From Halomonas huangheensis (GTDB lineage: Bacteria > Pseudomonadota > Gammaproteobacteria > Pseudomonadales > Halomonadaceae): a DNA stretch of 64,000 nt. The position numbers were made by a program, and so were the translations under genes. Positions 1 through 64,000 of this stretch are shown one piece after another. Within the stretch, counting starts at the first letter, position 1, and every line of letters begins with the position of its first letter. Location: NCBI RefSeq assembly GCF_001431725.1, contig NZ_CP013106.1, forward strand, positions 3,472,001 through 3,536,000, read 5' to 3'. The notes under the pieces are model-generated. The model did no database searches. It was not told the DNA's origin and was given only the letters and a program-made list of their open reading frames with translations.

Positions 1-576
1 CATACCCAGGATCATGCCGGCAGCCTGGTACGCCTGGACGAAGACGGCAACCTTCTGCCCGCAGCTGTTACTGGTGCCGCTGACGGTATCCATTCCATGG
101 GACATCGCAACCCACAGGGTTTGGCGATGGCTGCCGATGGCACGCTGTGGTCCACGGAACATGGCCCGCGCACTGGCGATGAGCTCAACCTGATAACTGC
201 CGGAGCCAATTATGGCTGGCCGGAGGTGAGCCTGGGGAGAGAATACGTAAGCTTTCTGCCGGTGGGTGACTCCAGTGCTCCCGGCATGCAGGACCCAGCA
301 CATGTCTTCGAGGGACGCTTCGCCCCCTCAGGTCTGGCCGTGGTTGCCAGCCCCCTATTCCCCGCATGGCAGGGCGATCTATTGGCTGGAGGCTTATCCA
401 GCGAACAGCTGGTCCGCCTCGATATTGACGCTCAACGAGTCAAAGGCCAGGAAGTGTTGATTGATGGACAGGTCGGGCGCATTCGCGATGTTCGTCAGGG
501 GCCGGATGGTGCTATTTATCTACTCACCGACGAGGATCCTGGCAAGCTGCTCCGCCTATTCCCCTCCGATATATGA
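1..576 (+). CDS. PQQ-type aldose sugar dehydrogenase, C-terminal part (5' end outside window)
   Basis: The reading frame is open from the first base and ends at TGA 574-576, so only the last 191 residues are present and the true start lies upstream. The visible part carries hallmarks of the glucose/sorbosone dehydrogenase beta-propeller family (E. coli YliI/Asd type): GHRNPQGL near the start, then STEHGPRTGDELN and ANYGWP. These enzymes are usually periplasmic and oxidise aldoses to lactones with pyrroloquinoline quinone. The signal peptide and N-terminal blades cannot be judged here. No partner gene lies downstream on the same strand for 500 bp. The family call is secure; substrate and cofactor dependence are inferred from the family. 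Confidence 0.88.
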   Translation, partial: HTQDHAGSLVRLDEDGNLLPAAVTGAADGIHSMGHRNPQGLAMAADGTLWSTEHGPRTGDELNLITAGANYGWPEVSLGREYVSFLPVGDSSAPGMQDPAHVFEGRFAPSGLAVVASPLFPAWQGDLLAGGLSSEQLVRLDIDAQRVKGQEVLIDGQVGRIRDVRQGPDGAIYLLTDEDPGKLLRLFPSDI

Positions 577-1076
577 TGCGCGATGCCTGTCCTCGTCGCG
601 ACCTTTGGCTGTCTTGCCACGCCATTGCGATATCGTTGATTTCCAATTGAGTTTGAAGGTTCAACGTTCACTCATTAAGGTATAGCAACGTCTCGAGATC
701 CACAGGTGATGTGATTGACCGGCAGGCTGAGTCCGCAGAACTTTTGAAATTTCATACCCTTGAGAAGGAACCTGCGCGCTTCGGCCAAGCCCCCAACTCG
801 GAACAGACCCCATCACCATGTACAATAATTGCCTGGAACAACAACAATCAGCATCTCTCGTGAGGCTGGCACACACAATCGTCGTTGATGCCACCACTGG
901 AAAGTCAGCATCCAACTACCACAATAAAGGAGCCACTTACACCGAGTCGACCACGCAAGAATCTGTGGAAGTGCTGCTTGATGGCGGCCATCAATAACAG
1001 GGAACACCTGTCATCAATCAGATCTTCCCGGACGGACACTCAATCACGACCTAATCGAAACGCAAGGGAGATCTTC
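577..1076. other. 500-bp intergenic region upstream of the BCCT carrier
   Basis: No convincing gene was seen between the sugar dehydrogenase stop and the BCCT start. Short open frames here lack ribosome sites and family features. An AT-richer stretch around 650-690, including TTGAAGGTTCAA and TATAGC, may hold the promoter of the carrier, but spacing to a good -35 box is poor. An osmotic promoter would be expected for this kind of carrier; nothing definite can be pointed to. Confidence 0.4.
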
Positions 1077-2738
1077 ATGGATAAGAATGCGCCCCAGGAT
1101 AGTCCCTCCGCTTCGGAGGGTGTACCGGCTCCAGATGGGCCGGCCAATCTAATCGATACCGACTACGTCATCGGCCAGGACAATATTTCCGCCAAGCCGT
1201 TCGGCCTTGACGTTGACCTGCATGGCAAGGTTTTTGCGGTTTCCTCTCTAACCATTCTGGTCTTCGTGATTCTGACACTGGCCCTGCAGGACCAGGCTGA
1301 ACCCTTCTTCAACAGCATCTTCAGTTGGTTGACCGGTAACCTTTCCTGGGTATTCCTGCTGGGTGGGAATATCTTCGTACTGGTATGCCTGGGTATCGTT
1401 CTTTCACCGCTGGGCAAAGTGCGTATCGGCGGCGCTGAGGCCAACCCCGATTTCAGCTATGCCGGCTGGTTCGCGATGTTGTTCGCAGCAGGCATGGGTA
1501 TCGGCTTGATGTTCTACGGTGTGTCCGAGCCGATGACTCACTTCTCCACGGCGCTCGGCGGCACGACCATGGGCGAAGATGGCATTCGTACCGACTGGGC
1601 GCCACTGGGAGGTGCCGCTGGGGATGAGCAGGCAGCCATGTCTCTGGGTATGGCAGCAACCATCTTCCATTGGGGCCTACATCCCTGGGCAGCGTACGCC
1701 ATTGTTGGCCTGTCACTGGCAATCTTTGCCTACAACAAGGGGCTGCCGCTGACCATGCGCTCGGTGTTCTACCCGGTTCTGGGTGAACGTATCTGGGGCT
1801 GGCCGGGCCATGTCATCGACATCCTTGCGGTGTTCGCTACTCTTTTCGGTCTGTCCACCTCACTGGGGCTGGGTGCATCTCAGGCCGCAGCAGGTCTCAA
1901 CTACCTGTTCGATGTCCCCAACGACAACATGACCATGGTATTGCTGATCTGCGGTATCACCGCCATTGCACTGTGCTCAGTCGTCGCGGGTGTCGAGAAG
2001 GGTGTGCAACGTCTATCGCAGGTCAACATGGTATTGGCATTCCTGCTGCTGATATTCGTGATCTTCGTCGGCCCGACTCTGGCGATCGCCACCGGGTTCT
2101 TCCAGAACCTGTTCAGTTACGCCAAGGAACTGCCGGCACTTTCCAACCCCTTCGGTCGTGAAGATGCCAACTTCAGCCAGGGCTGGACAGCCTTCTACTG
2201 GGCCTGGTGGATCTCCTGGTCACCGTTCGTCGGCATGTTCATTGCGCGTGTCAGCCGTGGCCGCACCGTACGCGAGTTCCTGATTGCTGTACTGCTGGTT
2301 CCGACGCTGGTATCCGTGCTGTGGATGACCGCCTTCGGCGGCACCGCGATCGACCAGTTCATCTCCAACAGCTTTACCGGTGTCCAGGATGCTGCGCTCG
2401 AACTTAAATTGTTCGCGATGCTGGGTGAACTACCGCTGGCCAGTATCACCTCGTTCATCGGTATCGTGCTGGTGATCGTGTTCTTCGTGACCTCCTCGGA
2501 CTCCGGCTCGTTGGTTATCGACTCCATCACCGCCGGCGGCAAGGTTGATGCACCCAAGCCACAGCGCATCTTCTGGGCGATCATCGAAGGCGCCATCGCT
2601 ATTGCCCTGCTGCTGGGTGGCGGTCTGACAGCGCTTCAGGCGGCCTCGGTCTCGACCGGCCTGCCGTTCACCATCGTCCTGCTGGTGGCTTGCTATGCCA
2701 TCGTCAAGGCGCTGATGAGTGAACCGAAGGCGGTATAA
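1077..2738 (+). CDS. BCCT-family glycine betaine-type transporter
   Basis: A 553-residue membrane protein of the betaine/carnitine/choline transporter family, with about twelve hydrophobic segments. The start at 1077 is chosen because AAGGGAG lies just upstream; the frame stays open further 5' but without family similarity. The glycine stretch GMGIGL (residues 139-144) has glycine where proton-coupled choline carriers have aspartate, which points to sodium-coupled betaine uptake as in BetP. The aromatic substrate box YWAWWISWSPF is intact, with Trp377, Trp378 and Trp381. The hydrophilic N-terminal tail of about 45 residues is typical of osmotically regulated members, and there is no long C-terminal domain. 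It is monocistronic, ending in a strong terminator. Likely role: uptake of glycine betaine or related solutes under salt stress. Exact substrate is not provable from sequence. Confidence 0.9.
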   Translation: MDKNAPQDSPSASEGVPAPDGPANLIDTDYVIGQDNISAKPFGLDVDLHGKVFAVSSLTILVFVILTLALQDQAEPFFNSIFSWLTGNLSWVFLLGGNIFVLVCLGIVLSPLGKVRIGGAEANPDFSYAGWFAMLFAAGMGIGLMFYGVSEPMTHFSTALGGTTMGEDGIRTDWAPLGGAAGDEQAAMSLGMAATIFHWGLHPWAAYAIVGLSLAIFAYNKGLPLTMRSVFYPVLGERIWGWPGHVIDILAVFATLFGLSTSLGLGASQAAAGLNYLFDVPNDNMTMVLLICGITAIALCSVVAGVEKGVQRLSQVNMVLAFLLLIFVIFVGPTLAIATGFFQNLFSYAKELPALSNPFGREDANFSQGWTAFYWAWWISWSPFVGMFIARVSRGRTVREFLIAVLLVPTLVSVLWMTAFGGTAIDQFISNSFTGVQDAALELKLFAMLGELPLASITSFIGIVLVIVFFVTSSDSGSLVIDSITAGGKVDAPKPQRIFWAIIEGAIAIALLLGGGLTALQAASVSTGLPFTIVLLVACYAIVKALMSEPKAV

Positions 2739-2754
2739 AGGCCAACTCGGTACG

Positions 2755-2788
2755 AAAAACCCACAGGCATCGGCCTGTGGGTTTTTTT
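2755..2788 (+). terminator. Rho-independent terminator of the BCCT gene
   Basis: A perfect 14-bp stem (2755-2768 with 2773-2786), loop ATCG, followed by a T-run to 2788. It sits 17 bp after the BCCT stop codon. The A-rich 5' side would also let it work on the minus strand. Confidence 0.93.
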
Positions 2789-2800
2789 ATGTCGGCAAAC

Positions 2801-2894
2801 AGAGGGAAGAGGGAAGAGGGAAGAGGGAAGAGGGAAGAGGGAAGAGGGAAGAGGGAAGAGGGAAGAGGGAAGAGGGAAGAGGGAAGAGGGAAGA
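2801..2894. repeat. Heptamer satellite (AGAGGGA)13 with partial 14th copy
   Basis: Thirteen perfect head-to-tail copies of AGAGGGA occupy 2801-2891, followed by AGA. The array lies between the BCCT terminator and the convergent exonuclease gene, so it is outside coding sequence. Unit identity is perfect, which suggests recent expansion by slippage. In translation it gives a repetitive Leu/Phe/Pro/Ser peptide with no gene features, so it is not annotated as coding. Confidence 0.95.
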
Positions 2895-2905
2895 TATAGG
2901 CTAAC

Positions 2906-2921
2906 AGCTGTAAGCAACCCC
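2906..2921 (-). repeat. Shared 16-bp motif next to heptamer array (copy 1)
   Basis: On the minus strand this reads GGGGTTGCTTACAGCT. Near-identical copies occur at 25657-25672 (GGGGTTACTTACAGCT, also next to a heptamer array) and 5882-5897 (GGGGGTACTTACAGCT). At 2906 and 25657 the motif precedes the heptamer array in the same relative orientation by roughly 14-30 bp. Confidence 0.6.
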
Positions 2922-3018
2922 ATAGCCGCGAGCACACTATCCCCAAACGGAATCTCTGAGCTTTTCCTGCGAGCCACAAGATGGCACTGGGCAGCTCGAT
3001 GCCCGTGGCTGGGGGCCA

Positions 3019-3741
3019 TCAACTCCACAGCATCCCGATGGGTGTCTCCGGGGCATAGTTACTGGCCACCTGTGCCTGCAACAGTTCCGCGGTTGCCAGC
3101 GCATCGGTAAGTGCGTGGTGGCCGTGATAATGCGGCAGGCCATAACGGATGCGGCTGTCATGCAGGCGAATCGAGGCGGGTGGACGGCCCGACCAGCGCC
3201 TCAGCCGCGCCAGCCAGGATTGGCGATGGATGCGAGCCTCCAGAGACATGGTGTCAATCACTGGAAAGCTGAGTGTTTCCTGCCAGGCCTTACGCGAGGC
3301 GGTATCCAGAAAGGCACGCTCGATATGTCGGTAATGCACCACCAACAAGTGCCCCGACAGCGCCTTGAACACTTCGTCCAGCACCTCTTCGATACGAGGA
3401 GCTCCCTCGATATCCGCATGAGTAATGCGGTGGAAAGTCACCGATTTTGCACTCAGGGAGCGACGTGGACGCACCACCCAATAGCGACGTTCTGAAACCC
3501 GTATACGCGATAACGAGAAGGGAACAATACCGATCGATACTATCTCGTCGCGTCGGGGGTCAAGGCCTGTAGTTTCCAGATCCAGCGCCATCAGTGGCGC
3601 CTCGGCAACCGGTAGAATCGGTGAGAGATCGGCACCGGCAAAGAAATCCTCCAGCGCACCGACCTGAGTCTGCTGACGCCGTTGAACGAGATAGTCGTGC
3701 CAATCGGTAGCCGAACGCGTCTTCGGGCGAATCAACGGCAT
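3019..3741 (-). CDS. DnaQ-like DEDDh 3'-5' exonuclease
   Basis: A 240-residue protein with the exonuclease fold of the DnaQ/PolC-epsilon superfamily. Motif I (LDLETTGLDP, about residues 53-62) gives the first Asp/Glu pair, and motif III is in HHALTDALATAELL, with His and Asp of the DEDDh type. An N-terminal stretch of about 50 residues precedes the nuclease domain. An AGAGGTAG ribosome site lies upstream of the ATG at 3741. It follows the cNMP/CBS/DUF294 gene by 6 bp on the same strand, so the two are almost certainly co-transcribed. In related gammaproteobacteria this pair often sits near acetate metabolism genes (acs, actP), but those are not in this window. Its physiological DNA or RNA substrate is unknown. 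Confidence 0.88.
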   Translation of the reverse strand: MPLIRPKTRSATDWHDYLVQRRQQTQVGALEDFFAGADLSPILPVAEAPLMALDLETTGLDPRRDEIVSIGIVPFSLSRIRVSERRYWVVRPRRSLSAKSVTFHRITHADIEGAPRIEEVLDEVFKALSGHLLVVHYRHIERAFLDTASRKAWQETLSFPVIDTMSLEARIHRQSWLARLRRWSGRPPASIRLHDSRIRYGLPHYHGHHALTDALATAELLQAQVASNYAPETPIGMLWS

Positions 3742-3747
3742 GGCATG

Positions 3748-5652
3748 CTACCTCTGGCTGAGCGGATAGCGAAATTTGAGAAATTTCTGGGCGTTGCTCA
3801 ATGCCTGGAAAGCATCCTTGAGGTGGTGTCGCTCGCTCCTCGAGACATTCTCCGGTTCGATGTTGTTGTCCGGCACCTGCTCATGCTCGAGGTCGATGAC
3901 CTGATGGCGGATGCGCGACATCGACAGAAATTCCATGGCATAGCGCAGTTTGTCACTGACACCCGGTGCCAATAATTGCGTACGATCGATATCGTCGAGT
4001 CGCTCGAAAGTGTTCTGGGCACGTGAACCGCAAGCCATGGCATGGATACGAATCAGGTCAACCATCGGCGCAGTACCTCGGCGCTTGAGGTTGATCGAAT
4101 TGTTGTGCTTGCCGTCCTTCTCCATCACGAAGGTACGGAAGAACCCTAGAGGAGGGGTGCGACCAAGAGCATTACGAGCCATCGCAGACAAGAAGCGCTT
4201 GTGCTGGGGAGCCACCTCCGCCACCAGATCCTGCAACTCCTCGACCAGAGAATTATCGCCATAGACGGCGTCCAGGTCGAAGAAGATCGAACTGCGCAGC
4301 AGCCCCTCGGGCGATGGCTGTTCAATCCAGTCATGGAAATACTTCTTCCACACCGCCAGCGGCTGACGCCAGAGCGGATTGGTGGCCATGATATCGCCCT
4401 TGCAGTAGCTGTACCCGCAGGTTGCCAGTCCATCACTGACCCGCCTGGCCAGTTCGAGGAAGTATTCGTCGTGCGCGGCAGGATCAAAACGATCCGACAG
4501 CACCAGCGCATTATCCTGGTCGGTGACAATACTCTGCTCGTTGCGCGCCATCGACCCCAGCGCCATGAAGCAGTACGGCACGGGCGGTGGCCCCAACTCT
4601 TCCTCGGCCAGTTCGAGCAGGCGTCGAGTAAAGCTGCGCCCAATGGTCGACAGTGCCTTGCCGATCATTTGCGAATCGGCACCATCCTGGACCATGCGTA
4701 CGAAGGCAGCCTGCACATCCGGCGCCATGCGTGCCAGACACTCGGCGGAAGGTTGGTCGAAGATGCTGTTGACCAGATAAAGACTACTCTGGGTTTCGTG
4801 ACGAATGATGTCGGAGAGGTGCACGATACCTACTGGAGCACGACGGTGCATCACGGGTAGATGATGAATGTTGTTGCGTAACATGCAGAGCATGGCTTCC
4901 TGCACAGACTCATCCGACTGTACCGCGATGAGCCGGCGGCGTACTACCTCCTTGACCAGGGTACTCGGAGACAAACCTTCCCCTACCACACGCTTGCGAA
5001 AGTCCGTATCAGTGAGGATACCGATGATCTGCCAGACCTTGCCCTCACTGTCCTTGATGCTGTAGCGCGGCTGGTCGCCCGGCTCATCAAGTACCAGCAC
5101 CGCCGATGCCTGAAATTCAGTAAGCTGCTGGGCCGCCTGCTGCACCGTGGCATTGGCCTCGATCATCACCGGATAACGGTTGACCAGCTTGCGCACCCGC
5201 GTCGCCATCATATCGTTGTCGCGTCGCTGCCCCTCGAAAGTGGACTCGAGACGCGGACGCTCCACCTCAACGAAGTCAGAGAAGGAGTCGCTTTCATCAC
5301 AGAGCTTCTGGAACATCGGCTCGGAAATGAAATAGATCAGCGTGTCTTCCATGGCACGAGCAGGAAAGCGAACCTTGTTGTGACGCATCAAGCTGAAGTG
5401 ACCGAAGATGTCTCCTTCGCCCAGCAGGTTGTAGAGTTCGCCATTGCGGCGTGTTACCTCTACGGCACCGCTGCGGATGTAACAGAGATCCGTCTGCATC
5501 GCATCGAGTTCGAGAATCATCGAGTCAGCCTTGAAGTAGCTGACCTCTACATGGCTGGCGACCTCGTCGAGCAACTCCTCGGACAGGGTATCAAATGGGG
5601 CAAAGCGCCCCAGGTGCTGGCCAATTTCCAGCAGCTCCGCTTCCATGGTCAT
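3748..5652 (-). CDS. cNMP-binding / CBS / DUF294 nucleotidyltransferase-like signalling protein
   Basis: A 634-residue cytoplasmic multidomain protein. In order: a cyclic-nucleotide-binding-like beta-barrel (about residues 10-130, with LLGEGDIFGHFSL), a pair of CBS domains (about 150-275, ending in HRRAPVGIVHLSDIIRHE), a DUF294 nucleotidyltransferase-like domain with GSMARNEQ followed by TDQDNALV (about 365-385), and the DUF294 C-terminal helical domain. The GSxxR and DxDNA pattern resembles GlnD-type nucleotidyltransferases, so protein nucleotidylylation or a degenerate sensing role are both possible. It heads a two-gene unit with the exonuclease 6 bp downstream. Target and ligand are unknown. 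Confidence 0.88.
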   Translation of the reverse strand: MTMEAELLEIGQHLGRFAPFDTLSEELLDEVASHVEVSYFKADSMILELDAMQTDLCYIRSGAVEVTRRNGELYNLLGEGDIFGHFSLMRHNKVRFPARAMEDTLIYFISEPMFQKLCDESDSFSDFVEVERPRLESTFEGQRRDNDMMATRVRKLVNRYPVMIEANATVQQAAQQLTEFQASAVLVLDEPGDQPRYSIKDSEGKVWQIIGILTDTDFRKRVVGEGLSPSTLVKEVVRRRLIAVQSDESVQEAMLCMLRNNIHHLPVMHRRAPVGIVHLSDIIRHETQSSLYLVNSIFDQPSAECLARMAPDVQAAFVRMVQDGADSQMIGKALSTIGRSFTRRLLELAEEELGPPPVPYCFMALGSMARNEQSIVTDQDNALVLSDRFDPAAHDEYFLELARRVSDGLATCGYSYCKGDIMATNPLWRQPLAVWKKYFHDWIEQPSPEGLLRSSIFFDLDAVYGDNSLVEELQDLVAEVAPQHKRFLSAMARNALGRTPPLGFFRTFVMEKDGKHNNSINLKRRGTAPMVDLIRIHAMACGSRAQNTFERLDDIDRTQLLAPGVSDKLRYAMEFLSMSRIRHQVIDLEHEQVPDNNIEPENVSRSERHHLKDAFQALSNAQKFLKFRYPLSQR

Positions 5653-6029
5653 CCTCCACGCGGCAGATCATCCCGATGGGCATCCACAAGCCCTGATACA
5701 GCAGTCTGGGGGCACCACTGTCTGGTGTAAAGTGCGGTAAGCGCCGAGCTACGAGCTGTTCAATGCGAAACCGGGAGCACCGTGCTGTTTACCTGGCTGC
5801 GTCATCAGAGGACGGGGGCAAGGTTCGAACACTGCGTGTTCATAGCCCAACGCTCGTCGTTGCGGGTTCCGCTGCTCCAACGGGGGTACTTACAGCTTGA
5901 AGCTGACGGCTCAAGCGGCTCGCCGCTCTTGCATACAAAAACCCCCACTGCCCTGAGGACAGTGGGGGGTCGCTGCAAAGCCACCGAGCCGCCGAGGAGT
6001 CACGGCTCAGCTGCCCTACTCCTGGGTGA
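5653..6029. other. Intergenic region with terminator and repeat remnants
   Basis: No gene seen. It contains GAGCTACGAGCT at about 5748-5759, which matches the heptamer unit found in arrays elsewhere in the window, the shared motif GGGGGTACTTACAGCT at 5882-5897, and the terminator at 5936-5969. The signalling gene's promoter should lie at about 5655-5750. Confidence 0.5.
5936..5969 (-). terminator. Terminator of the DUF4168 gene
   Basis: On the minus strand a stem CCCCCACTG/CAGTGGGGG (5942-5950 and 5960-5968) with an internal CCTGAGG is followed by a T-run (complement of AAAA at 5937-5940). It lies about 60 bp after the DUF4168 stop codon. Confidence 0.88.
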
Positions 6030-6431
6030 TCAGGACTGCGCCATCTCCTGAACACGTTTCATCATCTCAGGGTCCTGTTGGACTGCCTGACCAATAGCAT
6101 TGAAGGTTTCCACTTCAAGGCCGCTGTTGCGTACAGCATCAACCATCTTTTCGTTGGCCTCGACGCGTACTTCCTGCTGAGCTTCCTGACCATCTGCTTC
6201 CTGCAGACGAGTCGTGTAATCCTGAGAAATCGTAGCGATCTCCTTGGATGCATCGGCGAACTTCTGCAGATCACCGTCAGAGAAGTTCTGTGCCTGTACA
6301 GGCGCCTCTGCACCAGCACCCGCACCAGCGCCGGTAGCCGGAGCGGTGGCTGCGTCCTGGGCATGAGCGGTAGCGCTCATCAGGCCAGCGGACAGAAGTG
6401 CGGCAGAAAGCAGAGCGGTGAATCGTTGCAT
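6030..6431 (-). CDS. DUF4168-family secreted protein
   Basis: A 133-residue protein with a clear Sec signal peptide (about residues 1-24, ending AHA before QDA), an Ala/Gly-rich low-complexity linker (about 27-48), and a DUF4168 domain. The domain contains FSDGDLQKFADASKEI, a helix of the DAVRNSGLEVETFNAI type and a closing QDPEMMKRVQEM. An AAGGAGG ribosome site stands before the ATG at 6431. It is a single-gene unit with its own terminator. The function of DUF4168 proteins is not established; a periplasmic helical protein is all that can be said. Confidence 0.85.
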   Translation of the reverse strand: MQRFTALLSAALLSAGLMSATAHAQDAATAPATGAGAGAGAEAPVQAQNFSDGDLQKFADASKEIATISQDYTTRLQEADGQEAQQEVRVEANEKMVDAVRNSGLEVETFNAIGQAVQQDPEMMKRVQEMAQS

Positions 6432-6530
6432 GAATCCTCCTTGGGATCAGTTCCTGGTTTATCGATCACTCGCCACTTGTGACGGCATGAATTCTGATCC
6501 GTTCAATGGAATCGTGTTACGGATTGTAAG

Positions 6531-6553
6531 AAAAACGTCTCCATTTGGAGACG
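6531..6553 (-). terminator. Terminator of the TRAP operon
   Basis: On the minus strand CGTCTCC-AAAT-GGAGACG (6547-6553 and 6536-6542) is followed by a T-run (A-run 6531-6535 on the plus strand). It lies 12 bp after the DctQM stop. Confidence 0.92.
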
Positions 6554-6564
6554 CTTCAATGCCT

Positions 6565-8760
6565 TCAACCATAGGCCAGATTGGGTAGCCAGGTGACCAG
6601 TACCGGAAACAGGATCACCAGCACCAACCCCAGCGCCTGCAACGCGAGGAACGGGATCGAAGAGCGAAAAATCTGTGCCATTGTAATGGATGGCGGACAA
6701 ACGCCCTTGATATAGAACAGCGCATAGCCGAACGGTGGACTCAGAAAGGACATCTGCATGTTGACCAGATAAATGACCCCGAACCACAGAGACACATCCT
6801 CCGGCGCCACCCCTGGCAGGCCCCATACTCCGCTGAACTCCAGCCCCTGGATCAAGGGAACGAAAATCGGTACGGCCAACAGCAGAATTCCCACCCAATC
6901 GAGGAACATCCCCAGTGCGATCAGCAACAGCATCATCAACGCCAGTACCGCATATGGGCCAAGCCCTGCACCGGAGATCAGCTCCTGCACGAAGGTCTGT
7001 CCGCCCTGCAGGATGTAGAAACCGACGAAAATACTGGCGCCGAAGATAATCCACATGACCATTGCCGTGGCCACCAGGGTGGTCATGCAGGCGGCGTGCA
7101 GGTTGGGCCATGTCAGTCGACGATGCAGTGCCGCCACAATCAACGCACCGAAGGTCCCGATGCCCGCGGCTTCCACGGGTGTCGCCACACCGGTAAAGAT
7201 GATTCCCAGCACCAGGATCACCAACACGATGGGCGCCAGCATATTACGTAGCAGACGTAATTTCTCGGTCGTTGACACTCGATCCTCGACAGGCATTGGT
7301 GGTGCCATGCGAGGATTGAAAGTACCTCTCAACCAGCAATAAAGTGCGTACATCCCCGCCAGCATCAACCCTGGAAGCAGGGAGCCGAGATACAGTTCCC
7401 CCACCGATTGCTGGGCAATAACACCGTAGATAATGGCCAGAATCGAGGGTGGAATCAGAATGCCGAGCGTCCCACCAGCCATGATCGAGCCGATGGCAAT
7501 CTCGGGGTTATAGTTGCGCCGGAGCATTGCCGGCAATGCAATCAACCCCATGGTCACTACCGCAGCTCCAATCACCCCCACCATGGCCGCCAATAGTGTC
7601 GAGGCGATAATAGTGGCGATGGCCAGGCCAGCCTTGAGTCCCCCCATCCACTTGTAGACGGCATCAAACAGCTCCTCGATGATTCCCGCCTTCTCGAGTA
7701 CCGATGCCATGAAGATGAACAGCGGAATAGCCGACAGTTGGTAGTTGGTCATCATCGGGAAGATGCGCGACGGCATCAGGTTGAGCATATTCTGGCCACC
7801 GACCAGATACAGGAACAGTACACCCAGCCCACCAGTGACAAAGGCCAACGGCAACCCAGCGACCAATACAACCATCAAAGTGCCGAACATCAGCAGGGTT
7901 AGAGAACCGATCCCGACGCGCTCCAGACTGTACTCGATGCTCAGTGCAAGACTGTCGTAGTCGGTGGTCACGATATTGACGATCTCGAACGCCATCCAGA
8001 CGGCAAGTAGTACCGCCATCCCCACCATCAGCGAAGAAAAACCACGACTGCCGTCATGCTGACGACGAAAGTGCAGATAACTCTGAAAGTCGCGGATCAG
8101 TTGCGCCAGCCCCTGCAATAACAACAACAATGCACCCAGGAACAGCATGAACTTCACTGGGTAGTACTGTATCGCCCACTCAGTGAAGGAGACTTCGTTG
8201 GCGTAACTGGCGCCAAACAACCATTTATCGCTGACCGACTGAGAGAAGAACAACCAACCACTGGCCAACAACGCCAGGGTAAACAACAGGAAGAAGATCG
8301 AGGTGGCAAGATCCAGAGCTGCGCGATTCACTGGCCTGGCACGCTGATAGAGGATATCGACCCGCACATGCCCGCCCTCGCGCAGCGCATAGGCACCTGC
8401 CAGCAGGTACTGCATACCGAACATCAGCGTCATCGACTCATGCGCCCAATTGGTAGGCGAATTGAAGGCGTAACGCAGCACCACTTCGTAGGTGAATATG
8501 AAGGGAGCGATCAGCGACCAATAGGCCACATAACGTCCGAAAAAACCCGATATCCGATCAATAACGGAGGTCAGCACATTACCGGGCGGCCGGTAGTCAG
8601 CCTCACTTGAGCCCCCCGGGACCTCAGTGGTATCCCCCCCACTGACCGTAGCGCCGCGACGGAAACTTCGGTCCACCAGTAGCATGACCAAAAGCGGCAG
8701 GAGTGCCAGCACCAACCAGTACATCCAGTGCGGCAGAATGAAATTGATCTGCAGGTTCAT
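6565..8760 (-). CDS. TRAP transporter fused DctQ-DctM permease
   Basis: A 731-residue inner-membrane protein joining both TRAP permease subunits. Residues about 10-32 form an extra membrane segment followed by a Gly/Ser-rich linker. The DctQ part (about 70-240) carries EVVLRYAFNSPTNWAHE and the REGGHVRVDILY motif. The DctM part (about 260-731) has twelve or so segments with MVGVIGAAVVTMGLIALPAM and AGGTLGILIPPSI. Fusions of this kind are known in the family. GGAGGTGAG precedes the ATG. It is downstream of the substrate-binding protein on the same strand with a hairpin between them. It uses the sodium gradient to import a carboxylate; the substrate is discussed under the binding protein. Confidence 0.92.
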   Translation of the reverse strand: MNLQINFILPHWMYWLVLALLPLLVMLLVDRSFRRGATVSGGDTTEVPGGSSEADYRPPGNVLTSVIDRISGFFGRYVAYWSLIAPFIFTYEVVLRYAFNSPTNWAHESMTLMFGMQYLLAGAYALREGGHVRVDILYQRARPVNRAALDLATSIFFLLFTLALLASGWLFFSQSVSDKWLFGASYANEVSFTEWAIQYYPVKFMLFLGALLLLLQGLAQLIRDFQSYLHFRRQHDGSRGFSSLMVGMAVLLAVWMAFEIVNIVTTDYDSLALSIEYSLERVGIGSLTLLMFGTLMVVLVAGLPLAFVTGGLGVLFLYLVGGQNMLNLMPSRIFPMMTNYQLSAIPLFIFMASVLEKAGIIEELFDAVYKWMGGLKAGLAIATIIASTLLAAMVGVIGAAVVTMGLIALPAMLRRNYNPEIAIGSIMAGGTLGILIPPSILAIIYGVIAQQSVGELYLGSLLPGLMLAGMYALYCWLRGTFNPRMAPPMPVEDRVSTTEKLRLLRNMLAPIVLVILVLGIIFTGVATPVEAAGIGTFGALIVAALHRRLTWPNLHAACMTTLVATAMVMWIIFGASIFVGFYILQGGQTFVQELISGAGLGPYAVLALMMLLLIALGMFLDWVGILLLAVPIFVPLIQGLEFSGVWGLPGVAPEDVSLWFGVIYLVNMQMSFLSPPFGYALFYIKGVCPPSITMAQIFRSSIPFLALQALGLVLVILFPVLVTWLPNLAYG

Positions 8761-8845
8761 TGGCTCACCTCCGCTACACGCGTCGTGGCCCAGCAGCTCT
8801 CAGGCCGTTGACATCGTGCAACGAACATCCATGAAACAAGGCAAG

Positions 8846-8866
8846 CCGGTCGGCGCTACCGACCGG
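8846..8866 (-). promoter_or_regulatory. Intercistronic stem-loop between dctP-like and dctQM-like genes
   Basis: CCGGTCGG-CGCTA-CCGACCGG is a perfect 8-bp stem without a T-run. Hairpins at this place commonly stabilise or attenuate mRNA so that the binding protein is made in excess over the permease. That role is inferred. Confidence 0.6.
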
Positions 8867-8908
8867 CCCGTTGGCTATCAGTTCCCGGGTTCAGTAGATA
8901 CCGATTCA

Positions 8909-10048
8909 TCAGGCATTGAGTTCGTAGCCCTGGATATCTTCCTCGGTCACTAGCGCCACTGCCGGATCCAGCATGGTGTTGAGGTGAGCCCGGAACAGCT
9001 TTGAAGCATCCTCGTCCTTGTTGGCCCACTCAAACCACAGAGGTATCGCCGCTTCACGGAATCGCTCCGCATCATTCTCCGAGAGATGGATGATTTCAAC
9101 GCCCTTCTCTCGATACTTGGGCCAGGCCTCAGCGTTGGCCTTCTGGATCGCCGCGTAGTGGGTACGGGAATAAGCTGCCACCAGGTCGTGCATCAGATCC
9201 TGGACCTGGGTCGACATTCGCTCGAAAGCACGACGGTTAACCGAGATATCCATGAGATCGACGGCCTGGTGTAAACAGGGTGTCGAAGGTGGGCCCATGA
9301 TGATGTAGTCAGTCACCTGCCAGAATCCCAGCTCAAAGTTGACTGCCGCACCGGTGTAATCTGCAGCATCGATGGTGCCCTTCTCAAGCGCCGGATAAAC
9401 CTCGGAACCGGGCAGCAGAGTAGTGCGAGCACCGATCTTGGCAAAAGTCTCGGCGACAATGCCGCCAGGCATGCGAATCTTGACGCCTTCGAAATCATCG
9501 AAGCTGCGCAGAGGCACCTTGGAGTGGATCAGGTTGAGATCATGGTGCACATAGCCAAGTAGCTCTTGCCCCTGCTTGCGATAGAGATCCTTGGCGATGC
9601 CGAACCCTCCGTAGGCACCGAACATCATGTCCCATTGATGCGGCACCGACAGTCCCATGGGATAGGCAGTGAGAAATACTCCCGCGGGCATCTTGCCGGG
9701 CCAATACACGGTGAACCAGTTCTGCCCATCGAGTACACCATTGCGCACCGCATCGGCGACTTCAAAATCCCCTGCTACGGCTCCAGCCGGGAAGGGCTCG
9801 ATGCTGACCTCACCGCTGGTCGCTTCGACAATGCCATTGGCCCATTCCTCGAAAATACGATACCCCGTAGTTCCCGGTTGCCACGATGACTGCATGCGGA
9901 TGCGAATACCTTGCTGGGCCTGGGCATTGACCACCCAGGGAGCAGCCACAGCGGCCGCGGAGCCAATAGCGGCTGCCTTGAGAAAGCGCCGGCGTCCTGT
10001 CTCGTTCTTGCGGGGTGCCTCACTGGTATTGTTGTCTGTTGTTGTCAT
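8909..10048 (-). CDS. TRAP transporter substrate-binding protein (DctP/TakP type), Tat-exported
   Basis: A 379-residue periplasmic binding protein. The start at 10048 is preferred over an upstream in-frame ATG because AGGAG precedes it and the result is a proper leader: GRRRFLKAAAIGSAAAVAAP near residues 17-36 is a twin-arginine signal, with cleavage after VVNAQA. The mature part resembles the TakP/2-oxoacid branch rather than TeaA-type ectoine binders: SSWQPGTTGYRIFEEWA, IRMPGGIVAETFAKIGA, and GTIDAADYTGAAVNFELG. The substrate is therefore more likely a monocarboxylate or 2-oxoacid than ectoine, despite the nearby ectoine genes. First gene of a two-gene operon with the fused permease. Confidence 0.88.
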   Translation of the reverse strand: MTTTDNNTSEAPRKNETGRRRFLKAAAIGSAAAVAAPWVVNAQAQQGIRIRMQSSWQPGTTGYRIFEEWANGIVEATSGEVSIEPFPAGAVAGDFEVADAVRNGVLDGQNWFTVYWPGKMPAGVFLTAYPMGLSVPHQWDMMFGAYGGFGIAKDLYRKQGQELLGYVHHDLNLIHSKVPLRSFDDFEGVKIRMPGGIVAETFAKIGARTTLLPGSEVYPALEKGTIDAADYTGAAVNFELGFWQVTDYIIMGPPSTPCLHQAVDLMDISVNRRAFERMSTQVQDLMHDLVAAYSRTHYAAIQKANAEAWPKYREKGVEIIHLSENDAERFREAAIPLWFEWANKDEDASKLFRAHLNTMLDPAVALVTEEDIQGYELNA

Positions 10049-10573
10049 GACGGAACTCCTGATGGGATCAAGTAGGTACGAAAGCCGCCTGCCCTGATTG
10101 GCCTTTCGCACAACTTCTGCACAGCTTCTGCACAAACATGGAACGGGAGTCTTCCCGCTTCCGGGTTTCTTGTTGTTGTCCGTCCCTGCCCTGAGTCACG
10201 TCAGCACACATCCACCCAACGCCATACTCAGGCTGCCAGTCGTCCCTGAACGGAACACCACATATCTGTTGGTGCGGAAAACCAGCGCTGACCACCATGC
10301 GGTGTTGCCCTTTGAAAGCTAGCGAATAGCCCCCTACCTTCAACGCCATAATTCAACGTTCGCTATATCGAGCATTGGTCAGACCAACAGATAAATGATC
10401 ACCCGACCTCACCATTGCTGCGCTCGTTACGGTATGACCAATTTTAATTAACCACGCCTACTACGACCAAAGCACGACACCAGGATTACCGATAATCGTC
10501 ATCAACAGGCTATCCTCCAGTGCGCTCTTGCTGCTGGAGAGCACCACATACACACCATGATTCGGAGATCTGG
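10049..10573. other. Divergent regulatory region of the TRAP operon and EamA gene
   Basis: No gene seen in this 525-bp gap. It holds a direct repeat CTTCTGCACA twice (about 10110-10134), the palindrome at 10375-10387, a second related site at about 10428-10443, and an AT-rich stretch TTTTAATTAA at 10442-10451 that may be part of a promoter. Confidence 0.5.
10375..10387. promoter_or_regulatory. PdhR/LldR-like operator TTGGTCAGACCAA
   Basis: A perfect palindrome of the TTGGTnnnACCAA form used by FadR-subfamily GntR regulators such as PdhR and LldR. A second site GGTATGACCAAT (about 10431-10442) keeps the GGTnnnACC core 54 bp away. Regulators of that group respond to pyruvate or lactate, which would fit a 2-oxoacid-type TRAP carrier. 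No GntR-FCD gene is in the window, so the regulator would act from elsewhere. Confidence 0.55.
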
Positions 10574-11467
10574 ATGACAGTGGAACGTCAGTGGCCAGCC
10601 TTGCTTATGCCGATACTCTTTGTGCTGCTGTGGAGTACCGGTTTCATCGGTGCTCGTTTTGGTCTGCCCTACGCGGAACCCTTCACCTTTCTGGTGATCC
10701 GTTTCGTACTGACACTACTGTTGCTGATACCGCTGGTAGGGTTGATGCGCGACGCCTGGCCCGCCGGACGCAAGCTCTGGGGACATGCCGCGATATCCGG
10801 CTGTCTTGTGCATGGCATCTATCTGAGCGGCGTGTTCTATGCCATCGATCTCGGCATGCCGGCGGGATTGGGGGCACTACTGGTGGGATTGCAGCCGCTG
10901 GTGACGGCGATACTGGCTGGACCTCTGCTGGGTGAGCAGCTCAACAAGGCACAATGGGCCGGGCTGGTGTTGGGTCTCGTGGGCATCAGTCTGGTGCTTG
11001 GTGGCAAGCTCGATCCCACATCCTTGCAGTTCGATGGTTTTGGCTGGCCGGCCCTGGTCTGTATTGGCGCCGCCCTGCTGGGTATATCCTGCGGTACTCT
11101 GTATCAGAAGCGCTACTGCACGGGCATGCCGCTACTCGGTGGCACCGTTGTGCAGTACCTGGGAGCTCTGGCGGTAACCGGAGTGGGTAGTCTGGCGTTG
11201 GAGCAACGCCAGATCGAATGGAACACGACCTTTATTCTGACCCTGGCGTGGCTGGTACTGGTGCTGTCGATCGCCGCCATTCTGCTGTTGATGACGCTGA
11301 TCAAGAATGGCGCAGCATCCCGCGTGGCCAGCCTGTTCTACCTTGTACCGCCAGTGACCGCACTGGAAGCCTGGTGGTTGTTCGACGAACAACTTCCCAG
11401 CCTATCGTTGCTGGGCATGGCGATCGCCATAGCCGGGGTGGCATTGGTAGTGAGAAGCCGTCAATAA
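10574..11467 (+). CDS. EamA/DMT-family transporter
   Basis: A 297-residue inner-membrane protein with ten predicted hydrophobic segments in two EamA repeats (about residues 10-140 and 150-295). Typical features are LLWSTGFIGARFGLPYAEPF near the N-terminus and PLLGEQLNKAQWAGLVLGLVG closing repeat one. The start at 10574 is chosen for the CGGAG ribosome site; the frame extends 54 bp further 5'. Family members export amino acids or metabolites, but the substrate here is unknown. It stands alone on the plus strand between the minus-strand TRAP and ectoine operons and is convergent with eutC. Confidence 0.88.
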   Translation: MTVERQWPALLMPILFVLLWSTGFIGARFGLPYAEPFTFLVIRFVLTLLLLIPLVGLMRDAWPAGRKLWGHAAISGCLVHGIYLSGVFYAIDLGMPAGLGALLVGLQPLVTAILAGPLLGEQLNKAQWAGLVLGLVGISLVLGGKLDPTSLQFDGFGWPALVCIGAALLGISCGTLYQKRYCTGMPLLGGTVVQYLGALAVTGVGSLALEQRQIEWNTTFILTLAWLVLVLSIAAILLLMTLIKNGAASRVASLFYLVPPVTALEAWWLFDEQLPSLSLLGMAIAIAGVALVVRSRQ

Positions 11468-11480
11468 GCGACTACGGACA

Positions 11481-11536
11481 TCGTAGCTCGTAGCTCGTAG
11501 CTCGTAGCTCGTAGCTCGTAGCTCGTAGCTCGTAGC
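11481..11536. repeat. Heptamer satellite (TCGTAGC)8
   Basis: Eight perfect copies of TCGTAGC fill the gap between the EamA stop and eutC. The array ends at 11536 and the eutC stop codon starts at 11537, so the repeat abuts the coding end exactly. The same unit is found at 25702-25771 and 61971-62020. Confidence 0.95.
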
Positions 11537-12490
11537 TCAATTCTGCTCCTGTTCCAGCCTGGCTAACGCAAATCCGGCAATGGCGGTGTCCTGTACCCCC
11601 GTTCCAGTAAGGTCGCAGACGGTAATGTCGCTCCGGTCCTTACGCACTTGCTTGCCTTCGGCAATGACCTGTCCCAGCTCGATGACCTCAAACGGTACGT
11701 TGCGTCCGGCGAAGGCCTTGAGCTCACCGTTACTCTCGCTCTGGGCGCGGGTATCGCAGACAAACACGTCGGCACCGGTCATCACGCTTTCATCCAGCTC
11801 ACGCTTCTCGGGGCTATCCGAGCCCATAGCAGTGACGTGAACACCATCAGGCAGGTCATCACCGTTCAGAATCGGGGTCTGTGAAGGCGTGGTGGTAATG
11901 ATGATATCGGCCTGCCGACAGGCGAGGCTGGCACTATCGTGAACATTGACCTCAAGACCTTTGGCGCGCACCGGAATAGCCCAGGTCTCGGCCGCATCGC
12001 GTCGCCGGGCCCAGACATCCACCACCCTGATATCACGAACCAACTGCAGCGCCTCAATCTGCTTCGTCGCCTGCTCGCCAGCACCCAGCACCGTGACCCG
12101 GTGGCTATCCTCGCGCGACAGATGTTTGGCAGCAATAGCGCCAGCCAGCGCGGTACGCACCATGGTCAGATAACCCTCATCGAAGAGCACAGCGTCGACC
12201 AGCCCGGTCTTCGCCGAGAACACCATCATCAGACCATTGAGGCTAGGCAAGCCGATCTTCGGGTTGTCGAAGAACCCTGGGCTGACCTTGATCGCAAAAC
12301 GGCTATTGCCGCGAATATGCGCCGTCTTGACGTCGACCTCGCCATTGGACTCCTCGATGGTCATCGATAGAATAGGTGGCTGCACTACCGTGCCACGCCC
12401 CAACGCTGCGAAGCCCTCCTCAACGGCCTCCAGAGCGGCGACGTCGATCTTGACTACCTCGGTGATTCGATCACGTTGAAAAAGCTGCAT
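11537..12490 (-). CDS. eutC: Ornithine cyclodeaminase/mu-crystallin family protein EutC
   Basis: A 317-residue NAD-dependent enzyme of the ornithine cyclodeaminase family. A Rossmann motif VTVLGAGEQATKQIEAL lies near residue 130, with family signatures NPKIGLPSLNGLMMVF and ITTTPSQTPIL. The start at 12490 is supported by GGGAGAGG; the frame is open to 12637 but that would overlap eutB. In ectoine-degrading bacteria EutC and EutB are encoded with the doe genes and are thought to convert 5-hydroxyectoine to ectoine, although the chemistry is not fully settled. It is the last gene of the cluster. Confidence 0.88.
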   Translation of the reverse strand: MQLFQRDRITEVVKIDVAALEAVEEGFAALGRGTVVQPPILSMTIEESNGEVDVKTAHIRGNSRFAIKVSPGFFDNPKIGLPSLNGLMMVFSAKTGLVDAVLFDEGYLTMVRTALAGAIAAKHLSREDSHRVTVLGAGEQATKQIEALQLVRDIRVVDVWARRRDAAETWAIPVRAKGLEVNVHDSASLACRQADIIITTTPSQTPILNGDDLPDGVHVTAMGSDSPEKRELDESVMTGADVFVCDTRAQSESNGELKAFAGRNVPFEVIELGQVIAEGKQVRKDRSDITVCDLTGTGVQDTAIAGFALARLEQEQN

Positions 12491-12581
12491 CCCTGAACCT
12501 CTCCCATTGTCGAAGCGGCCACCCAGCGCCACGCTGCATGGCAATGAACTCAACTCAAGTGACTTCCAACGCGCCACCAAC

Positions 12582-13595
12582 TCATAAATCAGTGGCCAGC
12601 TGACGGGCCCGGTCAAAGGTTTCCAGTGCCACCCCATTACCGGAGATCACCAACGCGATACGCTGGCCGCGAATATCGATGGCATGCTCGGTAATCGCCG
12701 CAAGCCCAACGACCGCGGCTCCTTCCACCAGAATCTTTTCATGTTGCAACATATTGACCATGGCCTCGGCAATCGCCTTTTCCGAAACCTGGTAGTGATC
12801 ATCCATGACCTCGCGTACCAGAGCGAAGGTGCAGTGATTATCCAGGCCAATGCCACCACCCAGAGAGTCGCCAAGACTCTCGACCTCGTCCACCGCCACC
12901 GGTTTGCCGGCTTCGAGACTCTCGAACATGGCGGCACCGGCCGACAGGCTAACGCCTGTGACCTGCAACTGCGGACGAATGCTCTTGAGTGCCGCACCTA
13001 CCCCGCCCAGCAACCCTCCACCGGAAAGACCGATGAAGACGCGATCGAGTTCGGGCTGATCCTCAAGCAATTCGATACCGATGGTGCCTTGTCCTGCTGC
13101 TATCAAGGCATCGTCGAACGGCGGTATCAATGTCATGCCTTCTTCGTTCACCAATCTTGCAGCTTCCTCGAAGGCTTCATCCTGGCTCACGCCGACACGT
13201 TTCACCGTGGCTCCCAGTGCTTCGATGGCGGCTACCTTGTTGTCCGGCACCAGTCGCGAAACACAGATCACCGCCGGAACTCCCAGACGTGAGGCTGCAT
13301 AAGCCACAGCTCGCCCATGGTTGCCGGTGGACGCCGTAGTGACCCCTGCCGCCAGAGCTTGCTGGCCACGCTGCTCGATCAGCGCCGCAATCATGTTGGT
13401 GGCGCCGCGCAGTTTGAAAGCCCCGGTTGGCTGGAGGGTTTCGAGCTTGAGATGGATATCCGCGTCGAAACGCTCACTGAGCACCTGCGAGCGAATCAAC
13501 GGTGTACGACACACCTGGCCTTCGATGCGGCGTCTCGCACGGTAGATCTGAGCCAGGCTGACGCCATGACCCGGTGTTGTGTCTTGTGCAGTCAT
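12582..13595 (-). CDS. eutB: Threonine dehydratase-like PLP enzyme EutB
   Basis: A 337-residue fold-type II PLP enzyme. The cofactor lysine is in TGAFKLRGATN (about residue 61), the phosphate-binding loop is GLSGGGLLGGVGAAL, and ASTGNHGRAVAYAAS is the substrate Asn loop. AAGGAC precedes the ATG at 13595. With EutC it is thought to act on 5-hydroxyectoine, possibly as a dehydratase-type step. General serine/threonine dehydratase activity cannot be excluded from sequence, but position next to doeD and eutC makes the ectoine role much more likely. A terminator-like hairpin separates it from doeD. Confidence 0.88.
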   Translation of the reverse strand: MTAQDTTPGHGVSLAQIYRARRRIEGQVCRTPLIRSQVLSERFDADIHLKLETLQPTGAFKLRGATNMIAALIEQRGQQALAAGVTTASTGNHGRAVAYAASRLGVPAVICVSRLVPDNKVAAIEALGATVKRVGVSQDEAFEEAARLVNEEGMTLIPPFDDALIAAGQGTIGIELLEDQPELDRVFIGLSGGGLLGGVGAALKSIRPQLQVTGVSLSAGAAMFESLEAGKPVAVDEVESLGDSLGGGIGLDNHCTFALVREVMDDHYQVSEKAIAEAMVNMLQHEKILVEGAAVVGLAAITEHAIDIRGQRIALVISGNGVALETFDRARQLATDL

Positions 13596-13635
13596 TCACG
13601 CGTCCTTCGTTGGCTCGACACACAAATCAGCACGC

Positions 13636-13665
13636 AAAAAGGCCGCCCTCTATTGCGGGCGGCCT
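13636..13665 (-). terminator. Terminator/attenuator between doeD and eutB
   Basis: On the minus strand GGCCGCCC/GGGCGGCC (13657-13664 with 13641-13648, loop of 8) is followed by a T-run (complement of 13636-13640). It lies 12 bp after the doeD stop and upstream of eutB, so it could end the doe transcript or partly uncouple eutBC from it. Confidence 0.85.
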
Positions 13666-13677
13666 GGCACGTCATGC

Positions 13678-15087
13678 TCAAGCAGTCTGCAGAACGCCTT
13701 CGCGAACCAGCTCGTCGGTTACCTTGTTCACCGCGCGCTCGGTGCGAGCCACAATCTCGTCGATATCATCACGCGTCGCAATCAGCGGCGGCGCGAAGCC
13801 GAGAATGTCGCCCTGCGGCATGGCACGTGCGATCAGGTTTTCCTCCAGCGCGGCAGCGGCGATACGCGGGCCAACCTTGAGGCTCGGATCGAAGCTGCTG
13901 CGAGCGGATGGGTCTGCCGAAAATTCCAGCGCCGCCAGCATACCTACACCACGTGCGTCACCCACGATCGGATGGTCACCGAAGGCCTGCTGCATACGCT
14001 GCTGCAGGTAAGCACCAGTATCGGCAGCATTCTGGGTCAGGTTCTCGCGCTCGATGATCGCCAGGTTCGCGAGACCAGCGGCACAACCCAGCGCATGGCC
14101 GGAATAGGTCCAGCCGTGACCGATCGGACCCAGTTCACCAGTACCCTGCTCCAGCACCTTCCACACACGATCACCAACGATAACGCCAGACAGCGGCTGA
14201 TAGGCGCTGGTCAGGCCCTTGGCGACGGTGATCAGGTCCGGCTTGATGTCGTACTTGTGGCTACCGAAGTTGGAACCGATACGCCCGAAGCCACACACCA
14301 CCTCATCGGCAATCAACAGTATGTCGTACTTGTTGAGCACCGCCTGGATAGCAGCCCAATAGCCTTCCGGCGGCGCGACGATACCACCAGTACCCAGCAC
14401 CGGCTCACCGATAAACGCTGCTACGGTATCCGGACCTTCAGCGAGGATCATTTCCTCGAGCTTCTCGGCACACCAGGCAGAGAACTCACGCTCACTCATC
14501 CCCTGCTGCTCAGCAGCGCGTTGGTAGTAATGAGGCGCTTCGGTGTGCAGCACACCAGCCATCGGCAGATCAAACTGGTCGTGGAACGCCTTGAGGCCGG
14601 TCAGTGAACCTGTCGCCAGGCCAGAACCATGGTAGCCACGCTGGCGTGAGATGACCTTCTTCTTCTGCGGACGGCCCAGCACGTTGTTGTAGTAACGCAC
14701 CAGCTTGAGCTGTGTCTCGTTGGCATCGCTACCGCCGAGCCCGTAGTAGACCTTCGACATGCCCGGGCCCGCGAGTTCAAGAATCTTCTCGGACAGTGCA
14801 ATCTGCGGCTCGTTGGAATGGCCAACATAGGTATGGTAGTAAGCCATTTCCAGCGCCTGCTGATAGATGGCCTCGGCCACCTCGGTACGGCCATAGCCGA
14901 TATTCACACAGTACAGACCGGCGAAACCATCAATGAACTCGCGACCATCCTTGTCGACGATGTTGATGCCCTTGCCACCGGTGATTACGCGGCCCGCCGC
15001 ATCGCCATGAGCAAAGTCACGCAGGTGAGTGGAGGCATGGAAGGTAACCTTGCGGTCACGATCAATCAGTTCCTGATGGGTAGTCAT
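13678..15087 (-). CDS. doeD: L-2,4-diaminobutyrate transaminase DoeD
   Basis: A 469-residue class-III aminotransferase. The PLP lysine lies in ITVAKGLTSAYQPLSG, preceded by LLIADEVVCGFGRIG, and the N-terminal HASTHLRDFAHG is typical of the omega-transaminase branch. GGAAAAAAGGAAT precedes the ATG. In ectoine breakdown it converts L-2,4-diaminobutyrate to aspartate-4-semialdehyde. Placement between doeC and eutB in the standard doe order supports this over a generic omega-amino acid:pyruvate transaminase. Confidence 0.9.
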   Translation of the reverse strand: MTTHQELIDRDRKVTFHASTHLRDFAHGDAAGRVITGGKGINIVDKDGREFIDGFAGLYCVNIGYGRTEVAEAIYQQALEMAYYHTYVGHSNEPQIALSEKILELAGPGMSKVYYGLGGSDANETQLKLVRYYNNVLGRPQKKKVISRQRGYHGSGLATGSLTGLKAFHDQFDLPMAGVLHTEAPHYYQRAAEQQGMSEREFSAWCAEKLEEMILAEGPDTVAAFIGEPVLGTGGIVAPPEGYWAAIQAVLNKYDILLIADEVVCGFGRIGSNFGSHKYDIKPDLITVAKGLTSAYQPLSGVIVGDRVWKVLEQGTGELGPIGHGWTYSGHALGCAAGLANLAIIERENLTQNAADTGAYLQQRMQQAFGDHPIVGDARGVGMLAALEFSADPSARSSFDPSLKVGPRIAAAALEENLIARAMPQGDILGFAPPLIATRDDIDEIVARTERAVNKVTDELVREGVLQTA

Positions 15088-15110
15088 ACTTGATTCCTTT
15101 TTTCCTAGCT

Positions 15111-15131
15111 CCCCGGCTACCTGCCGGGGAA
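15111..15131. promoter_or_regulatory. Stem-loop in the doeC-doeD spacer
   Basis: CCCCGG-CTACCTG-CCGGGG forms a short GC-rich hairpin 25-45 bp upstream of the doeD start with no T-run following on the minus strand. It may set relative mRNA stability within the operon. Confidence 0.4.
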
Positions 15132-15188
15132 ATCATTGGATCAATACGGCATTCAGACGCCGCCGTGCAATACTGTGAATTGGTTCTA

Positions 15189-16658
15189 TCAACTACCGGA
15201 CACAGAGCCCATGGCACCAAGGCAGTAGTACTTGGTCGACAGGTATTCATCGATTCCCATCGCACCGCCCTCACGGCCCAGCCCGGACTGTTTGACCCCC
15301 CCGAAGGGCACAGGGGGACCAGTCATCTTCACCGAATTGACCGATACCATGCCGAAATCCAGCGCACGCATCAGTTTCCAGATGCGACGGATATCATGGG
15401 TATAGATATAAGCGGCCAGGCCATACTCGGTATCATTTGCCATGGCGATGACTTCATCGTCATCACGATATGCCGTTATTCCGGCTACCGGCGCAAAGTT
15501 TTCTTCACGCCACACTTTCATCTGCGACGTTACACCGGTCAGTAGCACCGGCATGAAGAAGTTCTCACCCGGAGCATCAGACTGATCACCAGCCACCAGA
15601 GTTGCGCCACGAGACACTGCGTCATCAACAATGGACAGCGCGCCTTCGACAGCACGACGATGAATCAATGGCCCGAGATCAACCTCACTCTCCATGCCAT
15701 CACCCACTGTCAGCGCCGCCATGCGCTCAGCAAAGTGCGCGACAAACTCGTCGTGAATCGATTCGTGTACCAATATGCGGTTAGCCGCAAGACAGTCCTG
15801 ACCTGCCGTCTGGAACTTGGCCGCCACGGCTGCCAGAGCGGCCTCGCGCGGATCCATATCCGGCCCGACGATGAAGGGAGCGTTGCCGCCCAATTCCATC
15901 GACATGCGCTTGACGGTATGCGCGCACTGCTCGATCAGAATGCGACCCACCCTGGTGGAACCAGTGAAGGACACCGCCTTGATACGATCATCATCACAAA
16001 GCTGACGCGACAGCGGCGCCGACTCGCCCAACACCACATTGAAGATGCCCGCAGGAATTCCAGCACGCTCGGCCAGCTCCGCCAGCGCAAGCGCCGAAAA
16101 CGGCGTTTCGTGAGCAGGCTTGACGATCACCGGGCAACCGGCTGCCAGCGCAGCCGCCGCCTTGCGGGTGATCATCGCCAGCGGGAAGTTCCAGGGCGTC
16201 ACCAGCAGCGCGATGCCGACCGGCTCCTTGATGGTGCCCAGAGCCGCATTAGGGATATGGCTGGGAATCGTCTCGCCATAGGTACGCTTGCCTTCCTCGG
16301 CAAACCAGCGCACGAAGCTGGCACCATACTCGACCTCGCCACGGGAATCCGGCAGCGGCTTGCCCTGCTCGAGAGTCATGATGGTGGCGAGGTCCTCACG
16401 ATGCTGCTGGATCAGGTCATACCAGGCGAGCAGACGCTCGGCACGCTCATCGGCACGCAGCGCACGCCAGTTGGCAAAGGCATCCTCAGCGGCATCGACA
16501 CAAGCACTGATCTGACGCGACTCGAGCAACGGAATATGGCCAATGACCTCGCCATTGGCTGGATTGACCACCGCCTCTTCACGGCCTTCGTCACCGCTGG
16601 TCCACTTACCGCCGATGTAGGCATACTGACGAAACAGTCGCGGATCACCTAGTTTCAT
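15189..16658 (-). CDS. doeC: Aspartate-semialdehyde dehydrogenase DoeC (succinate-semialdehyde dehydrogenase-like)
   Basis: A 489-residue NAD(P)-dependent aldehyde dehydrogenase. The general-base Glu is in MELGGNAPFIV, the catalytic Cys is in TAGQDCLAANRI, and VTPWNFPLAM is the conserved cofactor segment. The start at 16658 has GGAGG 6 bp upstream; the frame extends to 16904 without support. In the ectoine pathway it oxidises aspartate-4-semialdehyde to aspartate, the last step before central metabolism. Sequence alone would read as GabD-like; the doe context decides the name. Confidence 0.9.
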   Translation of the reverse strand: MKLGDPRLFRQYAYIGGKWTSGDEGREEAVVNPANGEVIGHIPLLESRQISACVDAAEDAFANWRALRADERAERLLAWYDLIQQHREDLATIMTLEQGKPLPDSRGEVEYGASFVRWFAEEGKRTYGETIPSHIPNAALGTIKEPVGIALLVTPWNFPLAMITRKAAAALAAGCPVIVKPAHETPFSALALAELAERAGIPAGIFNVVLGESAPLSRQLCDDDRIKAVSFTGSTRVGRILIEQCAHTVKRMSMELGGNAPFIVGPDMDPREAALAAVAAKFQTAGQDCLAANRILVHESIHDEFVAHFAERMAALTVGDGMESEVDLGPLIHRRAVEGALSIVDDAVSRGATLVAGDQSDAPGENFFMPVLLTGVTSQMKVWREENFAPVAGITAYRDDDEVIAMANDTEYGLAAYIYTHDIRRIWKLMRALDFGMVSVNSVKMTGPPVPFGGVKQSGLGREGGAMGIDEYLSTKYYCLGAMGSVSGS

Positions 16659-16933
16659 GACGCTACCTCCCCCTGAGCGGCTGTCGTGGCAATACAACAA
16701 GCCCCAACAGCAAAAAATGTGGCATCCATGGCCCGTGGCCATTCGATGCCCCCATGGTAAGGGAGGTGCGTCCTCAGGACTTTTTGAACCCAGGCCGATC
16801 AAATATGGTTTTTTTTGTCGCCAGCAGAGAAATGTCGGTTTTTTCTGCGCTTGAGCCATCGGAGGAGCGTCACGCGCGGAAGAGCCCCGGAAAACCACGC
16901 GCACAAGGAAATCAATCCGTGGTAGAGAGCGAC
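16659..16933. other. doeX-doeC intergenic region
   Basis: A 275-bp spacer without a gene. A run of eight T at about 16806-16816 (A-run on the transcribed strand) and no clear hairpin are seen. The length suggests a separate promoter for doeC-doeD downstream of the doeX gene. Confidence 0.4.
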
Positions 16934-17410
16934 TCAGAATGCCATAGCGTCACCGTCAAAGCCTGGACTGGGACGCTTGACGGTCTTGGTCACGATATAG
17001 GTGAAATAGCGCTCAATACCGATATCTGACGTCAACCAGGCATCAATCAGGCGTTGGTAGGCATCTATCGATTCGGACTCGACCTTGATCAGGTAGTCCA
17101 CACCCCCACCCACTGCAACGCACTCGGTCACCGCCGCGGTGTCCTGCACCAATTTCTCGAAGCGCTGGAAACTTTCGGCATTGTGCTGCTTCAGCTCGAT
17201 CTGGACCCAAACCGGTGTTTTCGGCACCAGCACTCGGGCATTGATCTGCGCCGAATAGCCCTCGATGATACCGGCCTTTTCCAGCCGACGTACGCGCTCC
17301 CAGCAGGGACTGACAGACAGGTTGATGGATTCCGCCAAACGGGACTTGGTAATGCGCCCATCACGCGACAGGATCGAGAGTATCTTCAGGTCGTAACGGT
17401 CAAGTTTCAT
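16934..17410 (-). CDS. doeX: Lrp/AsnC-family regulator DoeX
   Basis: A 158-residue regulator. The winged helix-turn-helix fills residues about 4-62 (LDRYDLKILSILSRDGRITK, then NLSVSPCWERVRRLEKAGII), followed by an AsnC-type ligand domain with AVTECVAVGGGVDYLIKV. The start at 17410 gives the standard Lrp length; the longer frame to 17467 adds nothing recognisable. It lies inside the doe operon between doeB and doeC, as in known ectoine-degradation clusters, and is expected to control it. Confidence 0.9.
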   Translation of the reverse strand: MKLDRYDLKILSILSRDGRITKSRLAESINLSVSPCWERVRRLEKAGIIEGYSAQINARVLVPKTPVWVQIELKQHNAESFQRFEKLVQDTAAVTECVAVGGGVDYLIKVESESIDAYQRLIDAWLTSDIGIERYFTYIVTKTVKRPSPGFDGDAMAF

Positions 17411-17509
17411 GTGCAGCTTTGCAGTTGTCGGGTCAAACCGCCCCGGCGCGTGGCACGGGGCGGACACGAATCGGGCGCGGGTAGTGCAGGCCTCCTCCGT
17501 TTCGATGAT

Positions 17510-17560
17510 GTTGCTACCTTCAGCGGTGTTGCTACCTTCAGCGGTGTTGCTACCTTCAGC
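17510..17560. repeat. 18-bp tandem repeat, 2.8 copies
   Basis: GTTGCTACCTTCAGCGGT occurs at 17510-17527 and 17528-17545, with 15 bp of a third copy to 17560. The array sits in the doeB-doeX spacer, 100-150 bp upstream of the doeX start, so it could touch DoeX expression. Confidence 0.9.
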
Positions 17561-17573
17561 TTAGGCAACAAAC

Positions 17574-18584
17574 TCAGGACAGGGCGTCGACAACCTCTGC
17601 AATCACGGCAATGGTATCGCCCATGTTGACCTGTGCCGGGAAGCGACGCGCGGCAAGGATGCCATCACGCTGAGCACGATATTCGATGGGCTCTGCACCA
17701 CTGCGAGTCATGTCATAGACCCGTGCAATGATGTCCCCCTCGCGGACCTCATCTCCCAGCGAGAGAGTGAGTTCCAGCAGGCCAGTGTGCTCGCTCTGCA
17801 CATAGCAGCTGGCATCCGGCATATCGAGATAGATCTGCTCGGCCGGCATCTCGACTTCACCATCCTTGAGTCCATAATGGATCAAGAAGTTGTCGATACC
17901 GCGCTCGGTGATCGCCAGACTCTGCGGTGTCGAGGTGCCACCGCCACCCAGCTCGGTGGCGACGAATATCTTGCCCTGACTCTCCACCGCAGTATCGAAC
18001 AGCGCCGCCGCATCGAGTTCAAACATCACCATGGCATAGGGTGCACCGAAGGCCTTGGCGCCTTCCAGTGCAGCACGTTGTTGATCGGCATTATCCAGAA
18101 CGTGTGATGCTCCAAACGGGATAATATCCAGCGTGCGTCCCCCGGAGTGCAGGTCGAGTACCACATCAACCATCGGCACCAACTCACGGGTGAAGTAGTC
18201 AGCGATCTTCTCTGTCACGCTGCCATCCGGGTCACCGGGGAAGCTGCGATTGAGGTTGCCGCCGTCCATCGGCGAAGTGCGGCGCCCAACCTGAGCCGCA
18301 GGAGTATTCATCATCGGTACGATGATCACTCGACCATGCACATCCTCAGCCTTGAGCGAGCAGGAGAGTTTCTGCAGCGCGGTAATTCCCTCGTATTCAT
18401 CACCATGATTGCCGCCGGTGATCAGTGCTGTAGGCCCCTCGCCATTGGCGACTACCGTGACCGGAATCATCACCGCACCCCAGGCCGACTCATCATTGGA
18501 GATCGGCAGTTTGAGAAAACCGTGCTGTACGCCCTGGGCATCAAAATCGACGGTGGCGGAAATGGGGCTCTTGCGCTTGCTCAT
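17574..18584 (-). CDS. doeB: N-alpha-acetyl-L-2,4-diaminobutyrate deacetylase DoeB
   Basis: A 336-residue zinc-dependent hydrolase of the succinylglutamate desuccinylase/aspartoacylase family. Zinc ligands are in GGNHGDEYEG (His and Glu) and VLDLHSGG (His). The start at 18584 has AGGAG upstream; the longer frame to 18686 is not supported. It removes acetate from the product of DoeA to give L-2,4-diaminobutyrate. It lies 172 bp downstream of doeA on the same strand. Confidence 0.9.
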   Translation of the reverse strand: MSKRKSPISATVDFDAQGVQHGFLKLPISNDESAWGAVMIPVTVVANGEGPTALITGGNHGDEYEGITALQKLSCSLKAEDVHGRVIIVPMMNTPAAQVGRRTSPMDGGNLNRSFPGDPDGSVTEKIADYFTRELVPMVDVVLDLHSGGRTLDIIPFGASHVLDNADQQRAALEGAKAFGAPYAMVMFELDAAALFDTAVESQGKIFVATELGGGGTSTPQSLAITERGIDNFLIHYGLKDGEVEMPAEQIYLDMPDASCYVQSEHTGLLELTLSLGDEVREGDIIARVYDMTRSGAEPIEYRAQRDGILAARRFPAQVNMGDTIAVIAEVVDALS

Positions 18585-18756
18585 GATTTCTCCTGCACAA
18601 ATGGCGCCCTGCCGGTTACGCAAGGCGCCGTATCCACGAATCACACTCAGGAACAGTCTGAATAACTGCCTACGCAGGCAAATCACGCTGTCGCGTGGTG
18701 CTTCACTCTGCCTGGCGACCTCTTCAGATCGTCACTGGCGTATCTACAGGTGTAGG

Positions 18757-19956
18757 CTATTTGACGAACAACTGACGCGGGAAATTGGCCAGCGACTCGG
18801 CACCATTCTCGGTGATCAGAATGCTCTCGGTAATTTCCAGCCCCCAATCGTCCATCCACATCCCCGGCATGAAATGGAAGGTCATGCCGGGCTCAAGAAT
18901 GGTCTCGTCCGAAGGACGCAGGCTCATGGTGCGCTCGCCCCAGTCCGGAGGATAGCTGATACCGATCGGATAACCACAGCGCGCACCGCCACGGTCAAAG
19001 CCGTACTTGTCCATCGCCGCGCCAAGCGCCATGGCGATATCGGCAGTGCGATTGCCTGGGCGCGCCACAGCCAGGCCATTCTCGATGCCTTCAAGAAGCG
19101 CCGACTCGCCGCGGACGAAATCCTTCGGCGGCGTACCGAGAAATACGGTGCGCGACAGCGGGCAGTGATAACGCTTGTAGCAGCCGGCAATCTCGAAGAA
19201 TGTCCCTTCTCCCAGGCGGAAGGGCTCATCATCCCAGGTCAGGTGTGGAGCCGCGGCATCACTACCGGTCGGCAGCAGCGGTACGATGGCCGGGTAATCC
19301 CCACCGTGCACCTTGCCCTTCTCGTCGGTCCAGCCCTCGATGCCGACGCGATAGATTTCCGATACCAGCCGCGATTTGGGTAGCCCCGGCTCGATCACTT
19401 CGAGAATGCGCGTGTGCATGCCCTCAACGATACGTGCCGCCACGCGCATATATTCAATTTCACGCGGCGACTTGATGGCACGACACCAATTTACCAACGA
19501 GTTGGCATCCTGGAAGCGCGCATGTGGCAGTTCCTTGACCAGACTCTGCCACGCCTTGGCCGAGAAATAGTAATTGTCCATTTCCAGCCCAACCACACCG
19601 TCGGTCCAGCCTCGATCCGGCATGATCGACTGAGCCAGATACTCCATCGGGTGCATGTCCGGATTCTGGACATAATAGTCAGGGTAGTAGGTGATATTGT
19701 CGGGATTCATCCAGCAGGTGCGCAGCGCACCATTGCTGTCCTGACGCCGGCCATACCATACCGGCTCACCTTCCAGCCCCAGCAATACACATTGGTGTAC
19801 GTAGAACGACCAACCGTCATAGCCCGTCAACCAGGCCATATTGGAAGGATCGCTGATGATCATCACGTCAATGCCACGCACGGCCATATCGGCACGCACC
19901 TTCTGCAGGCGCTGTGCGTATTCCTCACGAGTGAACGGCAGTGAAACCTGAATCAT
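18757..19956 (-). CDS. doeA: Ectoine hydrolase DoeA
   Basis: A 399-residue protein of the peptidase M24 (creatinase/Xaa-Pro) family. An N-terminal creatinase-like domain (about residues 10-150, with GIDVMIISDPSNMAWLTGYD) precedes the pita-bread domain. DoeA opens the ectoine ring to N-acetyl-2,4-diaminobutyrate, the first step of breakdown. It heads the minus-strand cluster and is divergent from the MocR regulator across 330 bp. Alternative M24 aminopeptidase function is unlikely given doeB and doeX directly downstream. Confidence 0.92.
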   Translation of the reverse strand: MIQVSLPFTREEYAQRLQKVRADMAVRGIDVMIISDPSNMAWLTGYDGWSFYVHQCVLLGLEGEPVWYGRRQDSNGALRTCWMNPDNITYYPDYYVQNPDMHPMEYLAQSIMPDRGWTDGVVGLEMDNYYFSAKAWQSLVKELPHARFQDANSLVNWCRAIKSPREIEYMRVAARIVEGMHTRILEVIEPGLPKSRLVSEIYRVGIEGWTDEKGKVHGGDYPAIVPLLPTGSDAAAPHLTWDDEPFRLGEGTFFEIAGCYKRYHCPLSRTVFLGTPPKDFVRGESALLEGIENGLAVARPGNRTADIAMALGAAMDKYGFDRGGARCGYPIGISYPPDWGERTMSLRPSDETILEPGMTFHFMPGMWMDDWGLEITESILITENGAESLANFPRQLFVK

Positions 19957-20286
19957 GAAACCACTCGCCCTACAAAGACATCACCGAAACCCGGGCAAGT
20001 TCCGGAACCAGTAAATCCCCCGGACCATACGCCCCAGCGCCATCCAGCAACTGATCGGTACGTCCAGGTTATTCACTCACGGTCCCACCAGCCCGGCACT
20101 ATTCTTATATCCCTACGGCCTGCCTCGACACCGCAGACATCATCTGCTTCTGGTCTCTTTTCTGGCATATTGCGACAGCAAATGTCATGATTTATCGTGT
20201 CGCTTGATCATGACAATGTCTTAACAATGTCGTTGTGGTGATACTAGCACCACAACCATGATTTCGGTCAAAGGGTTTATTGAGTC
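19957..20286. promoter_or_regulatory. doeA / MocR-regulator divergent control region
   Basis: No gene in this 330-bp spacer. It has two clear dyads: TGTCATGAT (20183-20191) with ATCATGACA (20207-20215), and the tight hairpin at 20232-20256. Both lie nearer the regulator gene and are the best candidates for operator sites acting on both directions. Confidence 0.6.
20232..20256. promoter_or_regulatory. Inverted repeat GTTGTGGTG-N7-CACCACAAC
   Basis: A perfect 9-bp inverted repeat with a 7-bp centre (ATACTAG), ending 30 bp before the ATG of the MocR-type regulator. Position suggests autorepression. Confidence 0.6.
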
Positions 20287-21693
20287 ATGACAATTGACCT
20301 GACACGTTACCTCGACGATAGCCAACCAAAGTACCTGGCGATCGCTCGAGCCCTATCGCGCGCGATACGTGCCGGAGAGCTGACGCCAGGCACTCGCCTG
20401 CCGCCACACCGCACGCTGGCGGAGCTCCTCGGCGTCAGTGTCCAGACCGTCTCACGTGCCTATGCTCAAGCAGAGAAAATGGGCCTGGTGCGCTCCCGAG
20501 TCGGTAGTGGTACCTGGATCAATGTACTGGATGACTCACGTGAATCTGCCTACCTGCGCAATGGCGAGCTTCGTGATGCGGACCAGTTGATCGACATGTC
20601 GATTGCACATCCTGTATGTCCAGCGGATCATCACGACCGGTTTCGGCGCACTCTAATGCAGATCGCCGAGCATTCTCACCCGGATATTGTCACTGCCAGT
20701 CGGCCCATTGCAGGACTTGTTCACCATCGCGAACGTGCCAACGCCTGGCTGACCAGTCAGCTATGTATGCCCGGCGACATCGATGACCGTATTCTCTGCA
20801 ACGGTGCTGCGCATGGCTTGATGCTCGCTATCTCCAGTGTGGTCCAGCATGGAGATCTGGTACTCACCGAGGCCCTCACCGATCACGGCCTGATCGCCCT
20901 GTCACGAACTCTCGGCTTCCAGCTTCGTGGGGTTCCGGTCGATGAACTGGGCGTCATGCCCGATGCGCTGGATGCGGCCTGCCATCGCTTCAAGCCACGC
21001 GCTGTGTGTCTGACCCCCACCCAGCTCAATCCCACTGGCGCGACCATGGATGCTACCCGGCGTGATGAAATCGCCGCGGTTCTCGAGCGTCATGGTGTAT
21101 GGCTGATAGAAGATGATGTGCATGCGCTTCTCGAGTCCCCGGGCCTGATGCCGATCAGCGCGCGTATCCCCCACCAGGGCTTTCATGTCACCAGCCTGAC
21201 CAAGGTCACCGTCCCGGGACTGCGCACGGGATACGTCACCGTGCCGCGCGGACAATTGCATCACACCCTGCCACGCCTGCGTGCCACCTGCTGGATGGCA
21301 CCTCCGTTGATGTTCGAGATTGCCGACCGTTGGATCGAGGATGGTACCGTCAATGAACTGGCGCTCATTCAGCGCCAACTGCTCGCAGAGCGCCAACAGC
21401 TGGCAGCAGGAATCCTGCGTGCCCATCCACTGGAATCACGACCGACCAGCCTGCACGTCTGGCTAACGCTGCCCAATGCCTGGCGAGCCGAAGAACTTCA
21501 GCAATTGACGGAACAGGAAGGGTTGGCCATCACCACCGCCAGTCCGTTCATGGTCGAGCAGACGCCGCCGCCGCGACGGATACGTCTGAGCCTCGGTGCG
21601 GAGCCTGATATCCGGCGGCTCGAGGAAGGATTGCAACGGCTGGCAGAGTTGTTGGAGGATTCACCTCCGCCCATGATGCAGATTGTCTACTGA
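20287..21693 (+). CDS. MocR/GabR-type GntR regulator, candidate EnuR
   Basis: A 468-residue regulator with an N-terminal GntR winged helix (about residues 12-78, LPPHRTLAELLGVSVQTVSR) and an aminotransferase-like domain. The PLP lysine is Lys306 in VTSLTKVTVPGLRTGYV. It is divergent from doeA. In other ectoine degraders the MocR-type EnuR, which binds PLP and senses ectoine-derived 2,4-diaminobutyrates, controls the catabolic genes, so the same role is likely here. The next gene on the strand starts 29 bp downstream, so the regulator may be co-transcribed with the GhrA-like reductase. Placement, not sequence identity, is the basis for the EnuR suggestion. Confidence 0.85.
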   Translation: MTIDLTRYLDDSQPKYLAIARALSRAIRAGELTPGTRLPPHRTLAELLGVSVQTVSRAYAQAEKMGLVRSRVGSGTWINVLDDSRESAYLRNGELRDADQLIDMSIAHPVCPADHHDRFRRTLMQIAEHSHPDIVTASRPIAGLVHHRERANAWLTSQLCMPGDIDDRILCNGAAHGLMLAISSVVQHGDLVLTEALTDHGLIALSRTLGFQLRGVPVDELGVMPDALDAACHRFKPRAVCLTPTQLNPTGATMDATRRDEIAAVLERHGVWLIEDDVHALLESPGLMPISARIPHQGFHVTSLTKVTVPGLRTGYVTVPRGQLHHTLPRLRATCWMAPPLMFEIADRWIEDGTVNELALIQRQLLAERQQLAAGILRAHPLESRPTSLHVWLTLPNAWRAEELQQLTEQEGLAITTASPFMVEQTPPPRRIRLSLGAEPDIRRLEEGLQRLAELLEDSPPPMMQIVY

Positions 21694-21722
21694 CAACAGC
21701 CCCAATGCGAGATGGAGTGACC

Positions 21723-22661
21723 ATGCGAATTCTGGTGCATATCAGTAATGCCGAGAGCTGGCGGGATGAGATGGCGCGCCGTCTGCCTCAGGCCGAGATC
21801 AAGACCAGCCAGCAAGCCTCTCCGGAATGGCGCGCCGGCGTAGATTACCTGGCGGCCTGGAAGCCGGACGAGGCGCTGTTGCGTGAATGCAGTGGCCTCA
21901 AGGCCATTCTCAATCTCGGCGCTGGCGTGGACGCCCTGCTGGCCAACCCGGCCCTGCCTGCCAATGTGCCGATCATCAAGTTGCGCGATGCCGGCATGGC
22001 CACCTTGATCGCCGACTACGTCCACTATGCGCTGCTGCACTTCCAACGCGACTTTGATCGTTATGCGCAGTTGCAACGTCAGCGTCGCTGGCAGCCTCAT
22101 GAAGTCGTGGACAAGAGCGAGTGGGGGGTTGGCGTGCTGGGTCTGGGGGCCATAGGCACCAGCGTGGCCCAACACATTGCCGAGGAAGGTTTTCCGGTCT
22201 ACGGCTGGAGCCGTTCACCGAAACAGGTGGCGGGCATTGAATGTCATCATGGTGATGACGGCCTGGAGTTTGTTCTGCGTCATAGCACCAGCCTGGTGCT
22301 GCTGCTTCCGGACACGCCTGCCACACACCAGTTGATGAATGCCGAGCGCCTCGCGCTACTGCCTCAAGGTGCCAGCCTGATCAACCCCGGCCGTGGAACG
22401 CTGATCGACGAAGCCTCCCTGCTTGAGGCACTGGGCGATGACAACCAGCCCGGACGCCTGCGTGGCGCCGTCCTCGATGCCTTCCCCGTGGAACCACTCA
22501 GCGAAACCAGTCCGCTGTGGAGCCATCCACGGATCATCGTTACACCGCATATGGCCGGCCCTACTCCCCTCCATGAGGCGCTCGATCAGGTTGTCACCAG
22601 CATCGAAGCCCTGGAAGCGGGAGAACCGGTGGAAAGCATCGACCGCCAGGCCGGTTATTGA
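21723..22661 (+). CDS. ghrA: Glyoxylate/hydroxypyruvate reductase A (D-2-hydroxyacid dehydrogenase)
   Basis: A 312-residue NAD(P)H-dependent D-2-hydroxyacid dehydrogenase, the same length as E. coli GhrA. The Rossmann motif is GVGVLGLGAIGTSVA, the catalytic Arg is expected in LINPGRGTLIDEA and the His in VTPHMAGPT. GGAGTGACC precedes the ATG at 21723. It reduces glyoxylate or hydroxypyruvate to glycolate or glycerate. It follows the MocR gene by 29 bp. No link with ectoine metabolism is evident. Confidence 0.88.
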   Translation: MRILVHISNAESWRDEMARRLPQAEIKTSQQASPEWRAGVDYLAAWKPDEALLRECSGLKAILNLGAGVDALLANPALPANVPIIKLRDAGMATLIADYVHYALLHFQRDFDRYAQLQRQRRWQPHEVVDKSEWGVGVLGLGAIGTSVAQHIAEEGFPVYGWSRSPKQVAGIECHHGDDGLEFVLRHSTSLVLLLPDTPATHQLMNAERLALLPQGASLINPGRGTLIDEASLLEALGDDNQPGRLRGAVLDAFPVEPLSETSPLWSHPRIIVTPHMAGPTPLHEALDQVVTSIEALEAGEPVESIDRQAGY

Positions 22662-22697
22662 GGGCATCAGTCACCTGAGAGCGTTCCCGGAACGCAA

Positions 22698-22729
22698 CAG
22701 GCTGTCACAGGATTGCCTGTGACAGCCTG
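22698..22729. terminator. Bidirectional hairpin between convergent ghrA and yghU
   Basis: A perfect 14-bp inverted repeat, CAGGCTGTCACAGG and its complement, with loop ATTG. There is no T-run on either side, so termination is likely but not certain. It separates two convergent genes. Confidence 0.65.
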
Positions 22730-22771
22730 GTCGGAACCGACGAATCGCCGGTGACGATTCGGCTCAGCAGA

Positions 22772-23635
22772 TCAAGTCAGCTTGTCCTGCGTGCGCGTCT
22801 TGAAATCAGCGGCATCATGACGTTCATGCAATTGCTCGGACAACTCACCAGAGGTGCGGTTGACCATCCTCCCCCGCTGCACCGCCGGACGTGCGGCCAG
22901 GGCCTCGGCCCAACGCCTGACGTTGGTGTACTCATGCGCGGACAGAAACTCGGCAGCATCGTACTGGTTATTGATTACCAGACCGCCATACCAGGGGAAG
23001 ATCGCCATATCGGCAATGCTGTACTCATCGCCCGCGATAAATTCGCGCTCGGCCAACTGACGGTCGAGCACATCCAACTGCCGTTTGGTCTCCATCGTGT
23101 AACGATTGATCGGATACTCATACTTCTCCGGGGCATAGGCATAGAAATGCCCAAAGCCACCGCCAACGAATGGCGCCGAGCCCATCTGCCAGAACAGCCA
23201 GTTCATCACCTCTGTGCGCGCACTCACGTCCCTGGGCAGGAAGGCCCCGAACTTCTCGGCGAGGTAGAACAGAATCGAGCCGGACTCGAAAATCCGCAGT
23301 GGTTTATCGCCACTATGATCGGACAGCGCAGGAATCTTGGAGTTGGGGTTGATGTCCACAAACCCACTGCCGAACTGGTCGCCATCACCGATACGAATCA
23401 ACCAGGCATCGTACTCGGCCCCCTTGTGACCAAGCGCCAACAGCTCCTCGAGCATGATGGTCACCTTGACGCCATTGGGCGTACCCAGCGAGTAGAGTTG
23501 CAGTGGATGCTGGCCTACCGGTAGTTCACGCTCATGCGTCGCTCCAGCGACTGGACGATTGATGCTGGCAAACTGACCGCCACTGGCACCCTCCCATGTC
23601 CATACACGAGGTGGCTGATAGGTGTCATTGCTCAT
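22772..23635 (-). CDS. yghU: YghU-type glutathione S-transferase
   Basis: A 287-residue GST, nearly the length of E. coli YghU and alignable along its whole length: HPLQLYSLGTPNGVKVTIML, AWLIRIGDGDQFGSGFV, NPNSKIPAL, GGFGHFYAYAPE, and AVQRGRMVN near the end. YghU proteins bind two glutathione molecules and show disulphide-bond reductase activity. The start at 23635 is preferred (GGAGA upstream) over an in-frame ATG 12 bp earlier. It follows nemA by 33 bp on the same strand, suggesting a joint electrophile- or redox-stress unit. Confidence 0.92.
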   Translation of the reverse strand: MSNDTYQPPRVWTWEGASGGQFASINRPVAGATHERELPVGQHPLQLYSLGTPNGVKVTIMLEELLALGHKGAEYDAWLIRIGDGDQFGSGFVDINPNSKIPALSDHSGDKPLRIFESGSILFYLAEKFGAFLPRDVSARTEVMNWLFWQMGSAPFVGGGFGHFYAYAPEKYEYPINRYTMETKRQLDVLDRQLAEREFIAGDEYSIADMAIFPWYGGLVINNQYDAAEFLSAHEYTNVRRWAEALAARPAVQRGRMVNRTSGELSEQLHERHDAADFKTRTQDKLT

Positions 23636-23668
23636 CGAGATCTCCATGCCTCAGGGTTGTAAATGGCG

Positions 23669-24784
23669 TTATGACTGCTGCTCTGCAAGAGCAGGGTAAT
23701 CCGTGTAGCCGTGCTCGTCGCCACCATAGAAGGTAGATGGCTGCGGTTCGTTGAGCGCGGCGCCCTGGCGCAACCGCTGTGGTAGGTCAGGATTGGCAAT
23801 GAACGGGCGACCGAAACTTACCAGGTCGGCCTTGCCCGCACGAATCCGCGTTCGAGCTTCCTCGGCGTCATAGCGCCCGTTGGCAACATACACTGCCGAG
23901 AACGCTGCTCGAATGGCGTCGATAATCTCTTCCGGTCGACCATTGGCATGATTGCCCTGGAAGGAGTCTTCGACGACTTCGAGATAGCCGATGCCGATAT
24001 CATCCAGTTCCGCCGCGAGGGCTGCAAAAGTCTCCTGCGGATGGTCATCGTACATGGCATTGAAACTGCCGGTGGGGCTGATGCGCACACCAACTCGCTC
24101 TGGGCCCCAGATATCCACGACAGCCTGCACGACTTCCAATGGCAGGCGCAAACGGTTCTCGAGGCTGCCGCCGTAGGCGTCACTACGCACATTACTGCCG
24201 GACTTGATGAACTGGTCCAGTAGATAGCCATTGGCGGCATGTATCTGAACACCATCGAAGCCGGCCTCACGCGCATTGATCGCCGCCTGCCGATACTGTT
24301 CGATGATGCCGGGGATCTCGTCGCTCTCCAGCGCTCTGGGAGTGGGAATTTCCAGCATGCCTGAGTCCTTGCTGACAAAGGTCTGGGCACCTTCCGGTTT
24401 GATGGCCGAAGGCGCTACAGGAAGTTCCCCATTCGGTTGCAGGGCTGGGTGGGAGATCCGACCGACATGCCACATCTGCAGTTGAATTCGGCCGCCGGCC
24501 TCATGTACCGCCTCGGTAACCGCACGCCATCCGGCAATCTGCTCAGGACTATGAATGCCCGGCGTAAAAGCATATCCCTTGCCCTGAGGCGAAATCTGGG
24601 TTGCCTCACTGATGATCAGTCCAGCCCCTGCACGCTGCCGGTAGTACTCGACGTTCATGGCCTGAGGAACGTCGCCTGGCTGCGCTGACCTCGAACGGGT
24701 CAGCGGTGACATCAGGATACGATTGGGCAGTTCCAGGCCACCGATCTTCAAAGGGGTAAATAGCGGATCCAGTTGTTCCGTCAT
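23669..24784 (-). CDS. nemA: Old yellow enzyme family ene-reductase NemA
   Basis: A 371-residue FMN-dependent ene-reductase. The substrate-anchoring HxxN motif is in QIHAANGYLLDQFIK, with NRILMSPLTRSR near the N-terminus and DLVSFGRPFIANPDLP near the end. It reduces activated alkenes, N-ethylmaleimide and nitrate esters with NADPH. It is transcribed with yghU, and its promoter region carries the TAGACCAGTCTA motif that is also found before the TetR gene, so repression by that regulator is very likely. Confidence 0.92.
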   Translation of the reverse strand: MTEQLDPLFTPLKIGGLELPNRILMSPLTRSRSAQPGDVPQAMNVEYYRQRAGAGLIISEATQISPQGKGYAFTPGIHSPEQIAGWRAVTEAVHEAGGRIQLQMWHVGRISHPALQPNGELPVAPSAIKPEGAQTFVSKDSGMLEIPTPRALESDEIPGIIEQYRQAAINAREAGFDGVQIHAANGYLLDQFIKSGSNVRSDAYGGSLENRLRLPLEVVQAVVDIWGPERVGVRISPTGSFNAMYDDHPQETFAALAAELDDIGIGYLEVVEDSFQGNHANGRPEEIIDAIRAAFSAVYVANGRYDAEEARTRIRAGKADLVSFGRPFIANPDLPQRLRQGAALNEPQPSTFYGGDEHGYTDYPALAEQQS

Positions 24785-24882
24785 GGTTCATGATTCCCTG
24801 GCTGTAGGGTGGATGTCGGCAAGCGTCTGTATTCCACTAGCCGCAAGTTACCGCTTCATGCTTATATGCTCTAGACTATATA

Positions 24883-24894
24883 TAGACCAGTCTA
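24883..24894. promoter_or_regulatory. NemR-like operator TAGACCAGTCTA upstream of nemA
   Basis: An inverted repeat TAGAC-CA-GTCTA about 100 bp before the nemA start, flanked by AT-rich CTAGACTATATA. It shares ten bases, TAGACCAGTC, with 25576-25585 just before the TetR gene. E. coli NemR recognises a related TAGACCnnnnGGTCTA box. Confidence 0.75.
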
Positions 24895-24976
24895 CTAGTA
24901 GAAGTGCAAATCAATCACCACTATCGAGTCGATAGGCAATACCGCCAACGCGCTGGAGAAAGCCTTGCCCATGAAA

Positions 24977-25564
24977 TCAGGAGGGTTTGAGACAAGCCAT
25001 CAGCGTCTGTTCAAACTCGTACATAGGCCGACAATCCTTGACTGTCTTGGCCCGCAATAGAGCGCCCTGCCACCCAGCCATGGCAAAGGCTGCCAATGCT
25101 TCTGCGTCGAGGTCGTGACGAATGCTACCTTCGGCCTGCCCGTCCTTGAGACAATCGGCCAGGTAGCCCTCCCAGCGCTGGAAGATCCGAGCCAATGCAT
25201 CACGCAGCGCATCACTGCGCGAAGACATCTCCTGGCCCAGATTACCGATCAGACAACCGCGTGAATGGTCACAACGCTGCATATCGGTACGCGATGTGTT
25301 CAACCAGGCACACAACCGCTCCACAGCTGGCCGTGAAGGATCCTTGAGCATGGCGGACATCTGCTGATCACTTTCTTCGGCAAAGGCCTCAATGACCGCC
25401 AGGCCAAAGGCTTCCTTGCTGGCGAAGTAGTGATAGAACGAGCCTTTGGGCACCCCCGCATCCTTGAGCACCGCATTGATGCCCGTCGCGTTGTAGCCCT
25501 GCTCGGAGATGATGGTCTTGCCGACCTGAATCAACAGGTCACGCGTTGGAGAGGTATGAGTCAT
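24977..25564 (-). CDS. nemR: TetR-family regulator, NemR-like
   Basis: A 195-residue TetR regulator. The helix-turn-helix ends in GVPKGSFYHYFASKEAFG (about residues 38-55). A cysteine in CDHSRGCLIGNLGQEMS matches the place where NemR has the redox-reactive Cys106. Start 25564 is the one directly preceded by the operator copy at 25576-25585. It lies upstream of nemA on the same strand. It probably represses itself and nemA-yghU and is released by electrophiles or hypochlorous acid, by analogy with E. coli. Confidence 0.82.
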   Translation of the reverse strand: MTHTSPTRDLLIQVGKTIISEQGYNATGINAVLKDAGVPKGSFYHYFASKEAFGLAVIEAFAEESDQQMSAMLKDPSRPAVERLCAWLNTSRTDMQRCDHSRGCLIGNLGQEMSSRSDALRDALARIFQRWEGYLADCLKDGQAEGSIRHDLDAEALAAFAMAGWQGALLRAKTVKDCRPMYEFEQTLMACLKPS

Positions 25565-25575
25565 GGACAATAGAC

Positions 25576-25585
25576 TAGACCAGTC
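25576..25585. promoter_or_regulatory. NemR-like operator copy upstream of the TetR gene
   Basis: TAGACCAGTC, identical to ten bases of the nemA operator, lies 12 bp before the TetR gene start and so could block its own transcription. The right arm is less symmetric (GGTTAG). Confidence 0.7.
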
Positions 25586-25610
25586 GGTTAGTAACCACAA
25601 GCGCCATGTA

Positions 25611-25640
25611 CCCCCATGGGCGTCCTGCCCATGGGGGGCA
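25611..25640. repeat. Inverted repeat in the DJ-1/TetR spacer
   Basis: CCCCCATGGGC and GCCCATGGGGG face each other across a short loop. It sits between the heptamer array and the TetR gene. It may act as a terminator for the DJ-1 gene, though no T-run follows. Confidence 0.6.
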
Positions 25641-25656
25641 GCGAGCATCGAGCTGC

Positions 25657-25672
25657 GGGGTTACTTACAGCT
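25657..25672 (+). repeat. Shared 16-bp motif next to heptamer array (copy 2)
   Basis: GGGGTTACTTACAGCT, 30 bp before the (TCGTAGC)10 array; see the copies at 2906-2921 and 5882-5897. Confidence 0.6.
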
Positions 25673-25701
25673 TATAACTTACCGCTTACAGCTCGAGCTG
25701 C

Positions 25702-25771
25702 TCGTAGCTCGTAGCTCGTAGCTCGTAGCTCGTAGCTCGTAGCTCGTAGCTCGTAGCTCGTAGCTCGTAGC
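25702..25771. repeat. Heptamer satellite (TCGTAGC)10
   Basis: Ten perfect copies of the unit also seen at 11481-11536. It ends 11 bp from the stop codon of the DJ-1/PfpI gene, again immediately 3' of a coding region. Confidence 0.95.
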
Positions 25772-25782
25772 AGGCCGCCAAC

Positions 25783-26340
25783 CTACAGCAGTTGGTTGAA
25801 CTGCCTCAGCCACTCGGGGTGCGCCGGCCACGCCGGGGCCGTTACGTAGTGGCCACTGGTCACGGCATCGGTCACCTCAAGGTCAACGAACTCCCCACCC
25901 GCCAGATGAACTTCGGGGGCACAAGCGGGATAGGCTGACACGCGATAACCATCAAGGCGCACTGCGGCAGCCAACAGCTGAGCACCGTGACAGATGGCAG
26001 CAACGGGCTTCTTGCCGTCGACAAAGTGACGCACGATCTCGAGCACTCGCTCATCAAGACGCAGGTACTCAGGAGCACGGCCGCCGGGGATCACCAGGCC
26101 GTCATAATCGGCCAGAGTGATATCCGCAAAGGTCTCATTGAGCGTGAAGTTGTGACCAGGCTTTTCCGAGTACGTCTGATCACCCTCGAAATCATGAATC
26201 GCCGTCTTGACCGTATCGCCTTCGCGCTTGTCCGGACAAACAGCATCTACGCTGTGGCCCATGGCCTGAAGTGCCTGGAACGGCACCATCACCTCGTAGT
26301 CTTCTACGAAGTCGCCTGCAATCAACAGTAATCTTGCCAT
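25783..26340 (-). CDS. DJ-1/PfpI family protein
   Basis: A 185-residue single-domain protein of the class-I glutamine amidotransferase-like superfamily. The nucleophile elbow is [10 protein letters not shown] with the Cys-His pair, and [14 protein letters not shown] is the loop upstream. Family members act as deglycases, glyoxalases or stress chaperones, and specific activity cannot be told from sequence. It is upstream of the nemR-nemA-yghU group on the same strand, a setting that fits electrophile or carbonyl stress, but the heptamer array between them argues for a separate transcript. Confidence 0.87.
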
Positions 26341-26606
26341 GTCGTCGAACTCCTCGGTTTGGGATAAAAACGTAGGGCTCTCTGAAACATCACGGTCGCT
26401 TCATACGACTCTGTGCTCATGCTGTGTTGCAGCGTACCCGTTGTCTACTGGCCTCGCCATGGTCTTGTCTCAGTTCTTTGCTACTCCGGGCAAGCAACAC
26501 TATAGCCCCCTGCTTACGCACCTACAGGGGAACCTTTCCCATCGCTCGGCATCCGAGTGTCATTGAATGACTTCCCCGCTACCCTGTTTGACGGAGTCTG
26601 CTGCCC

Positions 26607-27296
26607 ATGCCCTCAACCAGGCACTTCCTGTCGTCCATGCTGTCACGAGTAGGTATTGCGCGATTGGCTATATTCGGTCTGTTGTCGTTACTGGCACTGA
26701 CGGGGACGGCATATGCCAGCTCGCCTCAGGCCTTTGATGCTCGCTACCACCTGGCTGTCGATGGGTGGCCGGATGCGACCATCAAACATCGTGTCTCACG
26801 CGAGGGAGGCCATTGGCTAAGCGAAATGCACTCCAGCGTCGCTATCGCTGGAGGCAACGAGAGCGCACGTTTCATCGAAGATGGCGACCAACTTCGCGCG
26901 CTGAGCTACCGCAGCAACTACAGCATGCTCGGTGTCGGCAAGAGCTATCAACTCAACCGCGACCAGTTGGCTCACAAACCCGACCGCCAGACTGCGCTGA
27001 TCAGCCTGTCCCGCCAGGTACAGGAGGGTCGCTGCGAAAACGACTGCACGGTACGCTTCGTGGACTACAAGGGACGCGACGAAGTACTCGACTGGCGCCG
27101 CGTCGATGATACAAGTGTCCAGGTTGATGGCCAGACGGTGCAAGCCCCCACTATCGAACTACAGAATCCAGACAAGACGGATCGCCACATGGTCGTGAGT
27201 TTCCACCCCGACATTCCAGGCCTGTTGCTGCGTCTCGATTTCTACAAGCACGGCGAACAAGTGAGCCAGCTGAGCCTTTCTCGGTTGCAACTCTAG
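26607..27296 (+). CDS. DUF3108-family exported protein
   Basis: A 229-residue protein with an N-terminal signal or anchor segment (about residues 15-38, ending in TAYASS). The remainder is a beta-rich DUF3108 domain beginning FDARYHLAVDGWPDATIKH. Members are periplasmic or lipocalin-like proteins of unknown role. A CRCENDC-like pair of cysteines (GRCENDCTV) could form a disulphide. The 266-bp upstream gap shows no other gene. Nothing in the neighbourhood indicates function. Confidence 0.8.
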   Translation: MPSTRHFLSSMLSRVGIARLAIFGLLSLLALTGTAYASSPQAFDARYHLAVDGWPDATIKHRVSREGGHWLSEMHSSVAIAGGNESARFIEDGDQLRALSYRSNYSMLGVGKSYQLNRDQLAHKPDRQTALISLSRQVQEGRCENDCTVRFVDYKGRDEVLDWRRVDDTSVQVDGQTVQAPTIELQNPDKTDRHMVVSFHPDIPGLLLRLDFYKHGEQVSQLSLSRLQL

Positions 27297-27382
27297 CCCT
27301 CATTCAGCCCGCCGGTACTCATGCCCCTGAATCAGTCCAGCCCGGACGAAACCTTGCTGACGCTCGATGCCATGCCTTGGTC

Positions 27383-27436
27383 GGACTCGACGTTTCGACC
27401 GGACTCGACGTTTCGACCAGACACAAGGTTTCAACC
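27383..27436. repeat. 18-bp tandem repeat, two perfect and one diverged copy
   Basis: GGACTCGACGTTTCGACC at 27383-27400 and 27401-27418, then AGACACAAGGTTTCAACC at 27419-27436. It lies in the 257-bp gap before lysO. Confidence 0.88.
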
Positions 27437-27495
27437 TGGTACGATGGTCCTGTTGCTGAACGACTAAAACTGCATACAATCATGACCTTTCTGAT

Positions 27496-27521
27496 CTGAC
27501 CGCCTCACTGGGGGCGGTCAG
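27496..27521 (+). promoter_or_regulatory. Leader hairpin upstream of lysO
   Basis: CTGACCGCC-TCACTGGG-GGCGGTCAG, a perfect 9-bp stem, ends 32 bp before the lysO start. No T-run follows, and it is too small to be a lysine riboswitch. It could be an attenuator remnant or a start-site hairpin. Confidence 0.45.
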
Positions 27522-27553
27522 TCGCTTCTGTGGTCGAGAAAGGATGCTCCCCC

Positions 27554-28480
27554 ATGTTCAGCGGTCTTCTGATCGTGCTACTGCCGCTCGTGCTCGGTTA
27601 TCTGGTACCAGTGCACAACAGCCGAGTCATGGGCTGGATAAATCGCGGCGTCAACCTTTCCATCTACATCATTCTGATGTTGATGGGCATGTCTCTAGCG
27701 GGGCTTCCTGACCTTGCTACGCAGTTATCACGCATGGGTGGTCAGGCGCTGATGCTGTTCACGGTCATTACCCTTTGCAATCTGGCGGCATTGAGTTGGC
27801 TATCACGGCGTCTACGCCTGGACCTCGGCACACCGCATATCGTGCGTAATGCTCCGACCAGCAAGTTTGCCGCGCTCGCGGGATCGTTGTCGCTGGTAGG
27901 CGTCGTCTTCGCGGGCCTGGCTCTGGGTCTGGTAACAGCAAACTTCATCGGTGAAAGCCTGTTTGTCAGCGCCGAACACCTGGCCGAATGGGTGCTGTAC
28001 CTGCTGCTGGCTCTGATCGGCTGCCAACTGCGCAACTCGGGCATGCCGCTCAAACAGATTCTACTCAACCGCTACGGGCTGTTCATTGCGGTCACCCTTG
28101 CCTTGAGCTCGCTGTTGGGTGGCCTGATCGCAGCCCCACTACTGGACCTGCACTGGAACGAAGGCCTGGCCATGGCCGCCGGTTTCGGTTGGTACTCGCT
28201 GTCCGGCATCTTGATTGGTGACCACCTCGGACCGCTGCTGGGAGGCGTCGCCTTCTTCAATGACCTGACACGTGAACTGTTGGCCTTCGTGCTGATTCCA
28301 CTGTTGATCCGGCGAATGGCTCCACTCGCCATAGGTTACGGTGGTGCCACCTCCATGGACTTTACCCTACCCGTCATCCAGCAGCATGGCGGTGTATCCT
28401 GTGTGCCGATTGCTGTAGTCAGTGGTTTCCTGCTGTCATTGCTGTCACCACCACTGATCCTGTTTCTGCTATCACTGTGA
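27554..28480 (+). CDS. lysO: LysO-family lysine exporter
   Basis: A 308-residue inner-membrane protein related to E. coli LysO (YbjE). The C-terminal signature GGATSMDFTLPVIQQHGG and the central GFGWYSLSGILIGDHLGP are conserved, with about eight membrane segments. The ATG at 27554 has AAGGATG upstream; a GTG 24 bp earlier is less likely. LysO exports lysine and protects against thialysine. It is a single-gene unit. Confidence 0.88.
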   Translation: MFSGLLIVLLPLVLGYLVPVHNSRVMGWINRGVNLSIYIILMLMGMSLAGLPDLATQLSRMGGQALMLFTVITLCNLAALSWLSRRLRLDLGTPHIVRNAPTSKFAALAGSLSLVGVVFAGLALGLVTANFIGESLFVSAEHLAEWVLYLLLALIGCQLRNSGMPLKQILLNRYGLFIAVTLALSSLLGGLIAAPLLDLHWNEGLAMAAGFGWYSLSGILIGDHLGPLLGGVAFFNDLTRELLAFVLIPLLIRRMAPLAIGYGGATSMDFTLPVIQQHGGVSCVPIAVVSGFLLSLLSPPLILFLLSL

Positions 28481-28586
28481 TCGGCCTTGAGCCCCCAGCC
28501 TCCGGTCTCGCATCGAGGTCTGGGGGGATACTGACAGGCCGACACGCAATCCGTATGCTGACCTCATCCCCGAACGGATTACTGCT

Positions 28587-29645
28587 GTGACTCCATCCAA
28601 CCGGCGTATCACGCTCAAGGACCTCGCTCGCGAACTAGGCGTTTCCACGGCAAGTGTCTCCAACGCGTTCAATCGCCCTGACCAGCTTTCCCGAGAGCTA
28701 CGCCAGCATATTCTCAGTGAAGCCCGCCGCATGGGGTACCATGGCCCTGATGCACGTGCGCGTACGCTGCGTACCGGACGCTCCCAGATCATTGCTGTGG
28801 TGTTGGCCGAGACCTTGACCTACAGCCTCAATGACGCGGTATCCAGCGAACTGTTGACCGGCATCACCGAGGTGCTTGATGCCCACGGTCATACCCTGTT
28901 GCTGCTGTCAGCCGGACGCCAGCCGGCCGTCCGTCAAATGCCCGCATCGTCCAGCATGGCGGATGGCTTCATCGTCTACGGCTTGATGCCTGGCGACAGT
29001 CTGATCGGTGAATTGCCCTCTCACCGCCCGCTGGTGGCGGTAGACTTTCATATCAACGGCCAGCCCACCGTGCATATCGACAATGAACCAGCCTCTTTCG
29101 CGATAACTCGTCATGCCCTGCATCAGGCGCCGAAAAGGGTCGGTATTATCTGCCTGCGCCTGGCCACTACCACGGTCAATGGTCGCCTCACTGCAGAGCA
29201 TGAATGGCTCAGTGTCCAGAGCACCATTACCCGTTCGCGTCTCGACGGCTATTTCCGGGCCCTGGAAGAATACGGACTGAGTCGCGATGACATCCCACTG
29301 TGGAACATCGAGGAGAACATCCATGCGGTCTGCGCCCCGGTCATCGAAGAGATTCTCGACCTGCCAGCGGAGCAACGTCCCGACCTGCTGCTGTGCATGT
29401 CCGACCGCATTGCCCTGACTGCCCTGACTCTCGCAGAACAGCGCGGAATTCGAGTCCCCGAGGACCTTCGACTGACGGGGTTCGACGGCATTGAGGAGGG
29501 GCAGTACCGTGCACCACGCCTGACGACAGTACGTCAGGACAGTATCGAGAAGGGACGCATGGCAGCGCGTATGGTCCTGGGGCTCGACACGCCCCATGAC
29601 CGCCTGCTGCAGACCAATCTGTTGATTGGTGAAACCTGCCCCTGA
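28587..29645 (+). CDS. LacI-family transcriptional regulator
   Basis: A 352-residue regulator starting at GTG 28587. The helix-turn-helix is ITLKDLARELGVSTASVSNAFN (within residues 8-29), followed by a hinge helix and a periplasmic-binding-like sensor domain ending in EDLRLTGFDGIEEGQYRAPRLTTVRQD. The sensor domain usually binds a sugar or nucleoside. No obvious target operon adjoins it; the closest plus-strand genes are the BaeSR pair. Effector unknown. Confidence 0.87.
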   Translation: MTPSNRRITLKDLARELGVSTASVSNAFNRPDQLSRELRQHILSEARRMGYHGPDARARTLRTGRSQIIAVVLAETLTYSLNDAVSSELLTGITEVLDAHGHTLLLLSAGRQPAVRQMPASSSMADGFIVYGLMPGDSLIGELPSHRPLVAVDFHINGQPTVHIDNEPASFAITRHALHQAPKRVGIICLRLATTTVNGRLTAEHEWLSVQSTITRSRLDGYFRALEEYGLSRDDIPLWNIEENIHAVCAPVIEEILDLPAEQRPDLLLCMSDRIALTALTLAEQRGIRVPEDLRLTGFDGIEEGQYRAPRLTTVRQDSIEKGRMAARMVLGLDTPHDRLLQTNLLIGETCP

Positions 29646-29825
29646 ACCGGCCCCTTGCGACACCTGCACAAAGATTTCACCATTTCTGCCGCTTTTCACC
29701 ACACAGAGATGGCATTCTGAGGGCATGAATTCGACGCAGTGGGCGATTCCCCTCGTAATGCACCTCGAAGCGGGCCGGCTCTACCCGGCGTCGATTGAAC
29801 GACCTATTGTGGAGTCTCCCCTTTC

Positions 29826-31265
29826 ATGTCTGCGAAACGTCTGCTGCAGCCTGCCTTTTCCCGGCTTGGTCTCAAGCTCTTCGCCATTATTCTGGTGGTC
29901 AACGTAGCCATCGCCGGGCTGGTATTTGTAGCGATTTCGCGCAGTCTTGATCAAGGCTTTATCGAATATCTCGACCACGCCCAGACCCAGCGCGCCGAAA
30001 CGCTGGCCGAAGGCCTCGGTGAAGCCTGGTCTCGGCGTCAGGATTGGCAATGGCTACGCCAATCACCACGTGCCTGGCACCACCTGGTGCGCCGTCAGCT
30101 GTGGCCGACCGACAACCTGCCCCCTCTCAGTATCGAAGGCAATCTTGGTGATCCCCGCGACTTCGTACTTCACGATGCCAATGGCCTGCCGGTGATCGGC
30201 CTGCCTCCCAACGATGACGACATGGCCGCTGAGCTGCGCTGGCTACCCGTCATGAGTGAGGGCGTCCAGGTCGGAAAGCTCGGTTATCGACCTCCGGAAC
30301 AACTGATGGCGCGCATGGATCGATTGTTTCTGAACCAGCAGCGACGCAATCTGACGATCATCGTGGGCGCTCTCGCCCTGGCGTCACTATTGCTGGCGAC
30401 TGCCCTTTCCTGGTGGCTGGGGCGACGTGCACGCGGCATGGCCATGGCCACGCGCCGCCTGACCGAAGGCGACTACAGCACGCGTCTTCCCGAACGCGGC
30501 CGCGACGAACTGTCCAGCTTGTCACATGACTTCAATGTACTGGCCGAAACCCTGGAGACCAGTCGCGAAGCTCGTACACGTTGGGTATCGGATATTGCCC
30601 ATGAGCTGCGTACACCCCTGGCGGTGCTTCGTGGTGAGATCGAGGCCATGCAGGATGGTATTCGCTCTCTGAATCAGGACAACCTGCACTCCCTGGCTCA
30701 GGAGGTAGGCCAACTGGAGCGTCTGGTGGGCGACTTGCGCCTGCTGTCGCAGAGCGACGCCGGGGCCCTCGAGGTACAACTCGCGCCGCTGGACCTGAGC
30801 GACAGTCTGGCGACACGACTCGAGGAAGCCCGTGGCTGGTTGGATGACCATGGTCTACAACTTGAATACGATCTGCAGGGCCCAGCCTGGATACGCGGTG
30901 ATATGCAACGCCTGCGCCAGTTATGGAATAACCTGCTCGACAACACCTGCGCTTATACCCAGGCACCGGGCAAGGTCAAAGTCAGTTTGACTCGCAGTGC
31001 CACAGACTGGGTTCTACGCCTGGAGGACAGCGCCCCAGGCGTGCCGGTCTCCGAATTGCCGCGCCTTACCGAACGCCTGTATCGTGTCGAAGGTTCACGC
31101 AGCCGCGCCAGCGGTGGTAGTGGCCTGGGGCTGTCGATTGCCACCGCCCTGGCTCGCGCTCACGATGCCGACATGCAGCCCACCCAATCGGCACTGGGTG
31201 GGATATGCTGGACGCTGCGTTTCCCTGCGCTACCCGCGCACCTGCAGCTTGAGGAAGAGCAATGA
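29826..31265 (+). CDS. baeS: BaeS-type sensor histidine kinase
   Basis: A 479-residue membrane kinase. Two membrane segments (about residues 17-40 and 175-200) flank a periplasmic sensor of about 135 residues. A HAMP domain follows, then the dimerisation helix with phospho-acceptor His259 in SDIAHELRTPLAVL, and the ATPase domain with N-box NNLLDNTCAY and G-box GGSGLGLSI. It overlaps the regulator gene by 4 bp (ATGA). The two Spy paralogues downstream match the known BaeSR regulon in E. coli, supporting an envelope-stress role. Confidence 0.87.
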   Translation: MSAKRLLQPAFSRLGLKLFAIILVVNVAIAGLVFVAISRSLDQGFIEYLDHAQTQRAETLAEGLGEAWSRRQDWQWLRQSPRAWHHLVRRQLWPTDNLPPLSIEGNLGDPRDFVLHDANGLPVIGLPPNDDDMAAELRWLPVMSEGVQVGKLGYRPPEQLMARMDRLFLNQQRRNLTIIVGALALASLLLATALSWWLGRRARGMAMATRRLTEGDYSTRLPERGRDELSSLSHDFNVLAETLETSREARTRWVSDIAHELRTPLAVLRGEIEAMQDGIRSLNQDNLHSLAQEVGQLERLVGDLRLLSQSDAGALEVQLAPLDLSDSLATRLEEARGWLDDHGLQLEYDLQGPAWIRGDMQRLRQLWNNLLDNTCAYTQAPGKVKVSLTRSATDWVLRLEDSAPGVPVSELPRLTERLYRVEGSRSRASGGSGLGLSIATALARAHDADMQPTQSALGGICWTLRFPALPAHLQLEEEQ

Positions 31266-31966
31266 CCGATGTGCCCAACGCCAGCGACCAGATTCTGATC
31301 GTCGAAGACGAGCCCAAGATTGCTCGGCTGGTTGCCGACTACCTGAATGGCAGCGGCTACCCGACACACCATATCGACAATGGTGACCAGGTCATTACCT
31401 GGTTGAGCGAAACCGAACAGCGGCCACAGCTGGTGCTGCTTGATCTGATGCTGCCCGGCACCGACGGCCTGACGCTGTGCCGCGAGATTCGTCAGCGCTG
31501 GCCACGTATTGCGATCATCATGCTGACCGCCCGGGTCGAGGAAGTCGACCGCCTGTTGGGTCTGGAACTGGGTGCCGACGACTATATCTGCAAGCCATTC
31601 AGCCCCCGAGAGGTCGTGGCCAGAGCCAAGGCCGTACTGCGTCGCAGCCAGGCTCAGGACAACAGCATTCCGGGGCATGATCTGCTACTCGATGAAAATG
31701 GTTGGCGCGCCCTCGCCGATGGCCAGGATCTGGGCCTTACCGCAGTGGAGTTTCAACTGCTCAAGGTGATGATGCAGTCACCGGGACGCATCTTTGCCCG
31801 CGAGCAACTCATGGATCATATGTATCGTGACCATCGTATCGTCTCGGAGCGTACCGTCGATAGCCATATCAAGAAGCTGCGCAAGAAGATCGCGGATATC
31901 TGGCCAGAGCGCGAAATCATCCGCTCGGTCTATGGTGTAGGCTACAAGTACCAGCCGGAAGAATAG
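31262..31966 (+). CDS. baeR: BaeR-type OmpR-family response regulator
   Basis: A 234-residue regulator. The receiver domain has phospho-acceptor Asp61 in LVLLDLMLPGTDG and the switch Lys in YICKPFSPREVVAR. The winged-helix effector ends with SVYGVGYKYQPEE. The start ATG overlaps the baeS stop. Likely targets are the Spy-like genes 1.7 and 2.5 kb downstream, which share a 28-bp upstream element. Confidence 0.88.
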   Translation: MTDVPNASDQILIVEDEPKIARLVADYLNGSGYPTHHIDNGDQVITWLSETEQRPQLVLLDLMLPGTDGLTLCREIRQRWPRIAIIMLTARVEEVDRLLGLELGADDYICKPFSPREVVARAKAVLRRSQAQDNSIPGHDLLLDENGWRALADGQDLGLTAVEFQLLKVMMQSPGRIFAREQLMDHMYRDHRIVSERTVDSHIKKLRKKIADIWPEREIIRSVYGVGYKYQPEE

Positions 31967-31994
31967 GCTCACAAGATAGCCCCGCGAGGCCCGC

Positions 31995-32834
31995 ATGGCC
32001 CATAGCCAGCCCCACCACCCTGCATCGAGGTTTCTGCGCGATCCACGCCTGCCCTGGCTTGAAATTCGTCGCGTGAGGGCTGGCAATGCCTTCAGTCATG
32101 GCATGCATAGCCACGACTGCCATTCCTTTGGTGCCATCCTCTCGGGACATTCCGAGTATCGCAACGGCACACACAGTACCGACGTTGGACGTGGTGACAC
32201 CGTCATCATCAATGTCGAGGATCGCCACGCCTGCAACAGCCGGTCGGATGCCGCCTGGTCATACGATATGATCTATCTCGACAGCCATTGGCTGGCGGAG
32301 CGCTGTTCCGCCGCCACAGGTGCTGCCAACATCGATATACCAATGTTCAGCGCTGGAACCAGTGCCGATCCTCGCCTGCACAGCGCACTGGTGAAGCTGG
32401 CCGATGCGCTGGATTCTCCGTCCGTCACTCGACTCGAATGCGAGAGTCACGCCGAGACCCTCTGCGGTCTGTTGCACGATAGTCTCCACCCTCTCCCATT
32501 ACCCGACGTACCTCCCGAGCGCCTCGAGAGAGTCATGGAGTTCATGGCCAGTGAGTGGCAACGCGATCTGAGCCTTCAGGAGCTGTGTCACGTCGCCGAC
32601 TGCGGTCCCACCAGTTTGATCGCCGCCTTTCGCCATCACTACGGCCTGACGCCTCATGCCGCGCTGGTTGATCTACGCGTGCGCCAGGCTCGCCAACGCC
32701 TGCGTCGCGGACTGGCAATTGCCGATGTCGCCCAGGACTGCGGTTTTGCTGATCAGGCCCACTTGCAACGCACCTTCAAACGGCTGCTTGCCACCACACC
32801 CGCACACTACCAGGGACGTCGCTTGCGCCCCTGA
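31995..32834 (+). CDS. AraC-family regulator with cupin-type sensor domain
   Basis: A 279-residue regulator. The N-terminal half (about residues 25-110) is an AraC-type cupin with HSHDCHSFGAILSG, and the C-terminal two helix-turn-helix units end in CGFADQAHLQRTFKRLLATTPAHY. It is convergent with a LysE-family exporter, an arrangement in which the regulator commonly controls the exporter. Inducer unknown. Confidence 0.85.
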   Translation: MAHSQPHHPASRFLRDPRLPWLEIRRVRAGNAFSHGMHSHDCHSFGAILSGHSEYRNGTHSTDVGRGDTVIINVEDRHACNSRSDAAWSYDMIYLDSHWLAERCSAATGAANIDIPMFSAGTSADPRLHSALVKLADALDSPSVTRLECESHAETLCGLLHDSLHPLPLPDVPPERLERVMEFMASEWQRDLSLQELCHVADCGPTSLIAAFRHHYGLTPHAALVDLRVRQARQRLRRGLAIADVAQDCGFADQAHLQRTFKRLLATTPAHYQGRRLRP

Positions 32835-32843
32835 AACTGCCTG

Positions 32844-33437
32844 CTATGCCAGACCCAGCAACACCGCACTCATCATCAGCAATATCGCCAGAACGCGATT
32901 CATCCACAGCTGCTGTGGTGCCGATCTCAGCCAGCGACTCATATGCCCGCCGACCAGCGCCCAGACGCTGATCGACGCCAGGCAGATCATCCCCCACAGC
33001 AGCGCATAGCCCGTGACACCAAACGTGCTACCGGCATCCACGAACATGCCCATGCCTGCTGCCGATGCCAACCAGGCTTTGGGATTCAACCACTGCATCA
33101 AGGCTCCGGTCAGCGCACCGGAGGGTCGCACGCTACTATCTATCTCCAACTCTGCCGACGCCGTCAGCAACCGCACGGCCAACCACAGCAGAAAGACCAC
33201 CCCTGCCATTCGGACCAGAGTGCGCAGCCAGGGCAATACCTGCCAGACCTCACTCAAGCCCATGCCGATCAACCACAGCAACAGGGTAAATCCACTGCTG
33301 GCCCCAACCACCAACGGCATGGCACTCCGCCAACCAAAGCGAACGCCAGTGGACAACACCAACAGGTTGACCGGCCCGGGAGAGATCGACGCAACCAGGG
33401 CAAAGGACGACATCGACAGCAGCACACTCGCAGACAT
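32844..33437 (-). CDS. LysE/RhtB-family amino acid exporter
   Basis: A 197-residue inner-membrane protein with about six segments. The N-terminal SISPGPVNLLVLSTGVRFG and central QWLNPKAWLASAAGM are family signatures. Members export amino acids or homoserine lactones; substrate unknown. It ends 10 bp from the AraC stop codon. Confidence 0.87.
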   Translation of the reverse strand: MSASVLLSMSSFALVASISPGPVNLLVLSTGVRFGWRSAMPLVVGASSGFTLLLWLIGMGLSEVWQVLPWLRTLVRMAGVVFLLWLAVRLLTASAELEIDSSVRPSGALTGALMQWLNPKAWLASAAGMGMFVDAGSTFGVTGYALLWGMICLASISVWALVGGHMSRWLRSAPQQLWMNRVLAILLMMSAVLLGLA

Positions 33438-33539
33438 GGGGTCACTCCATTCATCAGGGAATCAGGAGTGTGAGGCACCACGCAGTTGGTTTATTGAACA
33501 GAATTTCAGTCGCATGGATCGCCGTGACTTGCGAGGTCT

Positions 33540-33567
33540 CTGCACATTCGCTGCATAGGGTTTGCAC
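33540..33567 (+). promoter_or_regulatory. Shared 28-bp element upstream of Spy-like gene 1
   Basis: CTGCACATTCGCTGCAT followed by AGGGTTTGCAC. The same 28 bp, with one difference, lie at 34322-34349 upstream of the second paralogue. It contains three TGCA units spaced about 11 bp apart, as expected for binding of an OmpR-family regulator dimer to direct repeats. Confidence 0.75.
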
Positions 33568-33640
33568 GACACCAGCCGATAGTGGAATGCGTCAAATGAA
33601 AGCACCACTCACTGGTGCACCAATAACGAAGGAGACATGA

Positions 33641-34246
33641 ATGACGACATCATTCACCCGCAAGGCACTGATCCCCACCATCCTGACCGCTGTTCTGCTG
33701 CCGGTATCAATGGGCGCGCTGGCTGGCGAGAAGGCCGCAATGGAAGATCACGCATCCAACCACGCTGGCCCACACCATGAACAACGCGATGAGTTGTTCG
33801 ATCGCGCAGGCATCGACGACGCCACTCGTGAAGCACTGCACCAGGCCGAAATCAGCCATCACGATGCCATCAAGCAGGTCAATACCGATTACCGCGAGCA
33901 ACGCCAGCAGATCCTCGGCGAAGACGGCATGGCGGCACTCAAGCAGGCCGGAGACGAACTGCGAGAAGAGCGGGTAACCGCGCTGATGGACGAGTGGCAG
34001 CTGTCTGACGATGACCGAGCTAAACTCCAGCAAACACGCGAGGGTTTCCACGACAGCGTACAGGCGCTGCGTGCCCGCGATTTCGAGAGCCGTGAAGCTC
34101 GCCGCCAGGCATGGGACGAATTGCGCACCAGTACTCATGCCGCATTGGTCGAAGTGCTGAGTGAAGAGCAGATCAAGGAACTGCGTCATACCATGATGCC
34201 GGGCCGCGACGGTGGTCACCATGGCCACCATTCGCATCGCGCCTGA
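33641..34246 (+). CDS. Spy/CpxP-family periplasmic protein, paralogue 1
   Basis: A 201-residue protein with a signal peptide (about residues 1-28, ending GALA before GEK). The rest is highly helical and charged, with a TLMDEWQLS-like motif (ALMDEWQLSDDDRAKLQQ) and a His-rich tail (HHGHHSHRA). Spy-type proteins are ATP-independent periplasmic chaperones; LTxxQ repeats of classical Spy are replaced here by related segments. GGAG precedes the ATG. It forms a tandem pair with the next gene, and both lie downstream of baeSR. Confidence 0.78.
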   Translation: MTTSFTRKALIPTILTAVLLPVSMGALAGEKAAMEDHASNHAGPHHEQRDELFDRAGIDDATREALHQAEISHHDAIKQVNTDYREQRQQILGEDGMAALKQAGDELREERVTALMDEWQLSDDDRAKLQQTREGFHDSVQALRARDFESREARRQAWDELRTSTHAALVEVLSEEQIKELRHTMMPGRDGGHHGHHSHRA

Positions 34247-34321
34247 TTCGGCTTGCCCCGGATCATCTGTCCTTCTGGAACATGACCTTCCATACCCCAT
34301 CGCAGCCAACTTGTTGTCTTT

Positions 34322-34349
34322 CTGCACATTCGCTGCATGGGGTTTGCAC
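34322..34349 (+). promoter_or_regulatory. Shared 28-bp element upstream of Spy-like gene 2
   Basis: Differs at a single base from 33540-33567 and sits at nearly the same distance from the next start codon (81 versus 73 bp). Confidence 0.75.
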
Positions 34350-34430
34350 AGCTGAGACGGATACTGGATGGCATCAGGGGCAAGTCAGCCCCGCGCGGCT
34401 CTCAGTCGCGATTGCTGAAGGAGATAGCCA

Positions 34431-35027
34431 ATGAAATTTCCCTTTACCCGTAAAGCACTGATCCCTGCTGTTGTGAGCGCCATGCTGCTGCCGATGTCTC
34501 TGAGCGCAGTGGCCGGCGACCACCCGCAGCACCACGGTTCCTGGCAGGAAAAGCGTACCGAACTGTTTGATCGTGCCGATATCGATGTCGATCAGCGCGA
34601 GCAACTCGACCAGGCCCGTACCGAATACCAGCAAGCGTTGGAAGAACTCAGCGCCGACTATGCGCAACAGCGCCAGGACATTCTCGGCGAGGACGGTATC
34701 GCGGCCCTCAAGCAGGCCATCCACGATATCCGCGAAGAGCGTATCACCACCCTGATGGACGAGTGGCAGCTCTCCGACGAGGACCGCGCCAGCCTTCAGC
34801 AGACCCGCGAAGACTTCCGCAGTAACATGAAGTCATTGGCCGACCAGCAATTCGATAGCGATGAAGACCGTCACCAAGCCTGGAAAGAGCTACACACCAA
34901 TACCCATGACTCCCTGGCCGAGGTATTGAGCGAAGAGCAGATTCAGGAACTTACCCACGCCTTGATGCCACGTGGTCCACGCTTCGGCGGCGATCATGAC
35001 ATGAATGAGGCAGATCCTTCCTCCTGA
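34431..35027 (+). CDS. Spy/CpxP-family periplasmic protein, paralogue 2
   Basis: A 198-residue paralogue of the preceding gene: the same FTRKALIP leader, LFDRADID, QILGEDGxAALKQA-like and LMDEWQLSDEDRASLQQTRE segments. A signal peptide is predicted (about residues 1-28). The C-terminus differs: the His-rich tail of paralogue 1 is replaced by GGDHDMNEADPSS. A strong GAAGGAGA ribosome site is present and a terminator follows. The pair clearly arose by duplication that included the promoter. Confidence 0.78.
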   Translation: MKFPFTRKALIPAVVSAMLLPMSLSAVAGDHPQHHGSWQEKRTELFDRADIDVDQREQLDQARTEYQQALEELSADYAQQRQDILGEDGIAALKQAIHDIREERITTLMDEWQLSDEDRASLQQTREDFRSNMKSLADQQFDSDEDRHQAWKELHTNTHDSLAEVLSEEQIQELTHALMPRGPRFGGDHDMNEADPSS

Positions 35028-35054
35028 CCCTTCCTTTCCCGTCAGTGGTAATAC

Positions 35055-35078
35055 ATGCCCGGCTTTGCCGGGCATTTT
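35055..35078 (+). terminator. Terminator after the Spy-like genes
   Basis: ATGCCCGGC-TTT-GCCGGGCAT followed by TTTC, 28 bp after the stop codon. Confidence 0.9.
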
Positions 35079-35508
35079 CATTTCCTCTCAACTCTCACCA
35101 GTCAACGCTCCCCGCTCCTCTGGCGCCCCATTCAGTTCACTCCCTCCACCTCATTTCGCAGCCTGTGGTTGAAGCTGCGTTTGTGACTCACCTTGCAACC
35201 TCTCGAACGACTCTGTATTTTATTGAACGTCCAATTAACAAAAAACGCTGTTGAGTCCCCCGACGAAACAGCACGAGACCCGTCGCAAGGGTCGAGCCGA
35301 GTCACGACGAGAAACGCCCAATCGCTGTGCAGTGCGCAATGACAGGGACAGCACTCACCCGCCGGATCATCATCTGGTAGTGGACAGGTAAGTATCAGCA
35401 ACCACAGCGCCAGCACGGCTGGATTGATGGCAATGGTCACTGCGGCACAGCACGGATCACTGCCTGGCGACTCGCGTACTCACTTCACTCATTCAAGGGA
35501 GTTCGTGC
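35079..35508. other. Upstream region of betT
   Basis: A 430-bp gap without a recognisable gene. It contains the BetI-like box at 35220-35238 in an AT-rich segment (TGTATTTTATTG), which is the best promoter candidate for betT. Confidence 0.5.
35220..35238. promoter_or_regulatory. BetI-like operator upstream of betT
   Basis: TTATTGAACGTCCAATTAA is nearly a perfect dyad (ATTGnACGTnCAAT core). It closely resembles the choline-responsive BetI boxes between betT and betIBA in enteric bacteria. It lies 270 bp before the betT start. betIBA is not in the window, so BetI would act in trans. Confidence 0.7.
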
Positions 35509-37554
35509 ATGCCCCATCTCGATGATGCTGCAACACCCCGCGATCGCCTGCATCCGATCGTGTTCCACGGTTCAATGATCGGTATCGTGGTCTTTCTCAT
35601 TTACACCATGACGTTTACCGAACAGGCCGGAGCGTTCTTCAGTGCTGGCCTGTCCTGGGTCAACGAGACCTTTGGTTGGTACTACATGCTTGCGGCAGTG
35701 GCCTACCTGGTGTTTGTCGTGGTGATCAGTCTGTCCCGGGTCGGCAACATACGTCTCGGCCCGGATGATTCTCGCCCTGAGTTCTCTACCCTATCCTGGG
35801 CATCCATGCTGTTCGCTGCCGGTATCGGTATCGACCTGCTGTTCTTCTGTGTTGCCGAGCCTCTTTCGCACTACCTGGCACCGCCGGATCTGGCTCCAGA
35901 AAGCCATGCGGCCCTACGCCAGGCAGTGCCACAGACGTTCCTGCACTGGGGACTGACCGGCTGGGGGATGTATGTACTGATGGGCATGGCGCTGGCCTAC
36001 TTCAGCTACCGTCATCGCCTGCCGCTGGCGATTCGCAGCGCGCTCTACCCGCTGCTGGGACGTCGTATCTACGGACCGATCGGGAATGCGGTGGATATCA
36101 CCGCGGTAATCTCAACGGTGTTCGGTATCGCCACCAGCCTCGGTATCGGCGTTATTCAGCTCAATTACGGGCTGAACTTCATGTTCGGCATTTCGGAGAG
36201 CATCTCGACTCAGGTGATCCTGATCGTGCTGGTAGTGATTCTGGCCACCATCTCGGTCGTCACCGGCGTGGAGAAAGGCATTCGCCGTCTGTCCGAGTTC
36301 AACATGCTGCTTGCCGCCTGCCTGCTGGTGTTTGTGCTCTTCCAGGGCCATACCCTGACACTGCTCAACGGCCTGGTCCTGAATATCGGCGACTACCTGT
36401 CCGGCTTTCTGTTCAAGAGCTTTGACACCTATGCCTTCGCCGGGGATGAGGCCCAGCAGTGGAAAGGCTGGTGGACCATTTTCTTCTGGGGTTGGTGGAT
36501 TGCCTGGACGCCCTTTGTCGGCCTGTTCCTCGCACGTATCTCTCGTGGGCGCACGATTCGTCAGTTCGCCATGGGCGCACTGCTGATTCCGCTCGCCTTC
36601 ATGATGGCGTGGATGTCGATCTTCGGTAATTCCGGTATCGACATGGTAACCAGTGGCCTGACCGAGCTGGGCGAACAGGCTCTGAATACGCCGCAGACCA
36701 CGATCTATACCTTCCTCGAACAATATCCCTACATCGGTATCACCGCTTCGGTGGTGACCCTGCTGGGCGTAGTGTTCTTCGTCACTTCGGCAGACTCCGG
36801 TGCACTGGTACTGGCCAACTTCACCTCGATCCTGAGCGACGTAAACCACGATGCACCCATTCCGCTGCGCATCCTGTGGTCTGCGGTGATCGGTCTTACC
36901 ACCATTGCGCTCCTGATGGCTGGCGGACTGAGCGCACTGCAGAGTGCCGTCGTCATCACCGCCCTGCCATTCTCACTGGTGATGTTCGCGATCATGTTCG
37001 GCCTGACACGAGCCCTGCGCACCGAGAAAGACAAGGCCGACGCGCGCCGTCTGGTCGCAGCAACCGGGGATGCCGGAAACTGGAAGGAGCGTCTCGACCA
37101 TGCATTGGACACCTCCAATCGAGCGGGCGCCTCAGCCACCATCGAACATGCCCTGCGTCCAGCCCTGCAACAGTTCGCTGAAGAGCTGAGACAACGTGGA
37201 CAGACCGCTTCTCTGAGCGAGGAGCAGATCGACGACGAACCGCTGCCACGTCTGACGCTACAGGTGGACTTCGAGGAAGTGCAGAGCTTCGTCTACCAGG
37301 TGCGCCCGCACCGCATGCGTACTCCGAGCTTCCTGCCGGTGGATGATGACTACTACCTACGCCTCGATGTGCATCTGGCAGAAGGTAGTCTGGGGCAGAA
37401 CCTCAATGGCTATAGCCGCGGTCAGGTGATTGATGATGTGCTCGGCGAGTACGAGCGTCATCTGCAGTTCCTCGCCCTTACTCGCGCGGATGGCACTCCG
37501 GCTCCGGCCATGCCTGGCAGCATCGGTGAGCCGCCGGAAAGCGCCACGATGTAA
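35509..37554 (+). CDS. betT: BetT-type high-affinity choline transporter (BCCT family)
   Basis: A 681-residue protein, close to the length of E. coli BetT. The glycine stretch reads GIGIDLLFF with Asp109, the residue typical of proton-coupled choline carriers where betaine carriers have glycine. The aromatic box is FWGWWIAWTPFVGLFLARIS. After twelve membrane segments comes a cytosolic C-terminal domain of about 170 residues, which in BetT is involved in osmotic control. Choline taken up would be oxidised to glycine betaine by BetBA, encoded elsewhere. The BetI-like operator upstream supports the substrate call. Confidence 0.92.
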   Translation: MPHLDDAATPRDRLHPIVFHGSMIGIVVFLIYTMTFTEQAGAFFSAGLSWVNETFGWYYMLAAVAYLVFVVVISLSRVGNIRLGPDDSRPEFSTLSWASMLFAAGIGIDLLFFCVAEPLSHYLAPPDLAPESHAALRQAVPQTFLHWGLTGWGMYVLMGMALAYFSYRHRLPLAIRSALYPLLGRRIYGPIGNAVDITAVISTVFGIATSLGIGVIQLNYGLNFMFGISESISTQVILIVLVVILATISVVTGVEKGIRRLSEFNMLLAACLLVFVLFQGHTLTLLNGLVLNIGDYLSGFLFKSFDTYAFAGDEAQQWKGWWTIFFWGWWIAWTPFVGLFLARISRGRTIRQFAMGALLIPLAFMMAWMSIFGNSGIDMVTSGLTELGEQALNTPQTTIYTFLEQYPYIGITASVVTLLGVVFFVTSADSGALVLANFTSILSDVNHDAPIPLRILWSAVIGLTTIALLMAGGLSALQSAVVITALPFSLVMFAIMFGLTRALRTEKDKADARRLVAATGDAGNWKERLDHALDTSNRAGASATIEHALRPALQQFAEELRQRGQTASLSEEQIDDEPLPRLTLQVDFEEVQSFVYQVRPHRMRTPSFLPVDDDYYLRLDVHLAEGSLGQNLNGYSRGQVIDDVLGEYERHLQFLALTRADGTPAPAMPGSIGEPPESATM

Positions 37555-37584
37555 ACGACAAGGTCTTTATCAGACCATGAAAAC

Positions 37585-37610
37585 CAACGGCGGCCCTGGG
37601 GCCGCCGTTG
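37585..37610. terminator. Hairpin after betT
   Basis: An 11-bp stem, CAACGGCGGCC with its complement, loop CTGG, 31 bp after the betT stop. No T-run follows on the plus strand; the minus strand has TTGGTTTTC. Probable terminator. Confidence 0.65.
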
Positions 37611-37654
37611 TCATGTCGGGCACTCCAGGCAAACCCAGGCTCTTCTCCGCCGGA

Positions 37655-37666
37655 ACGATATATCGT
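37655..37666. promoter_or_regulatory. Palindrome ACGATATATCGT
   Basis: A perfect 12-bp palindrome about 55 bp upstream of the DOPA-dioxygenase-like gene. It differs from the HutC boxes (TGTATATACA). It may be an operator for that gene, but a chance palindrome is possible. Confidence 0.35.
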
Positions 37667-37708
37667 CGAACCAACGAGATGTGCATACTGGAACGCAACC
37701 TCCCGCGC

Positions 37709-38077
37709 ATGAGTCGAGCCATGTCCAACGTCCGCACCATTCGCTATTACCACGCCCATCTCTATTACCACGACGAACAGAGTCTCGAGCAGGCCCATCG
37801 GCTGGCCGCAGAGTGTGCAGAACGCTTCGAGGTTCGCGTCGGTCGCTTCCATCGGCAACCGGTAGGGCCGCATCCATGCTGGAGTTGCCAACTGTCCTTT
37901 GCGCCACAGAGTTTCGGCGACATTGTGCCCTGGCTAGCGATTCATCGTGGTGATCTGGATATCTTCGTCCACCTCGGCACCGATGATGACCTTTTCGACC
38001 ATACTCAGGGAGTGATCTGGCTGGGCCGCAGTCATCCTCTGAAGTTGGAGCAGTTTCGACAGCACCGACAGGGCTGA
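37709..38077 (+). CDS. DOPA 4,5-dioxygenase family protein
   Basis: About 122 residues. The family pattern is clear: YYHAHLYY near the N-terminus, VGRFHRQPVGPHPCWSCQ, VPWLAIHRGDLDIFVH and DHTQGVIWLGR, supplying conserved histidines. In-frame ATGs at 37679, 37709 and 37721 all lack a strong ribosome site, so the start is uncertain by about 15 residues. Plant and fungal relatives open the ring of DOPA; bacterial members are poorly understood. It lies 90 bp before hutC on the same strand and may be co-transcribed with it, although no role in histidine breakdown is known. Confidence 0.78.
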   Translation: MSRAMSNVRTIRYYHAHLYYHDEQSLEQAHRLAAECAERFEVRVGRFHRQPVGPHPCWSCQLSFAPQSFGDIVPWLAIHRGDLDIFVHLGTDDDLFDHTQGVIWLGRSHPLKLEQFRQHRQG

Positions 38078-38167
38078 TGTCTTGAGTTGCTGCTGATGGT
38101 TGGGATGTCGGCAGCTGATGCAACGCGTAGACTATCAATCTCCATTGGAACGGATACCTCGACACTC

Positions 38168-38881
38168 ATGGGCAGCACCCTTCCCCGCTATCTACAGATT
38201 CAGCAGCACCTGCTGGAAAAGATCCACAATGGCGACTGGGCGCCGGGATATCAGATTCCCCCCGAGGAACGCCTGGCGGAAGAGTTTGGCGTCAGCCGCA
38301 TGACCGCCAACAAGGCGATTCGCGACCTGGTTCAGCAAGGCTACCTGTCTCGCCACCCGGGTGTTGGCACCTTTGTCACAGATAGCAAGGCGGAGTCGTC
38401 ACTGGTAGAAGTCCACAATATTGCCGAGGAAGTGAAGGCGCGCGGCCACGATTACACCAGTGAGGTGCTGATCGCCGAGGCCCGCAAGGCCGATGATGAG
38501 GTGTCGATGCGCATGGGCGTACGTCTCGGCACCAGCGTCTTCCATACGCTGATCGTCCACCGCGAGAACGGAGTGCCGATCCAACTGGAAGATCGTTATG
38601 TCGATCCTCGTCAGGTGCCTCACTACCTGGATACCGACTTCGCTGTCCAGACTCCCAACGAAGTACTGGTCGCGGCCTGCCCGATCAGCGATGTCGAACA
38701 TGTCGTCGAGGCCGTTGCCGCCGATGATTTCATTGCCGACCATCTCGACATCCGCAGTGGCCAACCCTGCCTGCGCCTGATACGCCGCACCTGGTCCGGC
38801 GACAGGTTGATCAGTTATGCACGCCTCGTGCATCCCGGAGATCGCTACAAGCTGCGTTCATCACTACATACTGAACGCTAA
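38168..38881 (+). CDS. hutC: Histidine utilisation repressor HutC
   Basis: A 237-residue GntR regulator of the HutC subfamily. Winged helix at residues about 5-72 (LPRYLQIQQHLLEKI, then RLAEEFGVSRMTANKAIRDL), then a UTRA domain ending in RLVHPGDRYKLRSSLH. ATG 38168 is chosen because it yields the usual GntR start (PRYLQIQ); the frame is open 81 bp further 5'. It represses hut genes and is released by urocanate. Two candidate operators lie 1.6-1.9 kb downstream. Confidence 0.88.
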   Translation: MGSTLPRYLQIQQHLLEKIHNGDWAPGYQIPPEERLAEEFGVSRMTANKAIRDLVQQGYLSRHPGVGTFVTDSKAESSLVEVHNIAEEVKARGHDYTSEVLIAEARKADDEVSMRMGVRLGTSVFHTLIVHRENGVPIQLEDRYVDPRQVPHYLDTDFAVQTPNEVLVAACPISDVEHVVEAVAADDFIADHLDIRSGQPCLRLIRRTWSGDRLISYARLVHPGDRYKLRSSLHTER

Positions 38882-39118
38882 AGCCAGGCAAGCACTGCTT
38901 GAATGCCTCTACGGCTGAATCGCTACGTTTATCGCCACCATGGTAGCTACCCGGCGGCCATCCTGAAGGATGTTCTCTCCACTTCGAGTCTGCGCTCCGA
39001 GCATCTTACGTTTGAGCACGTTCGTCGATTTACACCGCGCCTCGCCAGGCAAATGCCTGAACTACCTGCACCGGTGCGCAGATAGTCCAGAGAAAAACAG
39101 CGTTGAAGAGTCAGACGG

Positions 39119-40435
39119 CTACATCAGCGCCTGCACCAGATACCCGGCCGGCACTGCCAGCAATAGTGACAAGGCAACACGCAGGAACCAGATGACCAGG
39201 ATGCGCCCGATCGACAAGGGAATCCGCGTCGCCATGATGCAGGGGATCGAGGCGGAGAAGAACAATATCGCCGAGACCGACACCACTCCGGCGGCAAAGC
39301 GCGCCACAAACTCGGCATCGGCCATCAACAACGCCGGCAGGAACATCTCGGCAAGACCCGATGCCGCCGCCTGCGCCAGACTGGCGGGATCATCCAGGCC
39401 CCAGATGGCGACGAAGGGATAGAACAACCAGCCAAGCCAGTCGAACAACGGTGTGTATTTGGCGATGAGTAGCCCGATCAGGCCCACCGACATGATGGTT
39501 GGCAGAATACTGATCGCCATCACCAGACCTTCGCGGAAATTCAGCCATACACTAGCGACGAGGCTGGGCGCCTCTTCCGCTGCCTTGACCCCCACTCGCC
39601 AGGCCGTCTGCAGGCGCTTGCCGGAATCCGCTACGGGCTCCTGATCAGTGGCGCTGTCATCGATCCTCGAGATCGGCGGCAAGCGCACGGTAATCGCGGT
39701 GACCAGGAAGGTGATCAATAGCGTCAGCCAGAAATACAGGTTCCATACCGGCATCAGATCCAGCGTGCGTGCGACGATGATCATGAACGTCGCCGAAACC
39801 GTCGAGAACCCGGTGGCAATCACCGCGGCCTCTCGCGCCGAATACTGTCCCGCCACATAGACTCGGTTGGTGATCAACAGACCAATCGAGTAACTGCCGA
39901 CGAAGGATGCCACTGCATCGATCGCGCTACGTCCCGGAGTACGCCAGATGGGTCGCATCACCGGTTGCACCAGCACGCCGATCAATTCCAGTAAACCAAA
40001 GCTGATCAGCAATGCCAGAAAGATCGCACCGATGGGCACGATCAGCCCCACCGGAATCACCAGTTTGCCGAACAGGAACGGCAGCATATCCGGCTCATGC
40101 AGAGCAGCAGGCCCCCAGCCCGTCAGCGCCATCAGCGCAGCCGCCACCCCAAGCACCTTGAACACCAGAAAGACCCGTTCAGTGGTGCTGTCACGCCAAC
40201 GTCCGCTGATCAACGGATAGAGCGCGCCAGCCACGATCAAGGCCAGCGCATAGAAGCCGCTGGCCTCTCCCAACAGACCACGCACCGCGCCGACCATGTG
40301 ATCCAGTGGAATGGTGGTCTTGCCACCGAGGGTGATGGGGACGAAGAAGATCAGGATGCCCAGCACACTGGGAATCAGAAGTTTGAGAATAGTCGCGACG
40401 GAAGGAGACGCCGAGGTTTCGGAGGAAGAGTGCAT
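39119..40435 (-). CDS. YjiH-family (nucleoside-recognition/Gate domain) membrane protein
   Basis: A 438-residue membrane protein with about ten segments and two Gate-like domains (SFVGSYSIGLLITNRVYVAG in the first; LPTIMSVGLIGLLIAKYTPL and ALLMADAEFVARF in the second). The family's transport substrate is not established. It is divergent from hutI, and a HutC-type box lies 67 bp upstream of its start, so it should be induced with the hut genes. That suggests it handles histidine, urocanate or a related imidazole. The function is inferred from regulation only. Confidence 0.82.
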   Translation of the reverse strand: MHSSSETSASPSVATILKLLIPSVLGILIFFVPITLGGKTTIPLDHMVGAVRGLLGEASGFYALALIVAGALYPLISGRWRDSTTERVFLVFKVLGVAAALMALTGWGPAALHEPDMLPFLFGKLVIPVGLIVPIGAIFLALLISFGLLELIGVLVQPVMRPIWRTPGRSAIDAVASFVGSYSIGLLITNRVYVAGQYSAREAAVIATGFSTVSATFMIIVARTLDLMPVWNLYFWLTLLITFLVTAITVRLPPISRIDDSATDQEPVADSGKRLQTAWRVGVKAAEEAPSLVASVWLNFREGLVMAISILPTIMSVGLIGLLIAKYTPLFDWLGWLFYPFVAIWGLDDPASLAQAAASGLAEMFLPALLMADAEFVARFAAGVVSVSAILFFSASIPCIMATRIPLSIGRILVIWFLRVALSLLLAVPAGYLVQALM

Positions 40436-40502
40436 GAATTGCCTCCCATGGGATGGCAGTTGTGATTGTCATGGCCCATTGATGCTGCCTGGCCACAGTA
40501 TT

Positions 40503-40512
40503 TGTATATACA
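40503..40512. promoter_or_regulatory. HutC box TGTATATACA (YjiH side)
   Basis: A perfect palindrome in the 15-bp context TATTTGTATATACAT, identical to the copy at 40720. It matches the HutC operator core known from Pseudomonas and enterics. It lies 67 bp before the YjiH-family start. Confidence 0.85.
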
Positions 40513-40719
40513 TAAATATGCCACATCCATACTCATCACGAAGGGAAAACCGCTACAACTTTGGTCTATAACCAGCGTTTTCTCAACTTGATATTCTTTC
40601 GAAAACAATGAACAAATACTTTAATTTCAATTGGATAACAAATTCTATCCGCTGAAATTCTCTAGTATGCCAAATGTTCCTCCGGGGATGACAACGCGTC
40701 CATCCTGCGCTAGCTTATT

Positions 40720-40729
40720 TGTATATACA
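40720..40729. promoter_or_regulatory. HutC box TGTATATACA (hutI side)
   Basis: Same 15-bp context as the other copy, 36 bp before the hutI start, so HutC bound here would cover the promoter. Confidence 0.88.
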
Positions 40730-40765
40730 TTTAGGTTTCACTCTCGATCCCCGGAGCACAGACTG

Positions 40766-41986
40766 ATGTCTTCCGAGACCACAACACCTTCCACATCGTT
40801 GGTATGGCGTGACATGACCGTCTTCGACGGCCTCGAGACACTGCCAGAGTCCATGGCAGTCGTAGTCAGCGACGGACACATCCGTCAACTGACGCCCATG
40901 TCCCGTTTCGATACTTCGGACCTCGATCAGTATCACGATATGGGCAGTGGCGGAGTGATGACGCCAGGCCTGGTCGACTGCCATACCCACCTGGTGTTCG
41001 GTGGCAGCCGTGCCGATGAGTACGAGGCACGACTGGAAGGCGTCAGCTATGAAGAGATCGCCCGCCGTGGTGGCGGCATTCTCAGTACCGTCAACGCCAC
41101 TCGCGAGGCCCGTGAAGACGAGCTCTACGCCGCGGCACGGCCTCGCCTCGAAGCCTTGATGGCCGATGGCGTGACCTGTGTCGAGATCAAGTCCGGCTAT
41201 GGTCTCGATGTCGATAATGAACTCAAGATGCTGCGTGTGGCACGTCGCCTCGGCGCCGATCTCCCGGTGCGGGTCGTAACGACGTTGCTCGGCGCTCATG
41301 CCTTACCGCCGGAATACCGCGATGACAGCGATGGCTACATCGACCTGGTATGTGACGAGATGATTCCGCGTGCCGCCGCCGAGGGGTTGGCCGATGCGGT
41401 GGACGTATTCTGCGAGAAGATTGCCTTTTCAGTGGCGCAGTGCGAACGCGTCTTCCATGCCGCCATCAAGCACGGCCTGCCGATCAAGGCCCATGCCGAA
41501 CAATTGTCGAACCTCGGCGGTACGGCCATGGCGGCGGAGCTCGGCGCACTGTCCGCCGACCATATCGAGTATCTCGATCAGCACGGCATCAATGCCATGC
41601 GCAAGTCCGGTAGCGTTGCGGTGATTCTACCTGGCGCTTTCCTGACCCTGCGCGAGACGCAGAAACCACCGATTGCCGAGCTACGTGCAGCTGGCGTGCC
41701 AATGGCTGTGGCAACCGATGCCAATCCCGGCAGCTCACCACTGTTCATGCCGACACTGATGCTCAACCTCGCCTGCACGCTGTTCCAGCTCACTCCGCGC
41801 GAGGCACTTTCCGGCATGACCGCACACGCCGCCAGTGCATTGGGTATGAAGGAAGTCGGCCGCCTGTATGAGGGCGCCCCCGCCGACCTCTGCGTATGGG
41901 ATATCACCACGCCTGCCGAGCTGGCCTATGCCGTGCAACCGGGTCGCCTGCGCCAACGCCTCTTCAAGGGAGACGTGAACTCATGA
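40766..41986 (+). CDS. hutI: Imidazolonepropionase HutI
   Basis: A 406-residue amidohydrolase. Metal ligands are in [11 protein letters not shown] and the late Asp in [12 protein letters not shown]; the substrate Tyr/Arg segment [20 protein letters not shown] is conserved. The start at 40766 is preceded by CCGGAG; the frame is open 135 bp upstream through the operator, which rules out the longer form. It converts imidazolone-5-propionate to N-formimino-L-glutamate, step three of histidine breakdown. The stop overlaps hutG by 4 bp. Confidence 0.93.
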
Positions 41987-42939
41987 GTCAACGCCAATCC
42001 CCGAGGACCATTGATATGTCCCTGTGGCAGGGACGCACCGACCCTGAACCCGATAGTGATCGCTGGCACCAGCGTGTGCGTGCCCTTGCCGCGGACGCCA
42101 AGCCCGGTGTGGCATTGATCGGCTTCGCCTGTGATGCCGGCGTGGCTCGCAACAAGGGCCGCATCGGTGCCGCCGGTGGTCCGGCTGTCATTCGGCGCGC
42201 CCTCGCCCCATTGGCCTGGCATCGTCACGGCCCGGCCCACGATGCCGGTGATGTGCGCTGTCAGGGCGATGCACTGGAAGATGCCCAGCATGAGCTGGCT
42301 ACTCGCCTTGCGGAACTGCTCAATGCGGGCCACAAGCCGCTGGTGATGGGCGGTGGCCATGAAGTGGCATTCGCCAGTTGGTCGGGGTTGGCGCGCCACC
42401 TTGCCGACCGAGAGACAAGACCCCGCATTGGCATCATCAACCTCGACGCCCATTTCGATTTACGCGATCCGAGCCAGGGGCATTCCTCAGGCACGCCCTT
42501 TGCGCAGATCGCAGACAGTTGCGAGCAACGCGGCTGGCCCTTCCGCTACGCCTGCCTGGGTGTCAGCCGTGCGGCCAACACTCGCGCACTGTTCCAGCGC
42601 GCCGAGTCACTCGGTGTGCTGGTGCACGAGGATCGTGATTTCACGCCCCCACGCTGCGAAGCCGTGGCTCGCGAGCTGGGGCGCTTCATCTCACGCTGCG
42701 ACCACCTCTATCTGACCATTGATCTCGATGTGTTCCCCGCCGCCGAAGCACCCGGCGTCAGTGCTCCAGCGGCACGCGGCGTGTCTCTCGCGCAGTTGGA
42801 GCCACTGATCGAGATCATTCGCGATAGCGGCAAGCTGCGGCTGGCCGACATCGCTGAACTCAACCCCGAGTTCGACCAGGACAACCGCACCGCCAGGCTG
42901 GCAGCGCGCCTCATCCACCTGCTGACCGTCAACGGCTGA
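41983..42939 (+). CDS. hutG: Formimidoylglutamase HutG (arginase family)
   Basis: A 318-residue manganese enzyme of the ureohydrolase family. Metal-binding motifs are [18 protein letters not shown] and [14 protein letters not shown]. It releases formamide from N-formimino-L-glutamate to give glutamate, so this organism uses the four-step (formamide) hut route rather than the HutF/deformylase route. It begins in the ATGA overlap with hutI. Confidence 0.93.
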
Positions 42940-43004
42940 TCGCGCCGACCTGGCTCTCCATTAACAACCCGATTCGTCATCCCCCTTACGAGGACCCACA
43001 GCAA

Positions 43005-44708
43005 ATGTCTTCCCAAGAGCAGTCATTGAAAACTCAACACGATAAGCGCCACGACTCCAGCCGCCGTATTTCTGCCCCCACCGGTACAGAGCTGTCCTGC
43101 AAGAGCTGGTTGACCGAAGCACCGCTGCGCATGCTGATGAATAACCTGCACCCGGATGTTGCCGAGCGTCCCGAAGACCTGGTGGTCTATGGCGGCATCG
43201 GTCGTGCCGCGCGCGACTGGGAATGCTTCGACAGAATCGTCGAAACCCTGCGTCGTCTGGAAGACAACCAGTCACTGCTGATCCAGTCCGGCAAGCCAGT
43301 GGGTGTATTCGAAACCCACAGGGATGCTCCGCGCGTGCTGATCGCCAACTCCAACCTGGTCCCCGCCTGGGCCAACTGGGAGCACTTCAACGAACTCGAC
43401 CGCAAGGGCTTGATGATGTACGGCCAGATGACCGCTGGTTCGTGGATCTACATCGGCTCCCAGGGCATCGTTCAGGGCACCTACGAAACCTTCGTCGAGG
43501 CCGGGCGCCAGCATTTCGATGGCGATCTCAAGGGACGCTGGATTCTGACCGCTGGACTCGGTGGCATGGGCGGTGCCCAGCCGCTGGCCGCAACCCTGGC
43601 CGGAGCCTGCTCACTGAATATCGAATGCCAGCAGACCAGCATCGATTTCCGCCTGCGTACCCGTTACCTCGATGAACAGGCCAGCGATCTGGATGACGCT
43701 CTCGAGCGTATCCAGCGCTATACCGCCGAGGGCAAGGCAATCTCCATCGGCCTGTGTGCCAATGCCGCCGACGTGCTGCCTGAACTGGTCAAGCGCGGCA
43801 TCAAACCGGACATGGTCACCGATCAGACCAGCGCCCACGATCCGCTGCATGGTTATCTGCCGGCCGGCTGGAGCTGGGACGAGTACGTGGAGCGTGGCAA
43901 GAGCGAGCCGGAAGCGACCGTCAAGGCGGCCAAACAGTCGATGGCGGTACACGTCAGCGCCATGCTCGAGTTCCAGAAGATGGGCGTGCCGACCTTCGAT
44001 TACGGCAACAACATCCGTCAGATGGCTCAGGAAGAAGGTGTCCACAATGCCTTCGATTTCCCCGGCTTCGTGCCCGCCTATATTCGTCCGTTGTTCTGTC
44101 AGGGGGTCGGCCCGTTCCGTTGGGTGGCGTTGTCCGGCGATCCCGAGGATATCTACAAGACCGATCAGAAGGTCAAGGAACTGATCCCCGACGATCCTCA
44201 CCTGCACAACTGGCTCGACATGGCTCGTGAGCGTATTGCTTTCCAGGGCCTGCCGGCACGTATCTGCTGGGTCGGCCTCAAGGATCGCGCTCGCCTCGGC
44301 CAGGCCTTCAACGAGATGGTCAAGAATGGTGAGCTCAAGGCGCCCATCGTCATTGGTCGTGACCACCTCGATTCCGGCTCGGTGGCCAGTCCCAACCGCG
44401 AGACAGAAGCCATGCAGGATGGCTCGGATGCGGTCTCCGACTGGCCGCTGCTCAATGCGCTGCTCAACACCGCCGGTGGTGCCACCTGGGTATCGCTGCA
44501 TCACGGCGGCGGCGTCGGCATGGGCTTCTCACAGCATGCCGGGGTGGTGATCGTGGCCGATGGCAGCGACGACGCCCATGCTCGTCTGGGCCGTGTACTG
44601 CGCAATGACCCGGCGACTGGCGTCATGCGCCATGCCGATGCCGGCTATGACATCGCCAGGGAGTGCGCCCGGGAGAATGGCCTCGACCTGCCAATGGTCG
44701 ATAAGTAA
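43005..44708 (+). CDS. hutU: Urocanate hydratase HutU
   Basis: A 567-residue NAD-dependent urocanase. Conserved features include [10 protein letters not shown], the NAD-binding [17 protein letters not shown], the [14 protein letters not shown] segment and C-terminal [15 protein letters not shown]. It hydrates urocanate to imidazolonepropionate with NAD+ as electrophile. Urocanate from HutH, and possibly from the second lyase at 49852, feeds this step. Confidence 0.95.
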
Positions 44709-44747
44709 AACCTTCTACATCCACAGCCATGCTTCTCGCTGGCACGC

Positions 44748-44858
44748 GGAGCGTCGGTGGCAGGTCGAAGCGAAGATTCGATGCCTTGGATGGCATCGGT
44801 AGCGCCCAGGGATGGGCTCACAGCGCCTTCGCGTAGTGCCTGCCACCGGCAAGCTCCG
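44748..44858. repeat. Long imperfect inverted repeat in the hutU-hutH spacer
   Basis: Outer arms CGGTGGCAGG (44755-44764) and CCTGCCACCG (44839-44848), extended by GGAGC/GCTCC. Inner hairpins include GATGCC-TTGGAT-GGCATC. The whole could fold into a cruciform-like RNA of about 110 nt. It resembles a small non-coding palindromic element inserted within the operon. Confidence 0.7.
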
Positions 44859-44882
44859 GCCCGGCGAGATAAGGAATTCCCC

Positions 44883-46424
44883 ATGAACCATTTCGAGATA
44901 CACCCCGGCAAGATGAGCCTGGCACAAGCGCGCCGGGTCTTCGAAGCCCCCCTGCAGGTCAGCCTGCCGACGAGCGCCGATGCCAGGATCAGCGCCAGCG
45001 TCGACTGCGTCAATCGTGTCGTCGAAGAGGACCGCACCGTCTACGGCATCAACACCGGATTCGGCCTGTTGGCCCAGACTCGTATCGAAAAGGACAAGCT
45101 CGAGGACCTGCAGCGCTCACTGGTGCTGTCCCACGCCACCGGTGTCGGCAGCGCCATGGATGACGATCTGGTGCGCCTGATCATGGTGCTCAAGGTCAAC
45201 AGCCTGGCCCGCGGCTTCTCCGGTATTCGCCGTGAGGTACTGGATGCCCTGATCGCCTTGCTCAATGCCGAGGTCTATCCACATATCCCGCTCAAGGGCT
45301 CGGTCGGAGCCTCCGGAGACCTTGCTCCACTGGCGCACATGAGCGTGGTGCTGCTCGGCGAAGGTAAGGCTCGCCACAACGGCGAATGGCTGTCGGCAAC
45401 AGAAGCCCTCGAGATCGCCGGGCTCGAGCCGTTGTCCCTGGCACCCAAGGAAGGTCTGGCCCTGCTCAATGGCACCCAGGTCTCCACTGCCTATGCGCTC
45501 AAGGGCCTGTTCGATGCCGAGGACCTTTTCGCCGCCGCCACGATCTGTGGCTCGCTCACCGTGGAAGCTACCCTTAGCTCACGCTCCCCCTTCGATGCGC
45601 GCATTCATGAAGTTCGCGGTCAGCGTGGCCAGATCGATGCCGCCTCAGCCTACCGGGAATTGCTCGGCGCGCGCAGCGAGATCAGCGACTCCCATGTCGA
45701 TTGCGGCAAGGTCCAGGACCCCTATTCTCTGCGCTGTCAGCCTCAGGTAATGGGCGCCGTACTCACCCAGATCCGTCAGGCCGCCGAGGTCCTGGCCGCC
45801 GAGATCAACGCCGTCTCGGACAACCCTCTGGTGTTCGCCGAACAGGGAGACATCATCTCCGGCGGTAATTTCCACGCCGAGCCGGTCGCCATGGCTGCGG
45901 ACAACCTGGCATTGGCCATCGCCGAGATTGGCTCGCTCACCGAGCGACGCATCTCCTTGATGATGGACAAGCACATGTCCCAGCTCCCACCCTTCCTGGT
46001 GGAGCACGGCGGCGTCAACTCGGGTTTCATGATCGCGCAGGTGACAGCGGCCGGGCTCGCCAGCGAGAACAAGGCGCTAGCGCACCCGCATAGCGTCGAC
46101 AGCCTGCCGACCTCGGCCAACCAGGAAGACCATGTTTCCATGGCTCCGGCTGCTGGCAAGCGGCTATGGGAAATGGCCGACAACGTGCGCGGCATTCTCG
46201 CCATCGAATGGCTGGCCGCCTGTCAGGGGCTGGATTTCCGCAACGGTCTCAGGACCACCGACACACTGGAAAAAGCTCGCCGGGTACTGCGCGAGCGTGT
46301 CGCCTATTACGACAAGGACCGTTTCTTCGCGCCGGATATCGAAGCCGCCAGCGCACTCCTCGCGGAACGCCACCTCAGTCGCCTGGCACCTGCCGACCTG
46401 TTGCCCAGTCAGGCTCAGTATTGA
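44883..46424 (+). CDS. hutH: Histidine ammonia-lyase HutH
   Basis: A 513-residue lyase. The MIO cofactor triad Ala143-Ser144-Gly145 is present in [15 protein letters not shown], with [36 protein letters not shown] and NQEDHVSM completing the active site. The start at 44883 has AAGG upstream. It deaminates histidine to urocanate. It is separated from hutU by a 174-bp spacer holding the inverted repeat. Confidence 0.95.
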
Positions 46425-46778
46425 TCCAGCAATCGAACCGATCATCCAGATCGCGTTGATTGCCGCCCTCCCCACGCTGGCGCAGATGGATACGTCCGCT
46501 GGCGTGGGGCGGGCCAGCGGCTAGTGCTGGTCCCTGGTCCCTGGTCCGGAGGCGCCACATCGGCGCCACATCCTTGTGCCGCGATCAACCCAACATCAAG
46601 GCTTTCCGGGGAGCCGCTGGATGACTGCGCGTGTACACCGCCTCCTCGATGTCCACGCGCCATCCGCCGCTTTCCTGCATGAGACGCAACCTCGTCGCCC
46701 TTTTACAGTCTGGCCGGAGGCCGGTAACCGGGACCGGGCGACAACAACAACAATCGACCTTCTCACAAGGGGCAAGAT
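46425..46778. other. hutH-permease intergenic region
   Basis: 354 bp without a gene. It contains a long GC-rich stem-loop (46465-46477 with 46502-46514), a small heptamer array TGGTCCC x 2.9 (46528-46547) and a direct repeat GGCGCCACATC. The stem-loop may terminate or attenuate the hutIGUH transcript, so the following transport genes may have their own promoter. Confidence 0.6.
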
Positions 46779-48113
46779 ATGAACGCAGTCGTTTTGGCCA
46801 TCCTGGTCATGGTTACCCTCAGCCTGATGCGTGTATCCGTCGTGTTCGCGCTGATCACCGCTGCTCTGATCGGCGGCCTCTACGCTGGCATGCCGGTAGG
46901 CGAGATCATTTCCGCCTTCAACGACGGCCTGGGTAACGGTGCCAAGGTAGCGATTTCCTACGCCGTACTGGGTGCCTTCGCCGTAGCGTTGTCACGTTCG
47001 GGCATCACCCAGTTGCTCTCCAACAAGGCCATCGCCAGGCTGGGGCTGGATGACGGAATTCCCAACCGCCAGTTGATCGTCTTCACCCTGCTCGGTGTGC
47101 TGCTGGCCGCAGCGGTGAGTTCCCAGAACCTGATTCCGGTGCATATCGCCTTCATCCCGGTGCTGGTACCGCCACTGCTCAAGCTGATGAACCACCTGCA
47201 GCTCGATCGCCGCGCCGTGGCCTGCGTGATCACCTTCGGTATCACCGCACCCTATATGCTGCTGCCCGTCGGATTCGGCTCGATCTTCCTGCACGACATC
47301 CTGCTGACCAATCTCAACGAGAATGGCCTGAACGCGACACCAGGCATGGTGCCGATGGCCATGATCGTGCCCATCGGCGGCATGGCCATCGGCCTCGTGG
47401 TAGCCCTACTGTTCAGCTATCGTCGCAAACGCAATTATCAGGACATCGAGCTGGCCCACGGCGATGAGACACCCAGACAGGCCGCCCAGCACCTCAAGCC
47501 CTGGCAGATGCTGGTACTGGCGACAGCCCTGGTCAGTACCGTCACGGTCCAACTGTTCACCGGATCGATGGTCGTCGGGGGGCTCTTCGGCTTTGCTCTG
47601 CTCTCGGTGAGTGGTGTATTCCGCTGGCATGAGCAGGACGGTATCTTCACCGAAGGCATGCGCATGATGGCTCTGGTCGGTTTCATCATGATCTCGGCGG
47701 CAGGCTTCGCCAGCGTGATGCAGGCCAGTGGCCAGGTCGAGGCGCTGGTCACCAGTTCCACCGAGATAATCGGCGACAACAAGGGACTGGCCGCCCTGGT
47801 CATGCTGCTCGTAGGGCTGTTCATTACCATGGGAATCGGCTCGTCGTTCTCGACCATTCCGATTATCGCTTCGCTCTACGTTCCCATGGCGCTGAACTTC
47901 GGTTTCTCGCCCATGGCGACCATTGCCCTGGTGGGCGCCGCCGCCGCTCTCGGCGATGCCGGCTCGCCAGCGTCCGACTCGACCCTCGGGCCAACGGCCG
48001 GCCTCAATGCCGACGGCCAGCACGACCACATCTGGGACAGCGTGGTACCAACCTTCCTGCACTACAACATCCCGCTGGTGGCCTTTGGCTGGATCGCTGC
48101 CATGACGCTCTGA
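46779..48113 (+). CDS. NhaC/YuiF-like permease, putative histidine transporter
   Basis: A 444-residue membrane protein with about eleven segments, of the Na+/H+ antiporter-like (NhaC/YuiF) group. Features: ALSRSGITQLLSNKAIARLG, SSQNLIPVHIAFIPVLVPPL, and AALGDAGSPASDSTLGPTAG near the end. Relatives found in hut clusters are assigned to histidine uptake. AAGGGGCAAG precedes the ATG. Position directly after hutH supports histidine or urocanate transport, but the substrate is inferred. Confidence 0.8.
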   Translation: MNAVVLAILVMVTLSLMRVSVVFALITAALIGGLYAGMPVGEIISAFNDGLGNGAKVAISYAVLGAFAVALSRSGITQLLSNKAIARLGLDDGIPNRQLIVFTLLGVLLAAAVSSQNLIPVHIAFIPVLVPPLLKLMNHLQLDRRAVACVITFGITAPYMLLPVGFGSIFLHDILLTNLNENGLNATPGMVPMAMIVPIGGMAIGLVVALLFSYRRKRNYQDIELAHGDETPRQAAQHLKPWQMLVLATALVSTVTVQLFTGSMVVGGLFGFALLSVSGVFRWHEQDGIFTEGMRMMALVGFIMISAAGFASVMQASGQVEALVTSSTEIIGDNKGLAALVMLLVGLFITMGIGSSFSTIPIIASLYVPMALNFGFSPMATIALVGAAAALGDAGSPASDSTLGPTAGLNADGQHDHIWDSVVPTFLHYNIPLVAFGWIAAMTL

Positions 48114-48221
48114 TCCTGACGGTAGCCAATAGCATCGTGAGCTACACAAGGTACCGCTGACACCAGCGGTACGTCACACCCACTACTTCCACATCAACAA
48201 CAGCTGCCGAGTGCCTCCACA

Positions 48222-49859
48222 ATGGATACGCAAAACGATACACGCAACAGCAGGCGCAGCCTGAAACTCAGCGTGTTCCTACCGTCCTTCGCTATCATCC
48301 TGCTCGCCGTTGCCGTCGGGCTGATCAACAACGAATTGCTGGTCGAGGTGGCCAAGCAGCTGTTCTACATCTCGCTATCGGATTTCGGCTGGCTGTATCA
48401 GTTGGTCGCCGTATCCGCGCTCCTCATCACTACCTTTATCTTCTTCTCCAGGGCCGGCAACATCCGCCTCGGCGGCAAGGATGCCAAACCGCAGTTCTCC
48501 GTTGCCTCCAACTTCGCCATGGCATTGACCGGCGGTATCGCCACGGGTGTCGTCACCTACTCGGTCAACGAACCGATCATCTATCTGGGCAATATCTACG
48601 GCGAAATCGCGCAACAGGACTTCGCCGCAGGCAGCGGTGAAGCAGCGATCTTCGCACTGGCCAGAAGCTTCCATAACTGGAGCTTCATTCCCTACGCCAT
48701 CTATTCCATCGTCGGCTTGATGATCGGCTACATGCACTTCAATCGCCGCCAGAAATTTTCCATCTCTTCGACGATCACTCCGGTACTTGGCAGTCATGCC
48801 CATAAACCGGGGGTGCGCGCAGTGGTCGACATCATTTCAGTGCTGGCAATTGCCCTGGGGCTGGCCTCATCGCTGGGCGCTGGCCTGGCGTTGATCAGCT
48901 CTGGACTCCAGGCGCAATACGGTGTTGTGCCCAATGCCACCACCTGGTTGCTCATCAGTCTGGTCATCGCCGCGATCTTCATTACCTCCGCCATCTCGGG
49001 GCTCAAACGCGGCATTCGGATGTTGTCATCGCTCAACGCCTGGATCTTCTATGCCTTCGTCGCCATTCTGGTCGTGGTCGGGCCGTTGACTTACATCCTC
49101 AGCCTATCGGTCACCAGTTTCGGTTACTGGCTGGACAATCTGCTGCTGTGGTCCTTCGACACCAAGGAAGCGGGTGGTGAGGCGCTGGTCACCTGGTGGA
49201 CCATGTATGACTGGTCGATCTGGATCGCCTATGCACCGCTGATGGGCCTGTTCCTGGCGCGTATCTCCTATGGCCGTACCCTGCGTGAATTCCTGATCAT
49301 CAACTGGATCCTACCGTCGCTGTTCGGCCTGGTATGGTTCGCCATCTGGGGTGGTGCCGCCATCAAATGGCAACTGGATGGCAGTATCGATCTGATCAGT
49401 ATCGTCACCGAGAACGGTGCTGTCTCCGGTCTATGGGGCTTCCTGCAGCATCTGCCGCTGGCAGCGCTGCTGGTGCCGTTGGCGATCTTCACACTGGTCA
49501 TTTCCTTCTCCACTGCCGCGGACTCGATGTCCTCGACCATCGCCACCATCTGCACCCGCAATATCTCCGCCGACGAAGAGTCACCGACGCGCCAGAAGGT
49601 GCTGTGGGGACTGTCGATCGCCATCATCGCCTACATCATGGTGGCTTTCGGTGGCGGCGCCCAGGGAGTGGATGGCATCAAGTATCTGGCCGCAGCCGGT
49701 GGCTTCGCGGTGGTATTCCTGTTTGTGCTGATCCTGATCTCGGCGGCACGCACCTTTATCGGTTCCGGTGCAGGGCGAATGGAAGCAGAGAGACTGGAAG
49801 CAGAGGCCCTGGATGATGAAAACAAGCTCACAACCTTCAAGGAAAGCGCGCATGAATGA
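48222..49859 (+). CDS. Atypical BCCT-family transporter, candidate for trimethylated histidine
   Basis: A 545-residue BCCT protein. Fold signatures remain (LFLARISYGRTLREF, TAADSMSSTIA, NIRLGGKDAKPQFS), but the substrate region differs from the other two carriers here. The glycine stretch is GGIATGVVTY (residues 104-113) instead of GMGIGLMFY or GIGIDLLFF. In the aromatic box, WxxWxAYAPL replaces WWISWSPF: Ile333, Trp334 and Tyr337 stand where BCCT 1 has Trp377, Trp378 and Trp381. The stop overlaps the MIO-less lyase by 8 bp (ATGAATGA), which indicates translational coupling. BCCT substrates are quaternary ammonium compounds, so hercynine, ergothioneine or another imidazole betaine is proposed. 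The substrate is inference. Confidence 0.85.
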   Translation: MDTQNDTRNSRRSLKLSVFLPSFAIILLAVAVGLINNELLVEVAKQLFYISLSDFGWLYQLVAVSALLITTFIFFSRAGNIRLGGKDAKPQFSVASNFAMALTGGIATGVVTYSVNEPIIYLGNIYGEIAQQDFAAGSGEAAIFALARSFHNWSFIPYAIYSIVGLMIGYMHFNRRQKFSISSTITPVLGSHAHKPGVRAVVDIISVLAIALGLASSLGAGLALISSGLQAQYGVVPNATTWLLISLVIAAIFITSAISGLKRGIRMLSSLNAWIFYAFVAILVVVGPLTYILSLSVTSFGYWLDNLLLWSFDTKEAGGEALVTWWTMYDWSIWIAYAPLMGLFLARISYGRTLREFLIINWILPSLFGLVWFAIWGGAAIKWQLDGSIDLISIVTENGAVSGLWGFLQHLPLAALLVPLAIFTLVISFSTAADSMSSTIATICTRNISADEESPTRQKVLWGLSIAIIAYIMVAFGGGAQGVDGIKYLAAAGGFAVVFLFVLILISAARTFIGSGAGRMEAERLEAEALDDENKLTTFKESAHE

Positions 49860-51369
49860 CGTCCAGGCGGTGCAGATCACCACTGCACCACTCGGTTGGC
49901 AGCTGGTGGTCGCGGTCGCTCGCGACCGCCGGCCTCTGGAGCTGTCCGGTGACGTTCGCGAGCGTATTGCCGCTGCTCGTCAGGTGGTCGAGAAGATCGC
50001 TCGCTCGGACAAACCACACTACGGCATCAATACCGGACTGGGTGCGCTCTGCCATGTGGTGCTCAAGAATGACGAACTGGCACGCTTGTCACGCCATACG
50101 CTGATGAGCCATGCCTGCGGTGTCGGCGAAGCTCTGCGCGGAGAGCAGGTTCGCGCCATCATGTGCTGTGCGGTGGCCAACTACAGTCAGGGACATTCGG
50201 GCATCAGTCCACACATCGTCGATGCGCTGGTCGAATGCCTGAATCACGACATCATTCCAGTGGTGCCTGCTCAAGGGTCTGTGGGCTACCTCTCGCATAT
50301 GGCACATATCGGTCTGGCACTGATTGGTGAGGGCGAAGTGCTGCACAGAGGCCAACGCCGCTCTGCGGAACAAGCGCTGGCCGAAGAGAACATCGCCCCT
50401 GCCGCGCTGGGCCCCAAGGATGGCCTGAGCCTGGTCAATGGTACCCCGGCCATGACCGGGCTGGCCTGCCTGGCGCTGGCCGATACCGAGCAATTGGCCA
50501 ATTGGGCCGATACCATTTCCGCCATGAGCTTCGAAGCACTACGCGGTCAGCGTGATGCCTTCGACGATGCCGTCATCCGTCTCAAGGCTCAACCCGGCAT
50601 CCAGACCTCAGCCCGGCATCTGCGTCACATGATCGAAGGCAGCGAATGGCTCGAGCAGTGCCACGCTGATCATCTGCAGGATGCGCTCAGTTTACGCGCC
50701 ATTCCCCAGGTGCATGGCGCCTGCCGCGATCAGTTCAATCACGCCGCGCGCCAGATTGATGGCGAGCTCAACTCGGCGACGGACAACCCACTGGTTATCG
50801 CCACACAGGACGGCCATCGCATCGTTTCACAGGCCAATCCTCACGGTGCTTCCGTGGCCATGGCCTGCGACCTGCTGGCCATCGCCGTGTGTGAATGGAG
50901 CTCGATCTCGGAGCGCAGGAGTTATCGCCTGGTCACCCCTCAGGCCAACCAGTTACCGCCCTTCCTGAGTGAAGCCAGTGGCGTGAAGTCGGGGATGATG
51001 ATCGCCCAGTACAGCGCCGCATCACTGGTCGCCGACAACAAGCGTCTCGCTCAGCCAGCAGTGACGGATAACTATCTGACATCGGGACTGCAGGAGGATC
51101 ACCTCAGCCTGGGAGAAAGCGCAGCGCTCAAGCTCGACCAGGCATTGAGCAATGGCTTCCACGTGCTCGGTATCGAATACCTGCTGGCAGGCCAGGCACT
51201 GGACCTGATTGAGGGTAGTTGCTTCGGGCATGGCACCGAGGAGGCGCGTAGCCACCTGCGGCACCATATCGATTTCTATGACGAGGAACATCCGCTACAC
51301 CGGGATATGGCGGCGGCATCACAACTGCTGAGATCGACCAGCCTGACCAGCAATAGCGGTGCCATCTGA
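49852..51369 (+). CDS. HutH-like lyase lacking the MIO triad (ergothionase-like)
   Basis: A 505-residue homologue of histidine ammonia-lyase. It aligns with the HutH encoded 5 kb upstream, but [15 protein letters not shown] becomes GSVGYLSHMAH: the Ala-Ser-Gly residues that form MIO are missing, with GSVG at 142-145 followed directly by Tyr146. Much of the active-site frame is kept: Tyr57 in HYGINTGLG, SHACGVG, SLVNGTP, QLPPFL, and Glu415 in QEDH. Differences include LQDALSLR for [16 protein letters not shown] for NFHAEPVA, and GVKSGM with Lys379 where HutH has GVNSGF. Without MIO an alpha-amine is hard to expel, but trimethylamine is already a good leaving group, as in ergothionase. Expected products are trimethylamine plus urocanate (from hercynine) or thiourocanate (from ergothioneine). 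ATG 49852 lies within the BCCT stop overlap. Confidence 0.88.
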   Translation: MNDVQAVQITTAPLGWQLVVAVARDRRPLELSGDVRERIAAARQVVEKIARSDKPHYGINTGLGALCHVVLKNDELARLSRHTLMSHACGVGEALRGEQVRAIMCCAVANYSQGHSGISPHIVDALVECLNHDIIPVVPAQGSVGYLSHMAHIGLALIGEGEVLHRGQRRSAEQALAEENIAPAALGPKDGLSLVNGTPAMTGLACLALADTEQLANWADTISAMSFEALRGQRDAFDDAVIRLKAQPGIQTSARHLRHMIEGSEWLEQCHADHLQDALSLRAIPQVHGACRDQFNHAARQIDGELNSATDNPLVIATQDGHRIVSQANPHGASVAMACDLLAIAVCEWSSISERRSYRLVTPQANQLPPFLSEASGVKSGMMIAQYSAASLVADNKRLAQPAVTDNYLTSGLQEDHLSLGESAALKLDQALSNGFHVLGIEYLLAGQALDLIEGSCFGHGTEEARSHLRHHIDFYDEEHPLHRDMAAASQLLRSTSLTSNSGAI

Positions 51370-51474
51370 CACCGCTACCACCTCCTGCATGGCGACGGTA
51401 TTATCCCGGCATCGGATATAGCGTCGCATGTCGCCGGAGCTCGCTTCCCGCACCGTGGCCAGTGTCTATGGGGA

Positions 51475-53142
51475 TCAGAAGGCTTCCCATTCCTCGGCTT
51501 CTTGAGTGGTTCTGCGACGCTTGACCGCCGGTGCCGACGCTACCTCCGGGGCAACCGGGGCTAACGCTGGGCGAAGCGGACTGTGGTCACCGATCGGGGC
51601 CAGCCGGAAGGTAGCTACCACCGACTCGAGACGCTGGGTCTGGTCTGCCAGTGATGTCGCGGCGCTTGAAGCCTCCTGCACCAGTGCCGCGTTCTGTTGG
51701 GTCACCTGCTCCATCTGCGTCACCGCCATGCTGACTTGCTCGATACCGTCACGCTGCTCCTGTGAGGCGACAGCAATCTCATCCATGAAGTCACTGACCC
51801 GCTTGACCGCATTCACGATGTCAGCCACGGTGGTCCCCGCGGTTTCAACCTGTGACGATCCCTGCTGCACCTCGGCGGTCGTGGCTTCGATCAACTCCTT
51901 GATATCCTTTGCCGCTCGAGAGCTGCGACCCGCCAGGTTGCGCACCTCATCGGCAACCACTGCAAAGCCACGGCCCTGATTCCCTGCCCGCGCGGCTTCC
52001 ACCGAAGCATTCAAAGCCAGGATATTGGTCTGGAAGGCGATCGCATCGATCATGCCAATGATGTCGGCAATCTGGCGCGAACGTTCACTGATGCCCTGCA
52101 TGGATTGACTGACCTCGTCCATCACCAGGCCGCCGCGCTCCGCCATGACGGAGGCATCATTGGCCAGGCTGCTGGCCTGACGCGCATTATCGGCGTTCTG
52201 ATGCACGGTAGAGGTCATTTCCTCCATGCTGGCAGCCGTTTCCTCCAGCGATGCCGCCTGCTGTTCGGTGCGCGACGACAGATCAGCATTGCCCGCCGCA
52301 ATCTGGCTGGTGCCGACATGAATCGAGGCGCTGGCATCGCGTACACCGCCAATCGCCGTCAACAGGCTCTGCTGCATCTCGCGCATGGCGCTGAATAGTC
52401 GTCCGACCTCGTTGCGACCACGCTCGGGAATGGTATTGGAAAGATCCAGCCTGGCGATGGCGGTAAAGTGTCCCACCGCCTCTTCCAGCGGCCTGACCAC
52501 TCCACGCATCAGGCCGAGGTAGACAATAAAGGCCACGAGGGCCCCCAACACCAACGCCGAGATGGACAGCACCAGCAGTGTGCGATCGGTTTTCGCCATA
52601 TCGGCATGGACCTGATTCGTCACCTCGTAGATCTGATCAATGAAATCTCCCGTCAAGTCGATCAGCGCTTTCTTCTTTGGTGCCATGCGTAGTTCAAGGG
52701 CACTGGCATGCACCGAATTACCCGCGGCAAGCTGATACTCGATCTCCGAGCGAACCGCCTGGAAGGCATCCTGAAGCTCATTGGCCATGCTGGCTCCTGC
52801 CTCGAGCTTCGGTGCCTCCATGAAGGTAGTGAAGGAACCATCCGCACGACCCAATACCGCACTGATCTCGGACGCCAACTCCTCCGCCCTGTCCCGCTGC
52901 CCCTCGTTGAGGGTATTGCGATACAGTCCCAGCATATCGCCAGCCAGCGTCAGGCGATTGATTGCACGGTTCAGGGAAAGCCCCTGCACAATCCCCAGGT
53001 TCTCGATCTGATCCGTCTGCCGCTCCCCCTGGTTGGAGGCATAAAACCCCAGACCACTGATGGCCACACTCACCGCGGCCATCAATACCAGGGCCAGTAT
53101 CAAGCCACTCTTTACCGATAGATTGCGTATTGCTCTCACCAT
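51475..53142 (-). CDS. Methyl-accepting chemotaxis protein
   Basis: About 555 residues. A first membrane segment (about residues 10-32), a periplasmic four-helix-bundle-type sensor of about 150 residues, a second membrane segment, HAMP, and a signalling hairpin with IDAIAFQTNILALNASVEAA at the tip. The C-terminus EEWEAF is a tethering motif of the NWETF type for CheR/CheB. ATG 53142 matches usual receptor starts; in-frame ATGs at 53160 and 53181 are possible. The ligand is unknown. It is convergent with the MIO-less lyase. Confidence 0.88.
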   Translation of the reverse strand: MVRAIRNLSVKSGLILALVLMAAVSVAISGLGFYASNQGERQTDQIENLGIVQGLSLNRAINRLTLAGDMLGLYRNTLNEGQRDRAEELASEISAVLGRADGSFTTFMEAPKLEAGASMANELQDAFQAVRSEIEYQLAAGNSVHASALELRMAPKKKALIDLTGDFIDQIYEVTNQVHADMAKTDRTLLVLSISALVLGALVAFIVYLGLMRGVVRPLEEAVGHFTAIARLDLSNTIPERGRNEVGRLFSAMREMQQSLLTAIGGVRDASASIHVGTSQIAAGNADLSSRTEQQAASLEETAASMEEMTSTVHQNADNARQASSLANDASVMAERGGLVMDEVSQSMQGISERSRQIADIIGMIDAIAFQTNILALNASVEAARAGNQGRGFAVVADEVRNLAGRSSRAAKDIKELIEATTAEVQQGSSQVETAGTTVADIVNAVKRVSDFMDEIAVASQEQRDGIEQVSMAVTQMEQVTQQNAALVQEASSAATSLADQTQRLESVVATFRLAPIGDHSPLRPALAPVAPEVASAPAVKRRRTTQEAEEWEAF

Positions 53143-53410
53143 TGCTGGAGCCTTTGCCATGACCTGTTTCACGCAACCCATTCGATGAGCCGCATCCCGT
53201 CAGCGCGCAAGCGCTGCGAGACTATCGGCAAAACGGCGTCAAACTTTAGATAATCGAGATATGGCTTTGAGAGTGCAGAAGGCCGGTGACAACATCGGCC
53301 TTCTGCGATAGAACGAGGTATTTCCGGGCACTTCTGCTACACAGAACGCTTTTCTTCACGCCCCCCTCTGCCTCTCCGAGAGCTTGTTCCCGGATTTTCA
53401 CTTCTGCCCC
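53143..53410. other. MCP-adhP spacer with inverted repeat
   Basis: Contains a stem-loop at about 53277-53310: CAGAAGGCCGGTG facing CATCGGCCTTCTG with a 4-bp loop. No strong T-run follows, but its place between two minus-strand genes suits a terminator for adhP. Confidence 0.6.
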
Positions 53411-54439
53411 TCAGGCCTGCATGTCGATAACCACGCGACCTTCGATGCTTCCCTTGATCATCCGCTCGAAGACGTCGTTGATATTGTCCAGCTTATCGGT
53501 GGAAACCGTCGCTTTCACCTTGCCTTCCCCGGCGAATTCCAGCGCCTCCTGGAGATCCTTGCGTGTGCCGACAATCGAACCACGTACGGTGATGCCATTG
53601 AGTACGGTCTCGAAGATCGGCAGCGGAAAATTCCCCGGCGGCAGGCCATTGAGAGAGATGGTGCCGCCACGCCGCACCATCCCCTGAGCCTGCTCAAATG
53701 CCTTGGGTGATACCGCCGTCACCAGCACACCGTGGGCTCCTCCAATATCACGTTTGATAGCGGCAACCGGGTCTTCCTTCATGGCATTGACGGTGACCGT
53801 CGCGCCCAGGCGGCGGGCCAGATCCAGCTTGGCATCATCGATATCGACAGCGGCTACGTTGAGCCCCATGGCTTTCGCATACTGCACTGCCATATGTCCC
53901 AGACCACCAATACCCGAGATAACGACCCATTGCCCGGGGCGAGTATCCGTCTGCTTCAACCCCTTGTAGACCGTTACGCCCGCACACAGCACTGGTGCGA
54001 TATCCACGAACCCCACATTATCCGGGATATGTCCCACATACCCGGCATCGGCCAGGGTGTACTCGGCAAAGCCACCATTGACCGAGTAACCGGTATTCTG
54101 CTGCGATTCACACAGGGTTTCCCAGCCGCCCAGACAGTGCTCGCAATGGCCACAGGCACTGTACAACCAGGGCACACCGACGCGGTCGCCTTCCTTGACA
54201 TGTTTGACACCCTCGCCAACCGCCGCCACATGGCCGACGCCTTCATGACCCGGAATGAACGGCGGGTTGGGCTTGATCGGCCAATCACCATGCGCAGCAT
54301 GCAGGTCGGTGTGGCAGACTCCGGATGCGGCGATCCTGACGACGATCTCACCACGTCCCGGACGCGGAACAGGCGCCTCCTCGATACGTAGTGGCTGGCC
54401 GAACTCGCGTACCACTGCAGCCTTCATGACATTTTCCAT
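53411..54439 (-). CDS. adhP: Zinc-dependent alcohol dehydrogenase AdhP
   Basis: A 342-residue medium-chain alcohol dehydrogenase. Catalytic zinc ligands are in [15 protein letters not shown] and GHEGVGHV, structural zinc cysteines in [17 protein letters not shown], and the NAD motif is [17 protein letters not shown]. The start at 54439 has TTGGAG upstream. It interconverts ethanol and acetaldehyde. Next to the ExaC-type aldehyde dehydrogenase it forms a short-chain alcohol oxidation pair, although the genes are separated by 180 bp. Confidence 0.92.
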
Positions 54440-54619
54440 CACGATCTCCAATAATCGAGCAATACCGGCCCCGCCAACCTCATCGATGCTGAAGCCGGAT
54501 TACAGTAGATAAGGATATTGGGACTGCTGACCCGCAGTGACGTGAATGTCATTTGCAAGCCGAGTCAGCAGCCGGTTCACAACCGATTAAATCAGCTCAT
54601 CGGCAGCGCGATGCCGGGG

Positions 54620-56140
54620 CTAGAAGAACCCCAGTGGGTTGGTGTCATAGCTGACCAGCAGGTTCTTGGTCTGCTGATAATGCTCCAGCGCGACCTTGTG
54701 GGTCTCGCGTCCTACGCCCGACTTCTTGTAGCCACCGAAGGCAGCATGAGCCGGATACTGGTGATAACAGTTGGTCCATACTCGGCCAGCCTGAATCCCG
54801 CGCCCCATGCGGAAGGCGACATTGATGTCGCGGCTCCAGACGCCAGCGCCGAGTCCAAACTCGGTGTCATTGGCGATGGCCAATGCTTCGGCTTCATCCT
54901 TGAAGGTGGTCACGGCAACCACCGGGCCGAAGATTTCCTCCTGGAAGACCCGCATGCTGTTGTTGCCCTTGAGCAGAGTCGGCTGGATGTAATAGCCATT
55001 GTCATACTTGGAGTCGAACTCAGCCTTGCCGCCCCCGGTGAGAAATTCCGCACCTTCCTCACGGGCGATGTCCATATACGACATGATCTTGTCGAATTGT
55101 TCCTTCGACGCCTGGGCACCCACCTGAACATCCGTATCCAGCGGGTTACCACGCTTGATCTTCGTGACCTTCTCCATGACCTTCGCCATCAAGGGTTCAT
55201 AGATGCTTTCCTGAATCAGCGCGCGAGATGGACAGGTGCAGACCTCGCCCTGATTGAAGAAGGCCAGCACCATGCCTTCCGCCGCCTTGTCGATAAACTC
55301 CGGCTCGGCATCCATGATGTCGGCAAAGTAGATGTTGGGTGACTTACCGCCCAGCTCCACGGTCGAGGGGATGATATTGGCCGCGGCACACTCGAGAATA
55401 TGCGAGCCCACCGGGGTCGAGCCGGTAAAGGCGATCTTGGCGATGCGTTTGCTGGTTGCCAGAGCTTCGCCGGCCTCGGGGCCAAAGCCATTGACGACAT
55501 TGACTACGCCTGGCGGCAATAGGTCACCGACCAGCTCCATCAATTTGAGAACCGAGGCAGGCGTCTGTTCGGCAGGCTTGAGCACCACGCAATTACCGGC
55601 AGCCAATGCCGGTGCCAGCTTCCAGGTGGCCATCAACAGAGGGAAGTTCCACGGAATGATCTGTCCCACCACGCCCAGCGGCTCATGGAAGTGATAGGAC
55701 ACGGTATTGGCATCGATATCGGCGGCTGTACCTTCCTGAGCCCGGATACAACCTGCGAAGTAGCGGAAATGATCCACCGCCAACGGAATGTCGGCATTGA
55801 GCGTCTCACGCACCGCCTTGCCGTTGTCCCAGCTTTCGGCCACCGCCAGCATCTCGAGGTTGGCCTCGATGCGGTCAGCAATCTTCAGCAGCACATTGGA
55901 GCGTTCAGCGGCAGATGTCCTGCCCCATGCCGGAGCAGCGGCATGAGCGGCATCGAGAGCCTTGTCGATATCTTCCGCCGTCGAGCGCGGTATCCGGCAG
56001 AACACCTCGCCATTGATCGGACTGATGTTATCGAAGTACTGGCCCTTCACCGGTGGCACGAACTCGCCACCGATATAGTTGCCATAGGTTTCATCGAAAT
56101 TGACAACCGCATCGGGTTGTCCGGGGTTGGCATAGATCAT
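54620..56140 (-). CDS. exaC: NAD-dependent acetaldehyde dehydrogenase (ExaC/AldB type)
   Basis: A 506-residue aldehyde dehydrogenase, the length of Pseudomonas ExaC. The general base is in [11 protein letters not shown] and the catalytic cysteine in [15 protein letters not shown], with [20 protein letters not shown] as the cofactor segment. ATG 56140 has AGGAG upstream; the frame continues to 56203 without support. It oxidises acetaldehyde to acetate. The LuxR-type regulator gene is divergent from it and the NosP/NahK-like pair lies 3 kb away, an arrangement reminiscent of the Pseudomonas exa region. Confidence 0.9.
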
Positions 56141-56342
56141 GGCGCGACTCCTGTTAGGGTTCGCCGTCGTAAGCGACGTCGTTATGGTTGTGATCGAATC
56201 CATACTTGGTCTACCCAGTCTTGGTCACTGGTGCGCATTGCGACATACTGCCCTGGCAGGAGTCAGCCTCCTCCTTCGGTAGGAGGCCAGGCAGATCCTG
56301 AAAGATACCTGACATGACCAGCCCCAAGGAGGAACCACGCCC

Positions 56343-57029
56343 ATGTACCGGCTATTGGTGGCCGATGACCACCCCCTGTTTCGTGACGCCCTGGCCGGCG
56401 TGGTCGAATCCACTCTGCCGGGTAGCACCCTGAATGAAGCCGACTGTTTCAGCAATCTGCTCCTGCTCCTGGAACAGTGCGATGACGTAGACCTGGTACT
56501 ACTCGACCTCAACCTGCCTGACACCACCGGTCTCGATGGCCTGTCCCGACTGAGACAGCATTTTCCGGAAGTCCCCGTTGCAGTCATCTCGGCGCAAAGC
56601 GACCGCCGCACGGTGCTTGATACCCTGGATCTCGGGGCAGTCGGTTATGTACCGAAGTCGACACCACGCCCGGCCCTGATGAGCGCGCTACGCCAGATCC
56701 TCGATGGTCAGGTCTACCTACCTGCCGAACTGTTACGCCGCCCGCCAATCCCCAGCACTCCCCCCCCTCCTTCCGTCGCAGAAACATCAGACAGACAGCA
56801 CCAACGTCTCGAGCAGCTCACTGACAAACAGCTCGAAGTCCTGATGCTGTTGATCCGAGGGGGGTCCAACAAGGGCATCGCCCGACAGCTCGACATTGCC
56901 GAAACCACGGTCAAGACACATGTCTCCGCCATCCTCAGAAAGCTCGAAGTGAACAGCCGAGTGCAAGCGATCGTGGCAGTTGAAGAGGCCCTCCTGGCAG
57001 ATACCCTGGCCAGACGCCGCAACCGATGA
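56343..57029 (+). CDS. LuxR-family response regulator (AgmR/ErdR-like)
   Basis: A 228-residue NarL-type regulator. The receiver domain has ADDHPLFRDAL and phospho-acceptor Asp in VLLDLNLPDTTG. A Pro/Ser-rich linker (around residues 133-150) leads to a LuxR helix-turn-helix with GGSNKGIARQLDIAETTVKTHVS. AGGAGG precedes the ATG. It is divergent from the ExaC-type gene, and related regulators control alcohol oxidation genes. The histidine kinase at 58527 is the nearest possible partner. Confidence 0.87.
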   Translation: MYRLLVADDHPLFRDALAGVVESTLPGSTLNEADCFSNLLLLLEQCDDVDLVLLDLNLPDTTGLDGLSRLRQHFPEVPVAVISAQSDRRTVLDTLDLGAVGYVPKSTPRPALMSALRQILDGQVYLPAELLRRPPIPSTPPPPSVAETSDRQHQRLEQLTDKQLEVLMLLIRGGSNKGIARQLDIAETTVKTHVSAILRKLEVNSRVQAIVAVEEALLADTLARRRNR

Positions 57030-57035
57030 TGCCGA

Positions 57036-57962
57036 TCAGCTCCGGCGCCATGCCGGTGGCAAGCGATCACTCAGAAAGTCCATGAATGCCCTGACCTTGG
57101 GCGTCACATCCTTTCGGTGCCCGACGCATAGATAGATATCCATGGGCTCGGATACGGCACGCACCTTGTCGTCGCTACCCGCCTCAAACAGGGATACCAG
57201 CTCCCCTCGCTCGAGAAAGGGTCCGGCAATGAAGGCGGCCAGTCGGGTGATCCCCCCATCGGCAAGGGCCATGCGTGCCAGGACATCGATATCATCACTG
57301 ATCATGGCCACCTTGATATCCGGCTCGAAACGGATGCCATCGCGAACGAATCCCCAGCTCAGAAAGCGCCCATCCATGGGAAAGCGAAACGCCAGGCAAT
57401 CATGGTGCTTGAGCTCTGCTGGATCGTGAGGCGTGCCTGCGCGGCGCAGATAGGCCGGAGACGCGCAAAACAGGAAAGGAATAGACGCGATATGACGCGC
57501 TACCAGCCCATCTTCCAACTGTGGAGTGATGCGTATACTGACATCCACGGTCTCGCGGATATGGTTAACGCTGCGATCCGTGGTCAGCAACTCCAGTGAA
57601 AGATGGGGATAGGCGGCATTGAACTCCGGGATCAAGGGCGCCAGCACATGGCGTCCAAAGGCCGCGGTGGAAGCGATCCGCAATCGCCCACGGGGAGCTG
57701 CATGAAGAGAGGCGATGGCGTTGTGGGCCTGTTCGATATCGCGGGCAATGTGCTTGACCCGTTTGTAGTAGACCGTGCCGCTGTCGGTCAGCGCCATTCG
57801 GCGCGTCGTGCGCGACAGCAGCCTGACATCAAGCTGGGTTTCCAGGCGCGCAATGCTCTGGCTGACCGCCGCAGAGCTGATGCCCAGCTGCCTGGCACCT
57901 GCAGCGATACTGCCCGCTTCCACCGTTCGCACGAAACATTCGATAGCGCGCAGAGTATCCAT
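57036..57962 (-). CDS. LysR-family regulator
   Basis: A 308-residue LysR regulator. The N-terminal helix-turn-helix is in AGSIAAGARQLGISSAAVSQSIARLE, followed by a substrate-binding-like domain. It belongs to the broad group without a diagnostic effector. It is divergent from the DUF2798 gene, which it may control, and converges with the response regulator 6 bp away. Confidence 0.88.
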   Translation of the reverse strand: MDTLRAIECFVRTVEAGSIAAGARQLGISSAAVSQSIARLETQLDVRLLSRTTRRMALTDSGTVYYKRVKHIARDIEQAHNAIASLHAAPRGRLRIASTAAFGRHVLAPLIPEFNAAYPHLSLELLTTDRSVNHIRETVDVSIRITPQLEDGLVARHIASIPFLFCASPAYLRRAGTPHDPAELKHHDCLAFRFPMDGRFLSWGFVRDGIRFEPDIKVAMISDDIDVLARMALADGGITRLAAFIAGPFLERGELVSLFEAGSDDKVRAVSEPMDIYLCVGHRKDVTPKVRAFMDFLSDRLPPAWRRS

Positions 57963-58152
57963 CTATTCTGAAAATCGCCTTTACGAAAACTGCCTGCAAA
58001 AACAGTCGTCCTTGCAAAGGATAGTCATAATGAAGAATACGATACAGAATTATTAACCATCAGTTAATAGAGTGATTAGTCCCGCAAGTCTACTCGCTGA
58101 CATCCGGGTGGGATAGGGTAGCAACCCTCAAGACACCACCCAGGAGTCATCA

Positions 58153-58470
58153 ATGGAACCACAAGCCAACGCAGCCTCTGATCGCTCCACTGTCATCAGG
58201 AAGGACACCGCCAGAAAGAACATCATCAAGCAGGTGATAGAAAAGCGAGGATTGCCCCATCGCTGCACACCCGTGGTATTTGCCTTCTACATGGCAGGGA
58301 TCATGGCGTTCTTGATGTGCCTGGTGATCACTGCTGCCAATGGCGGCCTGGGAGAGAGCTACATGGAAACGGTGTGGGAGGCCTATCAACTGGCCATGCC
58401 AATAGCCTTTATCTGTGTGCTCATCGTCAGGCCAGTCGTGGTCAGATTGGTCACGTTGACCATTGAGTAG
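58153..58470 (+). CDS. DUF2798-family small membrane protein
   Basis: A 105-residue protein. About 35 polar residues lead into two membrane segments: FAFYMAGIMAFLMCLVITAANGG and a second with AMPIAFICVLIVRPVVVRLV. This matches the DUF2798 pattern, though the N-terminal tail is longer than usual. CAGGAG precedes the ATG. It is divergent from the LysR gene across 190 bp. Function unknown. Confidence 0.82.
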   Translation: MEPQANAASDRSTVIRKDTARKNIIKQVIEKRGLPHRCTPVVFAFYMAGIMAFLMCLVITAANGGLGESYMETVWEAYQLAMPIAFICVLIVRPVVVRLVTLTIE

Positions 58471-58526
58471 TCTGACAGATACTAGAGATATCATCGCAAG
58501 GCTGCTGATACCCCCATGGCTGGCGG

Positions 58527-59975
58527 TCACCCGTCTCGTCGTCTGCCCTTCCCCAGCAGGTGAATCAGGGTCTGGCGCAGGCGCAAGGGTTTGACCGGCT
58601 TGAACAGGCAGGGGAAACCGCGCTCACGACAACGGCGCTTGATCTCGGCATCGTGATTGGCGGTGATCAGCATCGGCATGAGATGGGGGTAGCGCCGAAC
58701 CAGCCGCTCGGCCAGGGACAGCCCGTCCTGGTCCTCGGCATTCAGGTGATAATCGATCAGCAGCACACCGCGGCGCATACTGTCCTCGACTTCGCTCAAC
58801 TGTGCTTCCAGTTCCGCAGCACACCTGGATACGCGAACGTGGCAGCCCCACCCGGAGAGCAGCGCGCTCATTGCGTCGAGAATGCTGGCATCGTTATCGA
58901 GCACCCACAGCCTGGCGTCATCCAGCGCCCCTCCCGCCTGGTGGTGAGTCACCACAGGTGTCATGGGGGGCGCAAGCTCGGCATACGGTAGCATCACGGC
59001 AAACAGTGTGCCCCGTCCCGGCTGGCTGGCCAGACGCAAAGGATGGTTGAGCAGGTGCACGATGCGATCCACGATGGCCAAGCCCAGTCCCAAGCCAGGA
59101 GACTGCCGCGACACTGGATCGTGACCACGTCGAAATTCGAGGAAAATCTCCTCGCGGCGTGCGTCCGGAATACCAGGGCCGGTGTCCGCCACGACAACTT
59201 CCAGCCCCTGCGAACGACGTCGGCACCCCAGCATGATTCGGCCACTGTCAGTGTAACGCACGGCATTGGCAATCAGGTTGCGTATCACTCGGGCCAACAG
59301 GGCCTGATCCGATTCCACCACGGCTGAGCTGGCCACATAGCAGAACCCCAGCCCCTTGGCCTGCGCCATCTGGCGAGATTCTTCTGCCAGGGTATCGAGC
59401 AGTTCATCCACCGCAAAAGGCGCCACATCCGATGTCATCACCCCCGCATCCAGGCGTGAGATATCCACCAGGGTTCCCAGCAACAGCTCCACGTCCCGCA
59501 GGGAACGACCGATCCTGTTCACCAGAACGTCAGCTTCACTGTCCAGTGGATGCTCCTCCAGCGCACTGGTGAACAGTCGAGCGGCATTGAGCGGTTGCAA
59601 GACATCATGGCTGACCGCAGCGAGAAAGCGTGTCTTGGAATGGTTGGCGGCTTCTGCCTCGCGCCGCGCCTCTTCCAGATGGGCATTGGCTTCAGCCAGT
59701 TCATCCAACGTTCGGTGCAGAGTGTCAGTACGCTCGCGCACCTGCTCGGCCAGCAACACGGCATGCTCGAATGCGCCATAGGGAGCCCTGCCTGCACCAG
59801 CGGACTCCACTCGCTCCATCAATGCCTGGCAGATACGCCGCAGCCGCCGGTTTTCCTCGAACAGTTGCTGTTCCAGGGGAGTCTTCGGCTCGCCATCGGC
59901 AACCTCACTGCGCAAGTCCAATCGCCACTCCGGTGAATGTCTGGTTAACGTGCATACCGTGATGTTGCTCGCCAT
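58527..59975 (-). CDS. Hybrid sensor histidine kinase (NahK/ErcS'-like)
   Basis: About 482 residues and no membrane segment. A coiled-coil (about residues 80-115, LAEANAHLEEARREAEAANHSK) precedes the phospho-acceptor His in FLAAVSHDVLQPLNAARLF. The ATPase domain follows (N-box NLIANAVRYTD, G-box GLGLGLAIVD), then a C-terminal receiver with Asp in VLLIDYHLNAEDQDGLSLAE. The gene overlaps the end of the FIST gene; ATG 59975 or TTG 59990 are the candidate starts. In Pseudomonas aeruginosa the equivalent pair is NosP-NahK, where the FIST protein inhibits the kinase on binding nitric oxide. Confidence 0.87.
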   Translation of the reverse strand: MASNITVCTLTRHSPEWRLDLRSEVADGEPKTPLEQQLFEENRRLRRICQALMERVESAGAGRAPYGAFEHAVLLAEQVRERTDTLHRTLDELAEANAHLEEARREAEAANHSKTRFLAAVSHDVLQPLNAARLFTSALEEHPLDSEADVLVNRIGRSLRDVELLLGTLVDISRLDAGVMTSDVAPFAVDELLDTLAEESRQMAQAKGLGFCYVASSAVVESDQALLARVIRNLIANAVRYTDSGRIMLGCRRRSQGLEVVVADTGPGIPDARREEIFLEFRRGHDPVSRQSPGLGLGLAIVDRIVHLLNHPLRLASQPGRGTLFAVMLPYAELAPPMTPVVTHHQAGGALDDARLWVLDNDASILDAMSALLSGWGCHVRVSRCAAELEAQLSEVEDSMRRGVLLIDYHLNAEDQDGLSLAERLVRRYPHLMPMLITANHDAEIKRRCRERGFPCLFKPVKPLRLRQTLIHLLGKGRRRDG

Positions 59976-61083
59976 AGGTGTTGAATCCAATCACCTGAGC
60001 GTCAGCCAGACGGCGCGAACCTTCTGCGATCATGCCCAGCGATTCGAGCTCCAGGCGGCGCAGGAAGCAGTCACAGCCGATGATCAACCCTGGACGCCCC
60101 AGGCGCGACTCCAGTCCAGCCACCGTCTCATCCAGGGCCTGTAGCTGCGAAGCAGCCCGCATGGCCGTCAGAACGATGCCATTCTCCACCGCACAGTAGA
60201 AACTTAGACTGCCATCTGTATTGACACGCTGAATCGAGCGCACGAACCAGGCGTCACCCAGCTTCACCGCCAGGGGATGACGGGAGAACACGACCTCATC
60301 CAGCGCTGCGACCGGCAGACCGACCAGGCGAGCGTACTCTTCCGCTGCCGGCAATGCATTGAGCTCCATCACCCGGCGCGCGGAAGCATCTGCCTGCGTC
60401 ACAACCAGCTTCTCACCACGTGATACCAGATGATGGGCGGAAAACACTTCAAAGGGGTGATGGGTCGTGATCAGCACTACCACAGCAGCATCACTATGGA
60501 AACGGTCTCCGGCAAAGACATGGGTATTCGTCAGGCGATTATCATCCCCGGCCGATCCGCCGAAGCTGGGAATGCCACCAAGGGCCGCATCCAGGGTGGC
60601 CAGGACCTGCTCCTCACTGGATGACAGGCCATCAAGGAGCGTCAGGGCAAAGGTCCCGATGTCCCTTCCAGGCTCCCCGGCAAAACGCTGACGAGCCTCT
60701 TGAACTAGACTATCGACCCGTCGCTGAGCCTCCACCAGCGTGACATGACCGAGTTCGTCCATCAGTGTGGCGGCAACCCCGAAGTGGCGGCGATCGAAAC
60801 CAAGCGCAACGATGCAGCCACGTTCATAGCCCGCTGGCGTGATCTCCCCTGCCGTGGTACAGCCAGCCAGGGGAATCTCGGCAAATGCTGCGTTCAAGGC
60901 CTCGCCGAGGGGATCCAGCGCATATTCTGCACTGACAAAGAACAGTACGAAGCCAAGATCGTCATGCATCAGTGCATGATGCAGCGCCTGCGCTACTTGC
61001 CTGGCATTCTGGCTGCGGCTGACCGCAATGCGCACACCAGGCATGCCGTGGAAAGAAGAAGAGAGGGGCTGAAGCCGCGCCAT
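59905..61083 (-). CDS. nosP: FIST-domain sensor protein (NosP-like)
   Basis: A 392-residue soluble protein with FIST-N (about residues 30-220, with PLAGCTTAGEITPAGYERG) and FIST-C (about 225-385, ending in VIGFNTYGEQHHGMHVNQTF). Its gene overlaps the hybrid kinase downstream, as with NosP and NahK in Pseudomonas, where the FIST protein is a heme-based nitric oxide sensor. GGGAG precedes the ATG at 61083. Heme binding cannot be confirmed from sequence; binding of another small ligand is the alternative. Confidence 0.83.
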   Translation of the reverse strand: MARLQPLSSSFHGMPGVRIAVSRSQNARQVAQALHHALMHDDLGFVLFFVSAEYALDPLGEALNAAFAEIPLAGCTTAGEITPAGYERGCIVALGFDRRHFGVAATLMDELGHVTLVEAQRRVDSLVQEARQRFAGEPGRDIGTFALTLLDGLSSSEEQVLATLDAALGGIPSFGGSAGDDNRLTNTHVFAGDRFHSDAAVVVLITTHHPFEVFSAHHLVSRGEKLVVTQADASARRVMELNALPAAEEYARLVGLPVAALDEVVFSRHPLAVKLGDAWFVRSIQRVNTDGSLSFYCAVENGIVLTAMRAASQLQALDETVAGLESRLGRPGLIIGCDCFLRRLELESLGMIAEGSRRLADAQVIGFNTYGEQHHGMHVNQTFTGVAIGLAQ

Positions 61084-61198
61084 GCAAGGACTCCCGGAGA
61101 CGTCATCCAGGACATCGTCTCAGGAGTCCCAGCGGTTCTCAACGCGACCATAGGGGAGTCATGTCACTTTCCGTGGTGCTTCTTGCCTGCCGTCGCCC

Positions 61199-61795
61199 TT
61201 ACCCCCGCTTGAAGCGCAGGCGCAGCTTGCGTCCCGGCTGTGCCTGTAGCCATGGAGCCAGCAGACGTGTCACCAGCGGAATGAAGAAGAACACCATGAC
61301 CGGGGTCAGCATTAGCGTGCTGGCCAGCACTCGCGGCACCACAGGCAAGTCGGCGAGCGCTTCACCAAACAACAGCTGGAACATCAACGAGACGGGGAAA
61401 AATGCCAGCCAGATGGCAATCGCCTGTTTCCAGCGTGGCGGTGTGCGTGGACTGGGGCTGGTAAACCATCCATCCATGCCTACCGCGCGGTGCTCTTCTG
61501 GTGCAGCGAACAGCCCTGTGCCCCGTTCCAGCCAGGCACGACGAGAGGCCGAATGCTCCCAACGCTCCAGCGTCTCGGCATCCTGAAATCGAAAGATGAT
61601 CTGATATTCGTCGTCGCCAGGCGGTGGCGCCAGAATGCCGGAGCCCAGATAGCCGGTAAAGTCAGCAGCCAGCTCACGCCCCTCATCCAGCCATCGGCTG
61701 AAATCCGCATAGCGCCTACTGGCCACGCGACGCGCAACCATCAAGGTAACGGGTTGATGTGACTGGTGGTGATACGACTGGTGGTGATGCGACAT
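61199..61795 (-). CDS. Antibiotic biosynthesis monooxygenase (ABM) domain protein with membrane anchor
   Basis: A 198-residue protein. A His-rich start (HHHQSYHHQSHQ), an ABM-type ferredoxin-like domain (about residues 17-95, with EYQIIFRFQDAETLERWEHS), then two membrane segments (about 125-175) and a basic tail. The two-helix anchor after ABM is a known variant in proteobacteria of unknown function. GGGAG precedes the ATG. The His-rich start could bind metal. It lies upstream of nosP on the same strand with a 115-bp gap. Confidence 0.82.
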   Translation of the reverse strand: MSHHHQSYHHQSHQPVTLMVARRVASRRYADFSRWLDEGRELAADFTGYLGSGILAPPPGDDEYQIIFRFQDAETLERWEHSASRRAWLERGTGLFAAPEEHRAVGMDGWFTSPSPRTPPRWKQAIAIWLAFFPVSLMFQLLFGEALADLPVVPRVLASTLMLTPVMVFFFIPLVTRLLAPWLQAQPGRKLRLRFKRG

Positions 61796-61970
61796 AGGGG
61801 TCTCCCTGTCGTATTCAGGTTGAGTCGAGCCTGGGTAAGGCCCGGGAGCTGCCGATCGACGATGTGAGCGTCAGGATCAGCGCTTCCCTGAATATTTATC
61901 TAGCAAGATACATGCCGAAAATTTCGCGACATTATGCCAGGAAAGGGAGGGATAAGCCATGAACCATAAA

Positions 61971-62020
61971 ATACGAGCTACGAGCTACGAGTAGCATAGC
62001 TCGTAGCTCGTAGCTCGTAT
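61971..62020 (-). repeat. Head-to-head heptamer hairpin after fruA
   Basis: Three units of the GCTCGTA-type heptamer face three inverted units. The arms (61971-61991 and 62000-62020) are perfectly complementary over 21 bp, with loop TAGCATAG. It lies 12 bp after the fruA stop, and would make a very stable RNA hairpin, perhaps serving as terminator, although no T-run follows. Confidence 0.9.
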
Positions 62021-62032
62021 CCAGGCCATGCG

Positions 62033-63814
62033 TCAGCCGCTCTGCATCACCGCCATGGGCTCGGCTTCCCGACGCTTGAGCATTGCATAGCCCAGCCCGG
62101 TGAACAGTGAGCCAGCGATGATGGCCAGCAGATAACCGACCACGGGCGTGATGGCATTGGGGATCAGCAGTACGAAGACACCTCCGTGCGGCGCCATCAG
62201 CTTGGCCCCCACCAGCATCGAGATGGCACCGGTCACTGCACCACCAAGCATCGATACCGGGATTACCCGCAGCGGATCACGTGCGGCGAAGGGGATCGCA
62301 CCTTCGGTGATGAAGCACAGCCCAAGAACAAAGGACGCCTTGCCGGCCTCGCGCTCGGCCTGGGCAAACTTGCTGCGGGCGGCGAAAGTGGCGATGCCCA
62401 TGCCGATCGCCGGCACCATGCCCGCTGCCATGATCGCAGCCATGGGCGCGTAGGTCTCGGAGGCCAGGAGTCCAACACCGAAGGTATAGGCCGCCTTGTT
62501 GACCGGCCCGCCGAGATCGAAACACATCATCGCGCCCAACAGAATGCCCAACAGTACCGCATTGGTGGAGCCCATGCCTTCGAGGAACACGGTCAAGGCA
62601 GACAGGATTCGCGCCACTGGCTCACCGACCACATAGATCATCACCAACCCGGTGATCAGGCTCGCTACCAGTGGAACAATCAGGATCGGCTTGAGCGACT
62701 CCACGCTGGAGGGCAGGCGCACATAGTGGATCACTGCCTTCGCCACATAGCCGGCGAGGAAACCGGCAATGATGCCACCAATAAAACCCGCGCCGAGATT
62801 AGCCGCCAGCATACCGCCGATCATGCCTGGAGCAATGCCGGGGCGGTCGGCAATCGAGTAGGCTATATAACCGGCCAGCACCGGCACCATCAGCGCGAAT
62901 GCAGTACCGCCACCGATATCCATCAGTGCCGCCGCCAGAGTACCTTGCTCCTTGAATGCCTCGATCCCGAACACGAAGGACAAGGCAATCAACAAGCCCC
63001 CGGCCACCACCATCGGTAACATGAAGGACACCCCGGTCAGCAGGTGCTTGTAGACGCCCTTGTCCTTGAAACTGCGCGCGCCTTCGGAAGACGCCTTGGC
63101 TCCCGCTTGAGCGTCGCTTTCCACTTGAGCCTCGGTCAACGCGGACCCTATGGTCTGGCGGGACTTCTTGAGTGCGTTACCGGTAGAAGTTCGATAGATC
63201 CGTTTACCGGCAAAGCGGCTGGGGTCAACCTCGATATCACAGGCCAGAATCACCAGATCCGCAGCCGCTATTTCTTCATCGGTCAGCTTATCCTGAGCCC
63301 CTACCGAGCCCTGAGTCTCGACACGGATCTCATGGCCGAGACCACGGCCGGCCTCGGCCAGTGCCTCAGCGGCCATGAAGGTATGGGCGACTCCGGTCGG
63401 ACAAGCGGTCACGGCGACAATGCGCTGCGCACCTGCGCTGCTCGCTGCCGCTGCTACACTCGTCTGGACTTCCTCATTCAACGGCGTAAAGACGCTGGCA
63501 TCATGCTGTGCCTGCTGCAGGAATTCACCGGGCTGCGGCAGAGCCTGACTCGTCTGGCCACGATAGAGCCGCTTGCCACTGAAGCGCTGTGCGTCAGGCA
63601 GATGATCACCGACAGCGATGATCAAATCTGCGTTGGCGATGGCTTCTGCTGAAACCGGCGCAAGGCGTTCGAGACTCGAGTGCACCTCGAGCTCCATCTG
63701 CCAGCCCAATGCCTGAGCAGCGGGCTTGAGACGTTCTGCGATCAGATAGCTGGTCGCCGTCCCGCTATGGCAAGTGGCAATCAGAATCACGTTCATGCCT
63801 GTACTTGTGCTCAT
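62033..63814 (-). CDS. fruA: Fructose-specific PTS enzyme IIB'BC, FruA
   Basis: A 593-residue inner-membrane protein. Two IIB domains come first: a degenerate IIB' (about residues 8-100; ATCHSGTATSYLIAERL) and the active IIB with phospho-Cys in VTACPTGVAHTFMAAEAL (about 130-230). The IIC domain (about 255-590) has FMLPMVVAGGLLIALSF and FITEGAIPFAARDPLRVIP. It imports fructose as fructose 1-phosphate. The ATG overlaps the fruK stop by 4 bp (ATGA), as in fruBKA operons. Confidence 0.94.
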   Translation of the reverse strand: MSTSTGMNVILIATCHSGTATSYLIAERLKPAAQALGWQMELEVHSSLERLAPVSAEAIANADLIIAVGDHLPDAQRFSGKRLYRGQTSQALPQPGEFLQQAQHDASVFTPLNEEVQTSVAAAASSAGAQRIVAVTACPTGVAHTFMAAEALAEAGRGLGHEIRVETQGSVGAQDKLTDEEIAAADLVILACDIEVDPSRFAGKRIYRTSTGNALKKSRQTIGSALTEAQVESDAQAGAKASSEGARSFKDKGVYKHLLTGVSFMLPMVVAGGLLIALSFVFGIEAFKEQGTLAAALMDIGGGTAFALMVPVLAGYIAYSIADRPGIAPGMIGGMLAANLGAGFIGGIIAGFLAGYVAKAVIHYVRLPSSVESLKPILIVPLVASLITGLVMIYVVGEPVARILSALTVFLEGMGSTNAVLLGILLGAMMCFDLGGPVNKAAYTFGVGLLASETYAPMAAIMAAGMVPAIGMGIATFAARSKFAQAEREAGKASFVLGLCFITEGAIPFAARDPLRVIPVSMLGGAVTGAISMLVGAKLMAPHGGVFVLLIPNAITPVVGYLLAIIAGSLFTGLGYAMLKRREAEPMAVMQSG

Positions 63815-64000
63815 ACAAATGCTCCCCCGGTGGCGGCATCGCTGAGACGACGCACCCTGGTATGCTCAAGAAGATGGTGAAAATCGTTGGCGTGAATATC
63901 GCCGACGCCGGGATGACGGACCGCCTCAGCGGACAGCGCTGTGGCCAGCCGCAAGCCATCCTCTGGTGACATATCGGTCAATACGGCATGCAGCATGGCG
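63811..64000 (-). CDS. fruK: 1-phosphofructokinase FruK, C-terminal end (start outside window)
   Basis: Only about 62 residues are in the window. They resemble the C-terminus of FruK (GLRLATALSAEAVRHPGVGD, then a helix and RVRRLSD), and the frame is open to the window edge. The stop overlaps the fruA start. FruK phosphorylates fructose 1-phosphate to the 1,6-bisphosphate. The call depends mainly on the operon position. Confidence 0.8.
   Translation of the reverse strand, partial: AMLHAVLTDMSPEDGLRLATALSAEAVRHPGVGDIHANDFHHLLEHTRVRRLSDAATGGAFV

Follow-up and report, generated by a model that had tools for sequence, protein, structure and literature searches.

The window – the whole stretch of 64,000 nucleotides of Halomonas huangheensis DNA analysed here – carries a hut cluster in which a second, unusual HutH-like gene follows a gene for a BCCT transporter. 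We use HLP for the protein encoded by this second gene and its close kin, and rHLP for a branch further removed, whose members come mainly from rhizobia and other Pseudomonadota. The relevant features are as follows.

38123..38881, plus strand: hutC, repressor (TIGR02018, 292.5 bits, cut-off 220)
39119..40435, minus strand: membrane protein, often found next to such hut clusters (tblastn contexts)
40763..41986, plus strand: hutI, imidazolonepropionase (TIGR01224, 469 bits, cut-off 298)
41983..42939, plus strand: hutG, formimidoylglutamase (TIGR01227, 333 bits, cut-off 229)
43005..44708, plus strand: hutU, urocanase (TIGR01228, 989 bits)
44877..46424, plus strand: hutH, canonical histidine ammonia-lyase with Ala-Ser-Gly (TIGR01225, 726 bits, cut-off 539.15)
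46779..48113, plus strand: Na+/H+ antiporter-family permease of the cluster (PF03553, 249.8 bits)
48222..49859, plus strand: BCCT transporter, proposed hercynine importer (PF02028, 391.7 bits; WWTMYDWSIW motif)
49852..51369, plus strand: HLP, a MIO-less HutH-like protein and proposed hercynine trimethylamine-lyase (505-residue reading frame, PF00221, own clade)
50275..50307, plus strand: loop GSVGYLSHMAH, replacing the MIO-forming loop (translation and alignment)

The HLP reading frame runs through 505 codons with zero internal stops, overlaps the end of the BCCT gene by 8 bp and begins 3.4 kb beyond the end of hutH. Profile matches bear out the earlier statement that hutU, hutI and hutG share its cluster. 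In a profile search the BCCT protein itself reaches no cut-off set for a named BCCT family. A HutC operator pattern, scanned across the window, was not enriched (10 matches against 17.9 expected by chance).

HLP belongs to the PF00221 superfamily (534.7 bits, gathering score 27.3). Against TIGR01225, the hutH equivalog, it scores 500.4 bits, under the cut-off of 539.15, and against the broader NF006871 it scores 525.1 bits, barely over the cut-off of 524. Translation and alignment show that HLP is without the Ala-Ser-Gly triad that marks HutH as a MIO enzyme: its loop has three residues fewer than that of the HutH in the same cluster, A142 being replaced by Tyr, and S143, G144 and D145 being absent. 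The sequence-only reading had held that exactly the Ala-Ser-Gly triad was lost; the loss of three residues stands, while the identity of the three depends on the alignment. The segments HYGINTG, SHACGVG and QEDH, which that reading reported as retained, are all present.

Among the matches listed in a protein search (120 of 7996, query included), GSVGY[LI]xHxA is found in all 120, and the three-residue deletion is shared by all 40 aligned HLP/rHLP members; the short loop is therefore no sequencing slip. A shifted MIO triad is ruled out, HLP having no ASGD and every clade member examined a shorter loop, as is a pseudogene, the reading frame being intact. The listed matches other than the query are 56–70% identical to HLP, come from sources named as Halomonas, Zobellella, Oceanimonas, Salinivibrio, Paracoccus and many Pseudomonas, and are usually labelled histidine ammonia-lyase or HAL/PAL/TAL family ammonia-lyase. 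Among the homologues, cluster P0066 by itself accounts for 1326 member sequences.

At least 23 of 398 genomes of the phylum (the host included) have an HLP copy at an identity of 42% or more, and the short loop is present in all 22 copies fetched from this sample besides that of the window. A search of the host genome with HLP gives three matches, namely HLP, HutH and a more remote protein that has ASG. Within the genus only three of 37 genomes, the host's own included, have a copy (68–100% identity), where matches of 40% identity or less were taken as HutH on identity, without viewing their loops singly; a 42% match in a further genome of the genus, G442, is HutH. HLP is thus an accessory trait in the genus. 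In one congener (G086) the genes hutC, membrane protein, hutI, hutG, hutU, hutH and antiporter-family permease stand in the same order as in the window, without the BCCT and HLP genes. In two others (G439 and G441) the BCCT–HLP pair lies between hutU and hutH, and in the window it follows the antiporter. The pair behaves like a two-gene module.

The superfamily tree that the sequence-only reading had called for, with ergothionases among its rows, places HLP outside HutH. In this tree of 38 rows, built with the MIO columns removed under the LG+C20 model, HLP and rHLP form one clade (support 100/100) and the ergothionase-type and 'AAD' type rows another (100/100); HLP, rHLP, ergothionase, AAD and Klebsiella type are grouped together with support of 92/91. 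The HLP clade is also recovered in a quick tree of 76 rows. A single clade of all MIO-less rows is not rejected (p-AU 0.394), and a tree in which HLP is constrained to join the HutH rows, leaving the ergothionase types out, is disfavoured by a narrow margin (p-AU 0.044). Because the rows 6s7j, L003, 7tqr and Klebsiella type sit on long branches, whether MIO was lost once or several times is weakly constrained.

In the active site we number positions by Pseudomonas putida HutH, with ASG at 142–144, and assume this numbering and the roles of its active-site residues; the alignment holds 40 rows, 30 of HLP and 10 of rHLP. All 40 conserve Tyr53, His83, Asn195, Gln277, Arg283, Gln413 and Glu414, and all have Leu in place of Tyr280 and Tyr in place of Val386. 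Judged from these columns, the HLP family retains the polar set of HutH, is altered beside the missing cofactor and is without the ergothionase lysine. HLP is 37% identical to the HutH of its own cluster, with which it shares the hut setting and the imidazole- and carboxylate-binding positions, and from which it departs in its loop, at positions 280 and 386, in its clade and in its TIGR01225 score.

The Treponema denticola lyase 6s7j/6s7q, which we take to be a trimethylamine-releasing ergothionase, offers a comparison. It too is a PF00221-type lyase without MIO, and it keeps the Tyr53, His83, Arg283 and Glu414 positions; all four ergothionase-type rows have Leu at 280, as HLP does. These likenesses, together with a tree that allows a common MIO-less ancestor, give some ground for supposing that HLP converts ergothioneine to trimethylamine and thiourocanate. 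We nevertheless regard this as unlikely. HLP lies on a different branch (31% identity to the T. denticola ergothionase and 24% to a second such lyase, L055), and the ergothionase loop, SSIGEGDITTLSH, is one residue shorter than that of HutH, whereas that of HLP is three shorter. At 195 the ergothionase-type rows have Ser, against Asn in HLP, and at 413 they have Ile or Leu, against Gln. The 386 column, Tyr387 in HLP, is Tyr in 40 of 40 HLP/rHLP rows and Lys in four of four ergothionase-type rows, and Lys also in both AAD rows. This column was matched to K383 of 6s7j, counted along the printed chain, which is presumably the catalytic lysine of ergothionase. Lys379 (in HLP's own numbering), put forward earlier as a residue that HLP might share with ergothionases, does not align with that lysine: of the 30 HLP rows, 17 have Lys there and the other 13 Asn, and the ten rHLP rows show His, Asn, Cys or Arg. 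Glu415, named alongside it, is indeed invariant but does not set ergothionase-like enzymes apart, since HutH has Glu there too.

The partner genes point the same way. Thiourocanate hydratase, which is among the partners of ergothionase, is found over the cut-off neither in the host genome nor in any of 14 named HLP genomes (profile search); the window HutU, the sole urocanase-type match in the host genome, scores 680 bits against the thiourocanate hydratase model NF058530, under its cut-off of 930. Five of the 398 genomes do pass this cut-off. In four of the five loci (L055–L058) a 6s7j-type lyase lies within the 18 kb fetched; in the fifth (L059) there is none within that stretch. Three of the five genomes (G107, G253 and G043) also encode HLP on a separate contig, where its neighbours are hutC and a HisJ-type transporter. 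The presence in one cell of two lyases from different branches and with different partners argues for different substrates. HLP, then, most likely works like ergothionase, for which trimethylamine is the leaving group (PMC13405746), while differing from it in branch, lysine and partners.

Evidence as to the substrate comes from the neighbourhoods of 40 HLP/rHLP loci, the window included (L020 and L111, which encode other MIO-less types, were excluded). A hut gene other than hutH is present at 35 of the 40 and hutU at 27; the fetched stretch is without hutH at 15. Counting transporters within 4.5 kb of HLP, we found one at 36 loci: BCCT at 16, OpuA (glycine-betaine) type ABC at ten and HisJ/ArgT-type ABC at ten. 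The same rule applied around hutH in 20 control hut clusters, from genomes without an HLP match above 40%, gave no BCCT, one OpuA-type (L113) and no HisJ-type transporter. Any of the three types is thus found at 36 of 40 HLP loci against one of 20 controls, a contrast for which Fisher values are a guide only because the rows are related. The antiporter-family permease, by comparison, is also part of the HLP-free cluster of G086 (L112). Profiles support the classes for representative proteins (BCCT, PF02028; OpuAC, PF04069; ProV-type ATPase); an Erwinia binding protein matches a Lys/Arg/Orn family under its cut-off. Set against hercynine as the substrate are the ten loci whose transporter is of the HisJ/ArgT rather than the betaine type, and the four (L014, L023, L101 and L106) with none nearby.

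All 16 HLP-adjacent BCCT proteins carry the motif WWTMYDW[SA]IW, with an Asp in TM8, as against WWTIFFWGWW in the BetT of the window (35509–37554) and WTIFYWAWW in solved BCCT carriers. Since its TM8 motif departs from the usual one, the substrate of the window BCCT may not be a plain betaine, and the Asp may, as a candidate, contact an imidazole. An OpuC-like, betaine-type binding protein is known that prefers ergothioneine about 10,000-fold over hercynine (PMC9732360), so that transporter class alone does not decide the substrate. That transporters are evidence of class only, and that the TM8 Asp is unusual in 16 of 16, leaves some room for another N-methylated or quaternary relative of histidine, such as dimethylhistidine or S-methyl-ergothioneine. 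We consider such a substrate improbable: linkage to ordinary hutU and hutI implies that the product should be plain urocanate, and HutU, at 716.9, falls well short of the 880 set as cut-off for S-methyl-thiourocanate hydratase.

A urocanase-family match is present in 23 of 23 HLP genomes, as against 155 of 398 overall. Of 17 HLP genomes searched with HutH, picked partly for stretches without hutH (6 + 11), canonical HutH with ASGD was found in 14; since these have both proteins, most genomes do not show HLP feeding HutU. The other three do not have it. In the draft genome of Corticimicrobacter populi HLP is the sole match to the HutH query; the draft of Salinicola socius has HLP and an aryl-type ASG paralogue (34%), with no canonical HutH; and G308, 100% complete, has HLP, the AAD type and an aryl-type ASG paralogue (33%), again with no canonical HutH. 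In all three, hutU, hutI and a BCCT gene adjoin that for HLP. In Salinicola peritrichatus, hutH, hutF, hutU and hutI stand in one hut cluster, and a second is ordered hutC-hutF-hutU-HLP-hutI, HLP taking the place of hutH there. The product of HLP is probably urocanate.

In three of the 17 chosen genomes the hut genes are accompanied by no close HutH-like gene other than that for HLP, a pattern that a histidase would account for as well. HLP might be a histidase independent of MIO, or else a HutH paralogue with a regulatory role and no catalytic activity. We give this very little credence. Known HAL/PAL/TAL enzymes depend on MIO for amine activation, and histidine needs no BCCT or OpuA partner; nor would a dead paralogue be expected to keep its active-site positions in 40 of 40 rows.

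We think it probable, on the evidence of sequence and gene order, that HLP is a hercynine (histidine betaine, N-alpha-trimethylhistidine) trimethylamine-lyase. The suggestion of a MIO-less betaine lyase that feeds the hut enzymes, acting on hercynine rather than ergothioneine, had been made from the sequence alone; transporters, neighbourhoods, HutH-less genomes, the missing thiourocanate hydratase and the active-site columns all favour it, and HLP remains a candidate for that role. For HLP and its BCCT partner we infer the following path, from substrate and direction of transport to chemistry and product. Hercynine would be imported by the BCCT protein encoded just upstream; HLP would hold its imidazole and carboxylate in a manner close to that of HutH and eliminate trimethylamine, giving urocanate, which HutU, HutI and HutG would carry on to glutamate. 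Since trimethylamine leaves readily by itself, MIO would not be needed. EgtD, and so hercynine synthesis by the host itself, has no match in the host genome, which is weak evidence of absence because none of 14 control genomes passes the same cut-off either. We found no prior description of a hercynine lyase in the literature searched, which covered few subscription journals.

By synteny and named homologues, HLP is the hutH1 of Pseudomonas hut operons. The order hutU, permease, OpuA-type ABC, HLP, hutH, hutI, as for hutH1 of Pseudomonas fluorescens SBW25, recurs in four relatives (L092, L096, L097 and L110), where HLP adjoins a hutXWV-like ABC transporter upstream of hutH, and the short loop is shared by homologues whose source names include Pseudomonas syringae and P. 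protegens. The Pseudomonas gene differs in having an OpuA-type partner, that of the window having a BCCT and standing after the antiporter. PA5093 may be the HutH1-like gene of P. aeruginosa, which conflicts with the label hutG that it bears in one report (PMC12772324). In SBW25 hutH1 is reported to be dispensable on histidine (PMC8871633). The gene is thus already known through this unexplained hutH1, and it is the function that would be new.

We lean slightly towards a wider reading: that a widespread family labelled histidine ammonia-lyase, the puzzling Pseudomonas hutH1 included, consists of hercynine trimethylamine-lyases that, each paired with an importer of the BCCT, OpuA or HisJ type, form a portable second entry to hut pathways, and the sole entry in C. 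populi, S. socius and G308, where 'hut' would stand for hercynine utilization. If this is true, hercynine breakdown gains an enzyme, the hutH1 and betaine-type transporter of Pseudomonas hut operons are explained, microbial trimethylamine has a further source, the names of many proteins (the 1326 of P0066 among them) are corrected, and the MIO enzyme family can dispense with its cofactor once the leaving group differs. Hercynine is the precursor of ergothioneine. One study found it in nine of the ten cyanobacterial strains examined (PMC3826126).

The transporter beside the MIO-less HutH-like protein (HLP) carries a distinctive residue: in all BCCT proteins adjoining an HLP (16/16), including that encoded at 48222-49859 of the window, the TM8 motif WWTMYDW contains an Asp, which is absent from the motif of the window's BetT (35509-37554).

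MIO-less lyases of other types were also encountered. One, at locus L111 (9006-10508), has the loop GSVGYLGPEGH, keeps Tyr280 (P. putida HutH numbering) and adjoins a HisJ-type ABC transporter; its genome, G062, additionally encodes an HLP. Another, with loop GSVGYLIATAH, lies on a Klebsiella pneumoniae plasmid (L020, 7989-9521) within a hut cluster that includes an OpuAC-type transporter, and is annotated as an aromatic amino acid ammonia-lyase. Some match was found in 199 Klebsiella plasmid records, the loop being read for L020 alone and the others being partly ordinary HutH-like matches.

L090, L022, L143, L169 and L175 encode lyases of yet another, fourth type, whose loop reads GS[IL]GAAD. 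This type is ergothionase-like. The ergothionase-lysine column (386) holds Lys in both aligned rows (n=2). Two of these genes, and a third PF00221-like protein of the own genome, are placed as follows.

L090, 4540-5994: GS[IL]GAAD lyase, four genes' width from the HLP, adjoining OpuA-type transporter genes
L022, 7965-9428: GS[IL]GAAD lyase, adjoining hutC
L003, C1:476950-478230 (own genome): third PF00221-like protein, ASG present

The L003 protein, which we take to resemble the aryl-polyene type, is encoded next to a gene that probably specifies a lipid acyltransferase.

Three loci may carry frameshifts or premature stops: an in-frame TGA within the hutH match of L132 (G402), another reported within the HLP match of L099 (G356), and a hutU split in two pieces at L182 (G441).
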